From the NCBI RefSeq assembly GCF_963677005.1, contig NZ_OY781616.1, forward strand, positions 1,777,501-1,841,500: a DNA stretch of 64,000 nucleotides, written 5' to 3'. Source of the stretch: Maridesulfovibrio sp. (lineage in GTDB: Bacteria > Desulfobacterota > Desulfovibrionia > Desulfovibrionales > Desulfovibrionaceae). Positions within the stretch are counted from its first letter, which is position 1. Each line of letters opens with the position of its first letter. A program made the position numbers and the translations under genes. The notes beneath the pieces are model-generated. The model was not told the origin of the DNA. It did not search any database and worked only from the letters and a program-made list of their open reading frames with translations. Of the stretch, positions 1 to 64,000 are shown piece by piece.

Positions 1-37
1 TTGGTTTTTAACACCTCACCACCTTTACTACGCAAAT

Positions 38-1096
38 ATGCTCAGATTTAAATTCTCTTCACAAAAAGCACATCTCATTCATGGTATTAAAACAGGCATA
101 GCCGCAGTGCTGGCCTATTACGCAGCAGATCTATTCGATCTCAAATACGGATACTGGGCCGCTCTTTCTGCTGTTATAGTCATGCAGATCAACGTAGCGG
201 ATTCCATCAAGATGTGCTGGTACAGATTTTCAGGCACCGCCATCGGGGCTTTCATCGCTATCATATTCATGGTCATTTTACCCCCTACCCCACTGATGAC
301 AGTTCTGTCCCTGTTCCTGTCCGTGGGCTTTTGCGCCTACATGACCAGATACAACAATCGCTATAAAATGGCTGCGATAACAACCACCATCGTACTTTTG
401 GCCAGCCTCGGAGAACCGGACCGCATCCAGTTCGGTATTTTCCGGGTTCTTGAAATCAGCCTCGGTGTAGCCAGCGCTTTTCTGACCAGCATAAGTATTT
501 ACCCTGTCCGGGCTGCCGAAGCCTTGAAAGAAGACCTTTTCAAGCAGTTCAGCGAATGTGCAGATAACTATGAAACATTAATGGACTGCTTTCTCCACAA
601 ACAGTCCGGACTTTCCCCCAGCCTGCTTGATTCGACCAATGCCAAGATGGCAAAAAACAGGGAAATATACTCTAAAGTAATTCGCCTTGAAAGCCTTCTT
701 TATATGGAAAACACTGAGCTTCTAGGCATGAAGGTCGAAATTCTGGAGGATTGCGCATCGCATCTTCGTTCAATGCTTAATGCCCTGAATAACGTACATG
801 GCGAGGGGTATGATATCATCATGAAAGATGAATTGACCGCCCTTGCCAAGGCTTCATCCAAAGCCATGCGCGCCATCGGGTCCAAAAGAATACCCGACGA
901 AAACAGCCTTCAGTTGGCACTTGATCGGGCTCAAAAAAGGCTGGAAAAGCTCAGAAATGAAGGAGTCACCAAACGGTTCTACCTGCAGAAGCTGGTACAG
1001 TTTTTTGCATTCTACCACAGTGCCGAATTCATCTGCAAAGAGCTGCTGCGTTATACGCGGGAACGCAAACGCATAAAAAACATTCGAAAGAACTGA
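38..1096 (+). CDS. FUSC-family (aromatic acid exporter-like) membrane protein
   Basis: This 352-residue protein has an N-terminal membrane half of about six hydrophobic segments (roughly residues 13-155). A soluble, helical, charged C-terminal half follows (about 165-352). This layout and the GIKTGIAAVLAYY and YWAALSAVIVMQ segments match FUSC/ArAE proteins, which are implicated in efflux of aromatic or other organic acids across the inner membrane. It is half the size of full-length FUSC pumps (about 700 residues), so it probably acts as an oligomer. Two further half-size FUSC genes occur at 42.9-45.1 kb. Its stop lies 4 bp from the stop of the convergent SYLF gene. No clear ribosome-binding site precedes the chosen ATG, so the start is moderately certain. 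The substrate is unknown. Confidence 0.8.
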   Translation: MLRFKFSSQKAHLIHGIKTGIAAVLAYYAADLFDLKYGYWAALSAVIVMQINVADSIKMCWYRFSGTAIGAFIAIIFMVILPPTPLMTVLSLFLSVGFCAYMTRYNNRYKMAAITTTIVLLASLGEPDRIQFGIFRVLEISLGVASAFLTSISIYPVRAAEALKEDLFKQFSECADNYETLMDCFLHKQSGLSPSLLDSTNAKMAKNREIYSKVIRLESLLYMENTELLGMKVEILEDCASHLRSMLNALNNVHGEGYDIIMKDELTALAKASSKAMRAIGSKRIPDENSLQLALDRAQKRLEKLRNEGVTKRFYLQKLVQFFAFYHSAEFICKELLRYTRERKRIKNIRKN

Positions 1097-1100
1097 TGCA

Positions 1101-1805
1101 TTATATCCCCAGCAGGCTCATCAACAGGACGTCTGCTTCCGGTTTGTCATATTTGTGAGTCTTCAGGATATCCCTTACATCGACAGCCTGGCCGTAATAT
1201 TTCTTGTTGTAATCATTGCTGACCATAAGCGCGCCGGTGCGATACGCCATTCCGCTGAACATCCCGGCCTGATATACGAGGGTAAACAGATTGCCCTGAA
1301 CGTCAAACGACCCGCGATGAGAACTGTCGTTCAGGTGCCCGATGGCCAGATCCGCACCCATGGAAAGATCAATCTTTCCACCCAGCGCATCATCCAGCGC
1401 CTCCTTATCCATGAGGAAAACCACTACGGTCTTTCCTGCCACCCCGCCCTGCAGGCCGATATTAACCCCGGCCATATTGAAAAAGGCCGGACCGTTCCAG
1501 AATCCGGTATCGTCCTTTGCGCAGAGTACTCCCGGCCCACCTTCGGCTCCCACCATAAACGCCGCCTTGTACACGTCCGGGAAAATAAACACTCCCCTGG
1601 CCATCTCAAGCAGATAATTTATTGACGGTCCGTCGGTTTCCTCCCGCATCTGTTCCAGAGCACAGGCCGCAGATTCCACTATCCACTGCGGAGTTGAACT
1701 GGAGTTGCTCACACAGGGACTGCCGGTCACCTTTTTGAATGAATTGCACCCTCCGAGGATGAAAAACACCATAAACAGAGCTAGTATGAATTTGAACTTG
1801 TTCAT
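1101..1805 (-). CDS. SYLF (Ysc84/DUF500) domain lipoprotein
   Basis: This 234-residue protein begins with a lipoprotein signal (hydrophobic stretch, then LGGC with the acylated Cys near residue 20). The rest matches the SYLF/Ysc84 lipid-binding fold: a glycine-rich core with GVFIFPDVYKAAFMVGAEGG, then GPAFFNMAGVNIGLQGGVAG and a C-terminal LVYQAGMFSG segment. Bacterial SYLF proteins are exported or lipid-anchored and some bind phosphoinositide-like or other lipids; their physiological role is poorly defined. It is monocistronic and convergent with the FUSC gene. About 280 bp upstream separates it from the divergent AraC gene. No strong Shine-Dalgarno is visible. Confidence 0.82.
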   Translation of the reverse strand: MNKFKFILALFMVFFILGGCNSFKKVTGSPCVSNSSSTPQWIVESAACALEQMREETDGPSINYLLEMARGVFIFPDVYKAAFMVGAEGGPGVLCAKDDTGFWNGPAFFNMAGVNIGLQGGVAGKTVVVFLMDKEALDDALGGKIDLSMGADLAIGHLNDSSHRGSFDVQGNLFTLVYQAGMFSGMAYRTGALMVSNDYNKKYYGQAVDVRDILKTHKYDKPEADVLLMSLLGI

Positions 1806-2086
1806 GTTGTTTACTTTAACCTCATCGCCAAGTTGGCGGCAAGGGCAATCTGTGCGGCAGTAGCGGGTTGCTGTTTATGCATTATTTTCGTTAGAAAACC
1901 TGAACAGGAAGAATCCAACATCATTTATCCTCATCGTAACAATCCGAAAAAATTAATGTAACACTTAGAACAGCCTGATTCACAATATTTGAACGGATTT
2001 GCCGGGATGATAAAAAATGTCATGAAATAGAATCGCGAATCGTGTTTATTTCCACTGAACACAGCAACAGATCAAGGAAACTAAAA

Positions 2087-2980
2087 ATGTCCACACTGCT
2101 TCAGCCGTATAATGAAAAAATGATGGAAGTTCTCCTGTATATACAGCGGAATCTGGATGCCGATCTGTCCCCGGAAACGCTTGCCGGAGTGGCCTGTTTT
2201 TCGGTGACCCATTTCCACCGCATATTCAAAGGCATGGTTGGAGAAAGCCTGAAAGAACATGTACGCCGGCTGCGCCTTGAAAAGGCCGCCTATAAACTTT
2301 CATATACCGATGCTTCCGTTATGGAGATTGCTCTGGATGCCCGTTTCGAATCCGCTGAAACATTCAGCCGGGCATTCAAGAAAAGATTTTCAGTCCCCCC
2401 CAGCGAATTCAGGTCCAGATCCAGAGAGATTCTGAATCTGCAGGGAACAGGCAAAATACACTATCGTCCCAAACCCAGCAGAAATGATTTCAGACTTGAT
2501 GATTCGCCGCTTTCCTGTGAGGTGCAGGTTCGCCGCAGGAATGAAACAAAGGTGGCCTTCATCCGGCACATCGGGTCCTACTTTGAAGTAGAATCCGCCT
2601 GGAGCAGACTCTGTACCTGGGGAGGCAGCAAAAATCTGCTGACAGCAGAAACCGAATTTATCGGTATCTGTTATGACGACCCCGATGTCACTCCGTCAGG
2701 GAAAATCCGCTATGACGCATGTCTATCTATAATAGAAGAAACCGAAACAACCCCGGAAATAAGGATACAGACGATCCCCGGCGGAAGCTACGCTGTAACA
2801 ACACACCTCGGGCCTTATGAAAAGCTGGTGGACACATACCGGGAGCTGTACGGCAAATGGCTGCCTGCATACGGATACAGTCTCAACGACAGCATCGCCT
2901 CTTTCGAAAAATACATCAAAACTCCGGCCGAAGTCGGCCCCGAGGATTTGGTGACTGAAATATGGATGGGGCTGTGCTGA
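2087..2980 (+). CDS. AraC-family regulator with GyrI-like (Rob-type) ligand domain
   Basis: Residues 1 to about 110 form a tandem AraC helix-turn-helix domain at the N terminus (LSPETLAGVACFSVTHFHRIF and VMEIALDARFESAETFSRAFKK). Residues about 145-297 form a GyrI-like/AraC effector-binding domain ending with an HLGPYEKLVD motif. This is the Rob/SoxS-plus-GyrI layout, used to sense small amphipathic or toxic compounds. The ATG at 2087 was chosen because AAGGAAA lies just upstream; an in-frame GTG at 2042 would add 15 residues and has no obvious ribosome-binding site. The next gene, 27 bp downstream, encodes a stand-alone version of the same ligand domain. The ligand and targets are unknown. 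Confidence 0.88.
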   Translation: MSTLLQPYNEKMMEVLLYIQRNLDADLSPETLAGVACFSVTHFHRIFKGMVGESLKEHVRRLRLEKAAYKLSYTDASVMEIALDARFESAETFSRAFKKRFSVPPSEFRSRSREILNLQGTGKIHYRPKPSRNDFRLDDSPLSCEVQVRRRNETKVAFIRHIGSYFEVESAWSRLCTWGGSKNLLTAETEFIGICYDDPDVTPSGKIRYDACLSIIEETETTPEIRIQTIPGGSYAVTTHLGPYEKLVDTYRELYGKWLPAYGYSLNDSIASFEKYIKTPAEVGPEDLVTEIWMGLC

Positions 2981-3007
2981 GCAGAACCACATAAAAAGGA
3001 GTATACG

Positions 3008-3469
3008 ATGGACGTACAAATCTGGTCTATTGATCCTGTGAAAATGGCCTACGCTGAACATACAGGCCCGTACAACGAAATAGGTGCGGCCTGGGAAAAA
3101 TTGTGTGCCTGGGCCGGACCGGCAGGACACTTTAACGCAACCACAAGATTCTACGGGGTGTTCTACGATGATCCGGCCACGGTTGAACCGCAGAAACTGC
3201 GCTCTGAAGCCTGCATAACCGTAGGAGCAGATGTTCCCGCTTCAGCCGATATCAATGTGCGGGATTTTCAGGGCGGAAAATACGCAGTAGCCGTCCACCT
3301 CGGACCGTACGAAAAACTTGTGGACTCCTGGTCGGAATTCTACGGAAGCTGGCTGCCGGGCAGCGGTATGGACATGGGACAGGGCCCCTGCATGGAGCAG
3401 TACATGAACGATCCCATGACCACCAAACCGGAACATCTGGTGACACTTCTGCTTCTGCCCCTTAAGTAA
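3008..3469 (+). CDS. Stand-alone GyrI-like small-molecule-binding protein
   Basis: This 153-residue protein is one complete GyrI-like domain with no DNA-binding part. It is clearly paralogous to the C-terminal half of the upstream AraC regulator: both share the YFE/YNEIGAAW region, a YDDP turn and the motif HLGPYEKLVD. An AAAAAGGAG sequence precedes the ATG at good spacing. The 27-bp gap implies one transcript. Known GyrI-like proteins bind or hydrolyse small lipophilic compounds or inhibit gyrase. Here a drug-binding buffer or co-sensor role is an inference. A hairpin terminator follows. Confidence 0.85.
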   Translation: MDVQIWSIDPVKMAYAEHTGPYNEIGAAWEKLCAWAGPAGHFNATTRFYGVFYDDPATVEPQKLRSEACITVGADVPASADINVRDFQGGKYAVAVHLGPYEKLVDSWSEFYGSWLPGSGMDMGQGPCMEQYMNDPMTTKPEHLVTLLLLPLK

Positions 3470-3478
3470 CCGAACGAA

Positions 3479-3512
3479 AATCCCCGCTTCGAATTATTCT
3501 CGAAGCGGGGAT
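3479..3512. terminator. Hairpin terminator between convergent genes
   Basis: An inverted repeat with arms TCCCCGCTTCGA and TCGAAGCGGGGA and a short AT-rich loop sits between two convergent stop codons. On the minus strand it is followed by a short T-run, so it may serve the beta-propeller lipoprotein gene as well as the GyrI gene. Confidence 0.75.
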
Positions 3513-3519
3513 TGCCCGG

Positions 3520-4401
3520 TTAATTTCCCAGTCCGTAAATCAGGACCTTGTTTTCCAGCATCATGGGTATCCAGAGCCTTTCACCCTTTTCATCGAGATA
3601 AAAGTCCGCCGGACCACCTATTTTCTCCGGAAGGTCAACATTGGAATAACTTCCTGATTCGGGATCGACCTGAATCAGCAGGCCGGACTTCTTGAATTCA
3701 ACCCAGTCTGAAGCAAGGACTTTCCCGTTGTGAACGGCGATGCCGTCATAATACCCTTCCTTGGAACATATTTTTCTGCCGATAAATTTACCGCCGGAAA
3801 TACGTCCACTGCCCACAAAACCGGTTGGTTTGTTATCCGTACCGAAAGTAACGAAATACACATTCCCGCCGCTCTGGTCGAAAGTGATTCCGTTTATGCC
3901 TGCAAGGTCGATATTGGATTCAAGCCGTTGGTAGGACGGAGCAGCGCCGACACGGACAAGGATCACAGCCCCGATATCGGTGGCGGTAACGAGCAGTTCG
4001 TTTTCTGAGAATACCGTGATGTCATTCAGAAAAGAGGTTCCGGCCCCGGACAGGTCGAGATTGAATACTTCATGACCGTCCTTGAGCTCAAAGCCACGGA
4101 TGCGTTCAATGTCGGCTACATAGAGAACATCTCCGAGTACGGCCATGCCTTTCGGAGCGTTGAGCCCTTCGGCGAAACGGAGTCTGTCAATCCTGCCGTC
4201 CCCGGTCAGTTTCGAAATAAATCCGTCCCCGTCCCTTTCAGTTGGAGCCAGCTTTTCGCCCACGTTGGAAACATAAAAGAATGTTCCGTCCGAAGTTACA
4301 CTTTCCGGGGATGAAAAACCGGACACCTTTGTGCTCTTTACGGTACAGGCCGCGAGAACAACGGCCAAAGACATGATAAAAACGAGAGTATACTTACGCA
4401 T
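3520..4401 (-). CDS. Beta-propeller (SMP-30/NHL-like) lipoprotein
   Basis: This 293-residue protein has a signal peptide ending in a lipobox, LAAC (Cys near residue 19). The remainder consists of blade-like repeats (ESVTSDGTFFYVSNV, APKGMAVLGDVLYVADI, NGITFDQSGGNVYFVTF, DGIAVHNGKVLASDW, GPADFYLDEKGERLWIP), as in SMP-30/gluconolactonase or NHL propellers. It is predicted to be anchored on the periplasmic face of a membrane. Catalytic metal-binding residues of true lactonases cannot be assigned by eye, so a binding or scaffold role is equally possible. AAGGAGG precedes the ATG. The gene lies 61 bp downstream of an AraC regulator on the same strand, a possible two-gene unit. Confidence 0.75.
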   Translation of the reverse strand: MRKYTLVFIMSLAVVLAACTVKSTKVSGFSSPESVTSDGTFFYVSNVGEKLAPTERDGDGFISKLTGDGRIDRLRFAEGLNAPKGMAVLGDVLYVADIERIRGFELKDGHEVFNLDLSGAGTSFLNDITVFSENELLVTATDIGAVILVRVGAAPSYQRLESNIDLAGINGITFDQSGGNVYFVTFGTDNKPTGFVGSGRISGGKFIGRKICSKEGYYDGIAVHNGKVLASDWVEFKKSGLLIQVDPESGSYSNVDLPEKIGGPADFYLDEKGERLWIPMMLENKVLIYGLGN

Positions 4402-4462
4402 AATTTCCTCCTTGATTTGTGTTGGAGGAAAACTAGCGCAAAAGAGATGCTGCCGCTTGCGG

Positions 4463-5344
4463 TTAAAGTTCAGATTTTGACGGAATCAGTCCAGTTCTGT
4501 ATTCGCTGGGGGAAACCCCGTACCTGCTGCGGAAAATGGAACTGAAATGAGAAAGGCTGTCGTAGCCGGATTCGTAGGAAATCTCGGTTATGTTCTTCTG
4601 CGAATTACGGATGAGCTGCGCAGCCCAGGAAAGCCTGCGCTCCCTTATCCATCTGGCGGGAGTGGTATCAAAAACTTTTCGGAATTCTCTTTTGAAGGTC
4701 GAAAGGCTGCGGCCGGAGAGTTCCGCCATATCTTCAAGGCTGATGTTCTTGTTGAAATATTCTTCCATGACAGAGGAAAGATCGTTTTTCATTTCGTTGC
4801 GGCAGGCAAGCAGAAAGCCGACAAACGCACTGTTGTCCTTTGAAAAGCAAAGGTAATGGAGCAGTTCGTTCACCTTGAGTCGCAGAAAGGAATCATCATG
4901 CCCTAGAGGAGAATCAAAAAGCGGCATCATGGAGGACAGGAAGATGCTTATGGCCTCATCAACCGCAATGGGAAAAACAGCCTTTTCCGTACCGGGAGCC
5001 GGACTTTCTCCGGCATCAAGCTGATCCACAAATCCTGCAAACATTGAGTCATCGAAGAAAAAAAGCACGGTATCGAACGAGCTTCCATCATCCGGAATCA
5101 TTTCGGACATGAGATGGCACCCCTTCCGGCAGAAAAAGGCCTCACCTTTTTTCACGACAATATCTCCGTCCGCGGAATGGATGTATTTGGTCCCTTCTAG
5201 AATAAAGACGAGAGAGTGCTGAGAAACGCAGAGTTCATGCCTGATCTCGGAAATCTGGCTGCGATACTGAACAAATGTTATGCCGCCCAGACTTATGGAC
5301 GGTACGGCGGAAGATTCACGTATATGGCGTGGAATGGATATCAT
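4463..5344 (-). CDS. AraC-family transcriptional regulator (ExsA-like N-terminal domain)
   Basis: This is a 293-residue regulator. Residues about 10-150 form a cupin-like sensory domain (SLVFILEGTKYIHSADGDIVVKKGEAFFCRKG). Residues about 192-285 form the two AraC helix-turn-helix motifs (ISLEDMAELSGRSLSTFKREF and ITEISYESGYDSLSHFSSIF). This arrangement resembles ExsA-type AraC proteins. It lies between asnS upstream and a beta-propeller lipoprotein downstream, all on the minus strand; the lipoprotein is the nearest candidate target. The start has no recognisable Shine-Dalgarno. A GC-rich hairpin lies between it and asnS. Confidence 0.85.
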   Translation of the reverse strand: MISIPRHIRESSAVPSISLGGITFVQYRSQISEIRHELCVSQHSLVFILEGTKYIHSADGDIVVKKGEAFFCRKGCHLMSEMIPDDGSSFDTVLFFFDDSMFAGFVDQLDAGESPAPGTEKAVFPIAVDEAISIFLSSMMPLFDSPLGHDDSFLRLKVNELLHYLCFSKDNSAFVGFLLACRNEMKNDLSSVMEEYFNKNISLEDMAELSGRSLSTFKREFRKVFDTTPARWIRERRLSWAAQLIRNSQKNITEISYESGYDSLSHFSSIFRSRYGVSPSEYRTGLIPSKSEL

Positions 5345-5353
5345 GGGATGAAT

Positions 5354-5374
5354 CGGGCCGCACGAGGCGGCCCG
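5354..5374 (-). terminator. GC-rich hairpin downstream of asnS
   Basis: The arms CGGGCCGC and GCGGCCCG form a perfect 8-bp stem with a 5-nt loop between the asnS stop and the AraC start. There is no T-run, so termination strength is doubtful; it could be an attenuating or RNA-stabilising element. Confidence 0.5.
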
Positions 5375-5381
5375 GAATTGA

Positions 5382-6770
5382 CTAGAATTCGAGATTCTTG
5401 GGGGTTCTTGGAAAAGGAATCACGTCACGTATATTGGTTGCGCCGGTAAGCAGCATAAGCATGCGCTCAAAGCCCATGCCGAATCCTGAATGGGGAGCGG
5501 AACCGAAACGGCGGCTGTCCAGATACCACCAGTATTCAGCGGCATCCATTCCCGTTTCAGCGATTCTGCTTTCCAGCACATCCAGTCTTTCCTCACGCTG
5601 CGAGCCGCCCACCAGTTCTCCGATCCTCGGTACCAGCAGGTCCATGGCCGTAACGGTTTTACCGTCATCGTTCACCCGCATGTAGAAGGGTTTGATCTCT
5701 CTTGGATAATTATAAACGATAACCGGTTTGCCGAAATGCTCTTCAGTAAGGTAGCGCTCATGCTCGGTCTGGAGATCCTCGCCGTATTCGGGACGGAATT
5801 CGAATTTGTCAGCTTTCTTGCAGCCCCTGAGCAACTCCACGGCATCGGTATAGGAAATGCGCTCGAAATTATTGTTCAAAGTATTGTTCAGGGTGTCCAT
5901 CAGGGACTTGTCGACAAACTTTGCGAAAAGCTCAATGTCGTCAGCACAGCGTTCGAGAACATGCTTAATCAGATATTTCACCATCTCTTCGCCAAGATCC
6001 ATGTTGTCATCAAGATCTGCAAAGGCCACTTCCGGTTCAACCATCCAGAACTCGGCGGCATGGCGGGGCGTGTTCGATTTTTCAGCCCGGAACGTAGGGC
6101 CGAAGGTATAGACCTGCCCCAGGGACAGGGCATACATCTCAGCGGGAAGCTGCCCGGAAACAGTCAGGTGTGCGGCTTTCCCGAAAAAGTCATCGGCAAG
6201 CTGCTCTTCCTTCTTTCCGGCAAGACCGGCATAATCAAGCGAAGTCACCCGGAACATCTCTCCGGCCCCTTCGCAGTCGGAACCGGTGATGATCGGCGTA
6301 TGGACATAAAAGAATCCCTTATCGCGGAAAAAACTGTGGATGGCGTAGGACAGCTCAGAACGGATGCGAAACATTGCACTGAACTTGTTTGTACGCGGTC
6401 TGAGATGCGCTATGGTCCTCAGGAACTCGTCACTGTGACGCTTCTTCTGCATCGGGAAGGTTTCCGGATCAGCATATCCGAGCATTTCAACTGACTTTCC
6501 GCGTACTTCCCATTTCTGACCCTTGCCCGGAGACTCTACAAGCTCACCGACAACAGAAACGGAAGCCCCGGTGGAAATCTTCTCCAGTTCGCTCTCCACT
6601 TCCGGTGTGTGATCGATTATGATCTGCACATTCTTGAGACAGGAACCGTCGTTAACCTCCAGAAAGGAAAATCCCTTGCTGTCACGCTTGGTACGGACCC
6701 AGCCCTTGACCACAAGCTCAGGAACTGGTTTTTCCGCATTAAGAATATCCTTTACGCATGTTCTTCTCAT
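5382..6770 (-). CDS. asnS: Asparaginyl-tRNA synthetase
   Basis: This 462-residue class II synthetase charges tRNA-Asn with asparagine in the cytoplasm. The N-terminal OB-fold anticodon-binding domain covers residues about 1-110 ([23 protein letters not shown]). The catalytic core contains motif 2 ([22 protein letters not shown] region) and motif 3 ([13 protein letters not shown]). The [15 protein letters not shown] signature and insert fit AsnRS rather than AspRS or LysRS. The ATG at 6770 is preceded by GGAGATTTTT; an upstream in-frame start at 6845 would add 25 non-conserved residues. A direct asparaginylation route is therefore present. Confidence is high. Confidence 0.96.
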
Positions 6771-6904
6771 AAAAATCTCCAATGGCTTCGTTTTGCAAAA
6801 TATGTATCTCCATGACGTATAAATTTCAACAAACTTATGCTTCATTAATAGATGGAAGCGGCTTGAAATTCTTTAAATGGGAAGGTGTAAAAAAATTACA
6901 GATT

Positions 6905-6933
6905 TTGCTTGCTATTCTTAACAGGAACTATTA
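6905..6933 (+). promoter_or_regulatory. Possible sigma-70 promoter of rubrerythrin gene
   Basis: TTGCTT and CTATTA are separated by 17 bp, about 70 bp before the rubrerythrin ATG, in an AT-rich 233-bp divergent intergenic region. The match to consensus is partial. No PerR-type operator was recognised with confidence. Confidence 0.3.
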
Positions 6934-7003
6934 CTACTAATTTCAACGAAACGGACAAGTCTTTCAAACATTAAAATACAAACAGTTAAAAGGAGAATTC
7001 CAA

Positions 7004-7501
7004 ATGAGCAAGACCACTGAAAATCTGAAAGCAGCATTCGCAGGTGAATCCCAGGCTAACCGTAAATATCTCGCTTTTGCCGAAAAAGCAGAATCCGAAG
7101 GCAAGCCCGGAGTAGCCAAACTTTTCCGTGCAGCTGCCGCAGCCGAAACCATTCACGCTCACGCACACCTTCGTCTGATGAAAGGCATCGGTTCCACAGA
7201 AGACAACCTCAAAGCAGCTATTTCCGGAGAAACATATGAATTTGAAAATATGTACCCCGAAATGATGGAAGATGCCAAAACAGAAGGCGAAAACGCAGTA
7301 CTGCGCTATTTCGGATTTGCCAACGAAGCTGAAAAAATCCATGCCGAACTCTACACCGAGGCTCTGGAAGCAGACAGCGACGTATTTTCCGAAGCTGAAT
7401 TCTACATCTGTTCCGTATGCGGCCACACTCAGGACGGCCCGGCGACCGACAAGTGTCCTATCTGCGGCGCTGCAGCCAAGGCATACGTAAAAGTAGATTA
7501 A
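7004..7501 (+). CDS. rbr: Rubrerythrin
   Basis: This 165-residue cytoplasmic non-haem iron protein reduces hydrogen peroxide in anaerobes. The N-terminal ferritin-like diiron domain (residues about 5-130) has the expected Glu and His ligands in FAGESQANRKY, AAAETIHAHAHL and FANEAEKIHAELY. The C-terminal rubredoxin-like Fe(Cys)4 site uses C136, C139, C151 and C154 (CSVCG and CPICG). Length and domain order are canonical. AAAAGGAG precedes the ATG. The gene is monocistronic, with a strong terminator after it. It indicates an oxygen-sensitive metabolism. Confidence 0.97.
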   Translation: MSKTTENLKAAFAGESQANRKYLAFAEKAESEGKPGVAKLFRAAAAAETIHAHAHLRLMKGIGSTEDNLKAAISGETYEFENMYPEMMEDAKTEGENAVLRYFGFANEAEKIHAELYTEALEADSDVFSEAEFYICSVCGHTQDGPATDKCPICGAAAKAYVKVD

Positions 7502-7525
7502 TACTTTTCCCACATCTGCCGATCT

Positions 7526-7565
7526 TTGAGCCCGCGACGAAAGTCGCGGGCTCAAGCATTTCAGG
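7526..7565 (+). terminator. Rho-independent terminator of rubrerythrin gene
   Basis: The 13-bp perfect stem TTGAGCCCGCGAC / GTCGCGGGCTCAA has a GAAA tetraloop and a short downstream T-containing tail, 25 bp after the rbr stop. Confidence 0.85.
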
Positions 7566-7738
7566 CACCATCGCCAGCGGCATTACACCATATAATAACG
7601 CCTGCTACGCAACAGAACCTTCCACTGCAAATAAATCCATAAAAAACAGACCCCAAAAGGACCAGCTCCCAACGGTTGCGCATCATGACCGACTGAGTTA
7701 TCTTCGCCTGTTCAAAACAGACTGCAAAGGGGATTTCA

Positions 7739-9505
7739 ATGGGATTCTTTTCTAAAGTAAAAAAATTATGGTCCAGCCCGGAACAAAGAGCCGAACAGGC
7801 AATCAAAGAATATCTGGGAGATGAATATACAGAAAAAGAAACACCTACTCCGGATGCGACAGCCGAAGTCGCTCCGGAACCGGCTCCTCAACCGGTTTCC
7901 GAGCCGGAAGCGGTAGTAACAGAAAAACCGGAAACCGCTCCGGCACAACCGGATACTCCTGTAGCAGAACCTGAACCTGTGGCGGAAATGAAATCCGTTG
8001 CAGAAGCAGAATCCGAACAGACGGCTGAGCAGCCGGAAGAACCTGTTTCTATTGTGGAAGAGGAAGCAGAGACTGTTTCTGAACAGAAAATTTCAGTCAA
8101 GGAAGCGGAACAGCCTGCAGAAGCAGACATGGAGCCGGAAATACAAGCTGTTTCTGAATCACCCGAGACTCACGAAGAAATAAAAACCGAGGAAAAGGAA
8201 AGCGAGCCTTCCATTCCCGCTCCCCGACCGGCCGCATCCGCTGGGACCACAATTCTCGAACCGGTAATGCCCGGTGCAGCGGAAACGGAACAGGATGCGG
8301 AAAAACCCCAATGGCAGCGCGACCTCACCAAATCCCTGCAGCAGGCCGAGCCCAGACTCTCTGTCTGGCTGAACCTCATCCTTGAAGGAATAGACGAAGC
8401 CTGCGATGACCTCTGGGACCGTCTGGAATTCCTGCTTATAGCCCTTGAAGCACCCAAAGCGGAAGCAACGGACTTCATCAGCCGGTTCAAAGACTGGCTT
8501 GAGGAAATGGATTACGAATACGTTGAAGAATTCCGCTCCGAACTTCAGTACAGACTGGCTCTGGCCCTTGAACTCGAAGATGAGGAAGACGAACGCAGCC
8601 GGTTGTTCATCAAACTTTCCGAAGGGCTGAACAAGACCCGCGAGCAGATCACCAAGCGCATTGATTCCATGCTTTCCAGCCATACGGCATTCGATGACGA
8701 TTTCTGGGAGGAATTCGAGGAAATCCTGATCATGGCCGATGTGGGTTATGAAGCCACGGTGGAACTGGTGGAACGCATGAAGGATCGGGTCCGCAAGGCG
8801 GGCGAGACCAATCCGGAAAACTTCAAGGACCTGCTGCGCGAAGAACTGGATGAAATTTTCAAGGTGCCTAAACGCATCAAAGCATACAACCCGCCGGAAG
8901 TGGTCATGATGATCGGCGTAAACGGCGTGGGCAAGACCACCACCATTGCCAAGCTGGCCCACCGCGCCCAGATGCAGGGCCGCAAGGTTCTCATCGTTGC
9001 CGGAGACACCTTCCGGGCCGCGGCCATCGGGCAGCTTGAGGTCTGGGCGCGTCGGGTAGGGGCCGGATTCTACGCCAAGGAAGAGGGTTCCGATCCTGCT
9101 GCAGTCGCCTACGAGGCCATCGATTACGCAGTCAAGAACGGCTACGACCTCATGCTTCTGGATACGGCCGGACGCCTGCACACCAAGACCAACCTCATGG
9201 AAGAGCTGCACAAGATTCGCCGCGTCCTCGGCAAAAAGCACGATGAAGCCCCGCACCGCAGCGTTCTGGTCATTGATGCGACAACAGGGCAGAATGCCCT
9301 TTCCCAGACCAAGCTGTTCAACGAGGCCATCGGCGTGGACGAACTGATCCTTACCAAGCTCGACGGCACGGCCAAGGGCGGAGTAATGATCGCTGTGACC
9401 ATGCAGAACAAACTGCCCATAACCTATGTTGGACTCGGGGAAAAAATGGAAGACTTGAGGCCCTTCAACGGAGAGGACTTCGCCAAGGCCCTGCTGCTCT
9501 CATAG
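7739..9505 (+). CDS. ftsY: Signal recognition particle receptor FtsY
   Basis: This 588-residue SRP receptor GTPase docks ribosome-nascent-chain complexes at the inner membrane. The C-terminal NG domain (about residues 285-588) carries G1 (G393-VNGVGKTT), DTAGR at 475 and TKLDG at 539. Residues about 20-200 are an unusually long Glu/Pro/Ala/Thr-rich acidic A domain, roughly twice the length in E. coli. A short basic, aromatic N terminus (MGFFSKVKKLW) probably acts as a membrane-targeting helix. AAGGGG precedes the ATG. The gene is followed directly by a strong terminator, so it is transcribed alone or as the end of its unit. Confidence 0.95.
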   Translation: MGFFSKVKKLWSSPEQRAEQAIKEYLGDEYTEKETPTPDATAEVAPEPAPQPVSEPEAVVTEKPETAPAQPDTPVAEPEPVAEMKSVAEAESEQTAEQPEEPVSIVEEEAETVSEQKISVKEAEQPAEADMEPEIQAVSESPETHEEIKTEEKESEPSIPAPRPAASAGTTILEPVMPGAAETEQDAEKPQWQRDLTKSLQQAEPRLSVWLNLILEGIDEACDDLWDRLEFLLIALEAPKAEATDFISRFKDWLEEMDYEYVEEFRSELQYRLALALELEDEEDERSRLFIKLSEGLNKTREQITKRIDSMLSSHTAFDDDFWEEFEEILIMADVGYEATVELVERMKDRVRKAGETNPENFKDLLREELDEIFKVPKRIKAYNPPEVVMMIGVNGVGKTTTIAKLAHRAQMQGRKVLIVAGDTFRAAAIGQLEVWARRVGAGFYAKEEGSDPAAVAYEAIDYAVKNGYDLMLLDTAGRLHTKTNLMEELHKIRRVLGKKHDEAPHRSVLVIDATTGQNALSQTKLFNEAIGVDELILTKLDGTAKGGVMIAVTMQNKLPITYVGLGEKMEDLRPFNGEDFAKALLLS

Positions 9506-9558
9506 CCCCAAAGCAATATAAATCTGCCGCTATCCAGCCGGGATAGCCTGGTGCCTAT

Positions 9559-9603
9559 AAAAAAGCACCGCAGTCTCCCATACGGAAACTGCGGTGCTTT
9601 TTT
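9559..9603. terminator. Bidirectional terminator between ftsY and an RluA-type gene
   Basis: The arms AAAAAAGCACCGCAGT and ACTGCGGTGCTTTTTT form a 16-bp stem with a 13-nt loop. A/T runs lie on both sides, as expected for convergent genes. Confidence 0.93.
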
Positions 9604-9622
9604 ATATGATTTTCATACTGAA

Positions 9623-10450
9623 CTACCAGTCCGGCTCACTAACCGCCTCAAAACCGGTAAATGCTATCCGGAAATGGTGCAGATACATACGCCCTGTCTC
9701 GTTGCCTATGCCGTAAAGAGGGTCTCCGACTATTGGGAACCCGGCATGGGCGAGATGGGCACGTATCTGATGCCGGGCGCCTTTTGCTATGTTTACCCGC
9801 ACAAGCGATGTTCCGTCATCGAATTTTCGCAGGGGTTCGACAACGGTCCAGCGCAGAGGGCCGTCCGGTTCATCAAGAACACCGGTCTGCTTGCGATCGG
9901 CTGTATCAAGGCGGTTCTTCACGGTAAAAGGATCATGAGGCTGGCCGTGCACACGGGCCAGATATTCCTTTTCCACCTTTCCGGCATCCTCATATTCATG
10001 AAATTCCTGCAATCTACCAGTGCCGAAGGCCACGAGCAGAAGCCCGGAAGTAAGCAGGTCCAACCTGTTGGCGAGTAAAGCATCCTCTTCTGGGAATATC
10101 TCCGGCAGGAATTCTTCAACACTTACTCCGGTACTCCCGGCAATACCGGCCGAATGCAGGCCGTGCGGCTTGTCGAGAGCGGCGAATCCTTCACCCCGTT
10201 CTACTACCTGTATGGCTGATGCCGTCTTTCCGACACATTCGGAATTTTCCAGCCGGGACAGGACCACCTCAGCCCCTGCATAAATTTTGAACCCCGGCTT
10301 GCGCTTCTTCCCGTCAACAAGGACGGAGCCGTTCTCTATCAACCGTCTGCGCAGCCGCAACCCGCTCCTCGGAAGCAGTTCTTCCAGAACCCTGTCGAAC
10401 CGCATTCCCGCGTGCCCGGCACCCGCTATCATGGACTTGATTTCACTCAA
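9623..10450 (-). CDS. RluA-family pseudouridine synthase
   Basis: This 275-residue enzyme isomerises uridine to pseudouridine in rRNA or tRNA. An N-terminal S4 RNA-binding domain (residues about 17-70, RFDRVLEELLPRSG...VLVDGKK) precedes the catalytic domain. The conserved NRLDLLTSGLLL segment carries the catalytic Asp131. ARHQIRAHLAHAGFPIVGDPLYG is the usual C-terminal signature. The target (RluC, RluD or other) cannot be decided from sequence alone. The longest frame starts with TTG at 10450; an ATG at 10432 is an alternative start. It is divergent from the DMT transporter gene. Confidence 0.9.
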   Translation of the reverse strand: MSEIKSMIAGAGHAGMRFDRVLEELLPRSGLRLRRRLIENGSVLVDGKKRKPGFKIYAGAEVVLSRLENSECVGKTASAIQVVERGEGFAALDKPHGLHSAGIAGSTGVSVEEFLPEIFPEEDALLANRLDLLTSGLLLVAFGTGRLQEFHEYEDAGKVEKEYLARVHGQPHDPFTVKNRLDTADRKQTGVLDEPDGPLRWTVVEPLRKFDDGTSLVRVNIAKGARHQIRAHLAHAGFPIVGDPLYGIGNETGRMYLHHFRIAFTGFEAVSEPDW

Positions 10451-10632
10451 TTAAAATACCCGCTGTAATTACCTTCAAAATTATATACTGCCCACACCGG
10501 TCTTTACGCTGCCGATAAAACAGCTTAAACATTCCGATAACAGTTTTGGACAATTGAACACCGGCTGCGTACGCTCCTGCGGCATGCCTTCCGGCAAACC
10601 GATCCGATCAATTCAGACACAAGGACCCCTGC

Positions 10633-11535
10633 ATGAACATCAAGGGCTGCATATTTATACTCACTGCCGCAGTGATGTGGGGACTCATCGGTCCCGTTTC
10701 CAAATTTCCCATAGAACAGGGAGTCTCCCCGCTGGAAAACGCATTCTGGCGCGCCATTTTCGCATGGATACTTTTTGCTGTCCATGCCTGCCGCATCCGC
10801 CGTGTTTCCATTGCCGCCAAGGATCTTCCCAGAATTATCGGCTTCGGATTCATCGGTGTAACCGTGTTCTACGGTTCCTATCAACTGGCTGTTCAGGATG
10901 TCGGGGCAGCACTGGCCTCGGTGCTGCTGTACACGGCCCCGGCCTGGGTAGCTTTCATGTCCTGGCTGCTGCTCGGTGAAAAAATGGGACCGGTAAAACT
11001 GGCCGCGCTGGGCATAACCATCTGCGGAGTTGTCTGCGTATCGCTGGGACCCCAGCTTTTCGGCACAGGAACGGAGATCAGATTCACCTGGTTCGGGATC
11101 ATCTGCGGACTTGCTTCCGGCTTCACCTACGCTCTTTACTATATCTACGGCAAGACCATTTTCGCCCGCTATACCACGCCGACGGTATTCCTCTACGCCC
11201 TGCCCGTAGGAGCCCTGTGCATGACCCCGTTTTTCGAATTCACGCACAAGACCGCGACATCATGGCTCAGCCTTGTCGCACTGGCCATCATCTGCACCTA
11301 CGGAGCCTACTCGGTCTACTACGCCGGACTTAAATACCTTGAAGCAACAACCGCATCGGTTATAGCCACGGTTGAGCCGGTAGTGGCCGCCATTCTTGCA
11401 TGGCTGTGGTGGAACGAAAGCTTTGACTGGACCGGATATCTGGGCAGTGCCATGATCATCCTCGCCGTACTGATGATCGTCATGGAGAAGAAGGTGTACG
11501 CATTCTTTTCAAAACCGCAGCCGCAATCGGTATAG
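10633..11535 (+). CDS. EamA/DMT-family transporter
   Basis: This is a 300-residue integral inner-membrane protein with about ten hydrophobic helices arranged as two EamA repeats (AAVMWGLIGPVSKF in the first, YSVYYAGLKYLEATTASVIATVEPV in the second). The family includes exporters of amino acids, metabolites and drugs; the substrate is not identifiable here. AAGGACCCC precedes the ATG. The AddA-like helicase gene begins 6 bp after its stop, so the two are probably co-transcribed even though their functions look unrelated. Confidence 0.9.
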   Translation: MNIKGCIFILTAAVMWGLIGPVSKFPIEQGVSPLENAFWRAIFAWILFAVHACRIRRVSIAAKDLPRIIGFGFIGVTVFYGSYQLAVQDVGAALASVLLYTAPAWVAFMSWLLLGEKMGPVKLAALGITICGVVCVSLGPQLFGTGTEIRFTWFGIICGLASGFTYALYYIYGKTIFARYTTPTVFLYALPVGALCMTPFFEFTHKTATSWLSLVALAIICTYGAYSVYYAGLKYLEATTASVIATVEPVVAAILAWLWWNESFDWTGYLGSAMIILAVLMIVMEKKVYAFFSKPQPQSV

Positions 11536-11541
11536 ACAGAC

Positions 11542-14500
11542 ATGCTCAAACAGGTAAAAGCTTCAGCCGGATCAGGAAAGACATACGAACTGACCGCAAG
11601 ATTCCTGTCGCTGCTTGCGGGCGCGCAGGAGGAGGATTCCATCCCGGTCTGCAAATCCGGCAGGGAGCTGGGATACTGCTGGCCTGAAATCATGGCCGTG
11701 ACCTTCACCAACAAGGCGGCAGCGGAAATGAAAGAGCGCGTTGTCCGCTCACTCAAAAACCGGGCCCTGAACATTCCGGGAGACGGACTCGGAGGAGACT
11801 GGGCTCCCGGCACAGCCAAGAAACACCTCACGCCTATCCTGCAGCGCTACAACAGGCTGAACATCAGGACCATTGACAGCCTGCTCAACCTGCTGGTGCG
11901 CATTTTCGCACTGGAACTGGGCCTGAGTCCAGAGTTTGAACTGCTGTTCGACCCCTACGCCCTGTTCGAACCCAACTTCAATAAATTTCTTTCCCAGTGC
12001 GACGAAGGCGATGAACAGAGCAGGAAGCTGATGGATGAGGCTGTAGAAAGTCTGCTCCTCAATGAAGACAAAAAGGGTTTCTGGCTGGCTGAACAGATGC
12101 GCCAGCGGCTTGAATCAATTCTCGCGTACCTGATCGACAATCCGGCGGAAAGAGTGACCGACCAGCAGGAAATAGCCGGGCTGCTGCAGTTGCAGTTCGA
12201 TGAATTCATGCACGCCGTTTCCGCGACCCGCAAAATGATTGAGAAGGACAATCTGGCCGCATCCGCCCATCTGCAGAAATACCTTGCCCACTCCGCCGGC
12301 CTGGAACTCATGGGAGAGCCCAAGGACTCCGCCATGCTGCACAAGGAGAGCTTCCGGGACTGTGTAAACAAAAAGTCAAAGGACGCTATCGGGCCTTATC
12401 ACGAAAAGATCTATGCCGATCTCAAGGCTGCCCACGAAACCTATCGCGACCGGACGATAATCCTGCGGGGCGCATACGCCCTTGCTCCTTTCCTGCGCAT
12501 AGCGGAGGTAATCCGGGCGGATATAATCGAATACCAGTCCCGTAAAGGCATGCTGCTAAGTTCCGACCTGCCCCGCATCGCAGGCTTTGTGCTGGAAGGC
12601 GGAAGCGCACTTCCGGACGCATTCTGCCGGATGGGTTCCCGGCTGCACCACCTGCTCATTGACGAATTTCAGGACACCAGCACAGCGCAGTGGCGGGCCA
12701 TGCTGCCGCTTGCAGTGGAATGCCTCTCCAAGAACGGCAGCCTTTTCTACGTGGGCGATGTTAAACAGGCTATCTACAGCTGGCGCGGGGGCCGTTCCGA
12801 GCTTTTCGATTCCGTGGGCCAGGACCCGGAACTGGCCGGATTGTCCGAATTCAAACAGGGGGACCTCGAATACAACTGGCGAAGCCTCGCTGAAGTTGTC
12901 GGGTTCAACAACTTTTTCTTCGACTCACTCGCCGACTACGACCTTGCCGTTGATCTGGCCGAAATCCTCTACCCCAACGCGCCGGAAGACGTTCAACTTG
13001 ATCTGGCCCGGAAAATTTCCGTATCTTTTGACGGAGCATCGCAACAACTCCCGCAGGGCCGCAACAGAGATGGCGGATATGTCCGACTGCAAAAAATACT
13101 CGCTCCCACCACTCCTGAAATCATCGAAGAGACCAAAGACGGTTTCAACCTGCTGCTGAAAGATCTCACCGACCGTCGCGAATACCGGGACATCTGCGTG
13201 CTGGTACGCTCCAACACGCACGCGCAGTTGGTCTGCGACTGGCTGGTGGAAAAGAATATTCCGGTGATCACCGAAAACAGCCTGCAACTGGACCGGCACC
13301 CGGTAATCCGCCAGATGGTTTCCCTGCTGAAATTTCTGGACTATCCGCAGGATGATCTGGCGCTCCTGGAATTCCTCTGCGGAAAGGAAATCTTCGAACA
13401 AATCTCGGATATTTCCCGCGAAGCCCTCTTTGAATGGCTCTGCGAACGGGATAAAGGTCCGCTCTACCGCCGTTTCGCGGAGAGCTTCCCGGAATTCTGG
13501 GACCTGCACATTTCTCCGTTCCTGCGCAAATCCGGCCTGATGACACCATACGACCTCGCCAGCGAGATGGTTTCGCGCTTCCGGCTGATTGAAAGAAATT
13601 CGCGGGACGAACTGTACATCCGCCGCTTTCTGGAAGTAGTCCATCTGGCCGAGGAAAAACGCGGAACATCACTGGCCGCCTTTCTGGATTTCTGGGAAAA
13701 TTCCTCTGCCGAAGAAAAGGTTCCCCTGCCGGAATCAGTCAATGCCGTGCGCATCATGACCATACACAAATCCAAGGGTCTGGAATTCCCGGTCATTATC
13801 GTCCCCTTCCATAACTGGTCCATTTCAAGCCCGGACACCTCATTCGCGGATATGGAGATTGACGGAAAGCTGCTGCTCACCACCATGAACAGCTCGCTCG
13901 GCGACATCTATTATGAAAACCGCACCCGCATGTTCATAGAGCAGCTTAACCTGCTTTATGTGGCCTGGACCCGCGCGGGTGAGGAACTATACGGATTCCT
14001 GCCCGCCGAAAAGACAAAGGGGCTGTCACCGGCTCTGGCTTCCATCGAACTGATTCTTGCGGACCGGTTCACTGAAGAAGGTCTGTTCGAGCAGGGAACG
14101 CAGCCGGTTGATCAAAAAGCTGCAAGCACAGAATCCGTAGAAGATCACGAGGGAGCGGAACTGCCGCAACAGGACGCCGGGGCTACGGGCACCAATTTGC
14201 AGACCGAACTCATGAGCTGGCTGCCGAGACTGCGGGTCTATCGGCACAATCTTGAAGACTACTCCTACGATGCAAGGATGCGCGGGGAACTGGCCCATTG
14301 CGCCATGGAAAACCTGATCCTGACCGGAGATGATGAAGCTGACTGCCGTAAGAGCGCCGAAGCTGCTTTCGCCAAATTCCCGGCTGTGACCGAAGAGCAC
14401 GACACTCTGGTCCCGGAAGTCACGGCCATGGGAGTATGGGCCCTCTCGGTCCCGGAAGTACGCAGGGCCGTGGAACTTGGCAGGCCGGAAGTCTCCATCA

Positions 14501-14718
14501 TGGACCGAAAAGGCGAAACCCACCGGGCCGACCTTCTGCTTCTGGAAGAAAAAAGCGGGCTGGTGGTAGAGTACAAGACAGGTCAGCCGACTCACGAAAA
14601 CGAAAAACAGGTCAAAAGATATCTGTCCCTGCTGCGAGATATGTACGGCGAAGAAAAGGAGTTGAGAGGAGTGCTGGTCTACCTTGACGGGAAATTCATC
14701 CGGGAGGTGACATTATGA
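11542..14718 (+). CDS. addA: AddA/RecB-like UvrD-type helicase-nuclease
   Basis: This 1058-residue protein is a superfamily 1 helicase fused to a nuclease. Walker A is ASAGSGKT (residues 7-14). Motif Ia-like VTFTNKAAAEMKER follows. The DEAD-type Walker B is LLIDEFQDTS near 371, motif III is GDVKQAIYSWRGG, and motif VI is LLYVAWTRAGEELY near 804. The C-terminal PD-(D/E)XK nuclease has D997 and E1010-Y-K1012. It should process double-strand DNA ends for RecA with the overlapping downstream AddB-like subunit. The protein is shorter than Bacillus AddA (about 1230). The symbol follows family resemblance and gene pairing. Confidence 0.88.
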   Translation: MLKQVKASAGSGKTYELTARFLSLLAGAQEEDSIPVCKSGRELGYCWPEIMAVTFTNKAAAEMKERVVRSLKNRALNIPGDGLGGDWAPGTAKKHLTPILQRYNRLNIRTIDSLLNLLVRIFALELGLSPEFELLFDPYALFEPNFNKFLSQCDEGDEQSRKLMDEAVESLLLNEDKKGFWLAEQMRQRLESILAYLIDNPAERVTDQQEIAGLLQLQFDEFMHAVSATRKMIEKDNLAASAHLQKYLAHSAGLELMGEPKDSAMLHKESFRDCVNKKSKDAIGPYHEKIYADLKAAHETYRDRTIILRGAYALAPFLRIAEVIRADIIEYQSRKGMLLSSDLPRIAGFVLEGGSALPDAFCRMGSRLHHLLIDEFQDTSTAQWRAMLPLAVECLSKNGSLFYVGDVKQAIYSWRGGRSELFDSVGQDPELAGLSEFKQGDLEYNWRSLAEVVGFNNFFFDSLADYDLAVDLAEILYPNAPEDVQLDLARKISVSFDGASQQLPQGRNRDGGYVRLQKILAPTTPEIIEETKDGFNLLLKDLTDRREYRDICVLVRSNTHAQLVCDWLVEKNIPVITENSLQLDRHPVIRQMVSLLKFLDYPQDDLALLEFLCGKEIFEQISDISREALFEWLCERDKGPLYRRFAESFPEFWDLHISPFLRKSGLMTPYDLASEMVSRFRLIERNSRDELYIRRFLEVVHLAEEKRGTSLAAFLDFWENSSAEEKVPLPESVNAVRIMTIHKSKGLEFPVIIVPFHNWSISSPDTSFADMEIDGKLLLTTMNSSLGDIYYENRTRMFIEQLNLLYVAWTRAGEELYGFLPAEKTKGLSPALASIELILADRFTEEGLFEQGTQPVDQKAASTESVEDHEGAELPQQDAGATGTNLQTELMSWLPRLRVYRHNLEDYSYDARMRGELAHCAMENLILTGDDEADCRKSAEAAFAKFPAVTEEHDTLVPEVTAMGVWALSVPEVRRAVELGRPEVSIMDRKGETHRADLLLLEEKSGLVVEYKTGQPTHENEKQVKRYLSLLRDMYGEEKELRGVLVYLDGKFIREVTL

Positions 14719-17624
14719 TGAGTAATGGTACTCCCGTCCGCATTATTTCATGGAAGCAGGACTTCATAGAAAGTCTGGCTTCGCTTCTGATCTCGGAATC
14801 CGGAGGTGACCTGAGTGCCGTGACGGTCATAGTCCCGCACCATCGTCCGGCCCGATACCTCAAGAAGGCACTGGCGGCATCGGAAAATCTGCCCAAGCCG
14901 TGTATTCTTCCGGAAATTTATTCTTTCTCCGATTTCGTTTCCAGACTTATTCCGAGGCTGACGGCCAGTTCTCCCCGCCGGATAGGCCGACTGGATCAGG
15001 TCGGACTGCTTTTCAGGATTATTGAAAGACTGCGCACGGAATCCAGCGGACCTCTTTCCGCCATGCCTGCGGAGTTGCAGCAGTTTTTTCCCTGGGGTAC
15101 CAGACTGGCCTCTCTGCTGGAAGAACTTCTGCGCCAGGACATTAAGCCGCGAAATCTGGAAATGCTTCAGGGCGAAGTCATGGAATGGGCAGCCGCCCTG
15201 CTCGCCGAACTGGAAACCATCTATGTCCGCTACGTGGAGGAACTTGAAAGACGGGGCTGGACAACACCGGGACTGGAAGCCCGCAATCTGGTGCGCAACC
15301 TTGACGGGCTGGAATCGGTTCTAGGCGGACGGAAGTTATACCTCGCCGGGTTCTACGGTCTGAGCGGCGTGGAAGACATCTTCTTCCGCTACCTATGGGA
15401 AGAACTGGGACTCACCATTATCTGGCACGGAGACCCGGCTCTTGCGGAAGGCGAAAACGGCCATTTCGCGGTAAAGGAACACCGCAACTGGCTGCGTGAC
15501 TGGAAAGCGCAGGCGGTAAGCGAAAGTCCCGCGCACGGGGGCTGCGCACTTCCGGACCTGAAATTTTTCGAAGGATTCGACCGCCATTCACAGCTTGCAG
15601 CCATGCGGGAGGAAATCTGCGCCCGTGAGTCCGGTGACTGCGCCGTCATTCTACCGGACACCTCGCTGCTTCTCCCGGTCATGCATCACCTGCCGGAACA
15701 GGACGTCAACATAAGCATGGGCTATCCGCTGGAGCGTTCCGCACTCGGCAACCTTGTGGAAGCAGTGCTCACGCTGCAGGAAAACCGCAATGGGAACACC
15801 TTCCGCTGGCGGGACATCCTGGGCCTGATCCGGCATCCGTACCTTAAAATGCTGGAAGTGGACGGCGACCAGCCCTTGCGGACCATCTTTCACCAGTGGG
15901 AAACTGTTCTGCGAAACGGTGCGCCATACACAGATCCTGATGATTTCAGCCCGGTCTACAGTGCTGCAGACGGCTCTCTCATAGCCCAACCCGAAATAAC
16001 CGAGGAACTCCGTGCCGAGGTCGTGCGGGTCTGCATTGACGGATTCAGGGATATCGAAACCCTTTCCGAACTGGCCGATGCCCTGCAGGCCATGGCCGAA
16101 ATGCTGCGCAACAGGGGCGGCACGCTCTGGAACCGATACCTGCTGGACTCCGAATGCCTGTTCAGGCTCATGAACGAGGTAATACCCGAACTGCGGGAGA
16201 GTTCTCTGGGCAATGAAATTTTCGGCAGATCGCTTTGCTTTTCCATTTTCCGCCAGTTGCTCTCAGCCCAAAGGGTATCCTTTGAACCGGACCCGATATC
16301 CGGTCTTCAGGTGCTGGGGATGCTTGAAAGCCGTTTGCTGACATTCAGACGCACCTTCATTCTTGATACGGTGGAAGAAAAACTGCCCGGCACGGACCCG
16401 TACGATCCGCTGCTGCCGGACCCGTTGCGTCATCTGCTCGGCCTGCCGGATTCGCGGGAAAGGGAATCCGTGGCCACATACAACTTCTACCGCCTGATCA
16501 TGGGCAGCGAAGAAACATGTATCTTTTACCAGAGCGGAGTGCAGCCGGGACTTCTGGATTCCAGAAGCATCCGCTCAAGATTCGTGGAGCAACTGCTCTG
16601 GGAGATAGAACAACGACAGGGGAAAATAATAACACCCTCGGACAATTTTCCACTTAAGGCGGTCAGTTTTCCGGTGGGAGCAATCGTGAATACGCCTGCC
16701 TCCATCCCCAAGGAACCGGTGGCAGGAAAACTGCGCTCCATGCTGAAAAACAAGGGGCTTTCCCCTTCCGCACTTGATTGTTACGTGGGCTGTCCGAAGA
16801 ATTTCTTCTTCCGCTACCTTTCCGGTGTGCGGGAATGTGCAACAGTAGATCAGGAAGGCGACCGTGCAGGATTCGGTGATTTGATCCACTCAGTGCTCAA
16901 GGATTTTCTGCTGCCGCACATGGGGCAGGAAATCTGCGGCAAAGACCTTGACGGAGGAAGGCTTGAGGAGCTTTTTCTGAGCAGGCTGGAAAGGGATTCC
17001 CTCTATATCGACCTTCCATATGACATAAGGAAATCTCTTGCAGGAGCAGGCTGCAACAGACTCTCCCTGTTCCTTGATAATATCGGGCAGACCGAAGTCC
17101 TTGAACTGGAATCCGATTCGCGGACGGAAATCGAAATTGAAGGGCTCAAGATAGGCATCAAGGGCCGCATTGACCGTGTGGACCTGCGCGGCGGGGAACG
17201 CCATGTGCTGGACTACAAGACCGGCGGGCTGCACCTGCCTAAAAAATCTTTCTGGTCCGATGAATCCGTATGGGGACCGGTTTTCGATTCCCCGGAAGAA
17301 ATAAGCCGAGACGGCTCATCCTTTCTGGAAACCGTGAAACGCGAAGCGGACAGCCTGCAACTCCCGTTATACCTGCTGATGGATCACAGTACATCCGGTA
17401 AACTGCCGCGACAGGCAGCACTGGTGGAACTGGTAAAGGAAGGACGGGAAAAAGAACTTTTCGATGCCGACATGGAAGCCGAGGAACGGCAAAAAATAAT
17501 CGAAAACAAAATCCCGGCACTGACCGGGGCGATCATAGGGAACATGCTTCACGAAAAGGAATTCCGCCCTATCCGGTCAGGACAGTGCCAGTGGTGCCCG
17601 TACCGGGAAGCATGCGGATCATGA
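14715..17624 (+). CDS. addB: AddB-like nuclease subunit (PD-(D/E)XK, Fe-S type)
   Basis: This 969-residue partner of the AddA-like protein starts inside its stop codon (ATGA overlap) after a GGAGGTG ribosome-binding site. Residues about 690-969 form a RecB-type nuclease with D833-Y-K835. Four cysteines are placed as in AddB iron-sulfur nucleases: C693 before the domain, then C958, C961 and C967 (CQWCPYREAC). The N terminus lacks a GxxGxGKT Walker A, so this subunit may be a non-ATPase scaffold or recombination-hotspot reader, as proposed for inactive-helicase subunits. A similar fold with RecC-like function is possible. ATP hydrolysis would then depend on AddA alone. Confidence 0.85.
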   Translation: MMSNGTPVRIISWKQDFIESLASLLISESGGDLSAVTVIVPHHRPARYLKKALAASENLPKPCILPEIYSFSDFVSRLIPRLTASSPRRIGRLDQVGLLFRIIERLRTESSGPLSAMPAELQQFFPWGTRLASLLEELLRQDIKPRNLEMLQGEVMEWAAALLAELETIYVRYVEELERRGWTTPGLEARNLVRNLDGLESVLGGRKLYLAGFYGLSGVEDIFFRYLWEELGLTIIWHGDPALAEGENGHFAVKEHRNWLRDWKAQAVSESPAHGGCALPDLKFFEGFDRHSQLAAMREEICARESGDCAVILPDTSLLLPVMHHLPEQDVNISMGYPLERSALGNLVEAVLTLQENRNGNTFRWRDILGLIRHPYLKMLEVDGDQPLRTIFHQWETVLRNGAPYTDPDDFSPVYSAADGSLIAQPEITEELRAEVVRVCIDGFRDIETLSELADALQAMAEMLRNRGGTLWNRYLLDSECLFRLMNEVIPELRESSLGNEIFGRSLCFSIFRQLLSAQRVSFEPDPISGLQVLGMLESRLLTFRRTFILDTVEEKLPGTDPYDPLLPDPLRHLLGLPDSRERESVATYNFYRLIMGSEETCIFYQSGVQPGLLDSRSIRSRFVEQLLWEIEQRQGKIITPSDNFPLKAVSFPVGAIVNTPASIPKEPVAGKLRSMLKNKGLSPSALDCYVGCPKNFFFRYLSGVRECATVDQEGDRAGFGDLIHSVLKDFLLPHMGQEICGKDLDGGRLEELFLSRLERDSLYIDLPYDIRKSLAGAGCNRLSLFLDNIGQTEVLELESDSRTEIEIEGLKIGIKGRIDRVDLRGGERHVLDYKTGGLHLPKKSFWSDESVWGPVFDSPEEISRDGSSFLETVKREADSLQLPLYLLMDHSTSGKLPRQAALVELVKEGREKELFDADMEAEERQKIIENKIPALTGAIIGNMLHEKEFRPIRSGQCQWCPYREACGS

Positions 17625-17710
17625 TAAAATCCGTGCAGACACGGTTTGACTTTAATCCGGCCCTAATGAATAGTGCCGGCTTACAATATTACAAAAGGGA
17701 ACAATAAGAT

Positions 17711-18901
17711 ATGAAGACATTTGACATCATGATATGCGGTGCGGGGATAGTATCCCTTACCGTTGCCAGGGAACTCCTCTCCAGAGGACACAAAAACATT
17801 CTCATCATCGACAAGGAAGATGAAGTTGCTAAACACGCTTCCGGTCGTAACAGCGGCGTTCTGCATGCGGGCATTTACTATGCACCTGGCAGCCTGCGCG
17901 CTGTTTCATGTCTTTCCGGCAACTTCAGAATGAAAGAATACTGCAGAGAAAAAAATCTGCCTCTGCTGGAAACCGGAAAGGTGATCGTCGCACGTAACGA
18001 ATCCGAACTTACCACCCTTCACGAACTGCACAGTCGGGCAACAGCAAACGGAGCCAAGGTCGACATCATTGATGAGCAACAACTCGCAAAGATCGAACCC
18101 AATGCAAAAACAACAAATGAAGCTTTATTTTCACATTACACTGCTGTTGTAGACCCTAAAGCGGTAATGAAATCACTGTATCATGATCTCGAAACAAGCG
18201 GAAAAGTCACTTTTATGCTTGGTACAAAGTTCATTACTGCAAAACCCAACAATGTTATCGTCACTGACAAGGGAGAAATTAGCTGTGGGCTTTTCATCAA
18301 CGCCGCAGGCTCCTACAGCGACCAGGTGGCCCGTCCATTCGGGTTTGGAGAAGGCTACCAACTCATCCCATTCAAAGGCATCTACAAGAAGCTGAAAAAG
18401 GATAAAGCCCACACCATACGGGGCAGCATCTACCCTGTTCCGAATATCAAAAACCCATTTCTGGGCATCCATTTCACTCGCGGGGCATCGGGCGATGTGT
18501 ATCTCGGACCTACCGCCATTCCGGCATTCGGACGCGAGAATTACGGCATTCTTTCCGGCATGGACAAGGAAGCGTTCGACATCATGCTGCGCGACGCGAT
18601 CCTCTTTTTCCGCAACCCCAAATTCCGGACTCTGGCCTTTGAGGAACCGCGCAAATACTTCTTCAAATGCTTTTTCAACGATGCACGGGAACTGGTCAAA
18701 GAACTGAATCCCGAAGACATAGTCAACTCGCCCAAGGTCGGAATACGCCCGCAGCTGGTGGACCTGAAGCGCAACGAACTGGTCATGGATTTTCTGGTGG
18801 AAAGTGACAGCAAAAGCGTCCACGTGCTGAACGCCATATCACCGGCATTCACCAGTTCCATGTACTTTGCTGAAATGATTGTGGAGAAATACATACAGTA
18901 A
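17711..18901 (+). CDS. lhgO: L-2-hydroxyglutarate oxidase-like FAD oxidoreductase
   Basis: This 396-residue DAO-family flavoprotein has an N-terminal FAD Rossmann motif, IMICGAGIVSLTVARELL. The family motif HASGRNSGVLHAGIYY lies near residues 43-58, and GPTAIPAFGRENY comes later. These match LhgO/L-2-hydroxyglutarate dehydrogenases, which oxidise L-2-hydroxyglutarate to 2-oxoglutarate and pass electrons to the membrane quinone pool. The last Gly of the usual GxGxxG is Ser15 here, although the rest fits. AAAAGGGA precedes the ATG. It follows the addAB-like pair by 86 bp and may be separately transcribed. Other DAO-type dehydrogenases are less likely. Confidence 0.8.
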   Translation: MKTFDIMICGAGIVSLTVARELLSRGHKNILIIDKEDEVAKHASGRNSGVLHAGIYYAPGSLRAVSCLSGNFRMKEYCREKNLPLLETGKVIVARNESELTTLHELHSRATANGAKVDIIDEQQLAKIEPNAKTTNEALFSHYTAVVDPKAVMKSLYHDLETSGKVTFMLGTKFITAKPNNVIVTDKGEISCGLFINAAGSYSDQVARPFGFGEGYQLIPFKGIYKKLKKDKAHTIRGSIYPVPNIKNPFLGIHFTRGASGDVYLGPTAIPAFGRENYGILSGMDKEAFDIMLRDAILFFRNPKFRTLAFEEPRKYFFKCFFNDARELVKELNPEDIVNSPKVGIRPQLVDLKRNELVMDFLVESDSKSVHVLNAISPAFTSSMYFAEMIVEKYIQ

Positions 18902-19144
18902 AGAATGTATACCTAGTTGCATTGAAAAATCATCACGCAACATTGTCGCCACAGAGCTGTAACATTAAAAAAGACTTGACTTAAACTCCCATACAGGAAA
19001 AAACTTTCCTCGGACACAAAATCCGCTCTAAAGAAACAAAACCGGTGTTTGCATCAAAGGAGATCATCACCGTGCCATTGTTGGACTTTAGCATTGCTAC
19101 GGGGAGGAGCGGTTTTAAAATATACAGCACAGGAGAACTTAAGT

Positions 19145-20224
19145 ATGAATCTTCCTCAGCTCAAAATTGGCGACCTTGTTGCCAAAGTGCCCGTAATTCA
19201 GGGAGGCATGGGAGTCGGAATATCTCTTTCCGGTCTTGCTTCCGCTGTGGCCAAAGAGGGCGGCATAGGTGTTATTGCTGCAGCCATGATCGGACTTACC
19301 AGCAAAAACAGCTATAAAGACCAGGCCAAGGCGCACATAGAAACTCTTGCCGAAGAAATAAGAAAAGCCAAGGAAATGACTTCCGGCATTCTCGGAGTGA
19401 ACATCATGGTTGCTCTCTCCAACTTTGCCGACATGGTAAGCACCTCCGTCAAGGAAGGAGCCGATGTCATTTTCTCCGGAGCAGGACTGCCCCTGGACCT
19501 GCCCAAATACCTTACCGAAGGTGCAAAGACCAAGCTGGTCCCCATTGTCTCCTCCGGCAGGGCGGCAACAATTATCTGCAAAAAATGGATTTCGAAATTC
19601 GATTACATACCCGATGCTTTTGTCGTTGAAGGCCCCATGGCCGGCGGACATCTCGGTTTCAAACGCGAACAGATCGACGACCCGCTTTTCGCGCTTGAAA
19701 AAATTCTTCCCGAAGTCATCAAGGCTGTAAAGCCCTTTGAAGAACAGACCGGGAAGACCATACCTGTAATCGCCGCCGGCGGTGTGTACACAGGTGAAGA
19801 TATCTGCAAATACCTCCACATGGGGGCTGCAGGCGTACAGATGGGAACAAGATTCGTGGCCACGCACGAGTGTGATGCGGATGAAAAATTCAAGCAGGCT
19901 TATGTAACATCCACCAAGGAAGACATGGCCATTATCCAGAGCCCGGTGGGACTGCCCGGACGCGCGGTGAACAACGACTTCCTCAAAGCTGTAAGCAGCG
20001 GCCAGAAGTCCCCGTTCAAATGCCCGTTCCATTGCATCAAGAGCTGCAAAGTGGAGCAGAGCCCCTACTGCATTGCCTCGGCGCTCATCAACGCCCAGCG
20101 CGGTAAGCTCAAAAACGGATTCGCTTTTGCCGGTTCCAATGCCTGGAAGACAGAAAAAATCATCACCGTAAAACAGCTCTTCACCGACCTCAAAGCTGAA
20201 TTCGACAAGGCCTGTGCACGGTAA
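19145..20224 (+). CDS. Nitronate monooxygenase-like FMN enzyme
   Basis: This 359-residue TIM-barrel flavoprotein belongs to the 2-nitropropane dioxygenase/nitronate monooxygenase family. Visible landmarks are PVIQGGMGVGISLSGLASAV at the N terminus, the FMN phosphate-binding VIAAGGVYTGEDI, and AAGVQMGTRFVATHEC. In anaerobes such proteins are often broad NAD(P)H-dependent flavin oxidoreductases or enoyl reductases (FabK-like), so the name gives family, not reaction. A Cys-rich C-terminal stretch (KCPFHCIKSCKVEQSPYC) could bind a metal or cluster and is typical of one subfamily. The ATG at 19145 follows AGGAGA; the frame is open 96 bp further upstream without a better start. Confidence 0.82.
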   Translation: MNLPQLKIGDLVAKVPVIQGGMGVGISLSGLASAVAKEGGIGVIAAAMIGLTSKNSYKDQAKAHIETLAEEIRKAKEMTSGILGVNIMVALSNFADMVSTSVKEGADVIFSGAGLPLDLPKYLTEGAKTKLVPIVSSGRAATIICKKWISKFDYIPDAFVVEGPMAGGHLGFKREQIDDPLFALEKILPEVIKAVKPFEEQTGKTIPVIAAGGVYTGEDICKYLHMGAAGVQMGTRFVATHECDADEKFKQAYVTSTKEDMAIIQSPVGLPGRAVNNDFLKAVSSGQKSPFKCPFHCIKSCKVEQSPYCIASALINAQRGKLKNGFAFAGSNAWKTEKIITVKQLFTDLKAEFDKACAR

Positions 20225-20247
20225 TCAGGATTTAATATCGTAAAAGC

Positions 20248-20279
20248 AAAAAGGCGTTCCAGTGCGGAACGCCTTTTTT
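20248..20279. terminator. Rho-independent terminator after the nitronate monooxygenase-like gene
   Basis: The stem AAAAAGGCGTTCC / GGAACGCCTTTTT has a 5-nt loop and a T-run. It sits between convergent genes and can work in both directions. Confidence 0.92.
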
Positions 20280-20301
20280 ATTCCCTTCAGCAGTCCGGGA
20301 A

Positions 20302-20829
20302 CTATTTGTCGCTATTTTCCTCTGCCCCTTCAGCCGGGACAACTTCTTCCTTGGGCACCTTTTGGGGTGCAGCTTTTTTCGGAGCGGCTTTTTTGGGTGC
20401 GGGTTTCTTGCGCTTGGCGGTCATGATGGATTCAAGCTTTTCCGCGGCCCCCTGAGTATCTGAAGACTCACCGAGATAATGCATCTCGCCCTGAGGAGAA
20501 ATCCAGTGCCAGCCCTCCGGCTTTTTAAGCACCCTTGCACCCTTGGAATCCAGATATTCCTTATAGGAGTTTTTTTCGAGGCTCTCCTCTATCTGCAGAT
20601 TAAGTTTTCTGTTTTCCGCAATTATCTGGGTATGTCTGAAAATTTCAAAAGCGCTGTGCACCAGATCGAATGCAGGATCTTCTATTTCACACTTCTTGGC
20701 GGAAAGATCCTTCTCCAGCTGAGCCAGATCCTTTTTCAAGGTGCGGAGTTCAAAAAGAGCATCTTTTCTGGCCTCTTCGCTTTTGGCGTCAATGGCATTT
20801 GTAACTGCGGCCGCGGTCTGCTTTTTCAT
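20302..20829 (-). CDS. Unrecognised coiled-coil protein with a Lys/Ala/Pro tail
   Basis: I do not recognise this 175-residue protein. Residues about 15-100 are charged and heptad-like, suggesting a coiled coil (LRTLKKDLAQLEKDLSAKK). A short aromatic segment follows (PEGWHWISPQGEMHYLG). Residues 138-155 are a low-complexity PKKAAPKKAAP-type basic stretch, and the last 20 residues are acidic. No signal peptide is seen, so it is probably cytoplasmic. The basic repeat resembles histone-H1-like tails that touch nucleic acid, which is only suggestive. It is the last gene of a minus-strand run, 45 bp after the XerC-like gene. Confidence 0.7.
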   Translation of the reverse strand: MKKQTAAAVTNAIDAKSEEARKDALFELRTLKKDLAQLEKDLSAKKCEIEDPAFDLVHSAFEIFRHTQIIAENRKLNLQIEESLEKNSYKEYLDSKGARVLKKPEGWHWISPQGEMHYLGESSDTQGAAEKLESIMTAKRKKPAPKKAAPKKAAPQKVPKEEVVPAEGAEENSDK

Positions 20830-20874
20830 GAAACTTCCTCCGGTGTTGCTTGGTTAATGGATGTACTTTCCGTA

Positions 20875-21852
20875 TCAGAGCTTTAAAAAACTGTCCTCGT
20901 CATCTTCCTTAGGCGAGTCCGGCGACTGATTGCCGGACAACGGGTGAGCCCGGTCATATACGTTCATTATCTGCTGCAGGTTCAGATGAGTATACCTTTG
21001 TGTTGTGCTCAAATGCTCGTGTCCGAGCAGTTCCTGAACCGCCCGCATATCCGCACCGGACTGCAGCATATGGGAAGCAAAGCTGTGCCGAAGCATATGC
21101 GGATGCACTCCGCCGAAAACTCCGGCCTGCTCGGCCATGCGGGCCAGTATGCGGTTGACCTGCCTGCGATTGATGCGCCCTCCCCGGTTCCCCAGAAACA
21201 AAGCCTGTTCGCCGAGGGACGGCCCCAGTTCGGACCTGACCGCCAGATATGAATCAATGGCCTTGCGGGCTGTATCGCTCAGGGGGGAAAGACGTTCCTT
21301 GCTCCCTTTCCCGAAAACCCGCACAACTCCGCTTGAAGTATCCGCATCAAACATATTCAGCGCAATCGCCTCGCTGACCCTGAGCCCGGACCCGTACAAA
21401 AGTTCGACAAGTGCAAGATCTCTCTTTTCTTCCGGCCCGTCACCAACCTGCGAATCCATAATGCTGACCGCCTGATCTACATTAAGCGCACGCGGCTGTC
21501 TGATCTCCTGCTTGGGGTTGCGGATTCCGACCATGGGGTCCGCCGGTATAAAGCGGTGCCTGGTCATATACTTGAAAAAAGACCGGAGCGAGGAAAGTTT
21601 TCGGGACAAGGTTGATTTTGCCAGACGCTGGCCGTGCAGGCGGGAAAGCCAGGCCCGAATAAGATCCGGCTTGATGTCTTCCGGGCGCCCTAGCGTTTTT
21701 CTGCGTTCCTGCAGAAATTCCTCAAACTGTGCCAGATCCTTTTCATATGAGCGCAGAGTGGCTGCGGATGACCTTTTTTCAGCATCCATATATGTCATGA
21801 AGACATTCACCGGCTCAGGAAGCGGATCAGTTTTTGCGGCGGTCGAGGACAT
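20875..21852 (-). CDS. xerC: XerC-like tyrosine recombinase
   Basis: This 325-residue enzyme has an N-terminal SAM-like core-binding domain (residues about 14-95) and a catalytic domain with all signature residues: R158 (GSGLRVSE), K182 (GKGSKER), H252-x-x-R255 (HMLRH), H278 (LGH) and Y287 nucleophile (RYTHL). Length and motifs fit XerC/XerD, which resolve chromosome dimers at dif near the division site; no dif site was recognised here. The last 25 residues are an acidic extension. Its 5' end overlaps the GGDEF gene by 26 bp, showing co-transcription. XerD cannot be excluded. Confidence 0.88.
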   Translation of the reverse strand: MSSTAAKTDPLPEPVNVFMTYMDAEKRSSAATLRSYEKDLAQFEEFLQERRKTLGRPEDIKPDLIRAWLSRLHGQRLAKSTLSRKLSSLRSFFKYMTRHRFIPADPMVGIRNPKQEIRQPRALNVDQAVSIMDSQVGDGPEEKRDLALVELLYGSGLRVSEAIALNMFDADTSSGVVRVFGKGSKERLSPLSDTARKAIDSYLAVRSELGPSLGEQALFLGNRGGRINRRQVNRILARMAEQAGVFGGVHPHMLRHSFASHMLQSGADMRAVQELLGHEHLSTTQRYTHLNLQQIMNVYDRAHPLSGNQSPDSPKEDDEDSFLKL

Positions 21853-22792
21853 AACTGCTTTTCGGATTTTCCTTTGCTTTTTTCTTCAGGCCCATGGCTA
21901 TGGCGGACGCTTCTCCATAATGTTTCAGCGCCCCGTTTATATTGAAAACCACGGCTATGGATATGGCCATGAGCGGAAACGTCTGGATATTACCCTGTCT
22001 GTCTGTGGAGACAATGGACTTACGCTTGCGATCTTCCATGTCATAAAAATTAGGCACAATGCCGTCAAATGAAAATATGATTCTCTGGCAAACCTCTTCG
22101 ATAATGTCCGGCGAGGTTATCACAACAAAATCATCACCGCCGACATGGCCCACAAAGGTATGCTCCCCGGCAAAGCTCTTGACCGTGTTTACGATTATGC
22201 GGGCGCTCATCATGAGCACCTCGTCGCCACGGGAAAAACCGTATTTGTCGTTAAAGGACTTGAAATAATCCAGATCGCAGTACGCCAGGGCGAAATCCTG
22301 CTTGCGGTCGATAAGGGTCTGTATGCGCTGGATTATGGAAGTGTTGCCGGGCAGTTTGGAAAGGGGGTTGGCGTCCAGAGCACGCATGGCACGGCAGAGG
22401 GTCAGATTCACCCTCTCTCTGATGACAGGGGCATAAAAAGGACGCAGCAGAAAATCATCCACCTCGACCTCATCCCAGTTCCAGGGAGTTTCAATGTCAG
22501 CATCGTCAAGGCAGACGATTACCGGCAACTGCCGATAAACGTTCTCGCTCTTGACCAGACGGGCAAGCTCGACAGCAGGAACGTCCTCCAGACGGTTGTC
22601 GACAATAAGGAGGTCCGGTGGATCGTTGAATAGCTGCTCGACCGCGCCCTTGGCCTGAGAATAACATGTAAACTCAAGCACTTCTGCAGGCCATATTTTG
22701 AGGATGATATCTTTGAGTTTCTCGTCCGGAGAAACAAGGATGGCCCGTTGTCCGGGTAATCCCAACAGGCCGTGATTCTTATTATTGTCCAT
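21827..22792 (-). CDS. GGDEF-domain protein with degenerate receiver domain
   Basis: This 321-residue cytoplasmic protein looks like a divergent response-regulator diguanylate cyclase. Residues about 15-130 resemble a receiver: the phosphoacceptor-position Asp65 is present in LLIVDNRLED. The usual acidic DD pair is replaced by SPDE and the conserved Lys by Arg117 (LLRPFY). Residues about 140-315 are a GGDEF fold whose active-site motif reads GGDDF (218-222), with DLDYFKSFND upstream. GGDDF is less usual than GGDEF, so c-di-GMP synthesis is plausible but not certain. It lies between the HDOD gene and xerC in a minus-strand run. Confidence 0.82.
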   Translation of the reverse strand: MDNNKNHGLLGLPGQRAILVSPDEKLKDIILKIWPAEVLEFTCYSQAKGAVEQLFNDPPDLLIVDNRLEDVPAVELARLVKSENVYRQLPVIVCLDDADIETPWNWDEVEVDDFLLRPFYAPVIRERVNLTLCRAMRALDANPLSKLPGNTSIIQRIQTLIDRKQDFALAYCDLDYFKSFNDKYGFSRGDEVLMMSARIIVNTVKSFAGEHTFVGHVGGDDFVVITSPDIIEEVCQRIIFSFDGIVPNFYDMEDRKRKSIVSTDRQGNIQTFPLMAISIAVVFNINGALKHYGEASAIAMGLKKKAKENPKSSYVLDRRKN

Positions 22793-22893
22793 GGGCTACG
22801 CTTATCACCACTCAATAACAACGTCAAAGCCCGCAACGGACTCCGAGCGTGGCCGGGACAAACTGTTTCAAAAAAATAATTGGTATGAACCGA

Positions 22894-23730
22894 CTAGAAA
22901 GAAAATCCGGAAATTTCAACAAACTGATCGGAAAGCTCATCCATTACCGGTTCCAGATCTTTCATCTTGAGCTTGAGAATCTTCATTGCAGCAGGCTTGA
23001 AATAGGAGATCTGATCGTCTCCGCCGTTTCCGTATTCAAAGAGGCGAACCATGAAATCGGCCACATGAACAACGGCGGCAGTCTGCTGATAAAACTGTGC
23101 ACGGTCCGGATGATGATGGTAGGTCATTGCCTCACGCACGTTCGGGGGCAGATTCCAATGACGGGCCAGCCATGAGTTGATCCGGTCATGCCCGAACCCG
23201 AGAATAAGGCGCTCCGCCTCATAATAGGTCAGGTCCTTTTCCTTCACGGTCATTCCCACGGCGGCATTCAGTTCCGGCAACTGCACTGCGGTAACGACCT
23301 TGCCGAGATCATGCAGAAGTCCGGCCACCGTAAATTCTTCCGGGTCTTCAAAACCGGCAGCCTTGGCAATGGCACCGCTAGCTATTGCGCATCCCAGACT
23401 GTGCTCCCAAAGACCGGACATGGCCTGCTGGATCATATCGAACACGGACGTAGAGATGATTATACCCCGGATGACATTCAGCCCGAGCAGAACGAGAGCA
23501 TGCTGAATTGTGGTAATCCGGCCCGGAAAACCGTAAATCGGCGAATTGACCATTTTCAGGACCTTTGCGGAAAGAACCTGATCCTGTGCGATGACTTTGG
23601 CGACCTGCTCCGTAGAGGAGTTCGGGTCGTCCACAAGCTTGCTTACTTCATCAAGAACGGAAGGAAGGGTCGGAAGGTCGGAAGTGGACAGAATCTGTCC
23701 TTTGACGCTTGTTTTAAGATCCTCACCCAT
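22894..23730 (-). CDS. HDOD-domain signalling protein
   Basis: This 278-residue protein has one HDOD domain (residues about 12-215): LPTLPSVLDEVSKLVDDPNSS, MVNSPIYGFPGRITTIQHAL and the HD-like LLHDLGKVV. HDOD proteins are regulatory relatives of HD phosphohydrolases, often linked to c-di-GMP, stress or chemotaxis control; many lack catalysis. No receiver or other fused domain is present. It starts 2 bp after the stop of the upstream small protein gene, with GGAGGAGAGG as ribosome-binding site, so translation is likely coupled. The partner is not known. Confidence 0.88.
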   Translation of the reverse strand: MGEDLKTSVKGQILSTSDLPTLPSVLDEVSKLVDDPNSSTEQVAKVIAQDQVLSAKVLKMVNSPIYGFPGRITTIQHALVLLGLNVIRGIIISTSVFDMIQQAMSGLWEHSLGCAIASGAIAKAAGFEDPEEFTVAGLLHDLGKVVTAVQLPELNAAVGMTVKEKDLTYYEAERLILGFGHDRINSWLARHWNLPPNVREAMTYHHHPDRAQFYQQTAAVVHVADFMVRLFEYGNGGDDQISYFKPAAMKILKLKMKDLEPVMDELSDQFVEISGFSF

Positions 23731-23732
23731 AC

Positions 23733-24140
23733 CTATGCCTCTCCTCCGTTTTCAGCGGCTTCGGCTTCTGCGGCCTCGGCTGCGGCCTGTTCCTGGGCCA
23801 GCCTTTCGGCTTCCTCTTCAGCTTTCTGGGCAGCGGCCTTGAGGTTGAAATATTCCCGGAAAAAACCTTTTACCCGAAACATCCATTTGTCCCGCGAGTA
23901 GCGGCGGAAAAGATAGTCCAGCCGCTCGGACTTCTGTGCCCACGAGGAGTTTCCGGCATCCCCCATATCAACGGGATTGCCCTGGACCACAATCCGCTCC
24001 ACGTTCATTGATTGCAGCTTGTTTATAATCCCTTCGGTGAGTTCAAGCCCTTCCGCCAGAACGACCATGCCGTTCTCACGGGTTACAGGCTTGGCAAGTT
24101 TCATCCCCGGTGCCGCCAGGTTGACTGGAATTTTCTGCAT
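23733..24140 (-). CDS. Small protein with an HD-GYP N-terminal-like domain
   Basis: This 135-residue protein has residues 1 to about 55 (PVNLAAPGMKLAKPVTRENGMVVLAEGLELTEGIINKL) that resemble the short beta-rich region often found at the N terminus of HD-GYP and related c-di-GMP proteins. Residues 95-135 form an Ala/Glu-rich helix that could be a coiled coil. The catalytic HD-GYP domain is absent. It is directly upstream of, and almost touching, the HDOD gene, so the two may act as separate chains of one regulator. This pairing is inference. Confidence 0.65.
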   Translation of the reverse strand: MQKIPVNLAAPGMKLAKPVTRENGMVVLAEGLELTEGIINKLQSMNVERIVVQGNPVDMGDAGNSSWAQKSERLDYLFRRYSRDKWMFRVKGFFREYFNLKAAAQKAEEEAERLAQEQAAAEAAEAEAAENGGEA

Positions 24141-24183
24141 CAGTTGAACATCTCCTCGTACAAATCAAAAATGCCGCAATAAA

Positions 24184-25419
24184 TCAGCAACGCATGAGAT
24201 CATAATACATGCCGGGAAAGCGCACAACTATTCCCTTTACTTCCAGACCGACCAGCGTTGCACTCACAAGAGATGCCGCGCAACCTGTTTTCTGCGCTAT
24301 CTCGTCCGCATGAAGCTTTCCCTCATGTTTCAGGATCGCCGCTATATCTGACTCCGGCGGTACAAGTCCGGAAATATCAACGGTCATTTCAACCGCAGCC
24401 GATGAACAATGTACATTATTTTCAGCTACAAGAGGCAGTTCCGCTCTACCGCGCCGGAGTTGGACTTTTGCCGTTGCAGGCTGCGTTGCCGAATGCAGGT
24501 CAAGAGCATGCCCGATGTTCAGCAGCACATCGTCCGCCGTTTCCACAAGGGCGGCCCCCTCCTTCAGCAGTCTCAGGCACCCCGCAAAACAGCTGTCTCC
24601 GGAAGGTCCGGGCATGGCCATAACCTCGCGCCCCTGCTCACCTGCAAGCCGGGCGGTAATGAGACTTCCGCTTGCTGCATCGGCTTCCACCACCAGAACT
24701 CCTGTGGAAAGACCGCTTATTATACGATTTCGGTAAGGGAAATTATTTGAATAAGGTTTTGTTCCCGGTGTGAACTCGGAAAGAAGCAGGCCACCGGCTA
24801 TCATCTCCTTACGCAGGTTTCCGCTGCCTTTGGGGTAGTCCTCCACGTCCAGACCGGTACCGAGAACTGCTATGGTTGACCCTACTTCCGAGAGAGCAGC
24901 TCTATGGGCACAGCTGTCTATACCTCGGGCAAATCCGGAAACAACCGTTATCCCCTTGCGGGAAAGATCCCCGGAAATGCGACTCGCGTATTCCTGCCCC
25001 AACCGGCAGCTCTTGCGAGAACCGACTACGCCCACAGCCGGATTGGCAAGCAGTCCCGAGTCTCCCAGATAATAGAGGCAGGCAGGCGGGTCGGCTATTT
25101 CCTTCAGCTTTCGAGGAAAAAGAGGATGACTCCAAGGCAGAATTCCCAACCTCAACCTCACAGCTTCCCGGTATTCACTCTCGGCCTTAGGGCGCCACTG
25201 TTCAGACGCGGCGTTCTGCGAACAGGCGTCGGAGGCAAGCTTAAGAACAGGCCAGTTCCGGCAGTCTTTCAGCGCTTCGTATGCCCCTGTATAATGATTG
25301 AGTATCCGCCCCCAGGCACAAGGGCCCAGTCCGGGAGTATGCCGCAAAGCCAGGCAGGCAAAATACTCTTCCCTCAAAAAGTCGAAAGACACGGCTTCCC
25401 GGCTATTTTTCGATTTCAC
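24184..25419 (-). CDS. dprA: DNA-processing protein DprA
   Basis: This 411-residue protein has the DprA Rossmann-like core at about residues 115-320, with GVVGSRK, VVSGFARGIDSCAHRAAL, TIAVLGTGLDVEDYPKGS, LLSEFTPGTKPYSNNFPYRNRIISGLS and ASGSLITARLAGEQGREVMAMPG. A C-terminal winged-helix-like region (about 345-405) completes the usual layout. DprA binds incoming single-stranded DNA and loads RecA during transformation. No other competence gene is in this window. The start is GTG at 25419, overlapping the end of the cpoB-like gene by 17 bp, so the two genes are translationally linked. Confidence 0.92.
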   Translation of the reverse strand: MKSKNSREAVSFDFLREEYFACLALRHTPGLGPCAWGRILNHYTGAYEALKDCRNWPVLKLASDACSQNAASEQWRPKAESEYREAVRLRLGILPWSHPLFPRKLKEIADPPACLYYLGDSGLLANPAVGVVGSRKSCRLGQEYASRISGDLSRKGITVVSGFARGIDSCAHRAALSEVGSTIAVLGTGLDVEDYPKGSGNLRKEMIAGGLLLSEFTPGTKPYSNNFPYRNRIISGLSTGVLVVEADAASGSLITARLAGEQGREVMAMPGPSGDSCFAGCLRLLKEGAALVETADDVLLNIGHALDLHSATQPATAKVQLRRGRAELPLVAENNVHCSSAAVEMTVDISGLVPPESDIAAILKHEGKLHADEIAQKTGCAASLVSATLVGLEVKGIVVRFPGMYYDLMRC

Positions 25420-26266
25420 GAAGCCGCTTGCGGCCTATCCCGGCCGGTGCCGATTTCGGATAATCATCGATAAGGGTTTTGAGGTAGAAGACTGCGTTTT
25501 CCCTGTCACCGAGCTTGTCATAAGCAAGACCGATCTTGAGCATTGAATCCGGAACCTTCCCGGCCTTGGGATAACGTCTGCTGACTTCCTTGAACTTGAG
25601 GATGGACTGAGCAAAGTTCTTTTCCGAGTAATAGGTCTCGCCGATCCAGTAAAGGGCATTGGGTGCCAGAGCCGCTTTGGGATTTTCACCAAGGTACCGG
25701 GTAAGGAGCTCTCTGGCCTTCAGAGGCTGATCATTCATGACCAGACGGACGCCTTCCTGATAGAGGGCGTCACCGCTCAGACCAGCCCCCTTTGCGGGTG
25801 CGGAAGCTGCTGCGGCCGAAACCTGTCCGGAACCGTTCTGTTCACCGGGAACGTTCATCCACGGTTTTTCCTCACCGCTCTGGGCGCCTCCCATTACAAC
25901 GTCCTCGGCTGGTGCAGCCGAAACGGCAACAGCCGGTGCCGCGACGTCCTTAACATCCTCTTCGGACTGCATGCTCAGAATCTTCTGCTGATTTTCCTTG
26001 AGTTCGGCAAGGGAGCTGTCGATCTCCTGCATGCGCTGCTGCAGTTTTTCCATCTGAGCAGTAGTTTCATTGTGATTGCGTTCTATCTGATCATTCTGCT
26101 CGCGCAACCCTTCCTTGAAATTGAGGAAGTTCTCTTCAAGGCTTTTCAAACGCCATTCTTCACTTCCGCCCCAGGCCGGTTTATCCGGTTCGGTATTTTT
26201 AGTGCCGAAGCAGCCTACCAAAACAAAAGCCAGCAGAAGGACCGGCAGGATACGTATATATTTCAT
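25403..26266 (-). CDS. Tol-Pal-associated lipoprotein, YbgF/CpoB-like
   Basis: This 287-residue protein starts with a lipoprotein signal (LVGC, Cys near 19). A coiled-coil segment follows (about 38-105, EEWRLKSLEENFLNFKEGL), then a low-complexity Ala/Pro linker, then three TPR repeats (about 165-285: DALYQEGVRLVMND, NALYWIGETYYSEKNFAQS, SMLKIGLAYDKLGDRENA). This matches CpoB/YbgF, which couples Tol-Pal and cell-wall synthesis during envelope constriction. CpoB in enterobacteria is a soluble periplasmic protein; the lipidation motif here is a family variant. Other tol-pal genes are not adjacent. Confidence 0.82.
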   Translation of the reverse strand: MKYIRILPVLLLAFVLVGCFGTKNTEPDKPAWGGSEEWRLKSLEENFLNFKEGLREQNDQIERNHNETTAQMEKLQQRMQEIDSSLAELKENQQKILSMQSEEDVKDVAAPAVAVSAAPAEDVVMGGAQSGEEKPWMNVPGEQNGSGQVSAAAASAPAKGAGLSGDALYQEGVRLVMNDQPLKARELLTRYLGENPKAALAPNALYWIGETYYSEKNFAQSILKFKEVSRRYPKAGKVPDSMLKIGLAYDKLGDRENAVFYLKTLIDDYPKSAPAGIGRKRLREIEK

Positions 26267-26651
26267 TTAAATTTACTCCGCAGACTTGGCTACCTTTGGA
26301 AAACACAAAAAGCCACAAGACAATCAGTTCGCAAGCAATGGATTTGGCTCAGGTTTCACCGGATTTAACGTAGGCCACTTGTACAGCTTTGGCAAGCATC
26401 TCGCAGCTTTTACAGGAAGAACACTGCCTCACTCTTGCTTCCTGGCCGAAATTAAGGCAAAAGTGCACAAAAAAGAAGCTGTTGTTTTGCATAATGTGCT
26501 TTTTATGGCTGAATCGTGCTGTATGTGCTCTCACATGCCCTGATTTCCGCCTCTCAGGCTCAGCCTGCACCGTCAACCGCGTGGTGCAGGACTTGCTTTT
26601 TTCCGGATAAAACTTACCTGTAAGGCGACACAACATTCAAGGAAGCAGAAA
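26267..26651. other. 385-bp intergenic region with hairpins, possible small RNA or leader
   Basis: This is a divergent region between the cpoB-like gene and the eight-helix membrane protein. No convincing coding frame is seen. It holds a loose promoter-like pair (TTGTTT at 26482, then TATGGCT 16 bp later), a weak hairpin near 26539, and the terminator-like hairpin at 26564-26602. Confidence 0.5.
26564..26602 (+). terminator. Terminator-like hairpin upstream of a membrane protein gene
   Basis: The arms CCTGCACC and GGTGCAGG form an 8-bp perfect stem, and CTTGCTTTTTT follows. No gene ends here on the plus strand, so it could end a small RNA or attenuate the gene at 26652. Confidence 0.5.
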
Positions 26652-27632
26652 ATGAACATTCCCATGGACCCGATCAGACTTGCGGGCCTCTTAACCGTGC
26701 AGATGCTGCCCAAATCTGCCGTTGATTTTACGACGCTGGCAGCTATCGGCGCTCCGGTTATCGCGGTGATCCTTGAGATCACGGCCAAGGCCCGGAAAAA
26801 AATCTTTTATGACAAACTGGCCCAGCAGGTCGCGGCACTATCCCTGATCCTGTATTTCCTCTTCATCCTGTGCATCGGCGGATCAGCAGTCTACTTCTCC
26901 CAGAAACTGCCGTGGATCAAGGACTGGTTCATCAACCCGGCCTCCCCGCTGATGATGCTGTATCTCACCCTTGCGATCGCCGTCATCGGGCTTCTTCCAT
27001 ATAAATATACATGGAAAAAGTTCAAAAAGAACAAGATTCCGCACGTATTGATGGGCATTATCGGACTGCTCGGTGGAGCCGCATCTGTTCATGTCGCAAC
27101 AGTCATCATGAAACTGTTTTTCACCCTCCAGGCGCAGAGTGCCGCTCCTGCAGTGCAGGATGTTCCGTTCTACAGCCATTTCACAGCCCTTCCCGGCAAT
27201 GCGGAACTGTGCCTGACCGGCATCTATCTGGTGATGGCGCTTTCCTTTGCGGCAACAGCCTCGGGTTTTTACCTTGTGCTGCGGCGCAACAAGGATGATT
27301 TCGGCCGCGACTACTACAAATTTGCACTTCCGGTCATTGCTCGGTGGGCTCTTTTTCCCACGCTTGCCCTTCTGGCCGCAGTTGCCGGAGTTGTCTACTA
27401 CATGATCAATCCCAACTTTGAAATGATCTATACGGATATTACCGCGGCAACAGCCATGGGCAGCTTCCTGTTCCTCGTGGCCGTCTGCTGCGCCATATGG
27501 ATTGTTACATGGGTAAGCGAGACCCCCATGCGCCATAAAATCGGGCTGGCTTTCGCACCTTTCCTGATGATCATTGCCCATGGAGCCCTCCTGGGCGGAG
27601 CAATGAAACTTTACCTGACTCTGGCACAGTAA
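26652..27632 (+). CDS. Unrecognised integral membrane protein, about eight helices
   Basis: I cannot assign a family to this 326-residue protein. Hydrophobic segments lie near residues 25-45, 56-80, 97-117, 130-158, 186-212, 225-253, 262-287 and 296-322, so most of it is in the inner membrane. Histidines fall within the fourth and eighth segments (H147, H310), which would allow haem or metal binding as in cytochrome b-type proteins, but no known motif supports this. GGAAGCAG lies just before the ATG. It is monocistronic, flanked by a hairpin upstream and a strong terminator downstream. Confidence 0.8.
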   Translation: MNIPMDPIRLAGLLTVQMLPKSAVDFTTLAAIGAPVIAVILEITAKARKKIFYDKLAQQVAALSLILYFLFILCIGGSAVYFSQKLPWIKDWFINPASPLMMLYLTLAIAVIGLLPYKYTWKKFKKNKIPHVLMGIIGLLGGAASVHVATVIMKLFFTLQAQSAAPAVQDVPFYSHFTALPGNAELCLTGIYLVMALSFAATASGFYLVLRRNKDDFGRDYYKFALPVIARWALFPTLALLAAVAGVVYYMINPNFEMIYTDITAATAMGSFLFLVAVCCAIWIVTWVSETPMRHKIGLAFAPFLMIIAHGALLGGAMKLYLTLAQ

Positions 27633-27670
27633 GCATCAGGCTGCGGCCGGGCCGCATTTGTACAGGTTAC

Positions 27671-27706
27671 AAAAAATCCCCCTGAACATGTTCAGGGGGA
27701 TTTTTT
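27671..27706. terminator. Bidirectional terminator
   Basis: This is a perfect 16-bp inverted repeat, AAAAAATCCCCCTGAA / TTCAGGGGGATTTTTT, with a CATG loop. It lies between the membrane protein gene and convergent cheA. Confidence 0.95.
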
Positions 27707-27733
27707 GTATCAGTCTGTAAAGTCTGAGCCTGC

Positions 27734-30706
27734 TCAGGACTGCATTGAAGAGCCCTTTACAGTAGCCATGCTGTATATTTCATGGGGATCAAGAATGAGG
27801 ACAACGCTTCCGTCGCCCATGATGGTGGCCCCGGAAACACCCTTGAGATCAAACCCGTTAAGGTAGTTTCCAAGCGGCTTGATAACGATTTCCTGCCGTT
27901 CAAGAAGCCGGTCCACAACAAGTCCGAGTCTACGCTCGTTGTCATGAATGATTACCACCGGCAGAACTTCACGGTCAGGGTCGCTGACCGGCTGTTCCAG
28001 AAGCTCGGCCAGTTCGGCTATTCCGAGGACTTCGCCGCGCAGGGTAACGGCCTTTCTGTTATTGACCTCGGTAAGTCTTTCGGCCTCAATCTTGGTTGTT
28101 TCAGACACGGCATCAAGCGGTATTGCGTAGTTGGCACCGTTGATCTGGACCATAAGCGCATCGATGATTGCCAGGGTCAAAGGCAGGGTCAAAGTGAACT
28201 TGGATCCCTTGCCGACCTCGGAAGAGATATGCACGCTTCCCTTGAGATCTTTTATGTTGTTACGCACAACGTCCATACCGACACCGCGTCCGGATATGTC
28301 CGTAACCTTTTCCGCAGAGGAAAAACCGGGAGCGAAAATAAGCTCTATGGCTTCGCGGTCATCCAGATTGCGAGCCTCTTCCGGTGAAATGATTCCCTTC
28401 TTGATTGCGACATTACGCATCTTTTCAGGATCAATCCCGCGTCCGTCATCTTCTACTTCAATGGCGACCGAGTTACCCTTGTGGTAAGCCCGCAGCCAGA
28501 CATGCCCCTGCGGGGGCTTGCCACAGGCAATGCGTTCTTCTTCGGGCTCAAGGCCGTGGTCCACCGAATTTCGGATCAGGTGGACCAGAGGATCGCCGAT
28601 TTCTTCGACAACACTCTTATCGAGTTCGGTTTCTTCGCCTTCTGTTATCAATTCGACTCTCTTGCCGCTCTTACGGCTGAGATCACGAACCAAGCGCGGA
28701 AAACGGGAAAAAACGGTCTGCACTGCAACCATGCGCACCTTCATGATCGTATCCTGAAGGTCATCCGAAATTCTGGAAAGGGCATAGGTTGTCTCGGTCA
28801 ACTGCTGAGCGACGACCGGCACTTCAAGCTGTCCTTCCTCAAGACCGCGGGCAAGCATTGTGTATCTTCCGCGGCTTATGATGAGCTCTCCGATGAGGTT
28901 CATCAGATGGTCGAGCTTCTGGTGGTCGACCCTGATAGTAGACATCGCCTTGGGCTTGGAAGTCTTCACCGGCTGGGAAGATGCTGCAGAGGCGGCAGGC
29001 TTGGCCTTGGCTGGCTTGACCGCAGGAGCAGCTTTGGGCTCTGCCTTAGGAGCAGCCTTGGCCGCAGGTTTCGGCTCTTGCTTTGCCGCTGGTTTCGGGG
29101 CCGGTTCGGGCGCGGACTTGGGCTCAGCCTTTGGTTCTGCTTTCGGTGCAGGCTTAGGCTCAGGCTTTGGTTCCGCCTTCGGTTCCGGCTTCGGAGCAGG
29201 CTCGGCTGCTGGTTTCGGCTCGGATTCAGGTTTGGGAGCCGGAGCAGGCTTCGGTGCGGATTCTTTTTCCGGACTTTCTCCGGAGATCTCGGCCACGGCG
29301 GCATCAATCATCTCCGAAATAATCCCGCATTCCTGACGAAGCAGGTCAAGCATCAACGAAAAATCCATATCCGATGATCTTGCCTGATCTACCAGGCTGG
29401 CAGTTCTCTCCGCGTACTCGCGCAGAGAATCAAAACCCATATAACCACCTGAATTCTGGATTGAAACAAGGCTTCTGTACAGCCCGTCAATATAATCTTT
29501 CTGATTGGAATCCTCATTCAGGGTTTTCAGGGCCAATTCGATATTATCGATCTGCTGCTGCACAGTTTGCTGAAAAATTGTAACATCTTCCGGGTCCAGG
29601 CCGTCTGAGTCCTCTGCAGGGGATTCCACTTCCGGCTCTATTTCCTCGACAGCCTCAACTTCCTGTTCCTGTCCGTCATCCTCAGGCGGGACAACTTCTC
29701 CCTTCTCGACAGCTTCCTGCAGCGGATCTATGAGTTGAGAGATATCAAGCGGCTGCACTTCTCCGGAAGCAGGATTGACATGCGCAATCAGGGCCTCAAT
29801 TCCGTCCACAACCGCAAGCAGGAGATCAATCATGAAATGGGTGGCATCCACTTCACCCTTGCGGACGCGGTTCAGGAGAGTTTCCGCTTCGTGGGTCAGA
29901 GAATTGAGTTCGCGGAACCCGATGATTCCGCTATTACCCTTGAGGTTGTGGAAATAGCGAAAGATATCGTTGATGAGATCATCATTTCCATCCGGATCCT
30001 GTTCAAGTTCCAGCAATCCGTTGGTCAGATTTTCGATTATTTCATGGGCTTCTTCAAGAAAATCAGCCAAATGCCCTTCACCGACAGTTGTAAGCTTGTA
30101 CGGATCAGCTTCTTCGTTGACTATGGCCACAAACTGAAACGCCTGCTTCCGGGAGGAATACTCCGGTGAGTTAGAATCCTGCGCCATCTCAACCTCCGAC
30201 AATTCAATTTCTGATTCTTCCGGCTCTTCAACAGGTTCCGGGTCTTCCACGACTTCCGGCTCTGGCTCCGGTTCAGGTTCCGGTTCAGGTTCAGGGGCTG
30301 CGGGAGCCATATCCCCGGCCATTATGGCATCAATTCTATCGATGATGATGGAAGTGTCGACTTCTCCCTCGTTGCCAAGCTCATCAAGGTTGTCAATAAG
30401 CTGCCGCAGGAGATCTGTGGAAGCCAGAATGACGTCCATAATTTCCGAAGTAACTGCGATCTCCCCTTTACGGAGTTCATCGAGTATGTTTTCGGCTCTA
30501 TGTGCCAAACCGTTGATGATGTTCAATCCCAGAAAACCTGATGCGCCCTTGAGAGAATGCATCGGTCTGAAAATTTCATTCAGAAGATCCAGATTCTCGG
30601 GATTGTTTTCAAGCTCAAGAAGGTTCGGCTCGATAGTTTCGAGATGCTCTTTGGCTTCGATAATGAAATCCGCAAAAATTTCAGGATCCATGAAATCCTG
30701 GCTCAT
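27734..30706 (-). CDS. cheA: Chemotaxis histidine kinase CheA with three Hpt-like domains
   Basis: This 990-residue hybrid-length CheA is the kinase of the operon. Hpt1 has the phosphorylatable His50 (HSLKG), Hpt2 has His253 (HNLKG). A third Hpt-like domain (about 370-475) has Val414 at that position and cannot be phosphorylated there. A Pro/Ala/Lys/Glu-rich linker spans about 476-587. The P3 dimerisation helices (LMNLIGELIISRGRY), the P4 ATPase (DPLVHLIRNSVDHG, DDGRGID, GRGVGMDVV) and the P5 CheW-like domain (from about 860) follow. It is the last gene of the operon. It should autophosphorylate and pass phosphate to the CheY and CheB encoded upstream. Confidence 0.95.
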   Translation of the reverse strand: MSQDFMDPEIFADFIIEAKEHLETIEPNLLELENNPENLDLLNEIFRPMHSLKGASGFLGLNIINGLAHRAENILDELRKGEIAVTSEIMDVILASTDLLRQLIDNLDELGNEGEVDTSIIIDRIDAIMAGDMAPAAPEPEPEPEPEPEPEVVEDPEPVEEPEESEIELSEVEMAQDSNSPEYSSRKQAFQFVAIVNEEADPYKLTTVGEGHLADFLEEAHEIIENLTNGLLELEQDPDGNDDLINDIFRYFHNLKGNSGIIGFRELNSLTHEAETLLNRVRKGEVDATHFMIDLLLAVVDGIEALIAHVNPASGEVQPLDISQLIDPLQEAVEKGEVVPPEDDGQEQEVEAVEEIEPEVESPAEDSDGLDPEDVTIFQQTVQQQIDNIELALKTLNEDSNQKDYIDGLYRSLVSIQNSGGYMGFDSLREYAERTASLVDQARSSDMDFSLMLDLLRQECGIISEMIDAAVAEISGESPEKESAPKPAPAPKPESEPKPAAEPAPKPEPKAEPKPEPKPAPKAEPKAEPKSAPEPAPKPAAKQEPKPAAKAAPKAEPKAAPAVKPAKAKPAASAASSQPVKTSKPKAMSTIRVDHQKLDHLMNLIGELIISRGRYTMLARGLEEGQLEVPVVAQQLTETTYALSRISDDLQDTIMKVRMVAVQTVFSRFPRLVRDLSRKSGKRVELITEGEETELDKSVVEEIGDPLVHLIRNSVDHGLEPEEERIACGKPPQGHVWLRAYHKGNSVAIEVEDDGRGIDPEKMRNVAIKKGIISPEEARNLDDREAIELIFAPGFSSAEKVTDISGRGVGMDVVRNNIKDLKGSVHISSEVGKGSKFTLTLPLTLAIIDALMVQINGANYAIPLDAVSETTKIEAERLTEVNNRKAVTLRGEVLGIAELAELLEQPVSDPDREVLPVVIIHDNERRLGLVVDRLLERQEIVIKPLGNYLNGFDLKGVSGATIMGDGSVVLILDPHEIYSMATVKGSSMQS

Positions 30707-30791
30707 CTAGAGACCCCTGTATTAAAAGTTCGTCTTTATTCTGTTCAAATTCCGCAACTGAATCCGGTCACAGCAGAATTGTTCAACCGTA

Positions 30792-31160
30792 TCAGCCCAG
30801 AAGCATTTTGATATTTTTTACCATTTTCTCAGGCTGAGCGGGTTTGACCATGTAAAGATTCGCTCCCAGGCTCAAGCCTGTCTGAATGTCTTTTTCCTGA
30901 CCTTCAGTGGAGAGTACGATAATAGGAATATCCTTGTAGGCATCCTGTTCCCGCACGGTCCTGATATACGTGAATCCGTCCATTCTGGGCATGTTCACGT
31001 CGGAAATAATAAGGTCGACATGATCAAGACTGTACAGCTTTTCCAGCCCGTCCAGCCCGTCTTCTGCAGTGGTAACCTTGAATCCTTCTTTTTTCATGAT
31101 GAAGGCAACGAGGTTTCTTACAGTCTTTGAATCGTCCACAATCAGAATATGTTTAGGCAT
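30792..31160 (-). CDS. cheY: CheY-like single-domain response regulator
   Basis: This is a 122-residue receiver with D9-D10, phosphoacceptor Asp54 (IISDVNMP), a Thr/Ser switch in VLSTEGQ and Lys106 (YMVKPAQP), and no output domain. This is the layout of CheY. The ATG at 31160 was chosen because GGAGAGG lies 6 bp upstream; it overlaps the cheW stop by 8 bp. A start 15 bp further upstream is possible. Phosphotransfer from the adjacent CheA is expected; whether it binds the flagellar motor or controls another output cannot be read from sequence. Confidence 0.93.
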   Translation of the reverse strand: MPKHILIVDDSKTVRNLVAFIMKKEGFKVTTAEDGLDGLEKLYSLDHVDLIISDVNMPRMDGFTYIRTVREQDAYKDIPIIVLSTEGQEKDIQTGLSLGANLYMVKPAQPEKMVKNIKMLLG

Positions 31161-31854
31161 TTCCCTCTCCTTCACTCTTTAAAATCTGCTCAACAAGCCT
31201 GTCGACGGAAAGAATGTTGACCAGTTTGTCCCCGTTTTTATAAAGACCAAGCAGAAATTCGGACGCCACTCCCACCTCTGATTCCACGCCCCATACAAGG
31301 TCTTTTTTATCCACGCGATACATGGTGCGCACCGCGCTTATAGCTAATCCTATTTGAAGTCCCTTATGTTTGCAAACGACTACAAACTTATCACGCACCC
31401 CTTTTCCGTCATGCAGCAGATGCCTCAGATCCAGTACGGGTGTAACCCTTCCCCGCAGGTTGATGACTCCCTGCATAAATCTGGGAGCCGCAGGCAGAAG
31501 CGTGACCGGAACCTTGCGCACAACTTCCTGAATAAGCATGATGGGCAAACCGTATTCCCTGTCTCCCACAACGAAACTGACCAACTGAATCTCATCATCG
31601 TCCTTCAGCTTCTCTTCATAATCAGGATCGAGGGTGTCAGTTGCGTAATCGTCTGTACCCGGCGCAATTCCCAAGCCGGGATAGGTCGAATCGCCCCTCG
31701 GATCAACACGCTCCATGCTTCCAAGAGCAGCCTGTCCGCCGATGCCGATGTACTTGTCCATAAAGGCTGCTTCGGCATCGGTATAAGACCCGTTCTGTAT
31801 TTCCTCGCTCGGAAGGTTCACGCTTTCTACGAAATATTCCTCAGGAGTTTTCAT
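31153..31854 (-). CDS. cheW: CheW-domain coupling protein with an N-terminal extension
   Basis: This is a 233-residue protein. Residues about 90-228 form one CheW domain (IQLVSFVVGDREYGLPI, MQGVINLRGRVTPVLDL), which links chemoreceptors to CheA. The first 85 residues are a Gly/Asp-rich extension not found in ordinary CheW proteins (about 160 residues) and look disordered. Its start overlaps the end of the parA-like gene by 14 bp, and its stop overlaps cheY, indicating tight translational coupling. The extension could dock the ParA-like ATPase or HEAT protein, which is speculation. Confidence 0.9.
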   Translation of the reverse strand: MKTPEEYFVESVNLPSEEIQNGSYTDAEAAFMDKYIGIGGQAALGSMERVDPRGDSTYPGLGIAPGTDDYATDTLDPDYEEKLKDDDEIQLVSFVVGDREYGLPIMLIQEVVRKVPVTLLPAAPRFMQGVINLRGRVTPVLDLRHLLHDGKGVRDKFVVVCKHKGLQIGLAISAVRTMYRVDKKDLVWGVESEVGVASEFLLGLYKNGDKLVNILSVDRLVEQILKSEGEGNA

Positions 31855-32659
31855 TTCTTAAAATCTCTCTTGCCAGCTGCATATATTCCAGTGCGCCTCT
31901 TGTCTTCGGGTCAATATCAAAGATGATCCGTCCACTGGCGCAGGCCTCTCTAAATTTCGTATCCATATGTATTATGGTGCTGAAAACCTTATTTCCGAGT
32001 TTTCTCCTGATCAGGTTCAAAATTTTCCTGCATGCTCCCGCCCTGCCGTCATACATGGTCGGCAGAGCCCTGAACCTTACCGGACTCGGTAACACCTTGT
32101 TCAAAATCTTTATTGTGTCAAAGAGCAGCCGGATGCCGTAAAGGGCCAAAAAATCAGTCTGAATAGGTATCAGAACAAAATCTGAAGCCACGATGGCATT
32201 TACCAGCAGTACCCCTACATGCGGAGGACAGTCTATCAGAATATAATCATAGAACTCTTTCACTTCCTCAAGGGCCGTGGAGAGCACCATTCCCTTATTC
32301 TTCCTGTCCTTCAAGTCAACTTCCAGTTCGGAAAGCCGTATGCAGGCCGGAACAAAATCGAACCCGACATGCTCGCGCTTCTGAACTATCGCCGGCCACA
32401 CCACCTTGTAATCGACATTATCGAAAAAAAGATCATGGGCCGAAACGGTCACCATCTCCGGGAAAAACGACATATACACCGAGGCATTGGCATGGGGGTC
32501 CAGGTCTATAACAAGCACTCTTTTGGAAAGCCTGCTCAAAGCCTCTCCCAGTGTCAGAGCCGTGGTTGTCTTGCCCACTCCTCCCTTCTGGTTGGCAATG
32601 GCCATTACCCTGGCCCTGCCTGCAGTACCGCCGGACTGCATTTCTCTATCGTTTTCCAT
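31841..32659 (-). CDS. ParA/Soj-family ATPase of the chemosensory operon
   Basis: This 272-residue P-loop ATPase has the deviant Walker A KGGVGKTTTA (residues 25-34), RVLVIDLDPHANAS and the Walker B-like YILIDCPPHVG. ParA-like proteins in chemotaxis operons (ParC and PpfA types) position chemoreceptor arrays in the cell; that role fits the surrounding genes. No ParB gene is present. The start at 32659 has no clear ribosome-binding site; Met7 is a possible alternative. It lies 39 bp after cheR. Confidence 0.88.
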   Translation of the reverse strand: MENDREMQSGGTAGRARVMAIANQKGGVGKTTTALTLGEALSRLSKRVLVIDLDPHANASVYMSFFPEMVTVSAHDLFFDNVDYKVVWPAIVQKREHVGFDFVPACIRLSELEVDLKDRKNKGMVLSTALEEVKEFYDYILIDCPPHVGVLLVNAIVASDFVLIPIQTDFLALYGIRLLFDTIKILNKVLPSPVRFRALPTMYDGRAGACRKILNLIRRKLGNKVFSTIIHMDTKFREACASGRIIFDIDPKTRGALEYMQLAREILRNENS

Positions 32660-32698
32660 ATAAGTCCGCAGAATTTAAAATGTTGCCGCAGACCTCTG

Positions 32699-33577
32699 CT
32701 ATTCCAGTTTCTGATAGATAATAGCTCCGGGATGATGCACCGGTTTGAAGGCTCTGGTAATGTTGTGCAGAGACTCCGAATGCCCGATGATCAGAAATCC
32801 GCCCGGCACCAGATTATCGTAAAAGGCGTTAATGACCTTTTTCTTCATGGCCTCGTCAAAATATATTATGACGTTACGACAGAAAACAATCTCCGAACGT
32901 TCCACACGTTTGACCTGCATTCTGTCGCTGAGGTTGATCGGCCCGAAGCTGACCAGCTGCTTTATGGCCGGTTTTACCTTGTACTGCTTACCGTCCTGGT
33001 CAAAAAACTTGCTCACGGCTTCCTTCGGAGTGGTCCTCAGGGCGTATTCGCTGTAGACAGCACGTCTGGCCGACTTGAGAACCCTTTCGGACAGATCGTT
33101 GGCAGTGATCTTTATATCCCAGGAAGACAGTTCCGCTCCGAGCACATCATGAAGGATCATGGCCAGAGTGTATGGTTCCTCACCAGTAGAACATCCGGCA
33201 GACCAGATGCGCAGCCTCTTTTTATGTTTCTTTCGCAACTCGCCCAGAACATCGGGAAGAACCTTGGTCTGAAAGACCTTGAGCTGCGGCGGATTGCGAT
33301 AAAAGCTTGTCTCGTTCGTGGTGATGACCTCGAACAGCTTGTTAAGCTCCGCTTTCTTGCCGGGGTCGTACTGCAGATAATAGTAATATTCCCCGAAACT
33401 CTTGAGGTTAAGTTCCTTCAGGCGGTTGGACAGCCGGTTTTCAAGAAGGTATTTGCGGTTCCCTGCGATGAAAATACCGGCCTGGTCATAGATAAAATCC
33501 CTGAGCTGGGTAAATTCCAGCTCGGAAATTTTCAACTCTTTGCGCAGTGATATGGTCTTTGAAAACAAAGAAGACAT
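32699..33577 (-). CDS. cheR: Chemotaxis protein methyltransferase CheR
   Basis: This 292-residue S-adenosylmethionine-dependent enzyme methylates glutamates of chemoreceptors. The N-terminal all-alpha domain (about 15-85, FTQLRDFIYDQAGI) precedes the Rossmann domain. The methyltransferase motif RIWSAGCSTGEEPYTLAM and the later IVFCRNVIIYFD are diagnostic. Its ATG follows the stop codon of the HEAT-repeat gene with no gap (TAG-ATG), and GGAG lies within that gene's end. Receptors must be encoded elsewhere, since none is in this window. Confidence 0.95.
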   Translation of the reverse strand: MSSLFSKTISLRKELKISELEFTQLRDFIYDQAGIFIAGNRKYLLENRLSNRLKELNLKSFGEYYYYLQYDPGKKAELNKLFEVITTNETSFYRNPPQLKVFQTKVLPDVLGELRKKHKKRLRIWSAGCSTGEEPYTLAMILHDVLGAELSSWDIKITANDLSERVLKSARRAVYSEYALRTTPKEAVSKFFDQDGKQYKVKPAIKQLVSFGPINLSDRMQVKRVERSEIVFCRNVIIYFDEAMKKKVINAFYDNLVPGGFLIIGHSESLHNITRAFKPVHHPGAIIYQKLE

Positions 33578-35506
33578 CTAGTCTCCAGCTCCTTGCTCTT
33601 CCTGGATTCTTGAAATGGCCTCTTCGGCAGCCTGAAGTATTTCCGGGTCGGCATCGGCATTGGAAGCTTCAAGCAGGGCCTGAAACGCCATGGTTCCACC
33701 GATTGCTCCCAGAACTTCAATAACCTTGATGGCCACAAGTTTGTGCGGAGAATCCAGCATTGTTATTAATTGCGGCAGCGCACTTTCTTCACGATGCTCA
33801 CCCAGGGCTTCCGCCGCGCGGATCTGGACCCAGTCATCGTCATCCTGAAGAGCCTGAATCAAATAGGGTATCACTTCCTTCTTGTAGCAGTTGCCAAGAA
33901 GCTCTACCACGGTCAACCGGACATCACGGTTTTCATCATGCAGACGGGAAAAGACAAGGGACATGCTGTCACCGTCGGAACCGCAGTCATGCAGCGCCTC
34001 CAGGGCAATTTTCCTGATATCCGGCACTTCGTCCTCAAGAGCTCTCCGGATATATTCAAGATTGCCTCTGGCATCAATTTTACCCATCGCAAAAACAGCC
34101 ATCAAGCGGTCAATGGGATCATCACTGTTGAACAGTTCCATAAACCGGCTGTTCACCTCGTCACCGCCGATGGCAACGCAGGCGTCGAGAGCAGCCTCCT
34201 TGACATCGTCATAAGGATGGCTGAGCAGAGCAAAAATGGAGTCAACCGCGTTTTCATCACGCAGTTTGCCTCCGAGAAAATGGATGGCCGACTTGAGCAT
34301 GGAACCGTCCTGCTCGTTTTCCAGCACATCCTCGAAAAAGACACGGGCCTCATCTCCCGCAGTAATCAGAAGGGCTTCAAGAATCGCGCGCTTGATGTCC
34401 CGATCACTGTCGGCAAATGCCCCCATCAGTGCCCCTGAAACTGCGTCATCTTCAAGGCGGGCCAGAAGTTGGACAGCAAGGGCGGCCTTGTTGGAGTTGT
34501 CGCTGCCGAGCGCATCGACCATGGCATTGTTGAAAGTCAGGTTGGACATATCGTCGACAATACGGGCAAGCCTGTCACGATCACGGTCGGGGTCAAGCTT
34601 GCAGGCAATATTGAAAACTTCCTCGGTGGCCTTTTCACCCCCGACGAAGCTCAATCCGCTGATCGCCGCGTCCTGTACATCCGTATCCTCGTCCTTGAGA
34701 GCTATGAGCATGTACTCCCGCAGCTTTTCGCGTTCCACTGCGGAGAGCAGCTTGAGAGACTTGCCGCCGAGGATGCCGACAATGGCCTTTACAATCTTGT
34801 TACGCAGGGCTGTGGGGGCCTTGTCCAGATGCCTCAGCAGCATGGTCACGGCCTTGATGTTGCCCATCTCCCCCAGGGCATCGACAATCATGGAAGCCAC
34901 AAGGTCGGAGCTGGTATTCAGAGCCTTGACCAGCGCATCGACCGAACTGGAATGTTTGATTTTGGCCAGAGCTTCGATAACCGCATACTGAACCCACTCG
35001 TCATCCTGCATGGCCTTGTTCAGGCAACGGGCCGCAGCGGGGTTGGCAAGATCTCCGAGACTTACTGCCGCCTGATAGCGCACGTTGACCTCGGGGTCCT
35101 TGAGCAGCGCATCACACAGCGGGTCTACCGCCATGAAACTGTCGGTAGATCCCAGAATGTCGGTAGCAAAAATTCTTATATCCGGATCTTCATCGTGCAC
35201 CAGTGCCACCAGCGAAGGAAAGTCCTGATCGCCGATTTCCCGGAGGATATCCATGGACAGGTTGCGCACCGGAGCATCATCGGAGCGCAGGAGCGGAACC
35301 ACAGCCCGGACGACATTCTTTCCCCCGATGCTGCGCAAAGCGTGGTCGGCAGCTTCCTGCAGCCCGAGATGGTTGGATTTCAGGAGATCCGCAAGCATGG
35401 GCACAGCTTCTGTGCAGCCGTGATCCCCCGCCTGAAAAGCTGCCTCACGGATAATTTCATTGTCATCGCTTTTAAGGTTTTCCAGAACCTTTGAACAATC
35501 CGTCAT
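33578..35506 (-). CDS. HEAT-repeat protein within the chemosensory operon
   Basis: This 642-residue protein is built almost entirely of HEAT/PBS-lyase-type helical repeats of about 30 residues (for example IIREAAFQAGDHGC, PDIRIFATDILGS, DVQDAAISGLSFVGG, PDIRKIALEALHDCG). No signal peptide or catalytic domain is visible; it should be a curved cytoplasmic scaffold. It lies between cheB and cheR, directly abutting cheR. The position suggests it organises methylation enzymes, receptors or the kinase array, which is inference. It is acidic throughout. The number of repeats is roughly 18-20 by eye. Confidence 0.9.
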   Translation of the reverse strand: MTDCSKVLENLKSDDNEIIREAAFQAGDHGCTEAVPMLADLLKSNHLGLQEAADHALRSIGGKNVVRAVVPLLRSDDAPVRNLSMDILREIGDQDFPSLVALVHDEDPDIRIFATDILGSTDSFMAVDPLCDALLKDPEVNVRYQAAVSLGDLANPAAARCLNKAMQDDEWVQYAVIEALAKIKHSSSVDALVKALNTSSDLVASMIVDALGEMGNIKAVTMLLRHLDKAPTALRNKIVKAIVGILGGKSLKLLSAVEREKLREYMLIALKDEDTDVQDAAISGLSFVGGEKATEEVFNIACKLDPDRDRDRLARIVDDMSNLTFNNAMVDALGSDNSNKAALAVQLLARLEDDAVSGALMGAFADSDRDIKRAILEALLITAGDEARVFFEDVLENEQDGSMLKSAIHFLGGKLRDENAVDSIFALLSHPYDDVKEAALDACVAIGGDEVNSRFMELFNSDDPIDRLMAVFAMGKIDARGNLEYIRRALEDEVPDIRKIALEALHDCGSDGDSMSLVFSRLHDENRDVRLTVVELLGNCYKKEVIPYLIQALQDDDDWVQIRAAEALGEHREESALPQLITMLDSPHKLVAIKVIEVLGAIGGTMAFQALLEASNADADPEILQAAEEAISRIQEEQGAGD

Positions 35507-35566
35507 TGCCAGTCCCCATTTTTTTTAAAGCCGCAAAACAGCTTACGGTTGCACGCTGTCTAATTT

Positions 35567-36613
35567 CTACAGGTAAAGATTATTGATTATGGCCGCTGCC
35601 ATATCTTCAATATCCACAATTTCGTCCGCAAGCCCGTCGTCCACAATAGCTTTGGGCATGCCGTAAACCACACAGGAGGAATCACTCTGGGCAATGGCCC
35701 GCCCACCCTTTCCTTTGAGTTCCCTTATGCCGTCCCGGCCATCGTTGCCCATGCCGGTAAGTATAACACCGAGGGCGCGCCTGCCCACCGCGTTTGCAAC
35801 GGAAGAAACCAGCACATTGGCAGAAGGCTTGTACAGGGCCTCTTTGGGGTCGGGTGTAACAATAATCTCAATTCGGCTCACTTTCTGACTGATTATCAGG
35901 TGAGAACCCCCGGGAGCCACAAAAACATGCCCGGGAAGCAGCCTGTCGCCGGTTTCCGCCTCTTTTACCTTCAACGGACTTACTCCGTTCAGTCTGCTGG
36001 CAAACGGCCCGGTAAAGGCTTTGGGCATATGCTGTGCTATCACGATGCCGGCAGGAAAATCAGCCGGAAGCGAAGAAAGTATCTTCTGCACGGCCGGCGG
36101 CCCACCTGTGGAAACACCTATAACCACGACATCGCGCTTGGGCCTGCCTGCATGGGTTCTGACCGGAGCGGCAGGACGGCGGGCAGCAGCTGATCTTATG
36201 CGCGGAATGGGACGCATCTTACGCTTGGCAACAGACTTGACCTTGGAAATAAGATCACGCTCAATCTTAACGATATCAAGGGAGACTTTGGAAAGCTGCT
36301 TGGGAATAAAATCAACTGCCCCGAGATCCATGGCCTTCAGGGTCGCTTCTGCTCCTTCGGTGGTCAGGGAACTGACCATGAGCACAGGACGCGGCATTTC
36401 CATCATTATGTGCCGCAAAGCGGTAAGGCCGTCCATCTTGGGCATTTCAATATCAAGGGTGACGACATCGGGATTATATTTCCTGACAGTCCTCAGTCCT
36501 TCTTCTCCGTCACGGGCAGTGGCCACAACCTTGATGTCCGGATCCTTTTCCAGCATCGTACTGATGGCTTTGCGCATGAAGGCGGAATCATCTACGACTA
36601 CGACATTTATCAC
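35567..36613 (-). CDS. cheB: Chemotaxis protein-glutamate methylesterase CheB
   Basis: This 348-residue protein is an N-terminal receiver with phosphoacceptor Asp54 (VTLDIEMP) joined by a basic linker (about 125-160) to the methylesterase domain. The catalytic triad is Ser168 (GVSTGG), His195 (AQHMP) and Asp291 (GMGNDG). It removes methyl groups from receptors when phosphorylated by CheA. The start is GTG at 36613, nine bases after AAGGAG. It is the first gene of the operon, with a 365-bp AT-rich region upstream that should hold the promoter. Confidence 0.96.
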   Translation of the reverse strand: MINVVVVDDSAFMRKAISTMLEKDPDIKVVATARDGEEGLRTVRKYNPDVVTLDIEMPKMDGLTALRHIMMEMPRPVLMVSSLTTEGAEATLKAMDLGAVDFIPKQLSKVSLDIVKIERDLISKVKSVAKRKMRPIPRIRSAAARRPAAPVRTHAGRPKRDVVVIGVSTGGPPAVQKILSSLPADFPAGIVIAQHMPKAFTGPFASRLNGVSPLKVKEAETGDRLLPGHVFVAPGGSHLIISQKVSRIEIIVTPDPKEALYKPSANVLVSSVANAVGRRALGVILTGMGNDGRDGIRELKGKGGRAIAQSDSSCVVYGMPKAIVDDGLADEIVDIEDMAAAIINNLYL

Positions 36614-36978
36614 TAACCAAGTCTCCTTGTTCCTACGGCGTCAGCGGCTACATTACACTTAAGCGTTTGTATAAAAAAGGCTAATTAGTTACAGGGTAAA
36701 CCATTTTTTGCAAAAGAACCAACACAATGTACAACAACCGTAAATAAACTTCGCATATATGAGCATTTTTGTCCAACAAACAGCCTGAATTTCACAAAAA
36801 AACCGTTTCAGTCTGCACGCCGCTCTTTTCCCCGAACGAAAATAAGCAAGATTAAAATAACGCTTGTTCCTGCACAAGGCTATTAAAAAAATATCGCTGA
36901 CAGATTTGAAATTATTTTTTTTCTCTATTTTTTACTTGCCATATCCGCGATCTTTGGCTAACTACCCTCTTCGCACGA
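36614..36978. other. 365-bp AT-rich intergenic region between cheB and tRNA-Pro
   Basis: No coding frame is seen. It should hold the promoters for the minus-strand chemosensory operon and the plus-strand tRNA. A weak candidate for the tRNA is TTGCCA at 36936 with TAACTA 17 bp later. An 18-bp sequence at 36872-36889 recurs at 45413-45430. Confidence 0.5.
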
Positions 36979-37055
36979 CGGGATGTGGCTCAGTCTGGTA
37001 GAGCGCTGCGTTCGGGACGCAGAGACCGGAGGTTCAAATCCTCTCATCCCGACCA
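36979..37055 (+). tRNA. tRNA-Pro (anticodon CGG)
   Basis: This is a 77-nt cloverleaf. The acceptor stem pairs CGGGATG with CATCCCG, followed by A and an encoded CCA. The D arm contains GGCTCAGTCTGGTAGAGC. The anticodon stem CTGCG/CGCAG encloses the loop TTCGGGA, giving anticodon CGG (reads CCG). The T arm contains GGTTCAAATCC. A terminator follows 8 bp later. Confidence 0.97.
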
Positions 37056-37063
37056 GATAATAC

Positions 37064-37100
37064 AAGGGTTTACGAAGCAATTCGTAAACCCTTTTATTTT
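37064..37100 (+). terminator. Rho-independent terminator of tRNA-Pro
   Basis: The 13-bp stem AAGGGTTTACGAA / TTCGTAAACCCTT has a GCAA tetraloop and is followed by TTATTTTT. Confidence 0.92.
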
Positions 37101-37126
37101 TGGTAATACAAACACTTGACATGATA

Positions 37127-38488
37127 GGGTCTACACCAAAGAAAGGGGCACAAGCCCGAATGATCAAATTTCCAACCGTTGATTTTCTTCTCGACTACCC
37201 GCACAAAACCCGTACACGCAGCCGATAGTTTTCGAAATTTCTAAATCCGTATGCCCGCCTCTGGATAAGTTTCATCTTCCGATGAAATCCTTCGGTTGTT
37301 CCGTTGCTTTTACCGTAACGAAACATCCGGGCCACTTCCTCTTTCCAGCTATTCAGAGTTCTGCCCAGCGTTCGAAGCGGAGCAAAAGGACTCTGCTGAA
37401 GTTGCTTGATTTTATCAAGCAGTTCGAAAATGTATTTTTTGCAGCTACGGCCATTTTGTGCCCTAACTCTGAGCAGATCGTTCAGTTCATGGCAGAAGTG
37501 GTAAAGACTTTCGATTGCCGGTTGCGCCTCAAAATATTTAGATAAAAGCTCTTTCCTTTTGTCTGACAAACGGTCCTGCCGACACAGCATGGCCCGCAAA
37601 ATTCCACCCCGACCATACGAAATATTTTCTTCATCGATCAGCTTGCAGGTCTTGCTGAAATGCTGGTTCACCAGCCGAATTACGTGAAAGCGATCCGAAA
37701 CAATCCGGGCGTTCGGAAACCAGGTTTTGACCATATGCCTATAAGCAGAATTCATATCTATACAAACTACTTTTACCTTACTCCGCCCTTTAAGAGTCCT
37801 GAGAAAGGGAAGTAATTCAGCGGCACTGCGGCCCATGGCTATGTCAAAAATTTTATTGTTTGCAAGGTCGCAAAACGTGGTTGCAAACCCCACTTTGCGT
37901 GTGAAACGATGCTCATCAATTCCGAGATACCGAGGACACTTCCAGTTGCTGCGCTGTCGGACTTTTAGATTGATGACCTGATGATAAAATCGCTCCACGC
38001 TGGAAACTCCGATTCCGTTTTCACTGGCAATGGTCTTGTTACATGATCCGTTGTTGTACTGCCGAAAAACTTCGCGCTTTAAAATTTCGGTAGAGCGGCT
38101 CCACTTCTTAATCCCGTCCATACGGGTGTTGAAATATCGACCACAATCCTTGCAGTGATACTTGTGGCACTTTACCCGCAAAATCGATGCGCGCCCGTTA
38201 TGCGGAATGCTCTTGATAAATCGCCTGAACGTATCCTTGATCCGAAATGAAGAACTTCGGCACCGAGGACAAATTGGCTTGCCTGTCCACTCTACCTCAA
38301 GAATTATCGGAAAATACGACACCACATTTTTGATTGCAAAATCGGGCAGGCCGATTAAGATTCGATCCATAAATTGATCTCCTTTCTTTGGTCGGAAATT
38401 TGATCAATTTATAGGGCATATCGAGTCGGTTCGGTATGCCTTTCTTTTTATCGGATTAAGTCATCGCCCCTTTCTTTGAGGTAGAGCC
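37127..38488 (-). mobile_element. ISL3-family insertion sequence, about 1.36 kb
   Basis: Imperfect terminal inverted repeats of about 23 bp bound a single transposase gene. The left end is GGGTCTACACCAAAGAAAGG and beyond (37127-37149); the right end at 38466-38488, read inward, begins GGCTCTACCTCAAAGAAAGG. Size and one-gene layout are typical of ISL3. I see no matching 8-bp target duplication: the flanks are ACATGATA and GGCAGATA. Its right end abuts a truncated hicA. Confidence 0.85.
37195..38370 (-). CDS. ISL3-family transposase
   Basis: This 391-residue DDE transposase is intact. The N-terminal zinc-finger region has CPRCRSSSF and KCHKYHCKDCGRYFNTR. A helix-turn-helix region follows (NKTIASENGIGVSSVERFY). 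The catalytic acidic residues lie in YLGIDEHRFT, VVCIDMNSAYR and GTTEGFHRKMK. AAAGGAG precedes the ATG at good spacing. No internal stop or frameshift is seen, so the element may still be active. Confidence 0.93.
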   Translation of the reverse strand: MDRILIGLPDFAIKNVVSYFPIILEVEWTGKPICPRCRSSSFRIKDTFRRFIKSIPHNGRASILRVKCHKYHCKDCGRYFNTRMDGIKKWSRSTEILKREVFRQYNNGSCNKTIASENGIGVSSVERFYHQVINLKVRQRSNWKCPRYLGIDEHRFTRKVGFATTFCDLANNKIFDIAMGRSAAELLPFLRTLKGRSKVKVVCIDMNSAYRHMVKTWFPNARIVSDRFHVIRLVNQHFSKTCKLIDEENISYGRGGILRAMLCRQDRLSDKRKELLSKYFEAQPAIESLYHFCHELNDLLRVRAQNGRSCKKYIFELLDKIKQLQQSPFAPLRTLGRTLNSWKEEVARMFRYGKSNGTTEGFHRKMKLIQRRAYGFRNFENYRLRVRVLCG

Positions 38489-38675
38489 GGCAGATATCGA
38501 AGCGTTGCTTGCGGCTATCGGTGCCGTCAAATCGGAAGGACGAGGATCACGGATTCGGTTTAAGCTGGGCGGGATAAAAGCCATTTTCCACCGACCGCAT
38601 CCAGAGCCTACGACGGATAAAGGCGCGGTAAAATCTGTACGACGTTTCCTTGAAGAAGCAGGAGTAAAGCCATGA
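38489..38675 (+). pseudogene. hicA: 5'-truncated hicA toxin gene
   Basis: The frame ending with TGA at 38675 encodes the C-terminal part of a HicA mRNA interferase of the double-stranded-RNA-binding fold: DIEALLAAIGAVKSEGRGS, then FHRPHPEPTTDKGAVKS and RRFLEEAGVKP. The normal N terminus of roughly 20 residues, with the start codon, is missing, and the recognisable homology begins at the right inverted repeat of the ISL3 element. The expected 5' part is not found at the left flank of the element either, so a deletion accompanied or followed insertion. Its stop overlaps the hicB start (ATGA). Confidence 0.85.
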
Positions 38676-39010
38676 ACACCATCCAATATAAAGGCTATCT
38701 GGGAAAGTTTGATTATGACCCTGACGCAGATATTTTTCACGGCGAGGTCATAAACCTCAAGGACGTGGTAACTTTTCAGGGCCGAAGCATTGATGAACTG
38801 AAATCCGCCCTGGCTGACTCTGTTGAAGATTATCTGGATTTCTGCCGCGAAGAAGGGGAGGAACCGGCAAAACCGTATTCCGGAAAACTGCATCTGCGCA
38901 TAAAACCGGAACTCCACAGGGAAGCTGCGGCAGCCGCAGCCATATCCGGCAAGAGTCTGAACGCATGGATAACCGATGCCTTGACCGACAGAGTAAAAGA
39001 GACTCGGTAG
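38672..39010 (+). CDS. hicB: HicB-family antitoxin
   Basis: This 112-residue protein is intact. Residues 1 to about 60 form the HicB ferredoxin-like domain (YKGYLGKFDYDPDADIFHGEV, then GRSIDELKSALADSVEDYLDFC). Residues about 75-108 form a ribbon-helix-helix DNA-binding domain (LRIKPELHREAAAAAAISG, LNAWITDALTD). HicB neutralises HicA and represses its own operon. It overlaps the truncated toxin gene by 4 bp and now has no intact partner here. Expression would need a promoter in or near the insertion sequence. Confidence 0.9.
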   Translation: MNTIQYKGYLGKFDYDPDADIFHGEVINLKDVVTFQGRSIDELKSALADSVEDYLDFCREEGEEPAKPYSGKLHLRIKPELHREAAAAAAISGKSLNAWITDALTDRVKETR

Positions 39011-39023
39011 CGGGCAGAAAGAT

Positions 39024-39106
39024 GGGGCTACACCGAAGAAAGGGGCGCAAACCCGATTGATCAAATTTCCTGCCGTTGCTTTTTGTCTCGACTGCCCGCA
39101 CAAAAC
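39024..39106 (-). repeat. Remnant left end of a second ISL3-type element
   Basis: These 83 bp align without gaps to 37127-37209, the transposase-3' end of the intact element, at roughly 85% identity by eye. They include the inverted repeat GGGGCTACACCGAAGAAAGG and the last transposase codons, whose TAG stop has become CAG. No transposase similarity continues beyond 39106. Confidence 0.85.
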
Positions 39107-39227
39107 ACTCCACCCCACACCGCCTACACCAATATTAATTTTTCCGTCCCGCAACTCTGGATTAAGTATACGGTAATGCTGTATGCAGTTCTGATCCTGC
39201 AAATAATTAACGCTAAAAGGTTGAAAT

Positions 39228-41249
39228 ATGGGCTGTTGCATCGGAGAAAAATATCACAACTGGTGTCAGGATAATCCCACTGGCCCCAGCTATCCCATCA
39301 GGTACATAGATAAGGAAGGAAACAAATACTGCATTTTCCATGCTCCGGCTGACTGCAAATTTGTCGAGCTTTATGATGAGCGGGAAGGAGGGGAAAAGCC
39401 GCCCCTGATGGATGGTAACAAATTCAACCAGCTTGTATTTGACCGAATACAAGGAGTGTTGGATGCCGGGGAGGATGAAGAGCGGGATAAGTTTTATTAT
39501 CTTGACTGGAACCCAAGATGCAATTTTGCAGGTACAATTTTTCATGTCTTCATTTCATTTTCAGACTTCAACTCAAAAAACAATATATATCTACCCCCGG
39601 TAAATTTTCAGAACTCACAGTTCTGGGGGGAAGCTGAGTTCGAGAAATCACAATTCTGGGGAAATTCTTCTTTCAAAGAATCGCAGTTCCGGGAGGACAC
39701 TGATTTCCGAAAATCACAATTCCAGAAAATCGCTTATTTCGCGAAATCGCAATTCCGGGGGATCGCTTATTTCGCGGAATCGCAGTTCCAGGAGATGGTT
39801 TATTTCAGGGAATCGCAGTTCCGAGGCAACGCTTATTTTAATAAATCGCAATTCTGTAAAGCAACTTATTTCAGCGAATCGCAGTTCTGGGAGGCAACTT
39901 CTTTTAGCGGATCGCAGTTCCGGGGGGACGCTTATTTCGGCAAATCGCAGTTCCGGGGGAACACCTATTTCCAAAATTCGCTATTTCTTAATAGATATAC
40001 TTTCGCTGGAACCCAATTCCGAAAAGAGACAGACTTTTCCAACTCGCTTTTTTGCGACAGCGGCACATTTTCAAACTGCCAGTTTCGGAAAAACTCTGAC
40101 TTTGGGCATTGTGACTTCCTCCGAGCCTGCTCCTTTAATCAAACCCAGTTCAGGGAAGATACCGACTTTACTGGCTGCGGCTTTCATAAGGCCAATTTTA
40201 AAAGGGCGGAATCCCGCAAGCAGCTGCTGCTGAAAGACGCTGCCATTAACAGAGCAAATTTCGACCAGATGGAATTCAAAGGTCCTACCCATCTGGATGG
40301 AGCTTTCTTTTTAGATAAAACAACCTTCACCAACGCAATCTTCCACGAATACTCTAATTTCGAAAAAACCCGCTTTTACGGCCCTGTTTCCTTCCGCCAT
40401 GCCCTTTTCAAGGAATGGACCTATTTCCGCAATGTAAAATTTCTGGCCCCGACCTCTTTTGCCGGAACAATCTCCAAGGAAACCATTCTCGTTGAAGCCG
40501 CAGACCTTTCCCTCTTAAGCCTCTCGGAAACCAATATTGAATCATTTCAATTTACTGAATGTACATGGCCAAAGGGTAAAAACGGGCACAGAATCATTCG
40601 TGATGAGACGGTCAAACTTGAATGCAAAGAGAAGCGCAAACCCGCCGAACTGGAAAAAATATACCGGCAGTTGGAAGAAATATACCGGAGACTGAAAAAA
40701 GTTGCCCGTGAAAACAACGATGAAATGCGGGCATCAACCTGGCATTACAAAGAAAAAGAAATGCTTCGTAAAAGGCTGCGGGAAGAAAACGGGCCCGGAA
40801 TAATCGAAAATATATACGCAAAGGTCTGCGATTACCTGCCCTGCGGCATTGAGGATTTCCAGCAAAAAACAGCCGGGCTGGTTGCAGCTGCGGAAAAAAA
40901 GAGCACTCCTTTCATACGGTTCCTAAACACAGCCTACTGGCTTGTTTCCGGCTATGGAGAAGAACCGCTCAGAGCCGGAGCGTGGCTGCTGGTTTTCATT
41001 TTCGGCGCAATGGTTGCCGCTTTCTTTGGCCCGGACGCAGCGCAGGCAACGCAAACATCTGCCACAGCACAGTTGCCCGAGGTATCAGGAGGATTCATCA
41101 AATCCTGGCTGTGGTACATGCCTCTATTGAAAATAGACAAACTTCAACCAACCGGCTGGAATGAACTGTTCAGGGCACTATTCAACGTGGCTATATCGGT
41201 ACAGGCCGCCCTTTTCGGTTTTGCGCTGCGCAACAAACTACGCCGCTGA
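39228..41249 (+). CDS. Membrane-anchored pentapeptide-repeat protein with 11-residue units
   Basis: This is a 673-residue protein of unknown function. Residues 1-125 are a soluble N-terminal region. Residues 130-316 hold 17 consecutive 11-residue units of the form SQFxxxxxFxx, eleven of them starting exactly SQF. A looser pentapeptide-like region continues to about 430. This pattern fits the Pentapeptide_3 class, a quadrilateral beta helix. Residues about 470-515 are a charged coiled coil. The C terminus has two hydrophobic helices (about 583-600 and 645-665) and a GYGEEPLRAGAWLL motif seen in pentapeptide proteins with ion-channel-like ends, but no selectivity-filter motif. AAAAGG precedes the ATG. 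It lies in the accessory patch near tRNA-Pro. Confidence 0.85.
   Translation: MGCCIGEKYHNWCQDNPTGPSYPIRYIDKEGNKYCIFHAPADCKFVELYDEREGGEKPPLMDGNKFNQLVFDRIQGVLDAGEDEERDKFYYLDWNPRCNFAGTIFHVFISFSDFNSKNNIYLPPVNFQNSQFWGEAEFEKSQFWGNSSFKESQFREDTDFRKSQFQKIAYFAKSQFRGIAYFAESQFQEMVYFRESQFRGNAYFNKSQFCKATYFSESQFWEATSFSGSQFRGDAYFGKSQFRGNTYFQNSLFLNRYTFAGTQFRKETDFSNSLFCDSGTFSNCQFRKNSDFGHCDFLRACSFNQTQFREDTDFTGCGFHKANFKRAESRKQLLLKDAAINRANFDQMEFKGPTHLDGAFFLDKTTFTNAIFHEYSNFEKTRFYGPVSFRHALFKEWTYFRNVKFLAPTSFAGTISKETILVEAADLSLLSLSETNIESFQFTECTWPKGKNGHRIIRDETVKLECKEKRKPAELEKIYRQLEEIYRRLKKVARENNDEMRASTWHYKEKEMLRKRLREENGPGIIENIYAKVCDYLPCGIEDFQQKTAGLVAAAEKKSTPFIRFLNTAYWLVSGYGEEPLRAGAWLLVFIFGAMVAAFFGPDAAQATQTSATAQLPEVSGGFIKSWLWYMPLLKIDKLQPTGWNELFRALFNVAISVQAALFGFALRNKLRR
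39615..40175 (+). repeat. Tandem 33-bp coding repeats (17 units)
   Basis: Units of 33 bp begin TC(A/G)CA(A/G)TTC and encode the 11-residue repeats. The first eleven (39615-39977) are the most regular; the last six are diverged. Confidence 0.9.
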
Positions 41250-41604
41250 ACCGGCCTCAGGAATGCCCGCGCCCATAAGCAAAGGGTCGAATACACCCCG
41301 CAAGGACACGGAAAATCTCAAAGTTCCGCAGGCCAAAGTTGTTACTCACTGATGATCAGGAACAAGCATAAACACTCCCGAAATTTTTGCCGGAATGTTT
41401 GCCGCAATATCAACTCAAACAGATAGCTAAAATAACTTATATTTCTATTTAAATATTTTTATAAAACCGATCTATTTTGCCGAAAAGTTAAATGCAGCAA
41501 CAGAAGTAGAATCAAAGGAGATGACGGATAGGACGCAACTTCAAAAAGAAACACCGGCACGATTAATCAATTTTCAACCGCAAAGCTATCTATCGGGCAA
41601 GAAT
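41250..41604. other. 355-bp AT-rich intergenic region
   Basis: This lies between the pentapeptide-repeat gene and the convergent AI-2E-family gene. No hairpin terminator, RNA gene or convincing coding frame was seen. It probably marks the right edge of the accessory patch. Confidence 0.45.
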
Positions 41605-42744
41605 CTACTCCCCGCCGTCCTCAATAGCGAGCGTCCCTTCAGCACGCAGTTCCTCTTTCTCTTTCACGTACCGCCGGTAAAAGGCCAGCACCATGCAGCT
41701 TAAAGGAAGAGCCATAACCACACCGAGGAACCCAAGCAATTTTCCCCATACGGAAAGTGAAAGCAGTATCATCCACGGTGCCAGCCCCATGCTCTCCCCC
41801 TGAAGCTTCGGAACCAATACCGCGTCCTGAAGAACCTGCACCACGGCAAAAACAAGGGCCACACCGCCTAGTGCCACCCAGAGATTTCCACCGGTAGCCA
41901 GAGCGTCCGCTCCGGCAAGGAAAAAGGCCGGAATCAGACCGATAATCTGCAGATAAGGCACCATATTCAACAGCCCTATGAACATGCCCAGCAGGATTGC
42001 CAGCGGCAGTTTTACGATCACAAAACCGATGGAGAAAAGGCAGCCCACCACCAAAGCGATCAGGGCCTGCGTACGGAAATAACGATTGGTGACGGCAGTG
42101 AATTCATCCACAAACGCTCCCACCCTGCTGCGGATGGTGTCAGGCAGAAATTCCCGCCAGCGGGACAGCCGGTCGTAATCGCTCAGCAGAAAGACCAGAT
42201 AGAGGAGAATCACAAAAATTCCGGCAAATGCAATCATGGTCTGAGCGGAACCGCTGACCAGATTCCAGATGCCCGGCAGGGCCTTGTGGGCCGTGGTCTG
42301 CAAAAAATCACTCAGGCCCGATTCACTGAGAAAGGAACGCACATCCTCCTGCTTTGCTATATCCAGCACCTTCTGCCAGATATCGTCCGGGATGTATTCG
42401 GCCGCCCTGCGGGCAACATTGGAATCGTTAACAAGCTTGGCCAGCAGTTGCCCAGTATGTTTCAATTCCCCACCGACCATGCGCAGAGCCAGCCAGCACA
42501 GTTTTACTGTCGGAACAAGCAGGACTATCAGCGTTACCAGCACCGCGGCCGTGCGGTTGCGGATGTATCTGGCCGTGAAACCGACCAGAGGGTTAAGCAT
42601 GTAGGCCAGGGTCAAGGCCACGGCAAACGGTATCAGCACATCACTAAGCGTACGCAGAAGCTGTATGCTTACCCAGATGAACCCCGCCGCGAGAACCAGA
42701 CGGACAACCCTGTCGAAAGTATAGGGACCGTTTTGATCAAGCAT
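41605..42744 (-). CDS. AI-2E/PerM-family membrane transporter
   Basis: This 379-residue inner-membrane protein has about eight helices with a soluble loop after the third (about residues 95-160). The family segments IGLLNMVPYLQIIGLIPA and LQDAVLVPKLQGESMGLAPWMILLSL identify the AI-2E/PerM family. Members export autoinducer-2 or act as Na+/H+ or other exporters; the substrate is not predictable. The ATG at 42744 follows AGGAAGG; a start 42 bp further upstream has no such site. It lies downstream of two FUSC genes on the same strand, 190 bp away, with a dispersed repeat in between. Confidence 0.87.
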   Translation of the reverse strand: MLDQNGPYTFDRVVRLVLAAGFIWVSIQLLRTLSDVLIPFAVALTLAYMLNPLVGFTARYIRNRTAAVLVTLIVLLVPTVKLCWLALRMVGGELKHTGQLLAKLVNDSNVARRAAEYIPDDIWQKVLDIAKQEDVRSFLSESGLSDFLQTTAHKALPGIWNLVSGSAQTMIAFAGIFVILLYLVFLLSDYDRLSRWREFLPDTIRSRVGAFVDEFTAVTNRYFRTQALIALVVGCLFSIGFVIVKLPLAILLGMFIGLLNMVPYLQIIGLIPAFFLAGADALATGGNLWVALGGVALVFAVVQVLQDAVLVPKLQGESMGLAPWMILLSLSVWGKLLGFLGVVMALPLSCMVLAFYRRYVKEKEELRAEGTLAIEDGGE

Positions 42745-42840
42745 CACTGACCTTCCTGTATTTAGGGATGCACCGATTAAAGACAAATATTGATTTGGCT
42801 ATTTCATTAATTTTTCAAAAAAATATTTAAGGCACTGAAT

Positions 42841-42927
42841 TTGATGCGCTGCGCGCTTTTAATAATTTAATTTCGCCTTTGGCCGCCAGCGGCGCAATCA
42901 GACCATCAAGAGCGCGAAGCGCATCAA
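42841..42927. repeat. Dispersed intergenic repeat, full palindromic copy
   Basis: The arms TTGATGCGCTGCGCGCT (42841-42857) and AGCGCGAAGCGCATCAA (42911-42927) form an imperfect inverted repeat around a 53-bp core with GGCCGCCAGCGGC. Partial copies of the left half recur at 45264 and 51381. This looks like a REP- or MITE-like element. Confidence 0.7.
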
Positions 42928-42934
42928 AAAGGCA

Positions 42935-44029
42935 TCAATCCTCGGCCCGGCCGTAACGCAGTTCGCGCATTCGCCGCCCGGCTCGCTCTATTTCACTGCC
43001 AAGCGCGCGAATGTTCCAGATAAAAGCCGAAATGTTGTTGCGCCGCTCAAGGGGAACATCTTCAAAATCTCCTCGAATACGGGCATCACCGACCGCCTTC
43101 ATGAACTCGTTTACCGCCTTGTCGAAATCAGGCTGCTCCGGGCAATCGTCCGACGTGAGGGCATAACACTCAAGCCATGCGTAATAGTCAATGGTCTGGG
43201 TAAGTATGCTCCGCATACCGTCTGCAATGGAAGGCAAAGGTCCGCCGTAACCACGGCGTATGATAGTGGACATGCTTACCAGCAGGCTGTGCATGCGGGT
43301 AAAGGTTCGCAGCAGGCGAGTAAGGTCTTCACGCTGCCAGACCTGCAGACCCGGCTCGGCCGCAGCTTCCCGGAAAGATTCCGAGCATTTGTCCAGCATC
43401 TGGGATGCCTCGATGCGGCTGGCAACAAGCTCCGATTCTTTCACCCCGCCATAAAGATATGATTCCGACAATTTTTTGAAATGCACTCCCTGCGCGGTTA
43501 CAAGGCTCCCCATCTTCTCGCGCAGGTTCTTGCGGGCCAGATTCGGCCAGACACCGAAAGAAGCCGCAATACCGATGGAAACTCCCAGAAAAGTATCCAG
43601 TATACGCTCCAGACCGAACTGCCAGCCATCCGTAAAGACTATGCCCAGCAGAAGTATACTCCCGGCGGCGAGGCAGCATGAAAAGGCTGTGTAGTTAAAA
43701 ACCCGCAGCAGTATGACAAGGAAAAAGGCAAGCGCAGTCAATACTCCGAGAACCACAGTGCCGGGATTGAGAAACAGGATTACCACCCCGATGGCAGCAC
43801 CGATTGCAGTTCCCCACAACCTGCGCCAGCCCATACGCAAAGTGCCCCCGACCGAAGGCCGCATGATTACGATAACACTTACCGGCAGCCAGACTGCATG
43901 GCGCAGTTCCAGAAATCTGGCCGCGACAACGGCAAAAGTAATGGCCGTGGCAGCCTTGATTGCGTGCCTGAATGCCACAGAGTCGGTCCGAAACTCCCGG
44001 CGGATGGTTGCAACCAGATCAGCGAACAC
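42935..44029 (-). CDS. Half-size FUSC-family protein, second partner
   Basis: This is a 364-residue protein with about six membrane helices in residues 20-160 (FAVVAARFLELRHAVWLPVSVIVIM and following) and a cytoplasmic helical domain after them. The motif HAVWLPVSVIVIMRPSVGGTLRMGWRRLWGT region is typical of the C-terminal half of YccS/FUSC efflux proteins. It starts 11 bp inside the end of the upstream FUSC gene. Together the two chains (369 + 364) have the length and domain order of one full pump. The substrate is unknown, probably an organic or aromatic acid. Confidence 0.85.
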   Translation of the reverse strand: MFADLVATIRREFRTDSVAFRHAIKAATAITFAVVAARFLELRHAVWLPVSVIVIMRPSVGGTLRMGWRRLWGTAIGAAIGVVILFLNPGTVVLGVLTALAFFLVILLRVFNYTAFSCCLAAGSILLLGIVFTDGWQFGLERILDTFLGVSIGIAASFGVWPNLARKNLREKMGSLVTAQGVHFKKLSESYLYGGVKESELVASRIEASQMLDKCSESFREAAAEPGLQVWQREDLTRLLRTFTRMHSLLVSMSTIIRRGYGGPLPSIADGMRSILTQTIDYYAWLECYALTSDDCPEQPDFDKAVNEFMKAVGDARIRGDFEDVPLERRNNISAFIWNIRALGSEIERAGRRMRELRYGRAED

Positions 44030-45128
44030 TGCAACTCCCCCCGGAACAGCTGAGCCTGTTCATCTCGGTAAATTCAAGCACAAGATTCCTGAGACCGTAT
44101 ATGGCCCCCCAGGCTTCCAGAAATTCATCCCGCAATCCGGCATCTCTCTTGTACGCGCCCAGTTGCAGCAGTTCGGATTCCAGATCTGCGATGCCCTTCT
44201 CTATTTCGCCGAGATTTACTTCCCCCTTTCCGGTGGAAAGCCTTGCGGCGAGAACATCAAAAACAACCGAACTCCGGCCTGCAATATCACTGAATTTGAA
44301 ACGCATGCCGGAAAACACGGGACTGTGGTCCGCGAACTGTCTGCTGTTGGCAAGTCCCACAACAGCCTCGAACATCCGCACAAGGAGAGCGTACAGAGCC
44401 GACGGCCCTTCGTAGCTGCCGAGATGCTTTACCGGGTCGACATTCATGGCTTCCATAAAACTCCTGTACCTGCGGATCGATTCAACGGACCGTTCATGAA
44501 CCTGCGCAATTTCCCGCAGGTCATCATCACTTCCGGAGGAGGAAGCCACGGCGCGAAAATAATCACCTATATCTGTAAGGGCGACCGCTCCGGCCCGGTT
44601 GAGGACCTGCTCCGGTTTCATGGGGAAGACGTAGAACAGAACGATATAGGAGACCGATGCACCGAAAAACAGAGCCACGGACCGATGCAGTCCGGCGGCA
44701 AAAGTATCCGGGGAAGTAAGAGCCAGCATGTTCACGATAAGAGTTCCGATGCCGGCTGTAGCCGCAGACATACCGAGCACAGGTATGAAAAAGACGGCAA
44801 ATGCAAGCAGGAAAAGGTATACTTCCAGAAAGCCCGGCCAGTTTCCGAACACCGTTGAGACAGGAACCAGACAGACCGTCGCTGCGGTTATTGCCGCCGC
44901 CACCATCTTGCGCCTGGCAAGCGTGCTGCCGGACCGGAAAATGGAAACTGCCAGCGAGCCGTAAGCGCACCATTGAATGGTGCCTGCTTCCGAACCGACC
45001 AGCCAGGCCAGAAAAATAGCCGCGACACAGGCTGCGACCGATTTGAGGGCATACTTGGTCATGAAAAGCCCCGGATCGACCGGCCTGATAAAAATTCTAT
45101 AAAATTCGGATATTATCTTATACATCAC
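44019..45128 (-). CDS. Half-size FUSC-family protein, first partner
   Basis: This 369-residue protein has membrane helices within about residues 25-170 (LKSVAACVAAIFLAWLVG, then AYGSLAVSIFRSGSTLARR) and a cytoplasmic helical domain to the end. It resembles the N-terminal half of a full-length FUSC/YccS-type protein. Its 3' end overlaps the second FUSC gene by 11 bp, so both should be made in equal amounts. An upstream strong terminator isolates it from the amino-acid ABC operon. A Cys-containing C-terminal tail (CSGGSC) is a curious detail. Confidence 0.83.
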   Translation of the reverse strand: MMYKIISEFYRIFIRPVDPGLFMTKYALKSVAACVAAIFLAWLVGSEAGTIQWCAYGSLAVSIFRSGSTLARRKMVAAAITAATVCLVPVSTVFGNWPGFLEVYLFLLAFAVFFIPVLGMSAATAGIGTLIVNMLALTSPDTFAAGLHRSVALFFGASVSYIVLFYVFPMKPEQVLNRAGAVALTDIGDYFRAVASSSGSDDDLREIAQVHERSVESIRRYRSFMEAMNVDPVKHLGSYEGPSALYALLVRMFEAVVGLANSRQFADHSPVFSGMRFKFSDIAGRSSVVFDVLAARLSTGKGEVNLGEIEKGIADLESELLQLGAYKRDAGLRDEFLEAWGAIYGLRNLVLEFTEMNRLSCSGGSCSVR

Positions 45129-45203
45129 CTAGTACATTAAATCAGCAGTGTTTAAACTTCAAGTCGGACAGGCTACGTTAGGGTGCCGGGACAAAAGCAA
45201 AAA

Positions 45204-45251
45204 AAAATCCTGAAACAAACGCATATCGGCATACGTTTGTTTCAGGATTTT
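45204..45251 (-). terminator. Terminator of the amino-acid ABC transporter operon
   Basis: The 18-bp arms AAAATCCTGAAACAAACG and CGTTTGTTTCAGGATTTT enclose a 12-nt loop, and a long T-run follows on the minus strand. Confidence 0.9.
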
Positions 45252-45263
45252 AACTTTAATTTT

Positions 45264-45308
45264 GTTGCGCTTCGCGCTTTTAATAACTTGATTTCGCCTC
45301 TGGCAGCC
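45264..45308 (+). repeat. Dispersed intergenic repeat, half copy
   Basis: The sequence TTGCGCTTCGCGCTTTTAAT followed by a TTGATTTCGCC core matches the left half of the element at 42841 and the copy at 51381. Confidence 0.65.
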
Positions 45309-45451
45309 AAAGGGGATAATCCCCTTTGGAATCCCTAATAATTTAAATTCATTAATTATAAGGCATGCTAATCAAATGTTTTGCTGCGCTGAAACAGCCA
45401 CCTCTGCAAATGGCACAAGGCTATTAAAAATCCTAACATAGGACATCATAA

Positions 45452-46216
45452 TTAAAGCAGCTTATCCATAAATTCCTTGATGCGCGGATGCTGCGTATCG
45501 GAGGAAAAGAACTCGGCGGGAGTGCCTTTGGCTATAAAATCTCCGGTTTCCATAAAAATAACCGTGTCGGCAACCTCACGGGCAAAGCCCATGTTGTGGG
45601 TGACAATAACCATGGTCATGCCGTCGTCGGCCAGCGAACGGATCGTATCGAAAACCTCGCCCACAAGTTCCGGGTCGAGAGCGGAAGTAGGCTCATCGAA
45701 AAGCATCATCTTGGGCTGCATCGCCAGGGCTCTGGCAATGGCCACACGCTGCTTCTGTCCGCCCGAAAGGGTTACCGGGAAAACTTCCGATCTGTCGGAC
45801 AACCCGACCTTGTCCAGCATCTGCAGCGCGGTCTTGCGCGCGTCATTCCTGCTTTTTCCAAGCACTGTGACCTGTCCTTCCATGACATTCTGCAGGACGG
45901 TCATGTGCGGAAACAGGTTGAACTGCTGAAACACCATCCCGATCTCGGAACGTATGGCGCAAAGCTTTTTCTGGGAATCAAGAACGGGTACACCGTCCTT
46001 GTACGTGTAGCCGCAGCGCTTCCCTTCAAAGTGAATTTCACCGGAATCAATTGTTTCCAGAAAATTCATGGTCCGCAGCAGAGTGGACTTGCCGGACCCG
46101 CTGGGCCCGACAATAACGACCTTTTCGCCTCTCTCGATCTTCAGGTCAATATTGTTGACCGCAGTGAGGGAGCCGAAGGTCTTCACTACCTTCTTGAGTT
46201 CTAAAATGATTTCCAT
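45452..46216 (-). CDS. Polar amino-acid ABC transporter ATP-binding protein
   Basis: This 254-residue ATPase drives import. It has Walker [10 protein letters not shown] (37-45), the signature [15 protein letters not shown], Walker [14 protein letters not shown] and the H-loop [10 protein letters not shown]. Similarity is to GlnQ/HisP/ArtP proteins of the polar amino-acid uptake family. A short insertion ([19 protein letters not shown]) is present after the first beta sheet. It follows the permease gene with no gap, and a strong terminator lies downstream. It powers the permease and binding protein encoded upstream. Confidence 0.93.
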
Positions 46217-47251
46217 CTAACGCCTTTCGTATACCCCGACCCTGTATTCGATCTTCTCGAAAACGAAAGTGAACACGGTCGTGAAAATGAGATAGATTAT
46301 GGCGGCCATGACCAGCACGGTTACATTGAAATATGCGTTGAACATCTGATCCGCCGCACGCATGAGCTCAACCATGGCAATGGTTGAAACAAGGGCGGTA
46401 TCCTTGATGAGCGCGATGAATTCGTTGGCCACCGGCGGTATAATCCGTTTGTACGTCTGGGGGATGATTACCCTGCGCATGGTCTGTGCGTAGGTCATGC
46501 CCAGCGCCTTGGCCGCTTCTGTCTGACCATCGTCAATGGACTCTATCCCCGCTCTGATTATCTCCGCGAGATAAGCCGAATAGTTGATGCCCAGTCCGAT
46601 AAGTGCCGACACCAGCGGGGAAAGGGTTATCCCTATTGCGGGCAGTCCGTAATAGATGAAAAAAAGCTGCAATAGAAGCGGAGTGCCGCGGAAAAACCAG
46701 ATAATGAACCAGCTTATGGCGCAGAAAGGCTGCACCTTGGTTATTCTGCCCAGCGCAATGCACAGTCCTCCAATGGGAGAGACTATCATGGTGAAAAACA
46801 CCAGCACCAGCGTCATGGTAGCGCCCTTGAACAGGTTGGGCATAAACCGTGCGCAGTCGTCCAGAGCCCTGCGCCACTCCGGTTTCGTTTCCCGGTCGAG
46901 CGAGGCCAGAAAGTTCTTTGCTTCCACGTTGCCCGGATAAACGCTTATAACCTGTTCGGCATAGCTGCGTGCCTTTCCCGGATCTTTCATGGAATAACTG
47001 ATCCGGGCAAGCTGCATACGAGAATATACGAACTGTCCGTCATCCCCGTCAGGTCCCGGCGCGGGCACCTGGCTGAACATGGAACACGCCTTGTCAATCT
47101 GCCCTGCGGCAAGGGCGTCACGCCCCTGCTTGAGCAGAGTATCGGCGTCCACTGAAGCGCAGACAGCAGAAACGGAAAGAAGGAGCACAAACAGCAGAAA
47201 GAGCGAGGCAGCCGCCCCGCTCTTTCCGAGTTTAATTCTAAAACTAAGCAT
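46217..47251 (-). CDS. Amino-acid ABC permease fused to a periplasmic TPR-like domain
   Basis: This is a 344-residue protein. The C-terminal 210 residues are a normal polar amino-acid permease (FIIWFFRGTPLLLQLFFIYYG, the EAA loop EAAKALGMTYAQTMRRVIIPQ). The N terminus is unusual: a signal-like helix (residues about 10-32) followed by about 85 residues with two TPR-like helical pairs (ADTLLKQGRDALAAGQIDKAC, MQLARISYSMKDPGKARSYAEQV), which should face the periplasm. Ordinary GlnP/HisM permeases are about 220 residues. The domain may contact the binding protein or the envelope. It lies 3 bp after the binding-protein gene. Confidence 0.88.
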   Translation of the reverse strand: MLSFRIKLGKSGAAASLFLLFVLLLSVSAVCASVDADTLLKQGRDALAAGQIDKACSMFSQVPAPGPDGDDGQFVYSRMQLARISYSMKDPGKARSYAEQVISVYPGNVEAKNFLASLDRETKPEWRRALDDCARFMPNLFKGATMTLVLVFFTMIVSPIGGLCIALGRITKVQPFCAISWFIIWFFRGTPLLLQLFFIYYGLPAIGITLSPLVSALIGLGINYSAYLAEIIRAGIESIDDGQTEAAKALGMTYAQTMRRVIIPQTYKRIIPPVANEFIALIKDTALVSTIAMVELMRAADQMFNAYFNVTVLVMAAIIYLIFTTVFTFVFEKIEYRVGVYERR

Positions 47252-47254
47252 ACC

Positions 47255-48046
47255 TTACCATTTGGCGGGGTCGGTGACGTCTTCGCCGAACCACTTGCGG
47301 GAGATTTTACCCATGGTGCCGTCGGCAATCATAGCGTCGATGGTTTTCTGAACTTCGGCCTGCAGAGATTTGTCGTCCTTGCGGAAAGCGATACCGAAAG
47401 CTTCATTGGTGATGTAGCCGGGAAGGGCAACATACTTGCCGGGACGCTGAGCCATGGAGTAGCGGCCTGCGATGCTGTCTACTACAACAGAATCAAGACG
47501 ACCGGCTTCAAGGTCAAGCAGGGCTTTGACGTTGGTATCGTATTCGCGGATTTCCTTTGCAGCGGGCTTGATGGATTTTGCGGCTTCAAGAGCGGGAGAA
47601 CCTTTCTGAACGCCTACGATTTTACCACCGAGGTCGGACTGGCCTTTGATGGCCTTGTTGCCCATGGTGATTACGGCAATCTGTCCATCCATAATGTAGG
47701 GCTTGGAAAAAGAAACAGCCTTCTCACGTTCGGGGGTGATGGTCATGCCGTTCCAGATGCAGTCGAATTTCTTGGCATTCAGGGAGTGGACAACACCGGA
47801 CCATTCTGTGGGCTGCCATACTATTTTGATGCCCATGCGTTTACCGACTTCTTCAGCGGCATCAACATCGAATCCGACCAGTGTACCGTCATCCTGACGG
47901 AAACCCATGGGAGCAAAAGTATCGTCAAGGCCGATTACAAGCTGTCCTGCCTGTTTGACCTTTTCGAGAGAACCGTCACCTGCCATAGCGGAGGCTGCAA
48001 ATGCCAGCATCACTGCAACCATGAGAATTACTAATACCCTTTTCAT
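47255..48046 (-). CDS. Periplasmic amino-acid-binding protein of the ABC transporter
   Basis: This 263-residue protein has a cleavable signal peptide (cut near AFAASAMAG, residue 23). A family 3 solute-binding fold follows: LVIGLDDTFAPMGFRQDDGTLVGFDVD, CIWNGMTITPEREKAVSFSKPY and GVQKGSPALEAA. Lysine/arginine/histidine- and glutamine-binding proteins share these motifs, so the ligand is a polar amino acid, not resolved further. TAGGAGTG precedes the ATG. It is the first gene of the three-gene import operon. Confidence 0.92.
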   Translation of the reverse strand: MKRVLVILMVAVMLAFAASAMAGDGSLEKVKQAGQLVIGLDDTFAPMGFRQDDGTLVGFDVDAAEEVGKRMGIKIVWQPTEWSGVVHSLNAKKFDCIWNGMTITPEREKAVSFSKPYIMDGQIAVITMGNKAIKGQSDLGGKIVGVQKGSPALEAAKSIKPAAKEIREYDTNVKALLDLEAGRLDSVVVDSIAGRYSMAQRPGKYVALPGYITNEAFGIAFRKDDKSLQAEVQKTIDAMIADGTMGKISRKWFGEDVTDPAKW

Positions 48047-48386
48047 GCGTCACTCCTAAAATTTGGTATTGCATTTCCAGGTTTCCGGGCATGATATGGA
48101 AAACGGTTCCAACCGTCCGGACGGAAACCCAAAGCGTTGAATCGAATAGCTCATGAAGCGGCAACTTGCAAGGCTGTTACCATGCAAAACTGAACGCACG
48201 GACCCTTTTTTATCAAATTTGTGAGGATCATACGCCGCGCACGATTTTTTTTACCATATTTTTTCGGTTATTATAAATACGGCATAAAGCAGTTCCGGTG
48301 CAGCAAAGCGGTTGCTAAACTTTTTCCCCGTATGCTAACCTGTTCATAATTCATACTCCCATCTGTTTTTAACAAGGAGACCGCAA
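48047..48386. other. 340-bp divergent intergenic region
   Basis: This lies between the ABC operon and hsp20. It contains a self-complementary 12-mer CCGTCCGGACGG at 48113-48124, about 70 bp upstream of the binding-protein start, which could be an operator or RNA hairpin. No coding frame or CIRCE element (inverted repeat of heat-shock genes) was recognised. Confidence 0.45.
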
Positions 48387-48809
48387 ATGCCCAACCTTAC
48401 ATCATGGGGAAGCCGGGAGCTTGAAAAGCTTAAAACCGATATGGACAGGCTGTTCAACAGTCTGTGCAACGATTACGGCATCCCTTCCGTATGCGGAATA
48501 ATAGACTGCACCCCGAGAACAAAAATGGAAGAAGTCGGTGATGCGCTTGAAGTATCCACAACCATGCCCGGATTCCAGGCCGAAGATCTGGAAGTAAAGG
48601 TAACCGAGACTTCCATGACCATTTCCGGCGAGAAAAAAGTCACTTTCGAGGGCGGCCGGCAATCCAGCCATTTCAAAAAGACAATCCCCCTGCCCTGCCG
48701 GGTGGACCCGGAAAACGTCAGGGCGACGTTCAAAGACGGAATACTGAAAATTATCCTGCTCAAATGCATCATCAAGCCTCAGAAGACCATCTCCATCAAC
48801 GCTGAATAA
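48387..48809 (+). CDS. Hsp20/alpha-crystallin small heat-shock protein
   Basis: This 140-residue ATP-independent chaperone holds unfolding proteins. The alpha-crystallin domain spans about residues 45-135 (ALEVSTTMPGFQAEDLEVKV, FKKTIPLPCRVDPENVRATFKDGILKI). Three or four cysteines are present, more than usual. AAGGAGACC precedes the ATG. The Lon-like protease gene starts 20 bp after its stop, so folding and degradation functions are co-transcribed. Confidence 0.92.
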   Translation: MPNLTSWGSRELEKLKTDMDRLFNSLCNDYGIPSVCGIIDCTPRTKMEEVGDALEVSTTMPGFQAEDLEVKVTETSMTISGEKKVTFEGGRQSSHFKKTIPLPCRVDPENVRATFKDGILKIILLKCIIKPQKTISINAE

Positions 48810-48829
48810 TCCGCATAACGGAGACACAA

Positions 48830-51319
48830 ATGACCAACATCCTCAAAGAAAGAGAACTTGAACCTGAAAAACTCAGGTGGACCCTTGATCCTGAAACCCT
48901 CGCCTTCAGCACTACAGACGATCTGGAACCCGAAGATGAAATAATAGGCCAGTGCCGGGGTGTGGAGGCTTTCCGCTTCGGCATGGGCATGCAGCTGAAA
49001 GGCTACAATATTTTTGTAACCGGGCCGGCAGGAACCGGAAAGCAGGCCTCGGTGAAAAAGATGCTCAAGGATCTTTCAAAATCCGACAAGACACCTGACG
49101 ACCTGCTGTACGTAAACAACTTCAAGTCGAACGAATCTCCGGTACTGATCCGGCTGCCGGCCGGGGAAGGCACAACCTTCCGCAAAGCAGTGCATGATTT
49201 TCTGGAAGGGATAAAGCGGGAAGTGCCTCAGCTTTTCGAAAGCCAGGAGTACATTGCCCGCAAAAATGAAATCATCGAAATGCATGAAAAGCAGACCCGT
49301 GAATTCTTTCAGGGAATTGAAGAAAAGGTAAAGGATTCCGGTCTGGTGATAGTAAACATGCAGATGGGCCACTTCCAGCGCCCGGACGTGGTCCCGCTGG
49401 TGGACGGTGAGCCCATACGCATGATCCAGCTGGAGGAAAAAGTCGAAAAGGGCCGCTTTCCCCGTGAAGAATTCGAACGGCTCAAGGAAAAGCAAAAGGA
49501 ACTGAAGGAAGAAGTCGACAACATCCTTGCTCAGGTTCGCCAGCTTCAGAAAGAGGTAAAGAAGAAAAGCGATGACGTGGACAAGCTGATGTTCATGACC
49601 CTTGCTCAGGATCTCATCGGTCCGTTGCGGGAAAAATACCCGGACGCAAAGACCATGAAATATTTTGACGAGATGCTGGAAAACATGAGCGAAGACCTCG
49701 ACTCGCTGCGCATGATCGGTAAAAAGCCGCAGGCCATGGAAGGCGGAATGATGTTCATGCCCCCGCAGGCAGATGCCATCCTCCACCCGTATCAGGTCAA
49801 TCAGTTGGTGGATAACTCGGAACAGTCCGGTCCCCCGGTTATTTTCGAGGCGTACCCCACCTACCGCAACCTGTTCGGTTCCATCGAAAGGGTCATGGAC
49901 CGCAGCGGCGGTTGGCGCACCGATTTCACCAAAATCAAGGCGGGATCATTCATCAAGGCCAACGGCGGATATCTGGTCATCAACCTCATGGACGCCATTG
50001 TTGAGCCCGGAGTCTGGCCCACGCTCAAACGCTCTCTCAAAACCGAAAAAATTGAAATCCAGACCTTCGACCCCTACTACTTCATTTCATCCACCGGCCT
50101 CAAACCGGAACCGATTGAGATGGACGTAAAGGTAGTTGTGCTCGGCGACCCCCATCTGTACCAGTTGCTGCGCCACTACGACCCGGACGTACCCAAAATC
50201 TTCAAGGTCCGTGCGGATTTCGAAACCACCATGGACCGGGACGAAAAGGCCGTTGATGCCGTTGCAAAATTCGTCAGCCGCATGGTTGAAAAAGACAAAC
50301 TCATGCCCTTCGACCGGACCGGAGTCGCAGCTATCATTGAACAGGCTGTACGCATGGCCGGGCGTCAGGAGAAAATCACCACGTCATTTCCCCTGCTGGC
50401 GGACATGCTGGGCGAGGCAAGCCACTATGCAGGCCGGAACGGTTCAGGATCAGTCAAGGCCGAGCATGTTGAGCAGGCCATAGAAGCCCACCGCAAACGC
50501 TCAAATCAGGCCGAGGAACGCCTTCAGGAAATGATCGACCGAGGCAGCCTGTATGTGGACACCGACGGCGAAGTAACCGGACAGGTCAACGGGCTGGCCG
50601 TATACTCCCTCGGCGACTACTCCTTCGGCAAGCCCTCACGCATCACGGCGGTAACCGCCATGGGCAAAGGCGGCATAATCAACATTGAGCGAGAAGCAGA
50701 TATGTCCGGGCCGACGCACAACAAGGGAATTTTCATTCTCTCCGGTTTCCTGCGCCGCTGTTTCGCTCAGGACAAACCGCTCTCCCTTACTGCCAGCATC
50801 GCCTTCGAGCAGTCCTACGGAGGCATAGACGGCGATTCGGCCTCCTCAACCGAACTTTACGCCCTGCTCTCCAGCCTCGCGGAAGTTCCCATCCGGCAAG
50901 GCATCGCCGTGACAGGCTCGGTCAACCAGAAAGGAGAAGTCCAGCCCATCGGCGGAGTAAACCAGAAAGTGGAAGGGTTCTACCTCTGCTGCAAGCATGC
51001 TGGACTCACTGGTGAGCAGGGGGTCATGATCCCCGAACCCAACGTCAAGGATCTGATGCTGCGCAAGGAAGTGGTCGAGGCCGTGCGTGAAGGCAAGTTT
51101 CACATCTGGTCGGTGTCAACCATCGAACAGGGCATAGAAATCCTCACCGGCATTCCCGCCGGAGAAAAAGACGGTGAAGGGAAATACCCCGAAGATTCAA
51201 TCTACGGCAAAGTGGACGCCCGCCTGATCGATCTGGCCGAAGGACTCAAGAACTTCGGAGCCGGTGACGAAGAAAAGGATGAAAAGAAAAAAAGCGGCGG
51301 GGGCTGCTGCACCAAGTAA
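48830..51319 (+). CDS. Lon-like ATP-dependent protease (AAA_32/LonC-type)
   Basis: This is an 829-residue protein. Residues about 50-75 contain a Walker A-like GPAGTGKQ (65-72), where the usual Thr/Ser is Gln. A long coiled coil covers about 200-275. An AAA region follows (GGYLVINLMDAIVEPGVWP, FKVRADFETTMDRD). The C-terminal Lon protease domain has catalytic Ser670 (GDSAS) and Lys713 (GGVNQKVEG). This is the Lon relative class lacking the LAN substrate-binding domain, not housekeeping Lon. The tail ends Gly-Gly-Gly-Cys-Cys. It is co-transcribed with hsp20, suggesting stress-protein turnover. Confidence 0.9.
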   Translation: MTNILKERELEPEKLRWTLDPETLAFSTTDDLEPEDEIIGQCRGVEAFRFGMGMQLKGYNIFVTGPAGTGKQASVKKMLKDLSKSDKTPDDLLYVNNFKSNESPVLIRLPAGEGTTFRKAVHDFLEGIKREVPQLFESQEYIARKNEIIEMHEKQTREFFQGIEEKVKDSGLVIVNMQMGHFQRPDVVPLVDGEPIRMIQLEEKVEKGRFPREEFERLKEKQKELKEEVDNILAQVRQLQKEVKKKSDDVDKLMFMTLAQDLIGPLREKYPDAKTMKYFDEMLENMSEDLDSLRMIGKKPQAMEGGMMFMPPQADAILHPYQVNQLVDNSEQSGPPVIFEAYPTYRNLFGSIERVMDRSGGWRTDFTKIKAGSFIKANGGYLVINLMDAIVEPGVWPTLKRSLKTEKIEIQTFDPYYFISSTGLKPEPIEMDVKVVVLGDPHLYQLLRHYDPDVPKIFKVRADFETTMDRDEKAVDAVAKFVSRMVEKDKLMPFDRTGVAAIIEQAVRMAGRQEKITTSFPLLADMLGEASHYAGRNGSGSVKAEHVEQAIEAHRKRSNQAEERLQEMIDRGSLYVDTDGEVTGQVNGLAVYSLGDYSFGKPSRITAVTAMGKGGIINIEREADMSGPTHNKGIFILSGFLRRCFAQDKPLSLTASIAFEQSYGGIDGDSASSTELYALLSSLAEVPIRQGIAVTGSVNQKGEVQPIGGVNQKVEGFYLCCKHAGLTGEQGVMIPEPNVKDLMLRKEVVEAVREGKFHIWSVSTIEQGIEILTGIPAGEKDGEGKYPEDSIYGKVDARLIDLAEGLKNFGAGDEEKDEKKKSGGGCCTK

Positions 51320-51329
51320 ATCAGCAATT

Positions 51330-51366
51330 AAAGCCGCTGCGGGAAAACTCCCGCAGCGGCTTTTTC
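51330..51366 (+). terminator. Terminator of the hsp20-lon-like operon
   Basis: The 15-bp stem AAAGCCGCTGCGGGA / TCCCGCAGCGGCTTT has an AAAC loop and is followed by TTCTTT. Confidence 0.92.
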
Positions 51367-51380
51367 TTTGTGAAATAAGC

Positions 51381-51424
51381 TGATGCGCTTTGCGCTTTTA
51401 TTAATTGATTTCGCCGCCGGAGCC
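51381..51424 (+). repeat. Dispersed intergenic repeat, half copy
   Basis: TGATGCGCTTTGCGCTTTTA followed by an ATTGATTTCGCC core matches the copies at 42841 and 45264. It lies between the lon-like terminator and hpnG. Confidence 0.65.
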
Positions 51425-51432
51425 ATACCCTA

Positions 51433-52149
51433 TCAAAAAATACTGCCTAAGGCTTTCAGTGCCTTTGAATAATCCCTGCCCATGGGAATCAGTTCAAAAA
51501 CAAGGCCCGGTCGCTTGAGCAGGGCTTTCAGAATAGGGCGGATTCTGGTTCTTCCTTCCTCATCAACCCCTTCCATTGCCTCGCTTGGCACCGCCCTGCT
51601 CCAATCATCACTTATGGCACGGATACAGGCAAAGGGTATCCCTGCTGCTACGGCAGTGTTCGCAACAACCACTGATTCCATATCCGCAGCCAATGCTCCG
51701 GTGCGCTCATAGAGAGTCTGCTTTTCATCGGGAGTCAGAACCGGGCTCTGTACGGTGACAAGAGGACCGCAGGCAAATTCTCCGCAGGCCGGCAGCAGGG
51801 CCTCCCGTGCGGCTTCATCGGCCGCATTTTCCCTCCAGGACGGAATATCGCTGATGTCGGAAACGATGGAGGTGGCTGTTACAGTGGTTCCGGCGCAAAG
51901 CCCCGGAACAAGTCCGCCTGAAACACCTATGCTCAGCAGCAGGTCCGGTTTTTCGGCACATACCGCTGCTGCTGCTTCGGCGGCTCTCTTAATCCCTATG
52001 CCGGAAACAATGCACCGGAACGAAACACCATTTGCAAGCGTGCCTGCCATCATATCGAACCGACCGAAACTTTTTTTCTGCGCTCCCGGAAACACGGCAA
52101 GGGCTTCCTGCTCCATGGCCGCTATTACGACCAAGTTCTTTACTTCCAT
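51433..52149 (-). CDS. hpnG: Hopanoid-associated nucleoside phosphorylase HpnG
   Basis: This is a 238-residue PNP/UDP-phosphorylase family protein. VVIAAMEQEALAV and LLSIGVSGGLVPGLCAG fit the nucleosidase fold, and GALAADMESVVVA carries the nucleoside-binding acidic pair. The segment LTPDEKQTLYERTG and the C-terminal EEGRTRIRPILKALLKRPG match my recollection of HpnG proteins better than Pfs-type nucleosidases. HpnG removes adenine from adenosylhopane, giving the ribosyl form that leads to bacteriohopanetetrol. hpnH, the preceding pathway step, is only 1.4 kb away. The ATG at 52149 follows AGAGG; an upstream TTG would add two residues. MTA/SAH nucleosidase is the alternative. Confidence 0.8.
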   Translation of the reverse strand: MEVKNLVVIAAMEQEALAVFPGAQKKSFGRFDMMAGTLANGVSFRCIVSGIGIKRAAEAAAAVCAEKPDLLLSIGVSGGLVPGLCAGTTVTATSIVSDISDIPSWRENAADEAAREALLPACGEFACGPLVTVQSPVLTPDEKQTLYERTGALAADMESVVVANTAVAAGIPFACIRAISDDWSRAVPSEAMEGVDEEGRTRIRPILKALLKRPGLVFELIPMGRDYSKALKALGSIF

Positions 52150-52290
52150 CTCCAATCCTCTTGCAATGCGCTGATATTAAACAGGTATACGACAGACAAA
52201 ATACTCAGGTCCGAAATTTGACTTACTTTTGATGCCGGAATATTACTTTGGCAATTATTCAAACGTTTAATTTACAGAACGGAATTCAGC

Positions 52291-53400
52291 ATGAGCAACA
52301 GACTATACTTTCTGGACAACCTTAGGGCTGTTACCATTTTCATGGTCGTGGCCCTGCATGTATCACTCTGCTATATGATCTTCGCCCCGTCATGGTGGTT
52401 CGTCATTGATCCGCGTCAGAGCATTTTTTTTACTTATGCAGTCATCCTGATTGATGTCCCGATTATGCCGACCATGTTTTTTCTGGCCGGCTATTTCGCA
52501 CTGTCCTCTATGCAAAGATACGGGCTGTCTGGCTTCTGGACGGCCAAATTCAAACGCATAATCATCCCCTGGATAATCGGAGTACTATTCCTTGCCCCGC
52601 CTGCAATGTACATGATTCTCCTTTCACGCGGCAAGAGTCCGGACTACATGAATTTCTGGGCCAAAACGTTCTGGGTACCCCCCATGTTCAGCCAGTCAGT
52701 ATTCTGGTTTCTGGGCATACTGACGCTGTTTTACATGATCCTTTCCGCGCTATACAATTTTTTCCCGGTACTGCGCAGCCAATCCAGACGCAGTATGATC
52801 CCGTCACCACTACTGCACATTATCTTTATAGCCATCACGACCAGTCTGTTTCTGTCCATGAACCAATTTTTCCCGGCAGACACATGGATTAACGACTACT
52901 ATATTTTTACCTTCGAACCACTGCGTATTTCAATCTACCTGCTTTATTTCTGGCTGGGTATACTTGCGTGGAAACGGAACTGGTTCACCAGACAGGGATA
53001 CACTCCCAGACTGCTTCCGTGGCTTGTTCTGTCTGTTTTATCCGCTGTGTTTTACACTCATTTCAAATTCCAGATGCACACAAACGGCACGGAACTGGCT
53101 GTACAGGCGAGCAACGCATTGGGATTCAATACATTTGCCTTTTCCATAGCGATGACCGGAATTTCCTTTTTCAAAAAATTCGTCAACAGCAGTGCTCCGG
53201 TATGGAAATCCTTTGCCGCAAGCTCCTATGGAATTTACCTGCTTCACTCCCTGGCAGTATACTACGGGGCCTATTACCTGCTCCGGTTTGATGCATCCCC
53301 GTTCATAAAGGCCCCGCTGCTGCTGGTCGGCTCTACCCTTGTCTGCTGGATCGTCACCGCACTGCTGAGGAAAAACAGAATCATGGCCGGAATTATCTGA
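52291..53400 (+). CDS. Acyltransferase-3 family membrane protein
   Basis: This 369-residue protein has about ten membrane helices and the acyltransferase-3 start, LYFLDNLRAVTIFMVVALHVSL, with the family His in the first helix. SYGIYLLHSLAVYY is the usual late motif. Members O-acylate sugars, lipids or peptidoglycan at the inner membrane. It lies on the opposite strand between hpnG and hpnH, so a link to hopanoid or surface glycan acylation is possible but unproven. No strong ribosome-binding site is visible. A hairpin terminator follows. Confidence 0.88.
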   Translation: MSNRLYFLDNLRAVTIFMVVALHVSLCYMIFAPSWWFVIDPRQSIFFTYAVILIDVPIMPTMFFLAGYFALSSMQRYGLSGFWTAKFKRIIIPWIIGVLFLAPPAMYMILLSRGKSPDYMNFWAKTFWVPPMFSQSVFWFLGILTLFYMILSALYNFFPVLRSQSRRSMIPSPLLHIIFIAITTSLFLSMNQFFPADTWINDYYIFTFEPLRISIYLLYFWLGILAWKRNWFTRQGYTPRLLPWLVLSVLSAVFYTHFKFQMHTNGTELAVQASNALGFNTFAFSIAMTGISFFKKFVNSSAPVWKSFAASSYGIYLLHSLAVYYGAYYLLRFDASPFIKAPLLLVGSTLVCWIVTALLRKNRIMAGII

Positions 53401-53440
53401 CCGCGTCACAGCCGAACCTACAACAACGAAGTTCTATAAA

Positions 53441-53477
53441 AAATCCGCAATGCCATATGACATTGCGGATTTACTTT
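53441..53477 (+). terminator. Terminator after the acyltransferase gene
   Basis: The 12-bp stem AAATCCGCAATG / CATTGCGGATTT has an 8-nt loop and the tail ACTTTTTT. Confidence 0.9.
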
Positions 53478-53560
53478 TTTCTCAGCTAGATGAGACAGAT
53501 AGTCTCCGACGGCCCTGCCGGGGTCCTACCAAACCAAAGGTCCCCATCCGGCAAACATCA

Positions 53561-54574
53561 TCAGTCTACTTTCACGCCTTTGAGCGCGAGCATCATGCCC
53601 TTGAGCGGCCTTCTGACCGAGTCTGCTACAGCGGTCGGTTCGAAACCGCAGTGAACCATGCAGTTCGAGCAGCGCGGATCGTTGCCTACGCCGAACTTGT
53701 CCCATTCGGTTTCTTCCATCAGCTCTTTGTAGGAGGAGACGAAACCGTCTTCGAGCAGATAGCAGGGACGCTGCCAGCCGTGTACGGAGCGGCAGGGGTT
53801 ACCCCAGGGAGAGCATTTGTAATCCTGATTTCCGGCAAGGAAATCCAGATAGAAACTGCTGTGGCTGAAATCCCATTTTTTGTTCCGGCCGATCTTGAAA
53901 ATTTCGCGAAAAAGCTGCTTGCTCTGTTCACGGGTCAGGAAGCTGTCCTGATCTTCAGCAGCCTCATAGCTGAATGCAGCAGACAGGGTCATTCCGTCTA
54001 CGCCCAGACTCATGAGAAAATCAAAGAATTCAGCTGCTCCCTCAGCGGTCTGCCCGCCGAACAGGGTCGTGTTGGTGTTGACCCTGAACCCTTTGGACTT
54101 GAGCAGTTTTATCGCACGCACGGCGGACTGGAAAACGCCCTGTTTGCAAACGATCTTGTCATGAACTTCTTCTTTGCCGTCGAGATGAATGTTGAAGGTA
54201 AGGTAAGGGCTGGGCTTGAATTCGCTGATCCGTTCGGGAACCAGGATGCCGTTGGTGCACAGGTAGACGAATTTTTTGCGTCTGGTAAGTTCCTTGACTA
54301 TGGTAGGCATTTCGGGATGCAGCATGGGTTCACCGCCGGGAATGGAGACGATGGGTGCTCCGCACTCTTCTGCGGCGGCAACGCATTCCTCTACGGAAAG
54401 ACGCTGGTTGAGGATGTGCGGGGGCTGGTTGACCTTTCCGCAGCCCTTGCAGCGCAGGTTGCACTGGAACAGAGGCTCAAGCATGAGAACCAGCGGATAA
54501 TGCTTGTTTCCCTTGATGGTCTGGGTAAGAATATATTTGCCGAGTCTAGCTATTTGAATTGCAGGAATTGCCAA
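53561..54574 (-). CDS. hpnH: Adenosyl-hopene transferase HpnH (radical SAM)
   Basis: This 337-residue radical SAM enzyme adds the 5'-deoxyadenosyl group to diploptene, the first side-chain step of extended hopanoids. The cluster-binding motif CNLRCKGC gives C38, C42 and C45. GGEPMLHPEM and the C-terminal SPWGNPCRSVHGWQRPCYLL and CSNCMVHCGFEPTA cysteine motifs are those of HpnH. Length is canonical. The start is TTG at 54574 after AGAGGT; no ATG lies near. It is the last gene of the hpnO-hpnN-PhnD-TPR-hpnH run. Confidence is high. Confidence 0.94.
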   Translation of the reverse strand: MAIPAIQIARLGKYILTQTIKGNKHYPLVLMLEPLFQCNLRCKGCGKVNQPPHILNQRLSVEECVAAAEECGAPIVSIPGGEPMLHPEMPTIVKELTRRKKFVYLCTNGILVPERISEFKPSPYLTFNIHLDGKEEVHDKIVCKQGVFQSAVRAIKLLKSKGFRVNTNTTLFGGQTAEGAAEFFDFLMSLGVDGMTLSAAFSYEAAEDQDSFLTREQSKQLFREIFKIGRNKKWDFSHSSFYLDFLAGNQDYKCSPWGNPCRSVHGWQRPCYLLEDGFVSSYKELMEETEWDKFGVGNDPRCSNCMVHCGFEPTAVADSVRRPLKGMMLALKGVKVD

Positions 54575-54610
54575 GGTATCAACCTCTTTTTCCGCCCTGG
54601 TCCGGCGGGT

Positions 54611-55327
54611 TTATTTTTTAGCGGAGCAGGCTTTCACAAGCTTTTCACAGGCGTCCACTTTCAAAAGTTTCTCATGGTAGCTTTTGCTGGAAATGGCCGT
54701 TTTGTACTCTGCACAGGCCTTTTCCTGTTCATCGTCTTCAAGAAGAGCCGTTGCAAGCCCGAGCCGGTTCATGGCGAAATCCGGGGCCACTTTCACAGCT
54801 TTTTCATAATATTCAAGAGCCTTATCCAGACTGCCGACGCTTATCGGAGCGGACGGGGCTTTGAGGTACAATTCGCCGAGCATGCGGTCCGGACCGCCGA
54901 AATCGACCTCCGGAGCAAGTTTCGACGCAAGAAGTGCTTCTTGCTCCATGACAGGCACAAGGTCAAGTCCCTTGACCGGAGCAAGCTGAGCCTCTTTAGC
55001 AACTAAATAAGCCAAAAGATAGTGTCCGAGGCCGGAGTCCGGCTTTTTTTGCAGAAATTGACGCAAGACAGCCTGACTCTGTTTGGCGTAATCGGCACTT
55101 TTGACCGTACCGCTTTCCAGAAGCCATGCGGAACATGCAGCGGACTGCAGGATATCCGAATCATTTTTACCGGTTGCCAGAACTTCCGCCTGAGCGCGGG
55201 AACAAGGCTTCCAGAGAACCACGCCTCCGGCATTGTATTCAAAAAGAGGCAGATCATACCGGGCAGCGGAACATCCGCAGCAGACAAGCAGCAACAACAA
55301 TAGAACCGTGCGCAATGGAAGTCTCAT
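54611..55327 (-). CDS. TPR-containing putative lipoprotein in the hopanoid operon
   Basis: This is a 238-residue exported protein. A hydrophobic signal ends at LVCCGCSAARY, close to but not a perfect lipobox, with acylation likely at the last Cys. TPR-like helices follow (about 65-230), for example SLDKALEYYEKAVKVAPDFAMNRLGLATALLEDD. It resembles TatT-like or other TPR adaptor lipoproteins. The ATG at 55327 shares one base with the stop of the PhnD-like gene after an AGGAG site; a GTG at 55330 is also in frame. This coupling implies it works with the PhnD-like protein and HpnN. It may be an envelope adaptor for hopanoid movement. Confidence 0.75.
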   Translation of the reverse strand: MRLPLRTVLLLLLLVCCGCSAARYDLPLFEYNAGGVVLWKPCSRAQAEVLATGKNDSDILQSAACSAWLLESGTVKSADYAKQSQAVLRQFLQKKPDSGLGHYLLAYLVAKEAQLAPVKGLDLVPVMEQEALLASKLAPEVDFGGPDRMLGELYLKAPSAPISVGSLDKALEYYEKAVKVAPDFAMNRLGLATALLEDDEQEKACAEYKTAISSKSYHEKLLKVDACEKLVKACSAKK

Positions 55328-56109
55328 CACTTAAGCTCCTTGTCGGCAGGGCCGAACCCGGTTGTCTGTAGGAGCTTGAGCAGACCTGCTGCCGAAGGAT
55401 CCTTTGCCATGTCCAGCAATACTGCCTGCAAACGCAGAGCATCATCATCCACCTTGTCGAACCAGACCACCGGACTGGTGGGCAGTTTTCCGGAAGTGTA
55501 CACAACCTTGGTGTTTCCGTAGCGGTCCGACCCTTCAACCACCGAATATTGCGCGCCGTCCAGGCAGACTCCAACAGCACGCCCCTTATTGACCTTGCGC
55601 AGCACGCGCAGGGCATTATGAGTTCCTTCAATGGAAAAGGAAGTCTTCTCTTTTCCACCGAAAAGGATTGCGGTGGACTCCGGCGTGTAAAGCATGGAGC
55701 CGTAAACCGTTCCCTTGATATCCCGGACGGAATCCGGCCCGTCAGCAGGCACGAGCAGCCGCCAGACATCCTTGCTCTGCCCCTGCGGCATGGTCGAGGC
55801 TACGGGAACCATGTTGAACTTGCTGCTGAAGCTCATGAAAAAGGTAAGGTCGGTAATCCCCCAGGCAGGCTTGTCTGCGCTTAGGCCGGACAGAGCAGCC
55901 TGAAGATCATTGTAGTACACGCCCTTTACCGGGACACCCAGTTTTTTGCTCATGTACCCGGCCAGTTCATCCATAACCGGCTGTGCTTCGGCCGTATTGC
56001 CGGGCTGCCCCGGCTGGATAACCGCAAAGTCGAATCGTCCTGCCGCAAAGGAGGAAGCGGCAAAGACGAAAACCGAAAGCAACGCGAAAAGCAGTATCTT
56101 TCTGAACAT
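55327..56109 (-). CDS. PhnD-like periplasmic binding protein in the hopanoid operon
   Basis: This 260-residue protein has a cleavable signal peptide (cut near ASSFAAG, residue 23). A PhnD/SsuA/transferrin-type fold follows: GNTAEAQPVMDELAGYMSKKLGVPV, DKPAWGITDLTFF and IKGTVYGSMLYTPESTAILFGG. Classical PhnD proteins bind phosphonates for ABC import, but no ABC permease or ATPase is nearby. It lies 3 bp after hpnN and overlaps the TPR gene. Many hopanoid clusters instead carry HpnM, an MlaC-like lipid carrier. A carrier role for hopanoid or its precursor is an attractive inference, not shown by the sequence. Confidence 0.78.
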   Translation of the reverse strand: MFRKILLFALLSVFVFAASSFAAGRFDFAVIQPGQPGNTAEAQPVMDELAGYMSKKLGVPVKGVYYNDLQAALSGLSADKPAWGITDLTFFMSFSSKFNMVPVASTMPQGQSKDVWRLLVPADGPDSVRDIKGTVYGSMLYTPESTAILFGGKEKTSFSIEGTHNALRVLRKVNKGRAVGVCLDGAQYSVVEGSDRYGNTKVVYTSGKLPTSPVVWFDKVDDDALRLQAVLLDMAKDPSAAGLLKLLQTTGFGPADKELK

Positions 56110-56112
56110 AGA

Positions 56113-58767
56113 CTATTTTCCCTTGATCTTTTCAATAAGTCTGAACACGGCCGGAAGCACAACCATGCAACCCACGAGACAGGTGGCCGATCCGGTGACC
56201 ATGATCCCTCCCAGTGAGGCGAGTCCCCGGTGATGGGCCAGCAGAAGTCCTCCGAAACCTATCATGGTCGTGCAGAAACTCAGCCCGACAGCTACCGGCG
56301 TGCTGGTATGGTAAAGCCTTTCTCCCTCGGTAAGCTCCTTCCAGCGGGCCAGAAAATGCACCCCTCCGTCAACACCGATGGCAATTAAAATGGGCACCGC
56401 GAAAAAATTGGCCAGATTGAAGCTAAGGCCGGTAAACCCCATTACCTCCAGCAGCCAGAATATACCGGCAACAAGCGGCAGAAGCGCCATAATAACGTAA
56501 CTGATGCTGAACGAGGTAAGGAACAGTATCAGCGAGACCAGAATTACCGTCAGCCCGGCAGCCTCAAGAAAAGTCTCGCGCATGAGCAGCGAAGACTCGT
56601 GAACCACCACGGGTACTCCGGTCACATCGGGATCGACCCGGCGCAGGTCGGCTACAAATCCGGTAAGCTTGTCAAAATCCCAGACATTGTCAACGGGCGA
56701 AACCTTGATCATGTAACGGCCGTCTTTGCCTACGTACATGGACCGCAACTGTTCCGGAAGGTTGTCCGGGGTTACGGAGCGCACTTCCAGAATCTCCTTG
56801 AGCCAGCGGAATGAATCCGAAAGTTCCGTCACCAGTCCGCTTTGTAGCGGAGCAAGGTTGAGCGTCACCGCCGGGTTCTCCTCGATCATATCGATACATT
56901 TTTCAGCCTTGTCGACAATGGCCGAAACCTGATCCAGCTCCTTCCGCGCTCCGGCCGAAAACAGCTTTTCCTCCAGCCCTTCAAGAGACTCGATAAGGTT
57001 GGCCAGAGCCAGCTGCACCTTGTGCGGTTCAATCGTGTGCAGCCCGGACTGTTTAAAATCAATTCCGGCCAGAACCCTGGCTTCGCCGCGCAGAATTTCA
57101 GCTTTTTCCTTCTGGCCCTCGGGCAGGTAATCCAGAATGGACTCTATCCGCCCTACCGAAGGAATCTTTTTCAACTCGGCGGTCAGTCGGCGCACACCCG
57201 CAAGATCCGGGCTGGTCATGACCGCAAACCATGTTGATTCATCTGATTCGTTGATAAGCACATGCTCGTATTCAACGGATTCCAGCCCCTTGGCCTGCAG
57301 TTCCAGAAGATTGTAATTGAATCCGACTTTCTGAAGTCCCGGATAGGCAAGAGCGGAAAGCAGAACGACCGCCAGAAGCACAGGTACAGGACGCGAAACA
57401 ATTTTTTCCATGAACGGCATGGTGGCCATGCGCGGATGGGACGAGGGAAACATGTCCCTGCGCCCGGCAATGAGCAACATGGCAGGCAGCACGGTCAGCA
57501 TGGCAATGAGGCAGAAAATGATTCCGGTTCCGCCTACCAGCCCAAGTTCGGCCAGCCCCACGAAGTCCTGCCCCAGTACGGCGTAAAATGCGCAGACCGA
57601 GGTGATACCCCCCAGAAGAACGCCGGGACCGGTATGAATAAGAGCCTCTTTGACGGCGTCATCAGGAGTCAGTCCTGCCGCGGTTCCTTCCACGTAGCGC
57701 ATGACAATATGGATACCGAAATCCACCCCGATCCCTACAAGGACCAGTGCAAAGACAATGGAAAGCAGGTTCAGACTGCCCAGAGTCACCAGCGTGAACC
57801 CGAAGGTCCAGGCCATGGCGCAGAACAGGGACACCATGACCAGCATGGGCCGCAGCCAGCCGTGCAGTATAATCATGAACAGAAGTCCCACAGCCACGGC
57901 GGAAATAATCGCGGCAAGGGTCATGTCCTTGTCGGTGGTATGCATCTCGTCCGCTGAAAGCACGGGACGCCCGGTCAGCCCGGCTTCGACCTCGGGGAAT
58001 TCCTGCCGTACCTGATCCAGAGATTCGCGCACGAATTTCAGCGAAGGCCCGATGACATCCATGGCACCGAAATCTTTCTTGGGCAGGATGCGCATGATCA
58101 GGAGCTTGCCGCTGCGGGTAAAGAAATAGTGTATTCCGGCCTTGTCCAGACCGAGTACCGGGCCGCCCTTGGCTGCGGCGTCAGGACCCTGCTCCAGAGC
58201 GGATTCCATGTCACCGACAAACGAACCCAGTGCCCCCATTACCGGGCCGAACATTTCCGGGTCTGCACCGCCGTTTCCGTATTTACCGCCCAGCAGTCCG
58301 GCCGTGATGTTCAGAAATCCGGCAAGCCCCGGTTCCTTGAACCATTCCCGGCCCAGCGGACCGAAATCCTGCGCGAGCTTCACAAACTCCCGCAACTCGT
58401 CCGGGCTGGCGAACATCAGCACTCCCGGCCCCATTTCCCGCGGGGACATAGCGTAATGTACCTCCCGGACAAGATCAGGACGTTTTTCCAGCCGCGAGGC
58501 CAGAACTGTAGCGAACTGCGCGGCCTTATCCCTTCCGGAATCGGTACCGCCGGTTCTGATGACCACGAACATGTATTCCTGATCCCCGAAATTCCTGATC
58601 TGATCAAGGTTGCGTTTCTGAAACGGCAGTTCATGCGAGATAAGGTTGTCCTGATCACTGTCCAGATGCAGCCACAATGCAGATGAAACTCCGCAGGCAA
58701 CCGCCAGAAGAATTCCGCAGACAACCACAAGAACCGGAGCCCGGCGGACCATGTTCCACAGTCCCAT
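56113..58767 (-). CDS. hpnN: Hopanoid transporter HpnN-like RND/MMPL protein
   Basis: This is an 884-residue protein with two MMPL/RND halves: one N-terminal helix, a large periplasmic loop, five more helices around residues 280-470 (VGIGVDFGIHIVMRYVEG), then the pattern repeated (ILIAIGVDGGVHFLARWKEL). HpnN moves hopanoids to the outer membrane in Rhodopseudomonas and Burkholderia. The length (about 870 in known proteins) fits. The ATG at 58767 starts directly before the first helix; the frame is open to a GTG at 58881 and no clear ribosome-binding site decides. Other MMPL lipid exporters are the alternative, but the hpnH/hpnO context favours HpnN. Confidence 0.86.
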   Translation of the reverse strand: MGLWNMVRRAPVLVVVCGILLAVACGVSSALWLHLDSDQDNLISHELPFQKRNLDQIRNFGDQEYMFVVIRTGGTDSGRDKAAQFATVLASRLEKRPDLVREVHYAMSPREMGPGVLMFASPDELREFVKLAQDFGPLGREWFKEPGLAGFLNITAGLLGGKYGNGGADPEMFGPVMGALGSFVGDMESALEQGPDAAAKGGPVLGLDKAGIHYFFTRSGKLLIMRILPKKDFGAMDVIGPSLKFVRESLDQVRQEFPEVEAGLTGRPVLSADEMHTTDKDMTLAAIISAVAVGLLFMIILHGWLRPMLVMVSLFCAMAWTFGFTLVTLGSLNLLSIVFALVLVGIGVDFGIHIVMRYVEGTAAGLTPDDAVKEALIHTGPGVLLGGITSVCAFYAVLGQDFVGLAELGLVGGTGIIFCLIAMLTVLPAMLLIAGRRDMFPSSHPRMATMPFMEKIVSRPVPVLLAVVLLSALAYPGLQKVGFNYNLLELQAKGLESVEYEHVLINESDESTWFAVMTSPDLAGVRRLTAELKKIPSVGRIESILDYLPEGQKEKAEILRGEARVLAGIDFKQSGLHTIEPHKVQLALANLIESLEGLEEKLFSAGARKELDQVSAIVDKAEKCIDMIEENPAVTLNLAPLQSGLVTELSDSFRWLKEILEVRSVTPDNLPEQLRSMYVGKDGRYMIKVSPVDNVWDFDKLTGFVADLRRVDPDVTGVPVVVHESSLLMRETFLEAAGLTVILVSLILFLTSFSISYVIMALLPLVAGIFWLLEVMGFTGLSFNLANFFAVPILIAIGVDGGVHFLARWKELTEGERLYHTSTPVAVGLSFCTTMIGFGGLLLAHHRGLASLGGIMVTGSATCLVGCMVVLPAVFRLIEKIKGK

Positions 58768-58935
58768 GATGAAAGAAATCTGAATATTCTTGAATACGTT
58801 CACGCAATACGTGCCCGCCGGGATACGGACGGGGCTTTTTATGAAAAATCTCAAATAAACAAAGAAGGCAAACCATAGCACAGTCTGCCTTCCATGATAA
58901 ACTCTATTATTTCCGCAGCAGCGGATTTCCGGCTA

Positions 58936-60318
58936 TTAGGATGTCCTTGCTGTCCTTATGCCGAGGTCTTTCACCGTCTTCCAGGCCGAGCCGGTAATCT
59001 TGTGCGCTTCCTTGAGCACATCATCCATTGCGGCCAGAAATTTGTCCACATCCACGTCATTTATCATAAGCGGAGGCAGAATCTTGACCGTATCCAGACC
59101 GTGACCGGCAACCTGGCTTAAAATGTTGTGCTTTTCAAGCAGCGGCATGGTGATCATCTGGCAGAAGAGATCGTTATTCATCTTGTGCAGCAGCTTCCAA
59201 CTGGCCTTCAGAGCCATGGATTTAGGTTCTGCGAACTGCATGCCGATCATCAGTCCTTTGCCTCGAACCTCGCTGAGCATTTCGTATTTTTCGGTCAGCT
59301 TCTGCATGCCTGCGATAATACGTCCGCCCATTCTGGCAGAATTTTCCACAAGATTTTCTTTCTCCAGCACCTCAATGGTGGCCAGTCCTGCGGCCATGGC
59401 AAGGTCGTTCTGACCGAAAGTGTTGGAATGCGCGAAACAGCGTTCCATGGAATCAAAAATCTTTCCATGGATTTCACGGGTGGTGACGATTGCTCCGACG
59501 GGGATGAAACCGCCGGAAAGAGCCTTGGAAATGACCAGAATATCCGGAACAATTCCCCAATGCTCCACCGCGAACATCTTTCCGGTCCGCCCCAGCCCGC
59601 ACTGAACTTCATCGGCAATCATGTAGGTGCCGTAGCGGTCACAAAGCTCCCGTGCTCCTTTAAGGTAATCATCATCGGGAACGAAAACGCCCTTGCCCTG
59701 CACGGTCTCGAAAATGAATGCTCCGACATCTCCGCCGCGAAGGGCCTCTTCAAGAGCATCAAGGTCATTGAAAGGAACGGGTATACAGCCGGGCAGCAGA
59801 GGCTCGTTACGTTCCCTGAATTCAGGGTTTGCATTTACGGAAAGCGCTCCCAGAGTCAGACCGTGGAAAGCATGATGGCAGTGTACTATCTTATGCTTGC
59901 CGCTGGCCTGGCGGGCGAACTTGAGAGCCCCTTCCACACCTTCCGTACCGGAATTGGTGAAAAAAACGGCTTCAAGATTACCCGGAGTTATCTCCGCCAG
60001 TTTTTCGGCGAGCATACCGGAAAGTACTCCGAGGTCCATCTGAACAAGGCTCGCGGTTTTGGCATCGATGGTATCATGCAGCACTCGCGCCACATGGGGG
60101 TGGTTGCGGCCTATGTTGTAGACCCCGAACCCGGCGAGGAAATCAAGAACCTTAACACCGTTGGCATCCGTAAGGTATGCCCCTTCCGCGGAAACGTAAT
60201 TCCTGTCATACCCGATTACTTCCAGAACACGCACGAACTGGGGGTTAACAAACTTGCGGTGCAGGGTATAAGCCTCCGCAAGCCTTTCTTGATATTTTTC
60301 TACAATCTCAGTACTCAT
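58936..60318 (-). CDS. hpnO: Aminotransferase HpnO (aminobacteriohopanetriol synthesis)
   Basis: This is a 460-residue class III PLP-dependent aminotransferase. The PLP lysine is K265 (ISKALSGGFIPVG), with D236 in IADEVQCG and FFTNSGTEGVEGALKFAR at the phosphate-binding site. The N-terminal RFVNPQFVRVLEVIGYD-type segment and neighbouring hpnN/hpnH point to HpnO, which converts the oxidised ribosyl chain of hopanoids to aminobacteriohopanetriol. Without context it could be called an ornithine or acetylornithine aminotransferase. GGAG lies about ten bases before the ATG. It is divergent from ispH over a 199-bp region and probably begins the hopanoid operon. Confidence 0.85.
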   Translation of the reverse strand: MSTEIVEKYQERLAEAYTLHRKFVNPQFVRVLEVIGYDRNYVSAEGAYLTDANGVKVLDFLAGFGVYNIGRNHPHVARVLHDTIDAKTASLVQMDLGVLSGMLAEKLAEITPGNLEAVFFTNSGTEGVEGALKFARQASGKHKIVHCHHAFHGLTLGALSVNANPEFRERNEPLLPGCIPVPFNDLDALEEALRGGDVGAFIFETVQGKGVFVPDDDYLKGARELCDRYGTYMIADEVQCGLGRTGKMFAVEHWGIVPDILVISKALSGGFIPVGAIVTTREIHGKIFDSMERCFAHSNTFGQNDLAMAAGLATIEVLEKENLVENSARMGGRIIAGMQKLTEKYEMLSEVRGKGLMIGMQFAEPKSMALKASWKLLHKMNNDLFCQMITMPLLEKHNILSQVAGHGLDTVKILPPLMINDVDVDKFLAAMDDVLKEAHKITGSAWKTVKDLGIRTARTS

Positions 60319-60517
60319 TCTATCAGGCTCCAGTGTACCTTTGCAAAATGGCGTTGAATATGATTTTCACGAGAAATACTCCGCTTCCAGTTCGCGGTCA
60401 ATGGATAACCCGTTCATTCATGCATTAGTGCATTGCCAAAACAGAGCGGGAACTGTAGCCTGCGCGGAAAAGTTGAACAGGCCGAAAAGACGGCACGCAA
60501 ATAAAGGAGACCATGAC

Positions 60518-61366
60518 ATGGTTAAAGTTATAAGAGCCGAGACAGCAGGGTTCTGCATGGGGGTTGACCTGGCCCTCAACAAACTGGACTCGCTCATTGA
60601 TAAGAATGAAAACGGCAAAATATATATCCTCGGTCCGATCATCCACAACCCGCAGGTTCTGGAGGACTACGAAAAAAAAGGCGTAATCACCGCACACACG
60701 CCGGATGACGTCCCCGAAGGAGCCTACGGAGTCATCCGGGCTCATGGAATACCCAAAAACGCGGAAGAAGAACTGCGTTTACGGGGAGTAAACGTCATTG
60801 ATGCCACCTGCCCGAAGGTGAAAAAAGCGCAGTTGCTCATCAAGAAAAACACTGAAGATGACCGGATTCTTCTCCTTTACGGAGAAGACAGCCACCCGGA
60901 AGTTAAAGGACTTTTAAGCTATGCCCCGTCCGGCACACACCTTTTCGACTCCATAGAGGAACTGGAGGCCATTAAACTCTACCCGGACAAGAAATACTGT
61001 CTCGCCGCCCAGACAACTCAGGACCGCAGTGTATATGAAGAAAGCATCCGTTTCCTTGAGGGCAAGGGCATCGACTTTGTAACGCTGAATACCATCTGTG
61101 ATGCAACGCGCCAGAGACAGGAAGAAGCTATATCCCTTTCCCGTAAAGTAGATCACATGATCGTTGTCGGCGGCCGCATCAGCGGAAACACCCGCAGGCT
61201 GGTGCAGGTTGTCGAAACAGCCGGTACAAAATGCACCCATGTTGAAGTTGCGGCAGAACTGCCTCTTGATGAACTGAAGGAGATAAAGACAATAGGGCTA
61301 ACTGCCGGGGCATCAACTCCGAAGCACCTTGTGGACATTATCCAGCAGATTCTGGAAAAGCTTTAA
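60518..61366 (+). CDS. ispH: 4-hydroxy-3-methylbut-2-enyl diphosphate reductase IspH
   Basis: This 282-residue iron-sulfur enzyme of the MEP pathway makes IPP and DMAPP, the precursors of squalene and hopanoids. Cluster ligands C13 (GFCMGV), C98 (IDATCPKV) and C194 (NTICDATRQRQ) are present. Substrate-binding H43 (IIHNPQV), H76 (RAHG) and H126 (DSHPEV) are present too. The ATG at 60518 follows AAGGAGA; the frame is open 177 bp further upstream with no conserved residues. It has its own terminator. The position next to hpnO suggests shared control of hopanoid supply. Confidence 0.96.
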   Translation: MVKVIRAETAGFCMGVDLALNKLDSLIDKNENGKIYILGPIIHNPQVLEDYEKKGVITAHTPDDVPEGAYGVIRAHGIPKNAEEELRLRGVNVIDATCPKVKKAQLLIKKNTEDDRILLLYGEDSHPEVKGLLSYAPSGTHLFDSIEELEAIKLYPDKKYCLAAQTTQDRSVYEESIRFLEGKGIDFVTLNTICDATRQRQEEAISLSRKVDHMIVVGGRISGNTRRLVQVVETAGTKCTHVEVAAELPLDELKEIKTIGLTAGASTPKHLVDIIQQILEKL

Positions 61367-61380
61367 CTCATTCATACAGA

Positions 61381-61426
61381 ACAATAAAAAGCGCGATGTT
61401 CCCGGAACACCGCGCTTTTTTATTGT
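61381..61426. terminator. Bidirectional terminator between ispH and the RND gene
   Basis: The outer arms ACAATAAAAAGCGCG and CGCGCTTTTTTATTGT carry one bulged T. An inner TGTTC/GAACA helix extends the stem. Confidence 0.9.
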
Positions 61427-61468
61427 CTTATATATTTTCAACCACCCGTTACGGATGAATATCAGGAT

Positions 61469-64000
61469 TTAGTCGCCGCCTCTCGCAATCACTGCCGAAT
61501 CCCATTCATATCCCTTGAAGCTCTGCTTGAAGAATATGGAATAAAGAACCGGGCAGAGAATCAGGGTAAGCACGGTGGCAAACATGAGGCCAGACATGAT
61601 GCAGTTGGCCATGGGCCGCCACATTTCCCCTCCCTGAAGCGAGAGCGGCACCATACCTATAATAGTGGTGGTGGCGGTCATTATGATCGGCCTTGCACGT
61701 TCCAGCGAAGCCAGCACTATGGAATCGCTCAAAATCATTCCCCGGCCGCGCAGAATCTCAATGCGGTCAATCAGCATTATGGCATTGTTAACGATGATTC
61801 CCAGAAGACTGATCATACCCAGCATGGGCATGAACCCGAACGGGGAAGCGGTCAGGATCATTCCCGGAGTGATCCCGCACATCATGGGCGGCAGGGTCAG
61901 GAGAATTATGAGCGGACGCCTGAAGGAGTTGAACTGGAAAATAAGTACCAGCACAAGCAGCCCCATGGCCAGCGGCATATTGGCATTTATGGCTTCCTGG
62001 CTTTCCTGACTCTTCTCGAATTCACCGCCGTATGCAACGGAATAACCCACCGGCCATTCATGCGATTTCATCATCCTGTTTATTTCCGGGCGAACAGCAT
62101 CCAGAGTCTGCATGGCGAAATAGCCGTCCAGAAGGTCGGCCTTGACGGTCATGGTTCTGGTCTGATCACGGCGACGTATGTCCGAAGGCTGCCAGACCAG
62201 TCTGGAACTGGCTATCTGGCTGAGCGGCACGGATTTGCCGTCCTGATATGAATAGATGTTTATACTGTCCAGCTTGTCCAGCCTGTTGCGGAAGGATTCC
62301 TCACTGCGCAGCAGGATAGGAATATTGGTATCTCCTTCACGGTAAGTTGAAGCCTGATAGCCGCTCATGGCCGACTGCAGGGAAGCGGCAACATCGAAAC
62401 TGGACAAACCGGCCTGCCGGGCCTTGTCCTGATCCACATCGACTTCCATTTTCTTGGTCCACTGCCCCCAGTCGTCCCATACACGGGCAACTCCGGGTGT
62501 TTTATCAAGCAGTGCGGCGATTTTGTCACGTAGCATATAAAGAGTCTTCTGGTCCGGACCGGAAATACGAATCTGCACCGGAGCACCCACCGGAGGACCG
62601 TTCATAAGCTTCTTGAGACTGAAGTCCGCATCCGGGAACTTGCCCTTTAACTCCTTCCTGACCCGCTCGATAACGGCATCGGTTTCCGGAACACTTTTGG
62701 TGTTGACCACAAAAGTGGCGAGGTTGTCATTGCGCTGTTCAAGGTTGAGCGGCAGGTACCAGCGCGGACCGCCATGGCCTACGAAAGTTCCGACACTCTC
62801 CACCCCTTCATCGGACATCAGGAACTGTTCAAGCTTCCCGGCTTCCTCGGCGGTGGTGGTTATGTCCGATCCGAAGGGCTGCCAGAAATCAATTGTGAAC
62901 TGGGCCCGTTCGTTGGGCGGAAAGAACATTTTAGGGACAAACTTGAATCCCCAGAAAGCCACCGCGCAACCGAAAAGAACTATGACAAGAAACACGGTCC
63001 TGTGTTTCAGGCAGGCGATGAGCATGCTCCTGTAGATTCTGTACATACGGCTGGAAAATGTCTGAATGACCTTCTTGGGCTTGAGTATGTAATAGCAGAG
63101 CATGGGCACCATGGACATGGACAGCACCCAGGAACACAGCAGAGTCAGGCTCACGACTATGAACAGTGAAAAGCAGTATTCCCCGGTGGTATTGTCGGCC
63201 AGCGGAATCGGCAGAAAAGCGAAAACTGTTGTCAGCGATGCAGCAAGAAGCGGCATCCAGAGTTCTGAAACGGAACCGACAACCGCCTTCATACGGTCCT
63301 CACCGGCCGCAAGGCGTACAAGAATGGCTTCCGAAACAACGACACCGTTATCGACAAGGATACCCAGTGAGATGATAAGCGAGGCAATGGATATTCTCTG
63401 CATCCCCACATCGAAAAACGGCATCAGACCGATGCACCCCAGCATGGCCATGGGAACCAGCGATCCGGCGATCAGCCCGGTCTTGAACCCGGCGAAAACA
63501 AGAATGACCACGACCACGAAGACAAAAGACTCAAGCAGATTGAGCATGAAATCCGAAACGGCCGTATCAACATAATCCGGCTGGTAGACTACTATATTGT
63601 AGTCCATGCCGAGATATAGATCCTTGGAAAGCTCATCCAGCTTTGCGCTGACCAGTTTGCCAACTTCCATGATGTTGTTGCCGTCGGCCATGGAGATGGC
63701 GAGCATAATGGCCGGTTTTCCGTTATACCTGGCCAGAACACCCGGAGGATCGGCGAATCCGCGGCTGACTTTGGTAACATCGGAAAGCTTTACCGAAGAC
63801 TTCATGCCCTCGATTCTCATGGAAAGGTCAGCGATGTCGTCAACTGATTTGAACTCACCGGTCGGCTCTATGGAAATACGCTCCGGTCCGACCTTGGCCG
63901 AACCGCTGGGGCGGATCGAGTTCTGGTGATCGATCATCTGTCCCAGAGCAAACGGAGTTATACCTGCCGCTGCCATGCGCGAGTTTGAAAAATCGATGAA
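61469..64000 (-). CDS. RND efflux permease (AcrB/HAE-type), truncated by the window
   Basis: The C-terminal 843 residues are present; the frame stays open through the window edge (… FIDFSNSR before the first Met), so roughly 200 residues are missing. RND landmarks are the helices with ISLGILVDNGVVVSEAILVR (with the Asp of the proton relay), two large periplasmic loops, and LGIIVNNAIMLIDRIE in the second half. The membrane segments repeat around residues 150-300 and 650-820 of the visible part. It should export hydrophobic compounds with a periplasmic adaptor encoded beyond the window. The sequence looks intact. Confidence 0.92.
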   Translation of the reverse strand, partial: FIDFSNSRMAAAGITPFALGQMIDHQNSIRPSGSAKVGPERISIEPTGEFKSVDDIADLSMRIEGMKSSVKLSDVTKVSRGFADPPGVLARYNGKPAIMLAISMADGNNIMEVGKLVSAKLDELSKDLYLGMDYNIVVYQPDYVDTAVSDFMLNLLESFVFVVVVILVFAGFKTGLIAGSLVPMAMLGCIGLMPFFDVGMQRISIASLIISLGILVDNGVVVSEAILVRLAAGEDRMKAVVGSVSELWMPLLAASLTTVFAFLPIPLADNTTGEYCFSLFIVVSLTLLCSWVLSMSMVPMLCYYILKPKKVIQTFSSRMYRIYRSMLIACLKHRTVFLVIVLFGCAVAFWGFKFVPKMFFPPNERAQFTIDFWQPFGSDITTTAEEAGKLEQFLMSDEGVESVGTFVGHGGPRWYLPLNLEQRNDNLATFVVNTKSVPETDAVIERVRKELKGKFPDADFSLKKLMNGPPVGAPVQIRISGPDQKTLYMLRDKIAALLDKTPGVARVWDDWGQWTKKMEVDVDQDKARQAGLSSFDVAASLQSAMSGYQASTYREGDTNIPILLRSEESFRNRLDKLDSINIYSYQDGKSVPLSQIASSRLVWQPSDIRRRDQTRTMTVKADLLDGYFAMQTLDAVRPEINRMMKSHEWPVGYSVAYGGEFEKSQESQEAINANMPLAMGLLVLVLIFQFNSFRRPLIILLTLPPMMCGITPGMILTASPFGFMPMLGMISLLGIIVNNAIMLIDRIEILRGRGMILSDSIVLASLERARPIIMTATTTIIGMVPLSLQGGEMWRPMANCIMSGLMFATVLTLILCPVLYSIFFKQSFKGYEWDSAVIARGGD

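What the first reader, a model, noticed from the sequence alone, without database searches (positions are those of the whole stretch)
53561..58767. PhnD-like binding protein and TPR lipoprotein locked between hpnH and hpnN
Four minus-strand genes run hpnN, PhnD-like, TPR lipoprotein, hpnH with spacings of 3 bp, a one-base stop/start overlap and 36 bp. No ABC transporter genes accompany the PhnD-like protein. Known hopanoid clusters often pair HpnN with HpnM, an MlaC-like carrier. Here a solute-binding-protein fold and a TPR lipoprotein occupy that place, which suggests a different periplasmic route for hopanoids to the outer membrane.
Basis: partly seen in the sequence, partly recalled or inferred. 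Interest (0 to 1): 0.65.

Follow-up and report, generated by a model that had tools for sequence, protein, structure and literature searches.

The report
Bst-type hopanoid export operon, sulfate reducers
In a group of mostly anaerobic bacteria, genes that build the bacterial membrane lipids called hopanoids sit in one operon with relatives of a recently described three-part sterol carrier system, which suggests that the same kind of machinery also moves hopanoids to the outer membrane.

Summary
The "PhnD-like" and "TPR lipoprotein" genes are homologues of BstB and BstC, the periplasmic and outer-membrane parts of the BstABC sterol transporter of Methylococcus (eLife 2024); 7t1m and 7t1s are the best fold matches. 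Before them lies a divergent HpnN, after them a genuine HpnH. The block hpnN-bstB-bstC-hpnH is kept in 17 of 17 genomes of the genus. It recurs in named loci, 29 of 30 of them labelled Deltaproteobacteria or sub-groups: hpnN adjoins in 24 of 25 with room, bstC in 27 of 28, hpnH lies in the locus in 23 of 25. None of 46 carrier genomes has a curated-score HpnM or a squalene-epoxidase-family match; 42 of 45 tested have squalene-hopene cyclase. So the cargo is more likely a hopanoid than a sterol. A same-family genome without the BstB-like gene (G031) has curated-score HpnN, HpnM and HpnL instead. HpnN-like, BstB-like and BstC-like proteins all fall below the curated cut-offs, and the HpnN-like ones form their own clade. 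I read it as a hopanoid-dedicated variant of the Bst system. Binding, transport and direction are inferred, not shown.

The parts
53561..54574 (-). hpnH, adenosyl-hopene transferase (radical SAM)
   Evidence: TIGR03470 523.3 bits, cut-off 225.05; Pfam Radical_SAM + DUF3463
54611..55330 (-). BstC-like TPR lipoprotein (ATG start at 55327, GTG at 55330); proposed outer-membrane acceptor
   Evidence: NF045602 BstC 74.9 bits, below cut-off 350; PDB 7t1s E 1.7e-13, fourth after TPR proteins scored over many repeats; AlphaFold2 model pLDDT 90.6, best fold match 7t1s Z 17.8, next 16.7; signal-peptide Cys in 14 of 15 aligned members
55327..56109 (-). BstB-like (PhnD-fold) periplasmic binding protein; proposed periplasmic hopanoid carrier
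   Evidence: NF045601 BstB 64.9 bits, below cut-off 350; PDB 7t1m E 1e-12 single sequence, 1.7e-26 profile; AlphaFold2 pLDDT 88.4, best fold match 7t1m Z 22.2, next 19.1
56113..58767 (-). HpnN-like RND/MMPL inner-membrane transporter (an upstream GTG at 58881 would extend it)
   Evidence: TIGR03480 HpnN 536.7 bits, below cut-off 751.85; NF045600 BstA 295.8, below cut-off 1400; PDB HpnN 6wu0 E 2.2e-55; clade of BstBC-linked HpnN 100/100
58936..60318 (-). class III aminotransferase, candidate HpnO-like enzyme at the head of the block
   Evidence: Pfam Aminotran_3; upstream of hpnN in 16 of 16 fetched genus loci and found in 15 of 21 named loci with room; assignment as HpnO is inference
51433..52155 (-). 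HpnG-like phosphorylase
   Evidence: TIGR03468 156.8 bits, below cut-off 187.1; in the locus in 16 of 16 fetched genus loci
60518..61366 (+). ispH, divergent neighbour (isoprenoid precursor supply)
   Evidence: ORF; neighbour in 16 of 16 fetched genus loci; name recalled from the sequence, not scanned

Best explanation
This is a hopanoid-dedicated variant of the BstABC lipid-transport architecture. The divergent HpnN (RND, inner membrane) lifts bacteriohopanepolyols, made with the help of the neighbouring HpnH, HpnG-like enzyme and probably the aminotransferase, out of the inner membrane. The BstB-like bilobed protein carries them across the periplasm in a hydrophobic cleft. The BstC-like TPR lipoprotein, anchored in the outer membrane, receives them. 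In these bacteria BstB+BstC take the place that HpnM (MlaC-like) holds near other HpnN proteins. Shown: gene content, order, conservation, homology, fold match, no curated-score HpnM, no squalene-epoxidase-family match. Inferred: cargo, carrier role, direction, outer-membrane site of the lipoprotein.
For: Homology to BstB/BstC by profile, sequence and fold. The M. capsulatus proteins bind 4-methylsterols and were proposed as a conduit to the outer membrane (PMC10942540; abstract, sections). Order kept in 17 of 17 genus genomes, 4 of 4 distant genomes fetched (two with 1.4-1.8 kb between bstC and hpnH) and the named loci: hpnN 24 of 25, bstC 27 of 28, hpnH in the locus 23 of 25 with room. Squalene-hopene cyclase over cut-off in 27 of 30 named-locus genomes and 17 of 17 genus genomes, together 42 of 45 distinct carriers tested. 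Squalene-epoxidase family in 0 of 46 carriers, 2 of 2 sterol-Bst genomes. HpnM over cut-off in 0 of 46. MlaC-like gene adjoins HpnN in 24 of 36 comparison loci, in none of 30 named Bst loci or 16 genus loci. Same-family G031 has HpnN, HpnM and HpnL over cut-off, HpnA just below, and no BstB hit. The 31 BstBC-linked HpnN form one clade. Of 69 BstB cavity positions 47 are mostly hydrophobic here, 48 in BstB; Glu118/Tyr120 are Asp/Trp in 43 of 44.
Against: No binding, transport or localisation data. The HpnN-, BstB- and BstC-like proteins all fall below the curated HpnN, BstA, BstB and BstC cut-offs. M. capsulatus Bst proteins preferred sterols over hopanoids in a mixed extract, so the fold alone does not predict hopanoid binding. 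G028 has a lone BstB-like gene, no hpnN or hpnH nearby and no cyclase. L110 has no bstC between bstB and hpnH; L115 has other DNA where hpnN should be; L095 and L113 have no hpnH in the locus. Three of 30 named-locus genomes show no cyclase. 44 of 46 carriers keep an MlaC-like gene that could also serve HpnN. The squalene-epoxidase model also rings in E. coli and Caulobacter, so its hits in the sterol-Bst genomes are not specific. The cavity's hydrophobic share (47 of 69, G and P counted as hydrophobic) is only modestly above background (93 of 169). The BstC fold margin is small.
Confidence: 0.68

Rival explanations
1. BstB/BstC-like proteins are lipid chaperones or acceptors for periplasmic hopanoid tailoring or sensing, and outer-membrane delivery is done by other means.
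For: They adjoin biosynthetic genes as closely as the transporter: hpnH 36 bp away in the window, aminotransferase in 15 of 21 named loci with room.
Against: The gene directly before bstB is the RND transporter (24 of 25); the same RND-BstB-BstC order occurs in both sterol-Bst genomes found; HpnH, the HpnG-like protein and the aminotransferase show no export signal by eye (ORFs).
Confidence: 0.12
2. The module works inwards: it retrieves or takes up hopanoids or environmental sterols from the outer membrane.
For: PhnD-type proteins serve uptake, and BstC's superfamily, the TRAP T-components, is described as implicated in import.
Against: [quoted passage not shown] 2011 as cited in PMC10942540 and PMC12583986, passages; not read itself). 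Most carriers have squalene-hopene cyclase.
Confidence: 0.08
3. The PhnD-like protein is an orphan phosphonate or oxyanion binding protein that sits in the operon by chance.
For: Pfam Phosphonate-bd match (67 bits); fold shared with PhnD, PtxB, AioX.
Against: BstB is the best match by sequence and by fold. In the printed alignment to AioX the stretch SDPDSNSG is replaced. Operon conservation across many lineages.
Confidence: 0.03
4. HpnN here works with the ordinary MlaC of the Mla system, and BstB/BstC handle a different lipid.
For: An MlaC-like hit in 44 of 46 carrier genomes, in an mlaF-D-C-A operon in the window's genome.
Against: That gene is not near hpnN in any of the 30 named loci or 16 genus loci, while bstB adjoins hpnN; the BstBC-linked HpnN are a clade of their own.
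Confidence: 0.09

Closest known systems
BstABC, bacterial sterol transporter of Methylococcus capsulatus (Zhai et al., eLife 2024, PMC10942540)
   Same: RND protein, PhnD-fold periplasmic binding protein and TPR-type lipid-binding protein, in the same gene order in both sterol-Bst genomes found here; BstB 7t1m and BstC 7t1s are the best fold matches.
   Different: Linked to hopanoid, not sterol, genes; no squalene-epoxidase-family match in carriers; all three proteins far below the curated Bst cut-offs; the RND protein scores higher against HpnN than against BstA (536.7 vs 295.8).
HpnN-HpnM hopanoid transport of hpn clusters (TIGR03480, TIGR03481; structure 5KHS)
   Same: HpnN-type RND transporter in a cluster with hpnH and an hpnG-like gene; PDB HpnN is the best solved relative.
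   Different: No curated-score HpnM; BstB/BstC-like genes instead; HpnN below the curated cut-off and in a separate clade.
PhnD / PtxB / AioX phosphonate-phosphite binding proteins (PF12974)
   Same: Bilobed fold; Pfam family.
   Different: No ABC partner genes adjoining; BstB is nearer in sequence and fold; different residues at the aligned SDPDSNSG stretch of AioX.
Tp0956 and TPAT T-components
   Same: TPR-like helical fold; 3u64 Z 13.9, 8g53 Z 16.0.
   Different: No TRAP genes seen in the block; 7t1s is closer (Z 17.8, 25% identity), though only about 1 Z unit above the next TPR chain.

Membership tests
BstABC sterol transporter | BstB, BstC and BstA curated model scores (350, 350, 1400 bits) | tested here: not met
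   64.9, 74.9 and 295.8 bits
BstABC sterol transporter | RND + PhnD-fold + TPR lipoprotein genes in this order | tested here: met
   reference order
BstABC sterol transporter | genome makes sterols (squalene epoxidase) | tested here: not met
   PF08491 in 0 of 46 carrier genomes, 2 of 2 sterol-Bst genomes; the model also rings in E. coli and Caulobacter
BstABC sterol transporter | fold of BstB and BstC | tested here: met
   7t1m Z 22.2 (next 19.1); 7t1s Z 17.8 (next 16.7); the BstC margin is small
BstABC sterol transporter | binds C-4 methylated sterols | not testable with these tools
   needs purified proteins
HpnN (TIGR03480 / NF052374) | curated score (751.85 / 1100 bits) | tested here: not met
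   536.7 / 337.1 bits
HpnN (TIGR03480 / NF052374) | linked to hopanoid genes in a hopanoid-making genome | tested here: met
   hpnH in the same block; squalene-hopene cyclase elsewhere in the genome; hopanoid production itself not measured
HpnM partner (TIGR03481) | HpnM over 160.1 bits in the genome | tested here: not met
   0 of 46 carrier genomes; 2 of 7 comparison genomes; G031 181.6 bits
PhnD phosphonate-binding protein | curated PhnD score (261.1 bits) and adjoining ABC partner genes | tested here: not met
   30.8 bits; no phosphonate ABC genes beside it
HpnH (TIGR03470) | curated score 225.05 bits | tested here: met
   523.3 bits

The most novel reading that the evidence does not exclude
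The three-part RND + BstB + BstC machine is primarily a hopanoid exporter of anaerobic Deltaproteobacteria that replaced HpnM, and the sterol transporter BstABC of a few methanotrophs is a later re-use of it for another triterpenoid. The module is then a general exporter of polycyclic triterpenoids with swappable cargo.
Probability: 0.33. Interest if true: 0.78.

Novelty: new variant of a known kind. Interest (0 to 1): 0.62.

Why it matters
How hopanoids cross the periplasm is open: HpnN has solved structures, while the function of HpnM is called elusive (PMC12583986, passages). This operon gives a concrete candidate carrier and acceptor, both with solved homologues, and a natural contrast within one bacterial family (BstBC in one genus, HpnM in another genome). 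It also ties bacterial sterol and hopanoid export to one architecture and names lineages in which the route can be tested by gene removal.

Tried and rejected
Considered and rejected: orphan phosphonate binder; endogenous sterol as cargo (0 of 46); a curated-score HpnM elsewhere in the genome. Led nowhere: the placement of sterol BstA in the HpnN tree is unresolved (long branch; the test of one clade with the BstBC-linked HpnN gave p-AU 0.32), so common origin of the two RND proteins is neither shown nor rejected. The assignment of the aminotransferase as HpnO could not be tested; no HpnO model was among the 25 of 69 families shown.

Limits and rows dropped. One search reached only relatives near the hopanoid type (36% identity or more), so looser relatives elsewhere are not counted. 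Of the 39 places scoring about 480-585 bits against TIGR03480, one is the window's own; I fetched 33 of the other 38 (four are Bst-type), and 7 of the 17 over the cut-off. Left out: G248:C248, G335:C128, G314, G196, G058. From the HpnN trees I dropped L047, L055, L061, L076; three are the same contigs as L092, L090, L107, but L061 (G330) is not a duplicate and should have stayed. Genus rows were thinned to the window, four loci, L086 and L087. One search used 39 of 69 rows. MlaC adjacency rests on a single-sequence phmmer search with the window genome's MlaC. Gene calls in scripts are simple ORF calls. The lack of BstB in G031 rests on the single-protein search; BstC was not sought there. Figure 2D of PMC10942540, a gene-neighbourhood network, could not be seen; it may show hopanoid neighbours.

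Full report
What is there. On the minus strand at 60318-53561 lie a class III aminotransferase, an HpnN-like RND protein, a PhnD-fold protein with a signal peptide, a TPR lipoprotein, and hpnH. An HpnG-like gene lies at 51433-52155, on the far side of a plus-strand acyltransferase gene. HpnH is secure (523.3 bits, cut-off 225.05). The RND protein is HpnN-like (536.7 bits, cut-off 751.85) and nearer to HpnN than to BstA (295.8). The PhnD-like protein's best NCBIfam model is BstB (64.9), ahead of PhnD (30.8). The TPR protein's best model is BstC (74.9). Both Bst cut-offs are 350, so these are relatives, not curated members.

Relation to BstABC. By sequence the PhnD-like protein finds 7t1m (MCA1014, BstB) at E 1e-12; the only other chain reported with E up to 1 is at 0.77. 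A profile of 14 family members finds 7t1m at 1.7e-26, against 1.3e-4 for AioX. The TPR protein finds 7t1s (BstC) at 1.7e-13 over residues 91-204, fourth in the list after TPR proteins scored over many repeats. AlphaFold2 models (pLDDT 88.4 and 90.6) match 7t1m best (Z 22.2; next 19.1) and 7t1s best (Z 17.8; next 16.7). The second margin is narrow for a helical repeat. The eLife paper (PMC10942540: abstract and sections 5, 8, 10, 12, 13 seen, passages searched) reports sterol binding by BstB, BstC and the periplasmic domain of BstA. It notes Deltaproteobacteria in the BstC cluster. In the text seen it does not link the system to hopanoid genes; its neighbourhood figure could not be seen.

Conservation. 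BstB-like hits occur in 18 of 58 near relatives searched: all 17 genomes of the genus, plus G028. The order aminotransferase-hpnN-bstB-bstC-hpnH is kept in all 16 fetched genus loci and in the window. Among 395 genomes of the phylum 70 have HpnH over its cut-off. Of 71 genomes (these plus G028) six have a BstB-like hit by profile. The four distant ones show hpnN-bstB-bstC-hpnH; in two of them (L055, L061) 1.4-1.8 kb separates bstC from hpnH, and three of four have the aminotransferase. A scan of 84,980 species gave 30 named loci: 29 labelled Deltaproteobacteria or sub-groups, and one Methylophilaceae-labelled MAG on a 2-Mb contig (L101). Where the contig has room, hpnN adjoins in 24 of 25, bstC in 27 of 28, and hpnH is in the locus in 23 of 25 (22 on the same strand within 2.5 kb). 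The aminotransferase is present in 15 of 21 and an MlaC-like gene in 0 of 30. Exceptions: L115 (other DNA upstream of a bstB cut by the contig end), L110 (no bstC), L095 and L113 (no hpnH in the locus), L096 (hpnH on the other strand), and G028 (lone bstB-like gene between ispH and an hpnG-like gene; no cyclase).

Cargo. Squalene-hopene cyclase is over the cut-off in the window's genome, in 17 of 17 genus genomes and in 27 of 30 named-locus genomes (missing in G463, G475, G481). Two of the 30 are genus members counted again, so 42 of 45 distinct carriers tested have it; the 46th, G330, was not tested. The squalene-epoxidase family is absent in 46 of 46 distinct carriers and present in 2 of 2 sterol-Bst genomes; the model also rings in the E. 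coli and Caulobacter controls, so only its absence is informative. An endogenous sterol is therefore unlikely. Desulfovibrio species are reported to make aminobacteriohopanetriol, D. salexigens among those analysed (PMC5100885, passages), which fits the aminotransferase in the block (inference). That the window's genome is a Desulfovibrionaceae is inferred from the titles of L086 and L087, whose contig lengths equal those of two genus genomes.

HpnM is replaced. HpnM over its cut-off occurs in 0 of 46 carriers and 2 of 7 comparison genomes. 44 of 46 carriers have weaker MlaC-like hits, mostly one, which in the window's genome is in an mlaF-D-C-A operon (gene names read by eye). Among 36 non-Bst HpnN loci fetched, an MlaC-like gene adjoins HpnN in 24; five have none adjoining and seven over-cut-off loci were not scored. 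Most of the 24 have no hpnH in the fetched stretch, so their cargo is not established. The cleanest contrast is G031, of the window's family: cyclase over cut-off, no BstB-like hit, HpnN over cut-off (895 bits), then HpnL (277 bits, over) and, one gene from HpnN on the other strand, HpnM (181.6 bits, cut-off 160.1); HpnH is over its cut-off, HpnA just below. In the five Bst-type genomes no second HpnN-like match listed exceeds 74.3 bits.

Trees. In a 69-row tree the 31 BstBC-linked HpnN lie on one side of one branch (FastTree, 100). In a 39-row IQ-TREE run the 14 used do so at 100/100. Sterol BstA sits on a long branch; a tree joining it to the BstBC-linked HpnN is not rejected (p-AU 0.32). 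BstB over its cut-off was found in 2 of 369 genomes drawn from the class of the L101 genome; three more had weaker matches, one of them the L101 genome itself. Both sterol-type loci have RND, BstB and BstC in the same order on one strand.

Mechanism. Of 69 mapped BstB cavity residues (Table 4 of the paper), 48 are hydrophobic in 7t1m and 47 mostly hydrophobic in 44 family sequences; the background is 93 of 169, with G and P counted as hydrophobic. The polar pair Glu118/Tyr120 of BstB is Asp/Trp in 43 of 44. The aligned AioX stretch SDPDSNSG is not kept; that this loop binds oxyanions in PhnD-type proteins is recalled. The TPR protein's signal-peptide cysteine is present in 14 of 15 aligned members, followed by A, S, M or V. 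This fits outer-membrane sorting by the +2 rule (recalled). The proposed path is HpnN to BstB-like to BstC-like to outer membrane. Every arrow is inferred.

Literature. Searches for BstA/B/C, BstB with hopanoid, HpnN with hopanoid and Desulfovibrio, HpnH likewise, HpnM with HpnN and hopanoid transport listed no paper whose title or abstract start describes BstB/BstC homologues in hopanoid operons; apart from PMC10942540, PMC12583986 and PMC5100885 only listings were seen. The library lacks most subscription papers and all preprints.

Noticed in passing
46217-47251 (-): The permease of the nearby amino-acid-type ABC transporter appears to carry an extra N-terminal segment with TPR-like repeats (read by eye from the ORF).
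   Followed up: no
52291-53400 (+): MdoC-like membrane acyltransferase (NF003014 92 bits, below cut-off 338) between hpnH and the hpnG-like gene; a relative lies in 6 of 16 fetched genus loci, at varying places.
   Followed up: partly
L038 7745-8692 (genome G028): A lone BstB-like gene between ispH and an hpnG-like gene in a same-family genome without squalene-hopene cyclase and without hpnN or hpnH nearby: relic or re-used carrier.
   Followed up: partly
L050, L053, L070, L071, L072, L077: HpnN-like RND genes directly followed by an MlaC-like gene, with what looks by eye like an outer-membrane efflux (TolC-type) gene upstream; hpnH is in the fetched stretch only in L071 and L077. A possible separate lipid-export cassette.
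   Followed up: partly
L101 5902-12921: The complete hopanoid-type block, with a squalene-hopene cyclase in the genome, in a Methylophilaceae-labelled MAG on a 2-Mb contig: the only case outside the Deltaproteobacteria in the scan.
   Followed up: partly
L110 10825-10991: A block with bstB directly followed by hpnH and no bstC: a natural two-part version, if the assembly is right.
   Followed up: partly
L055 12620-13669: An epimerase/dehydratase-like gene inserted between bstC and hpnH, resembling HpnA by eye.
   Followed up: no
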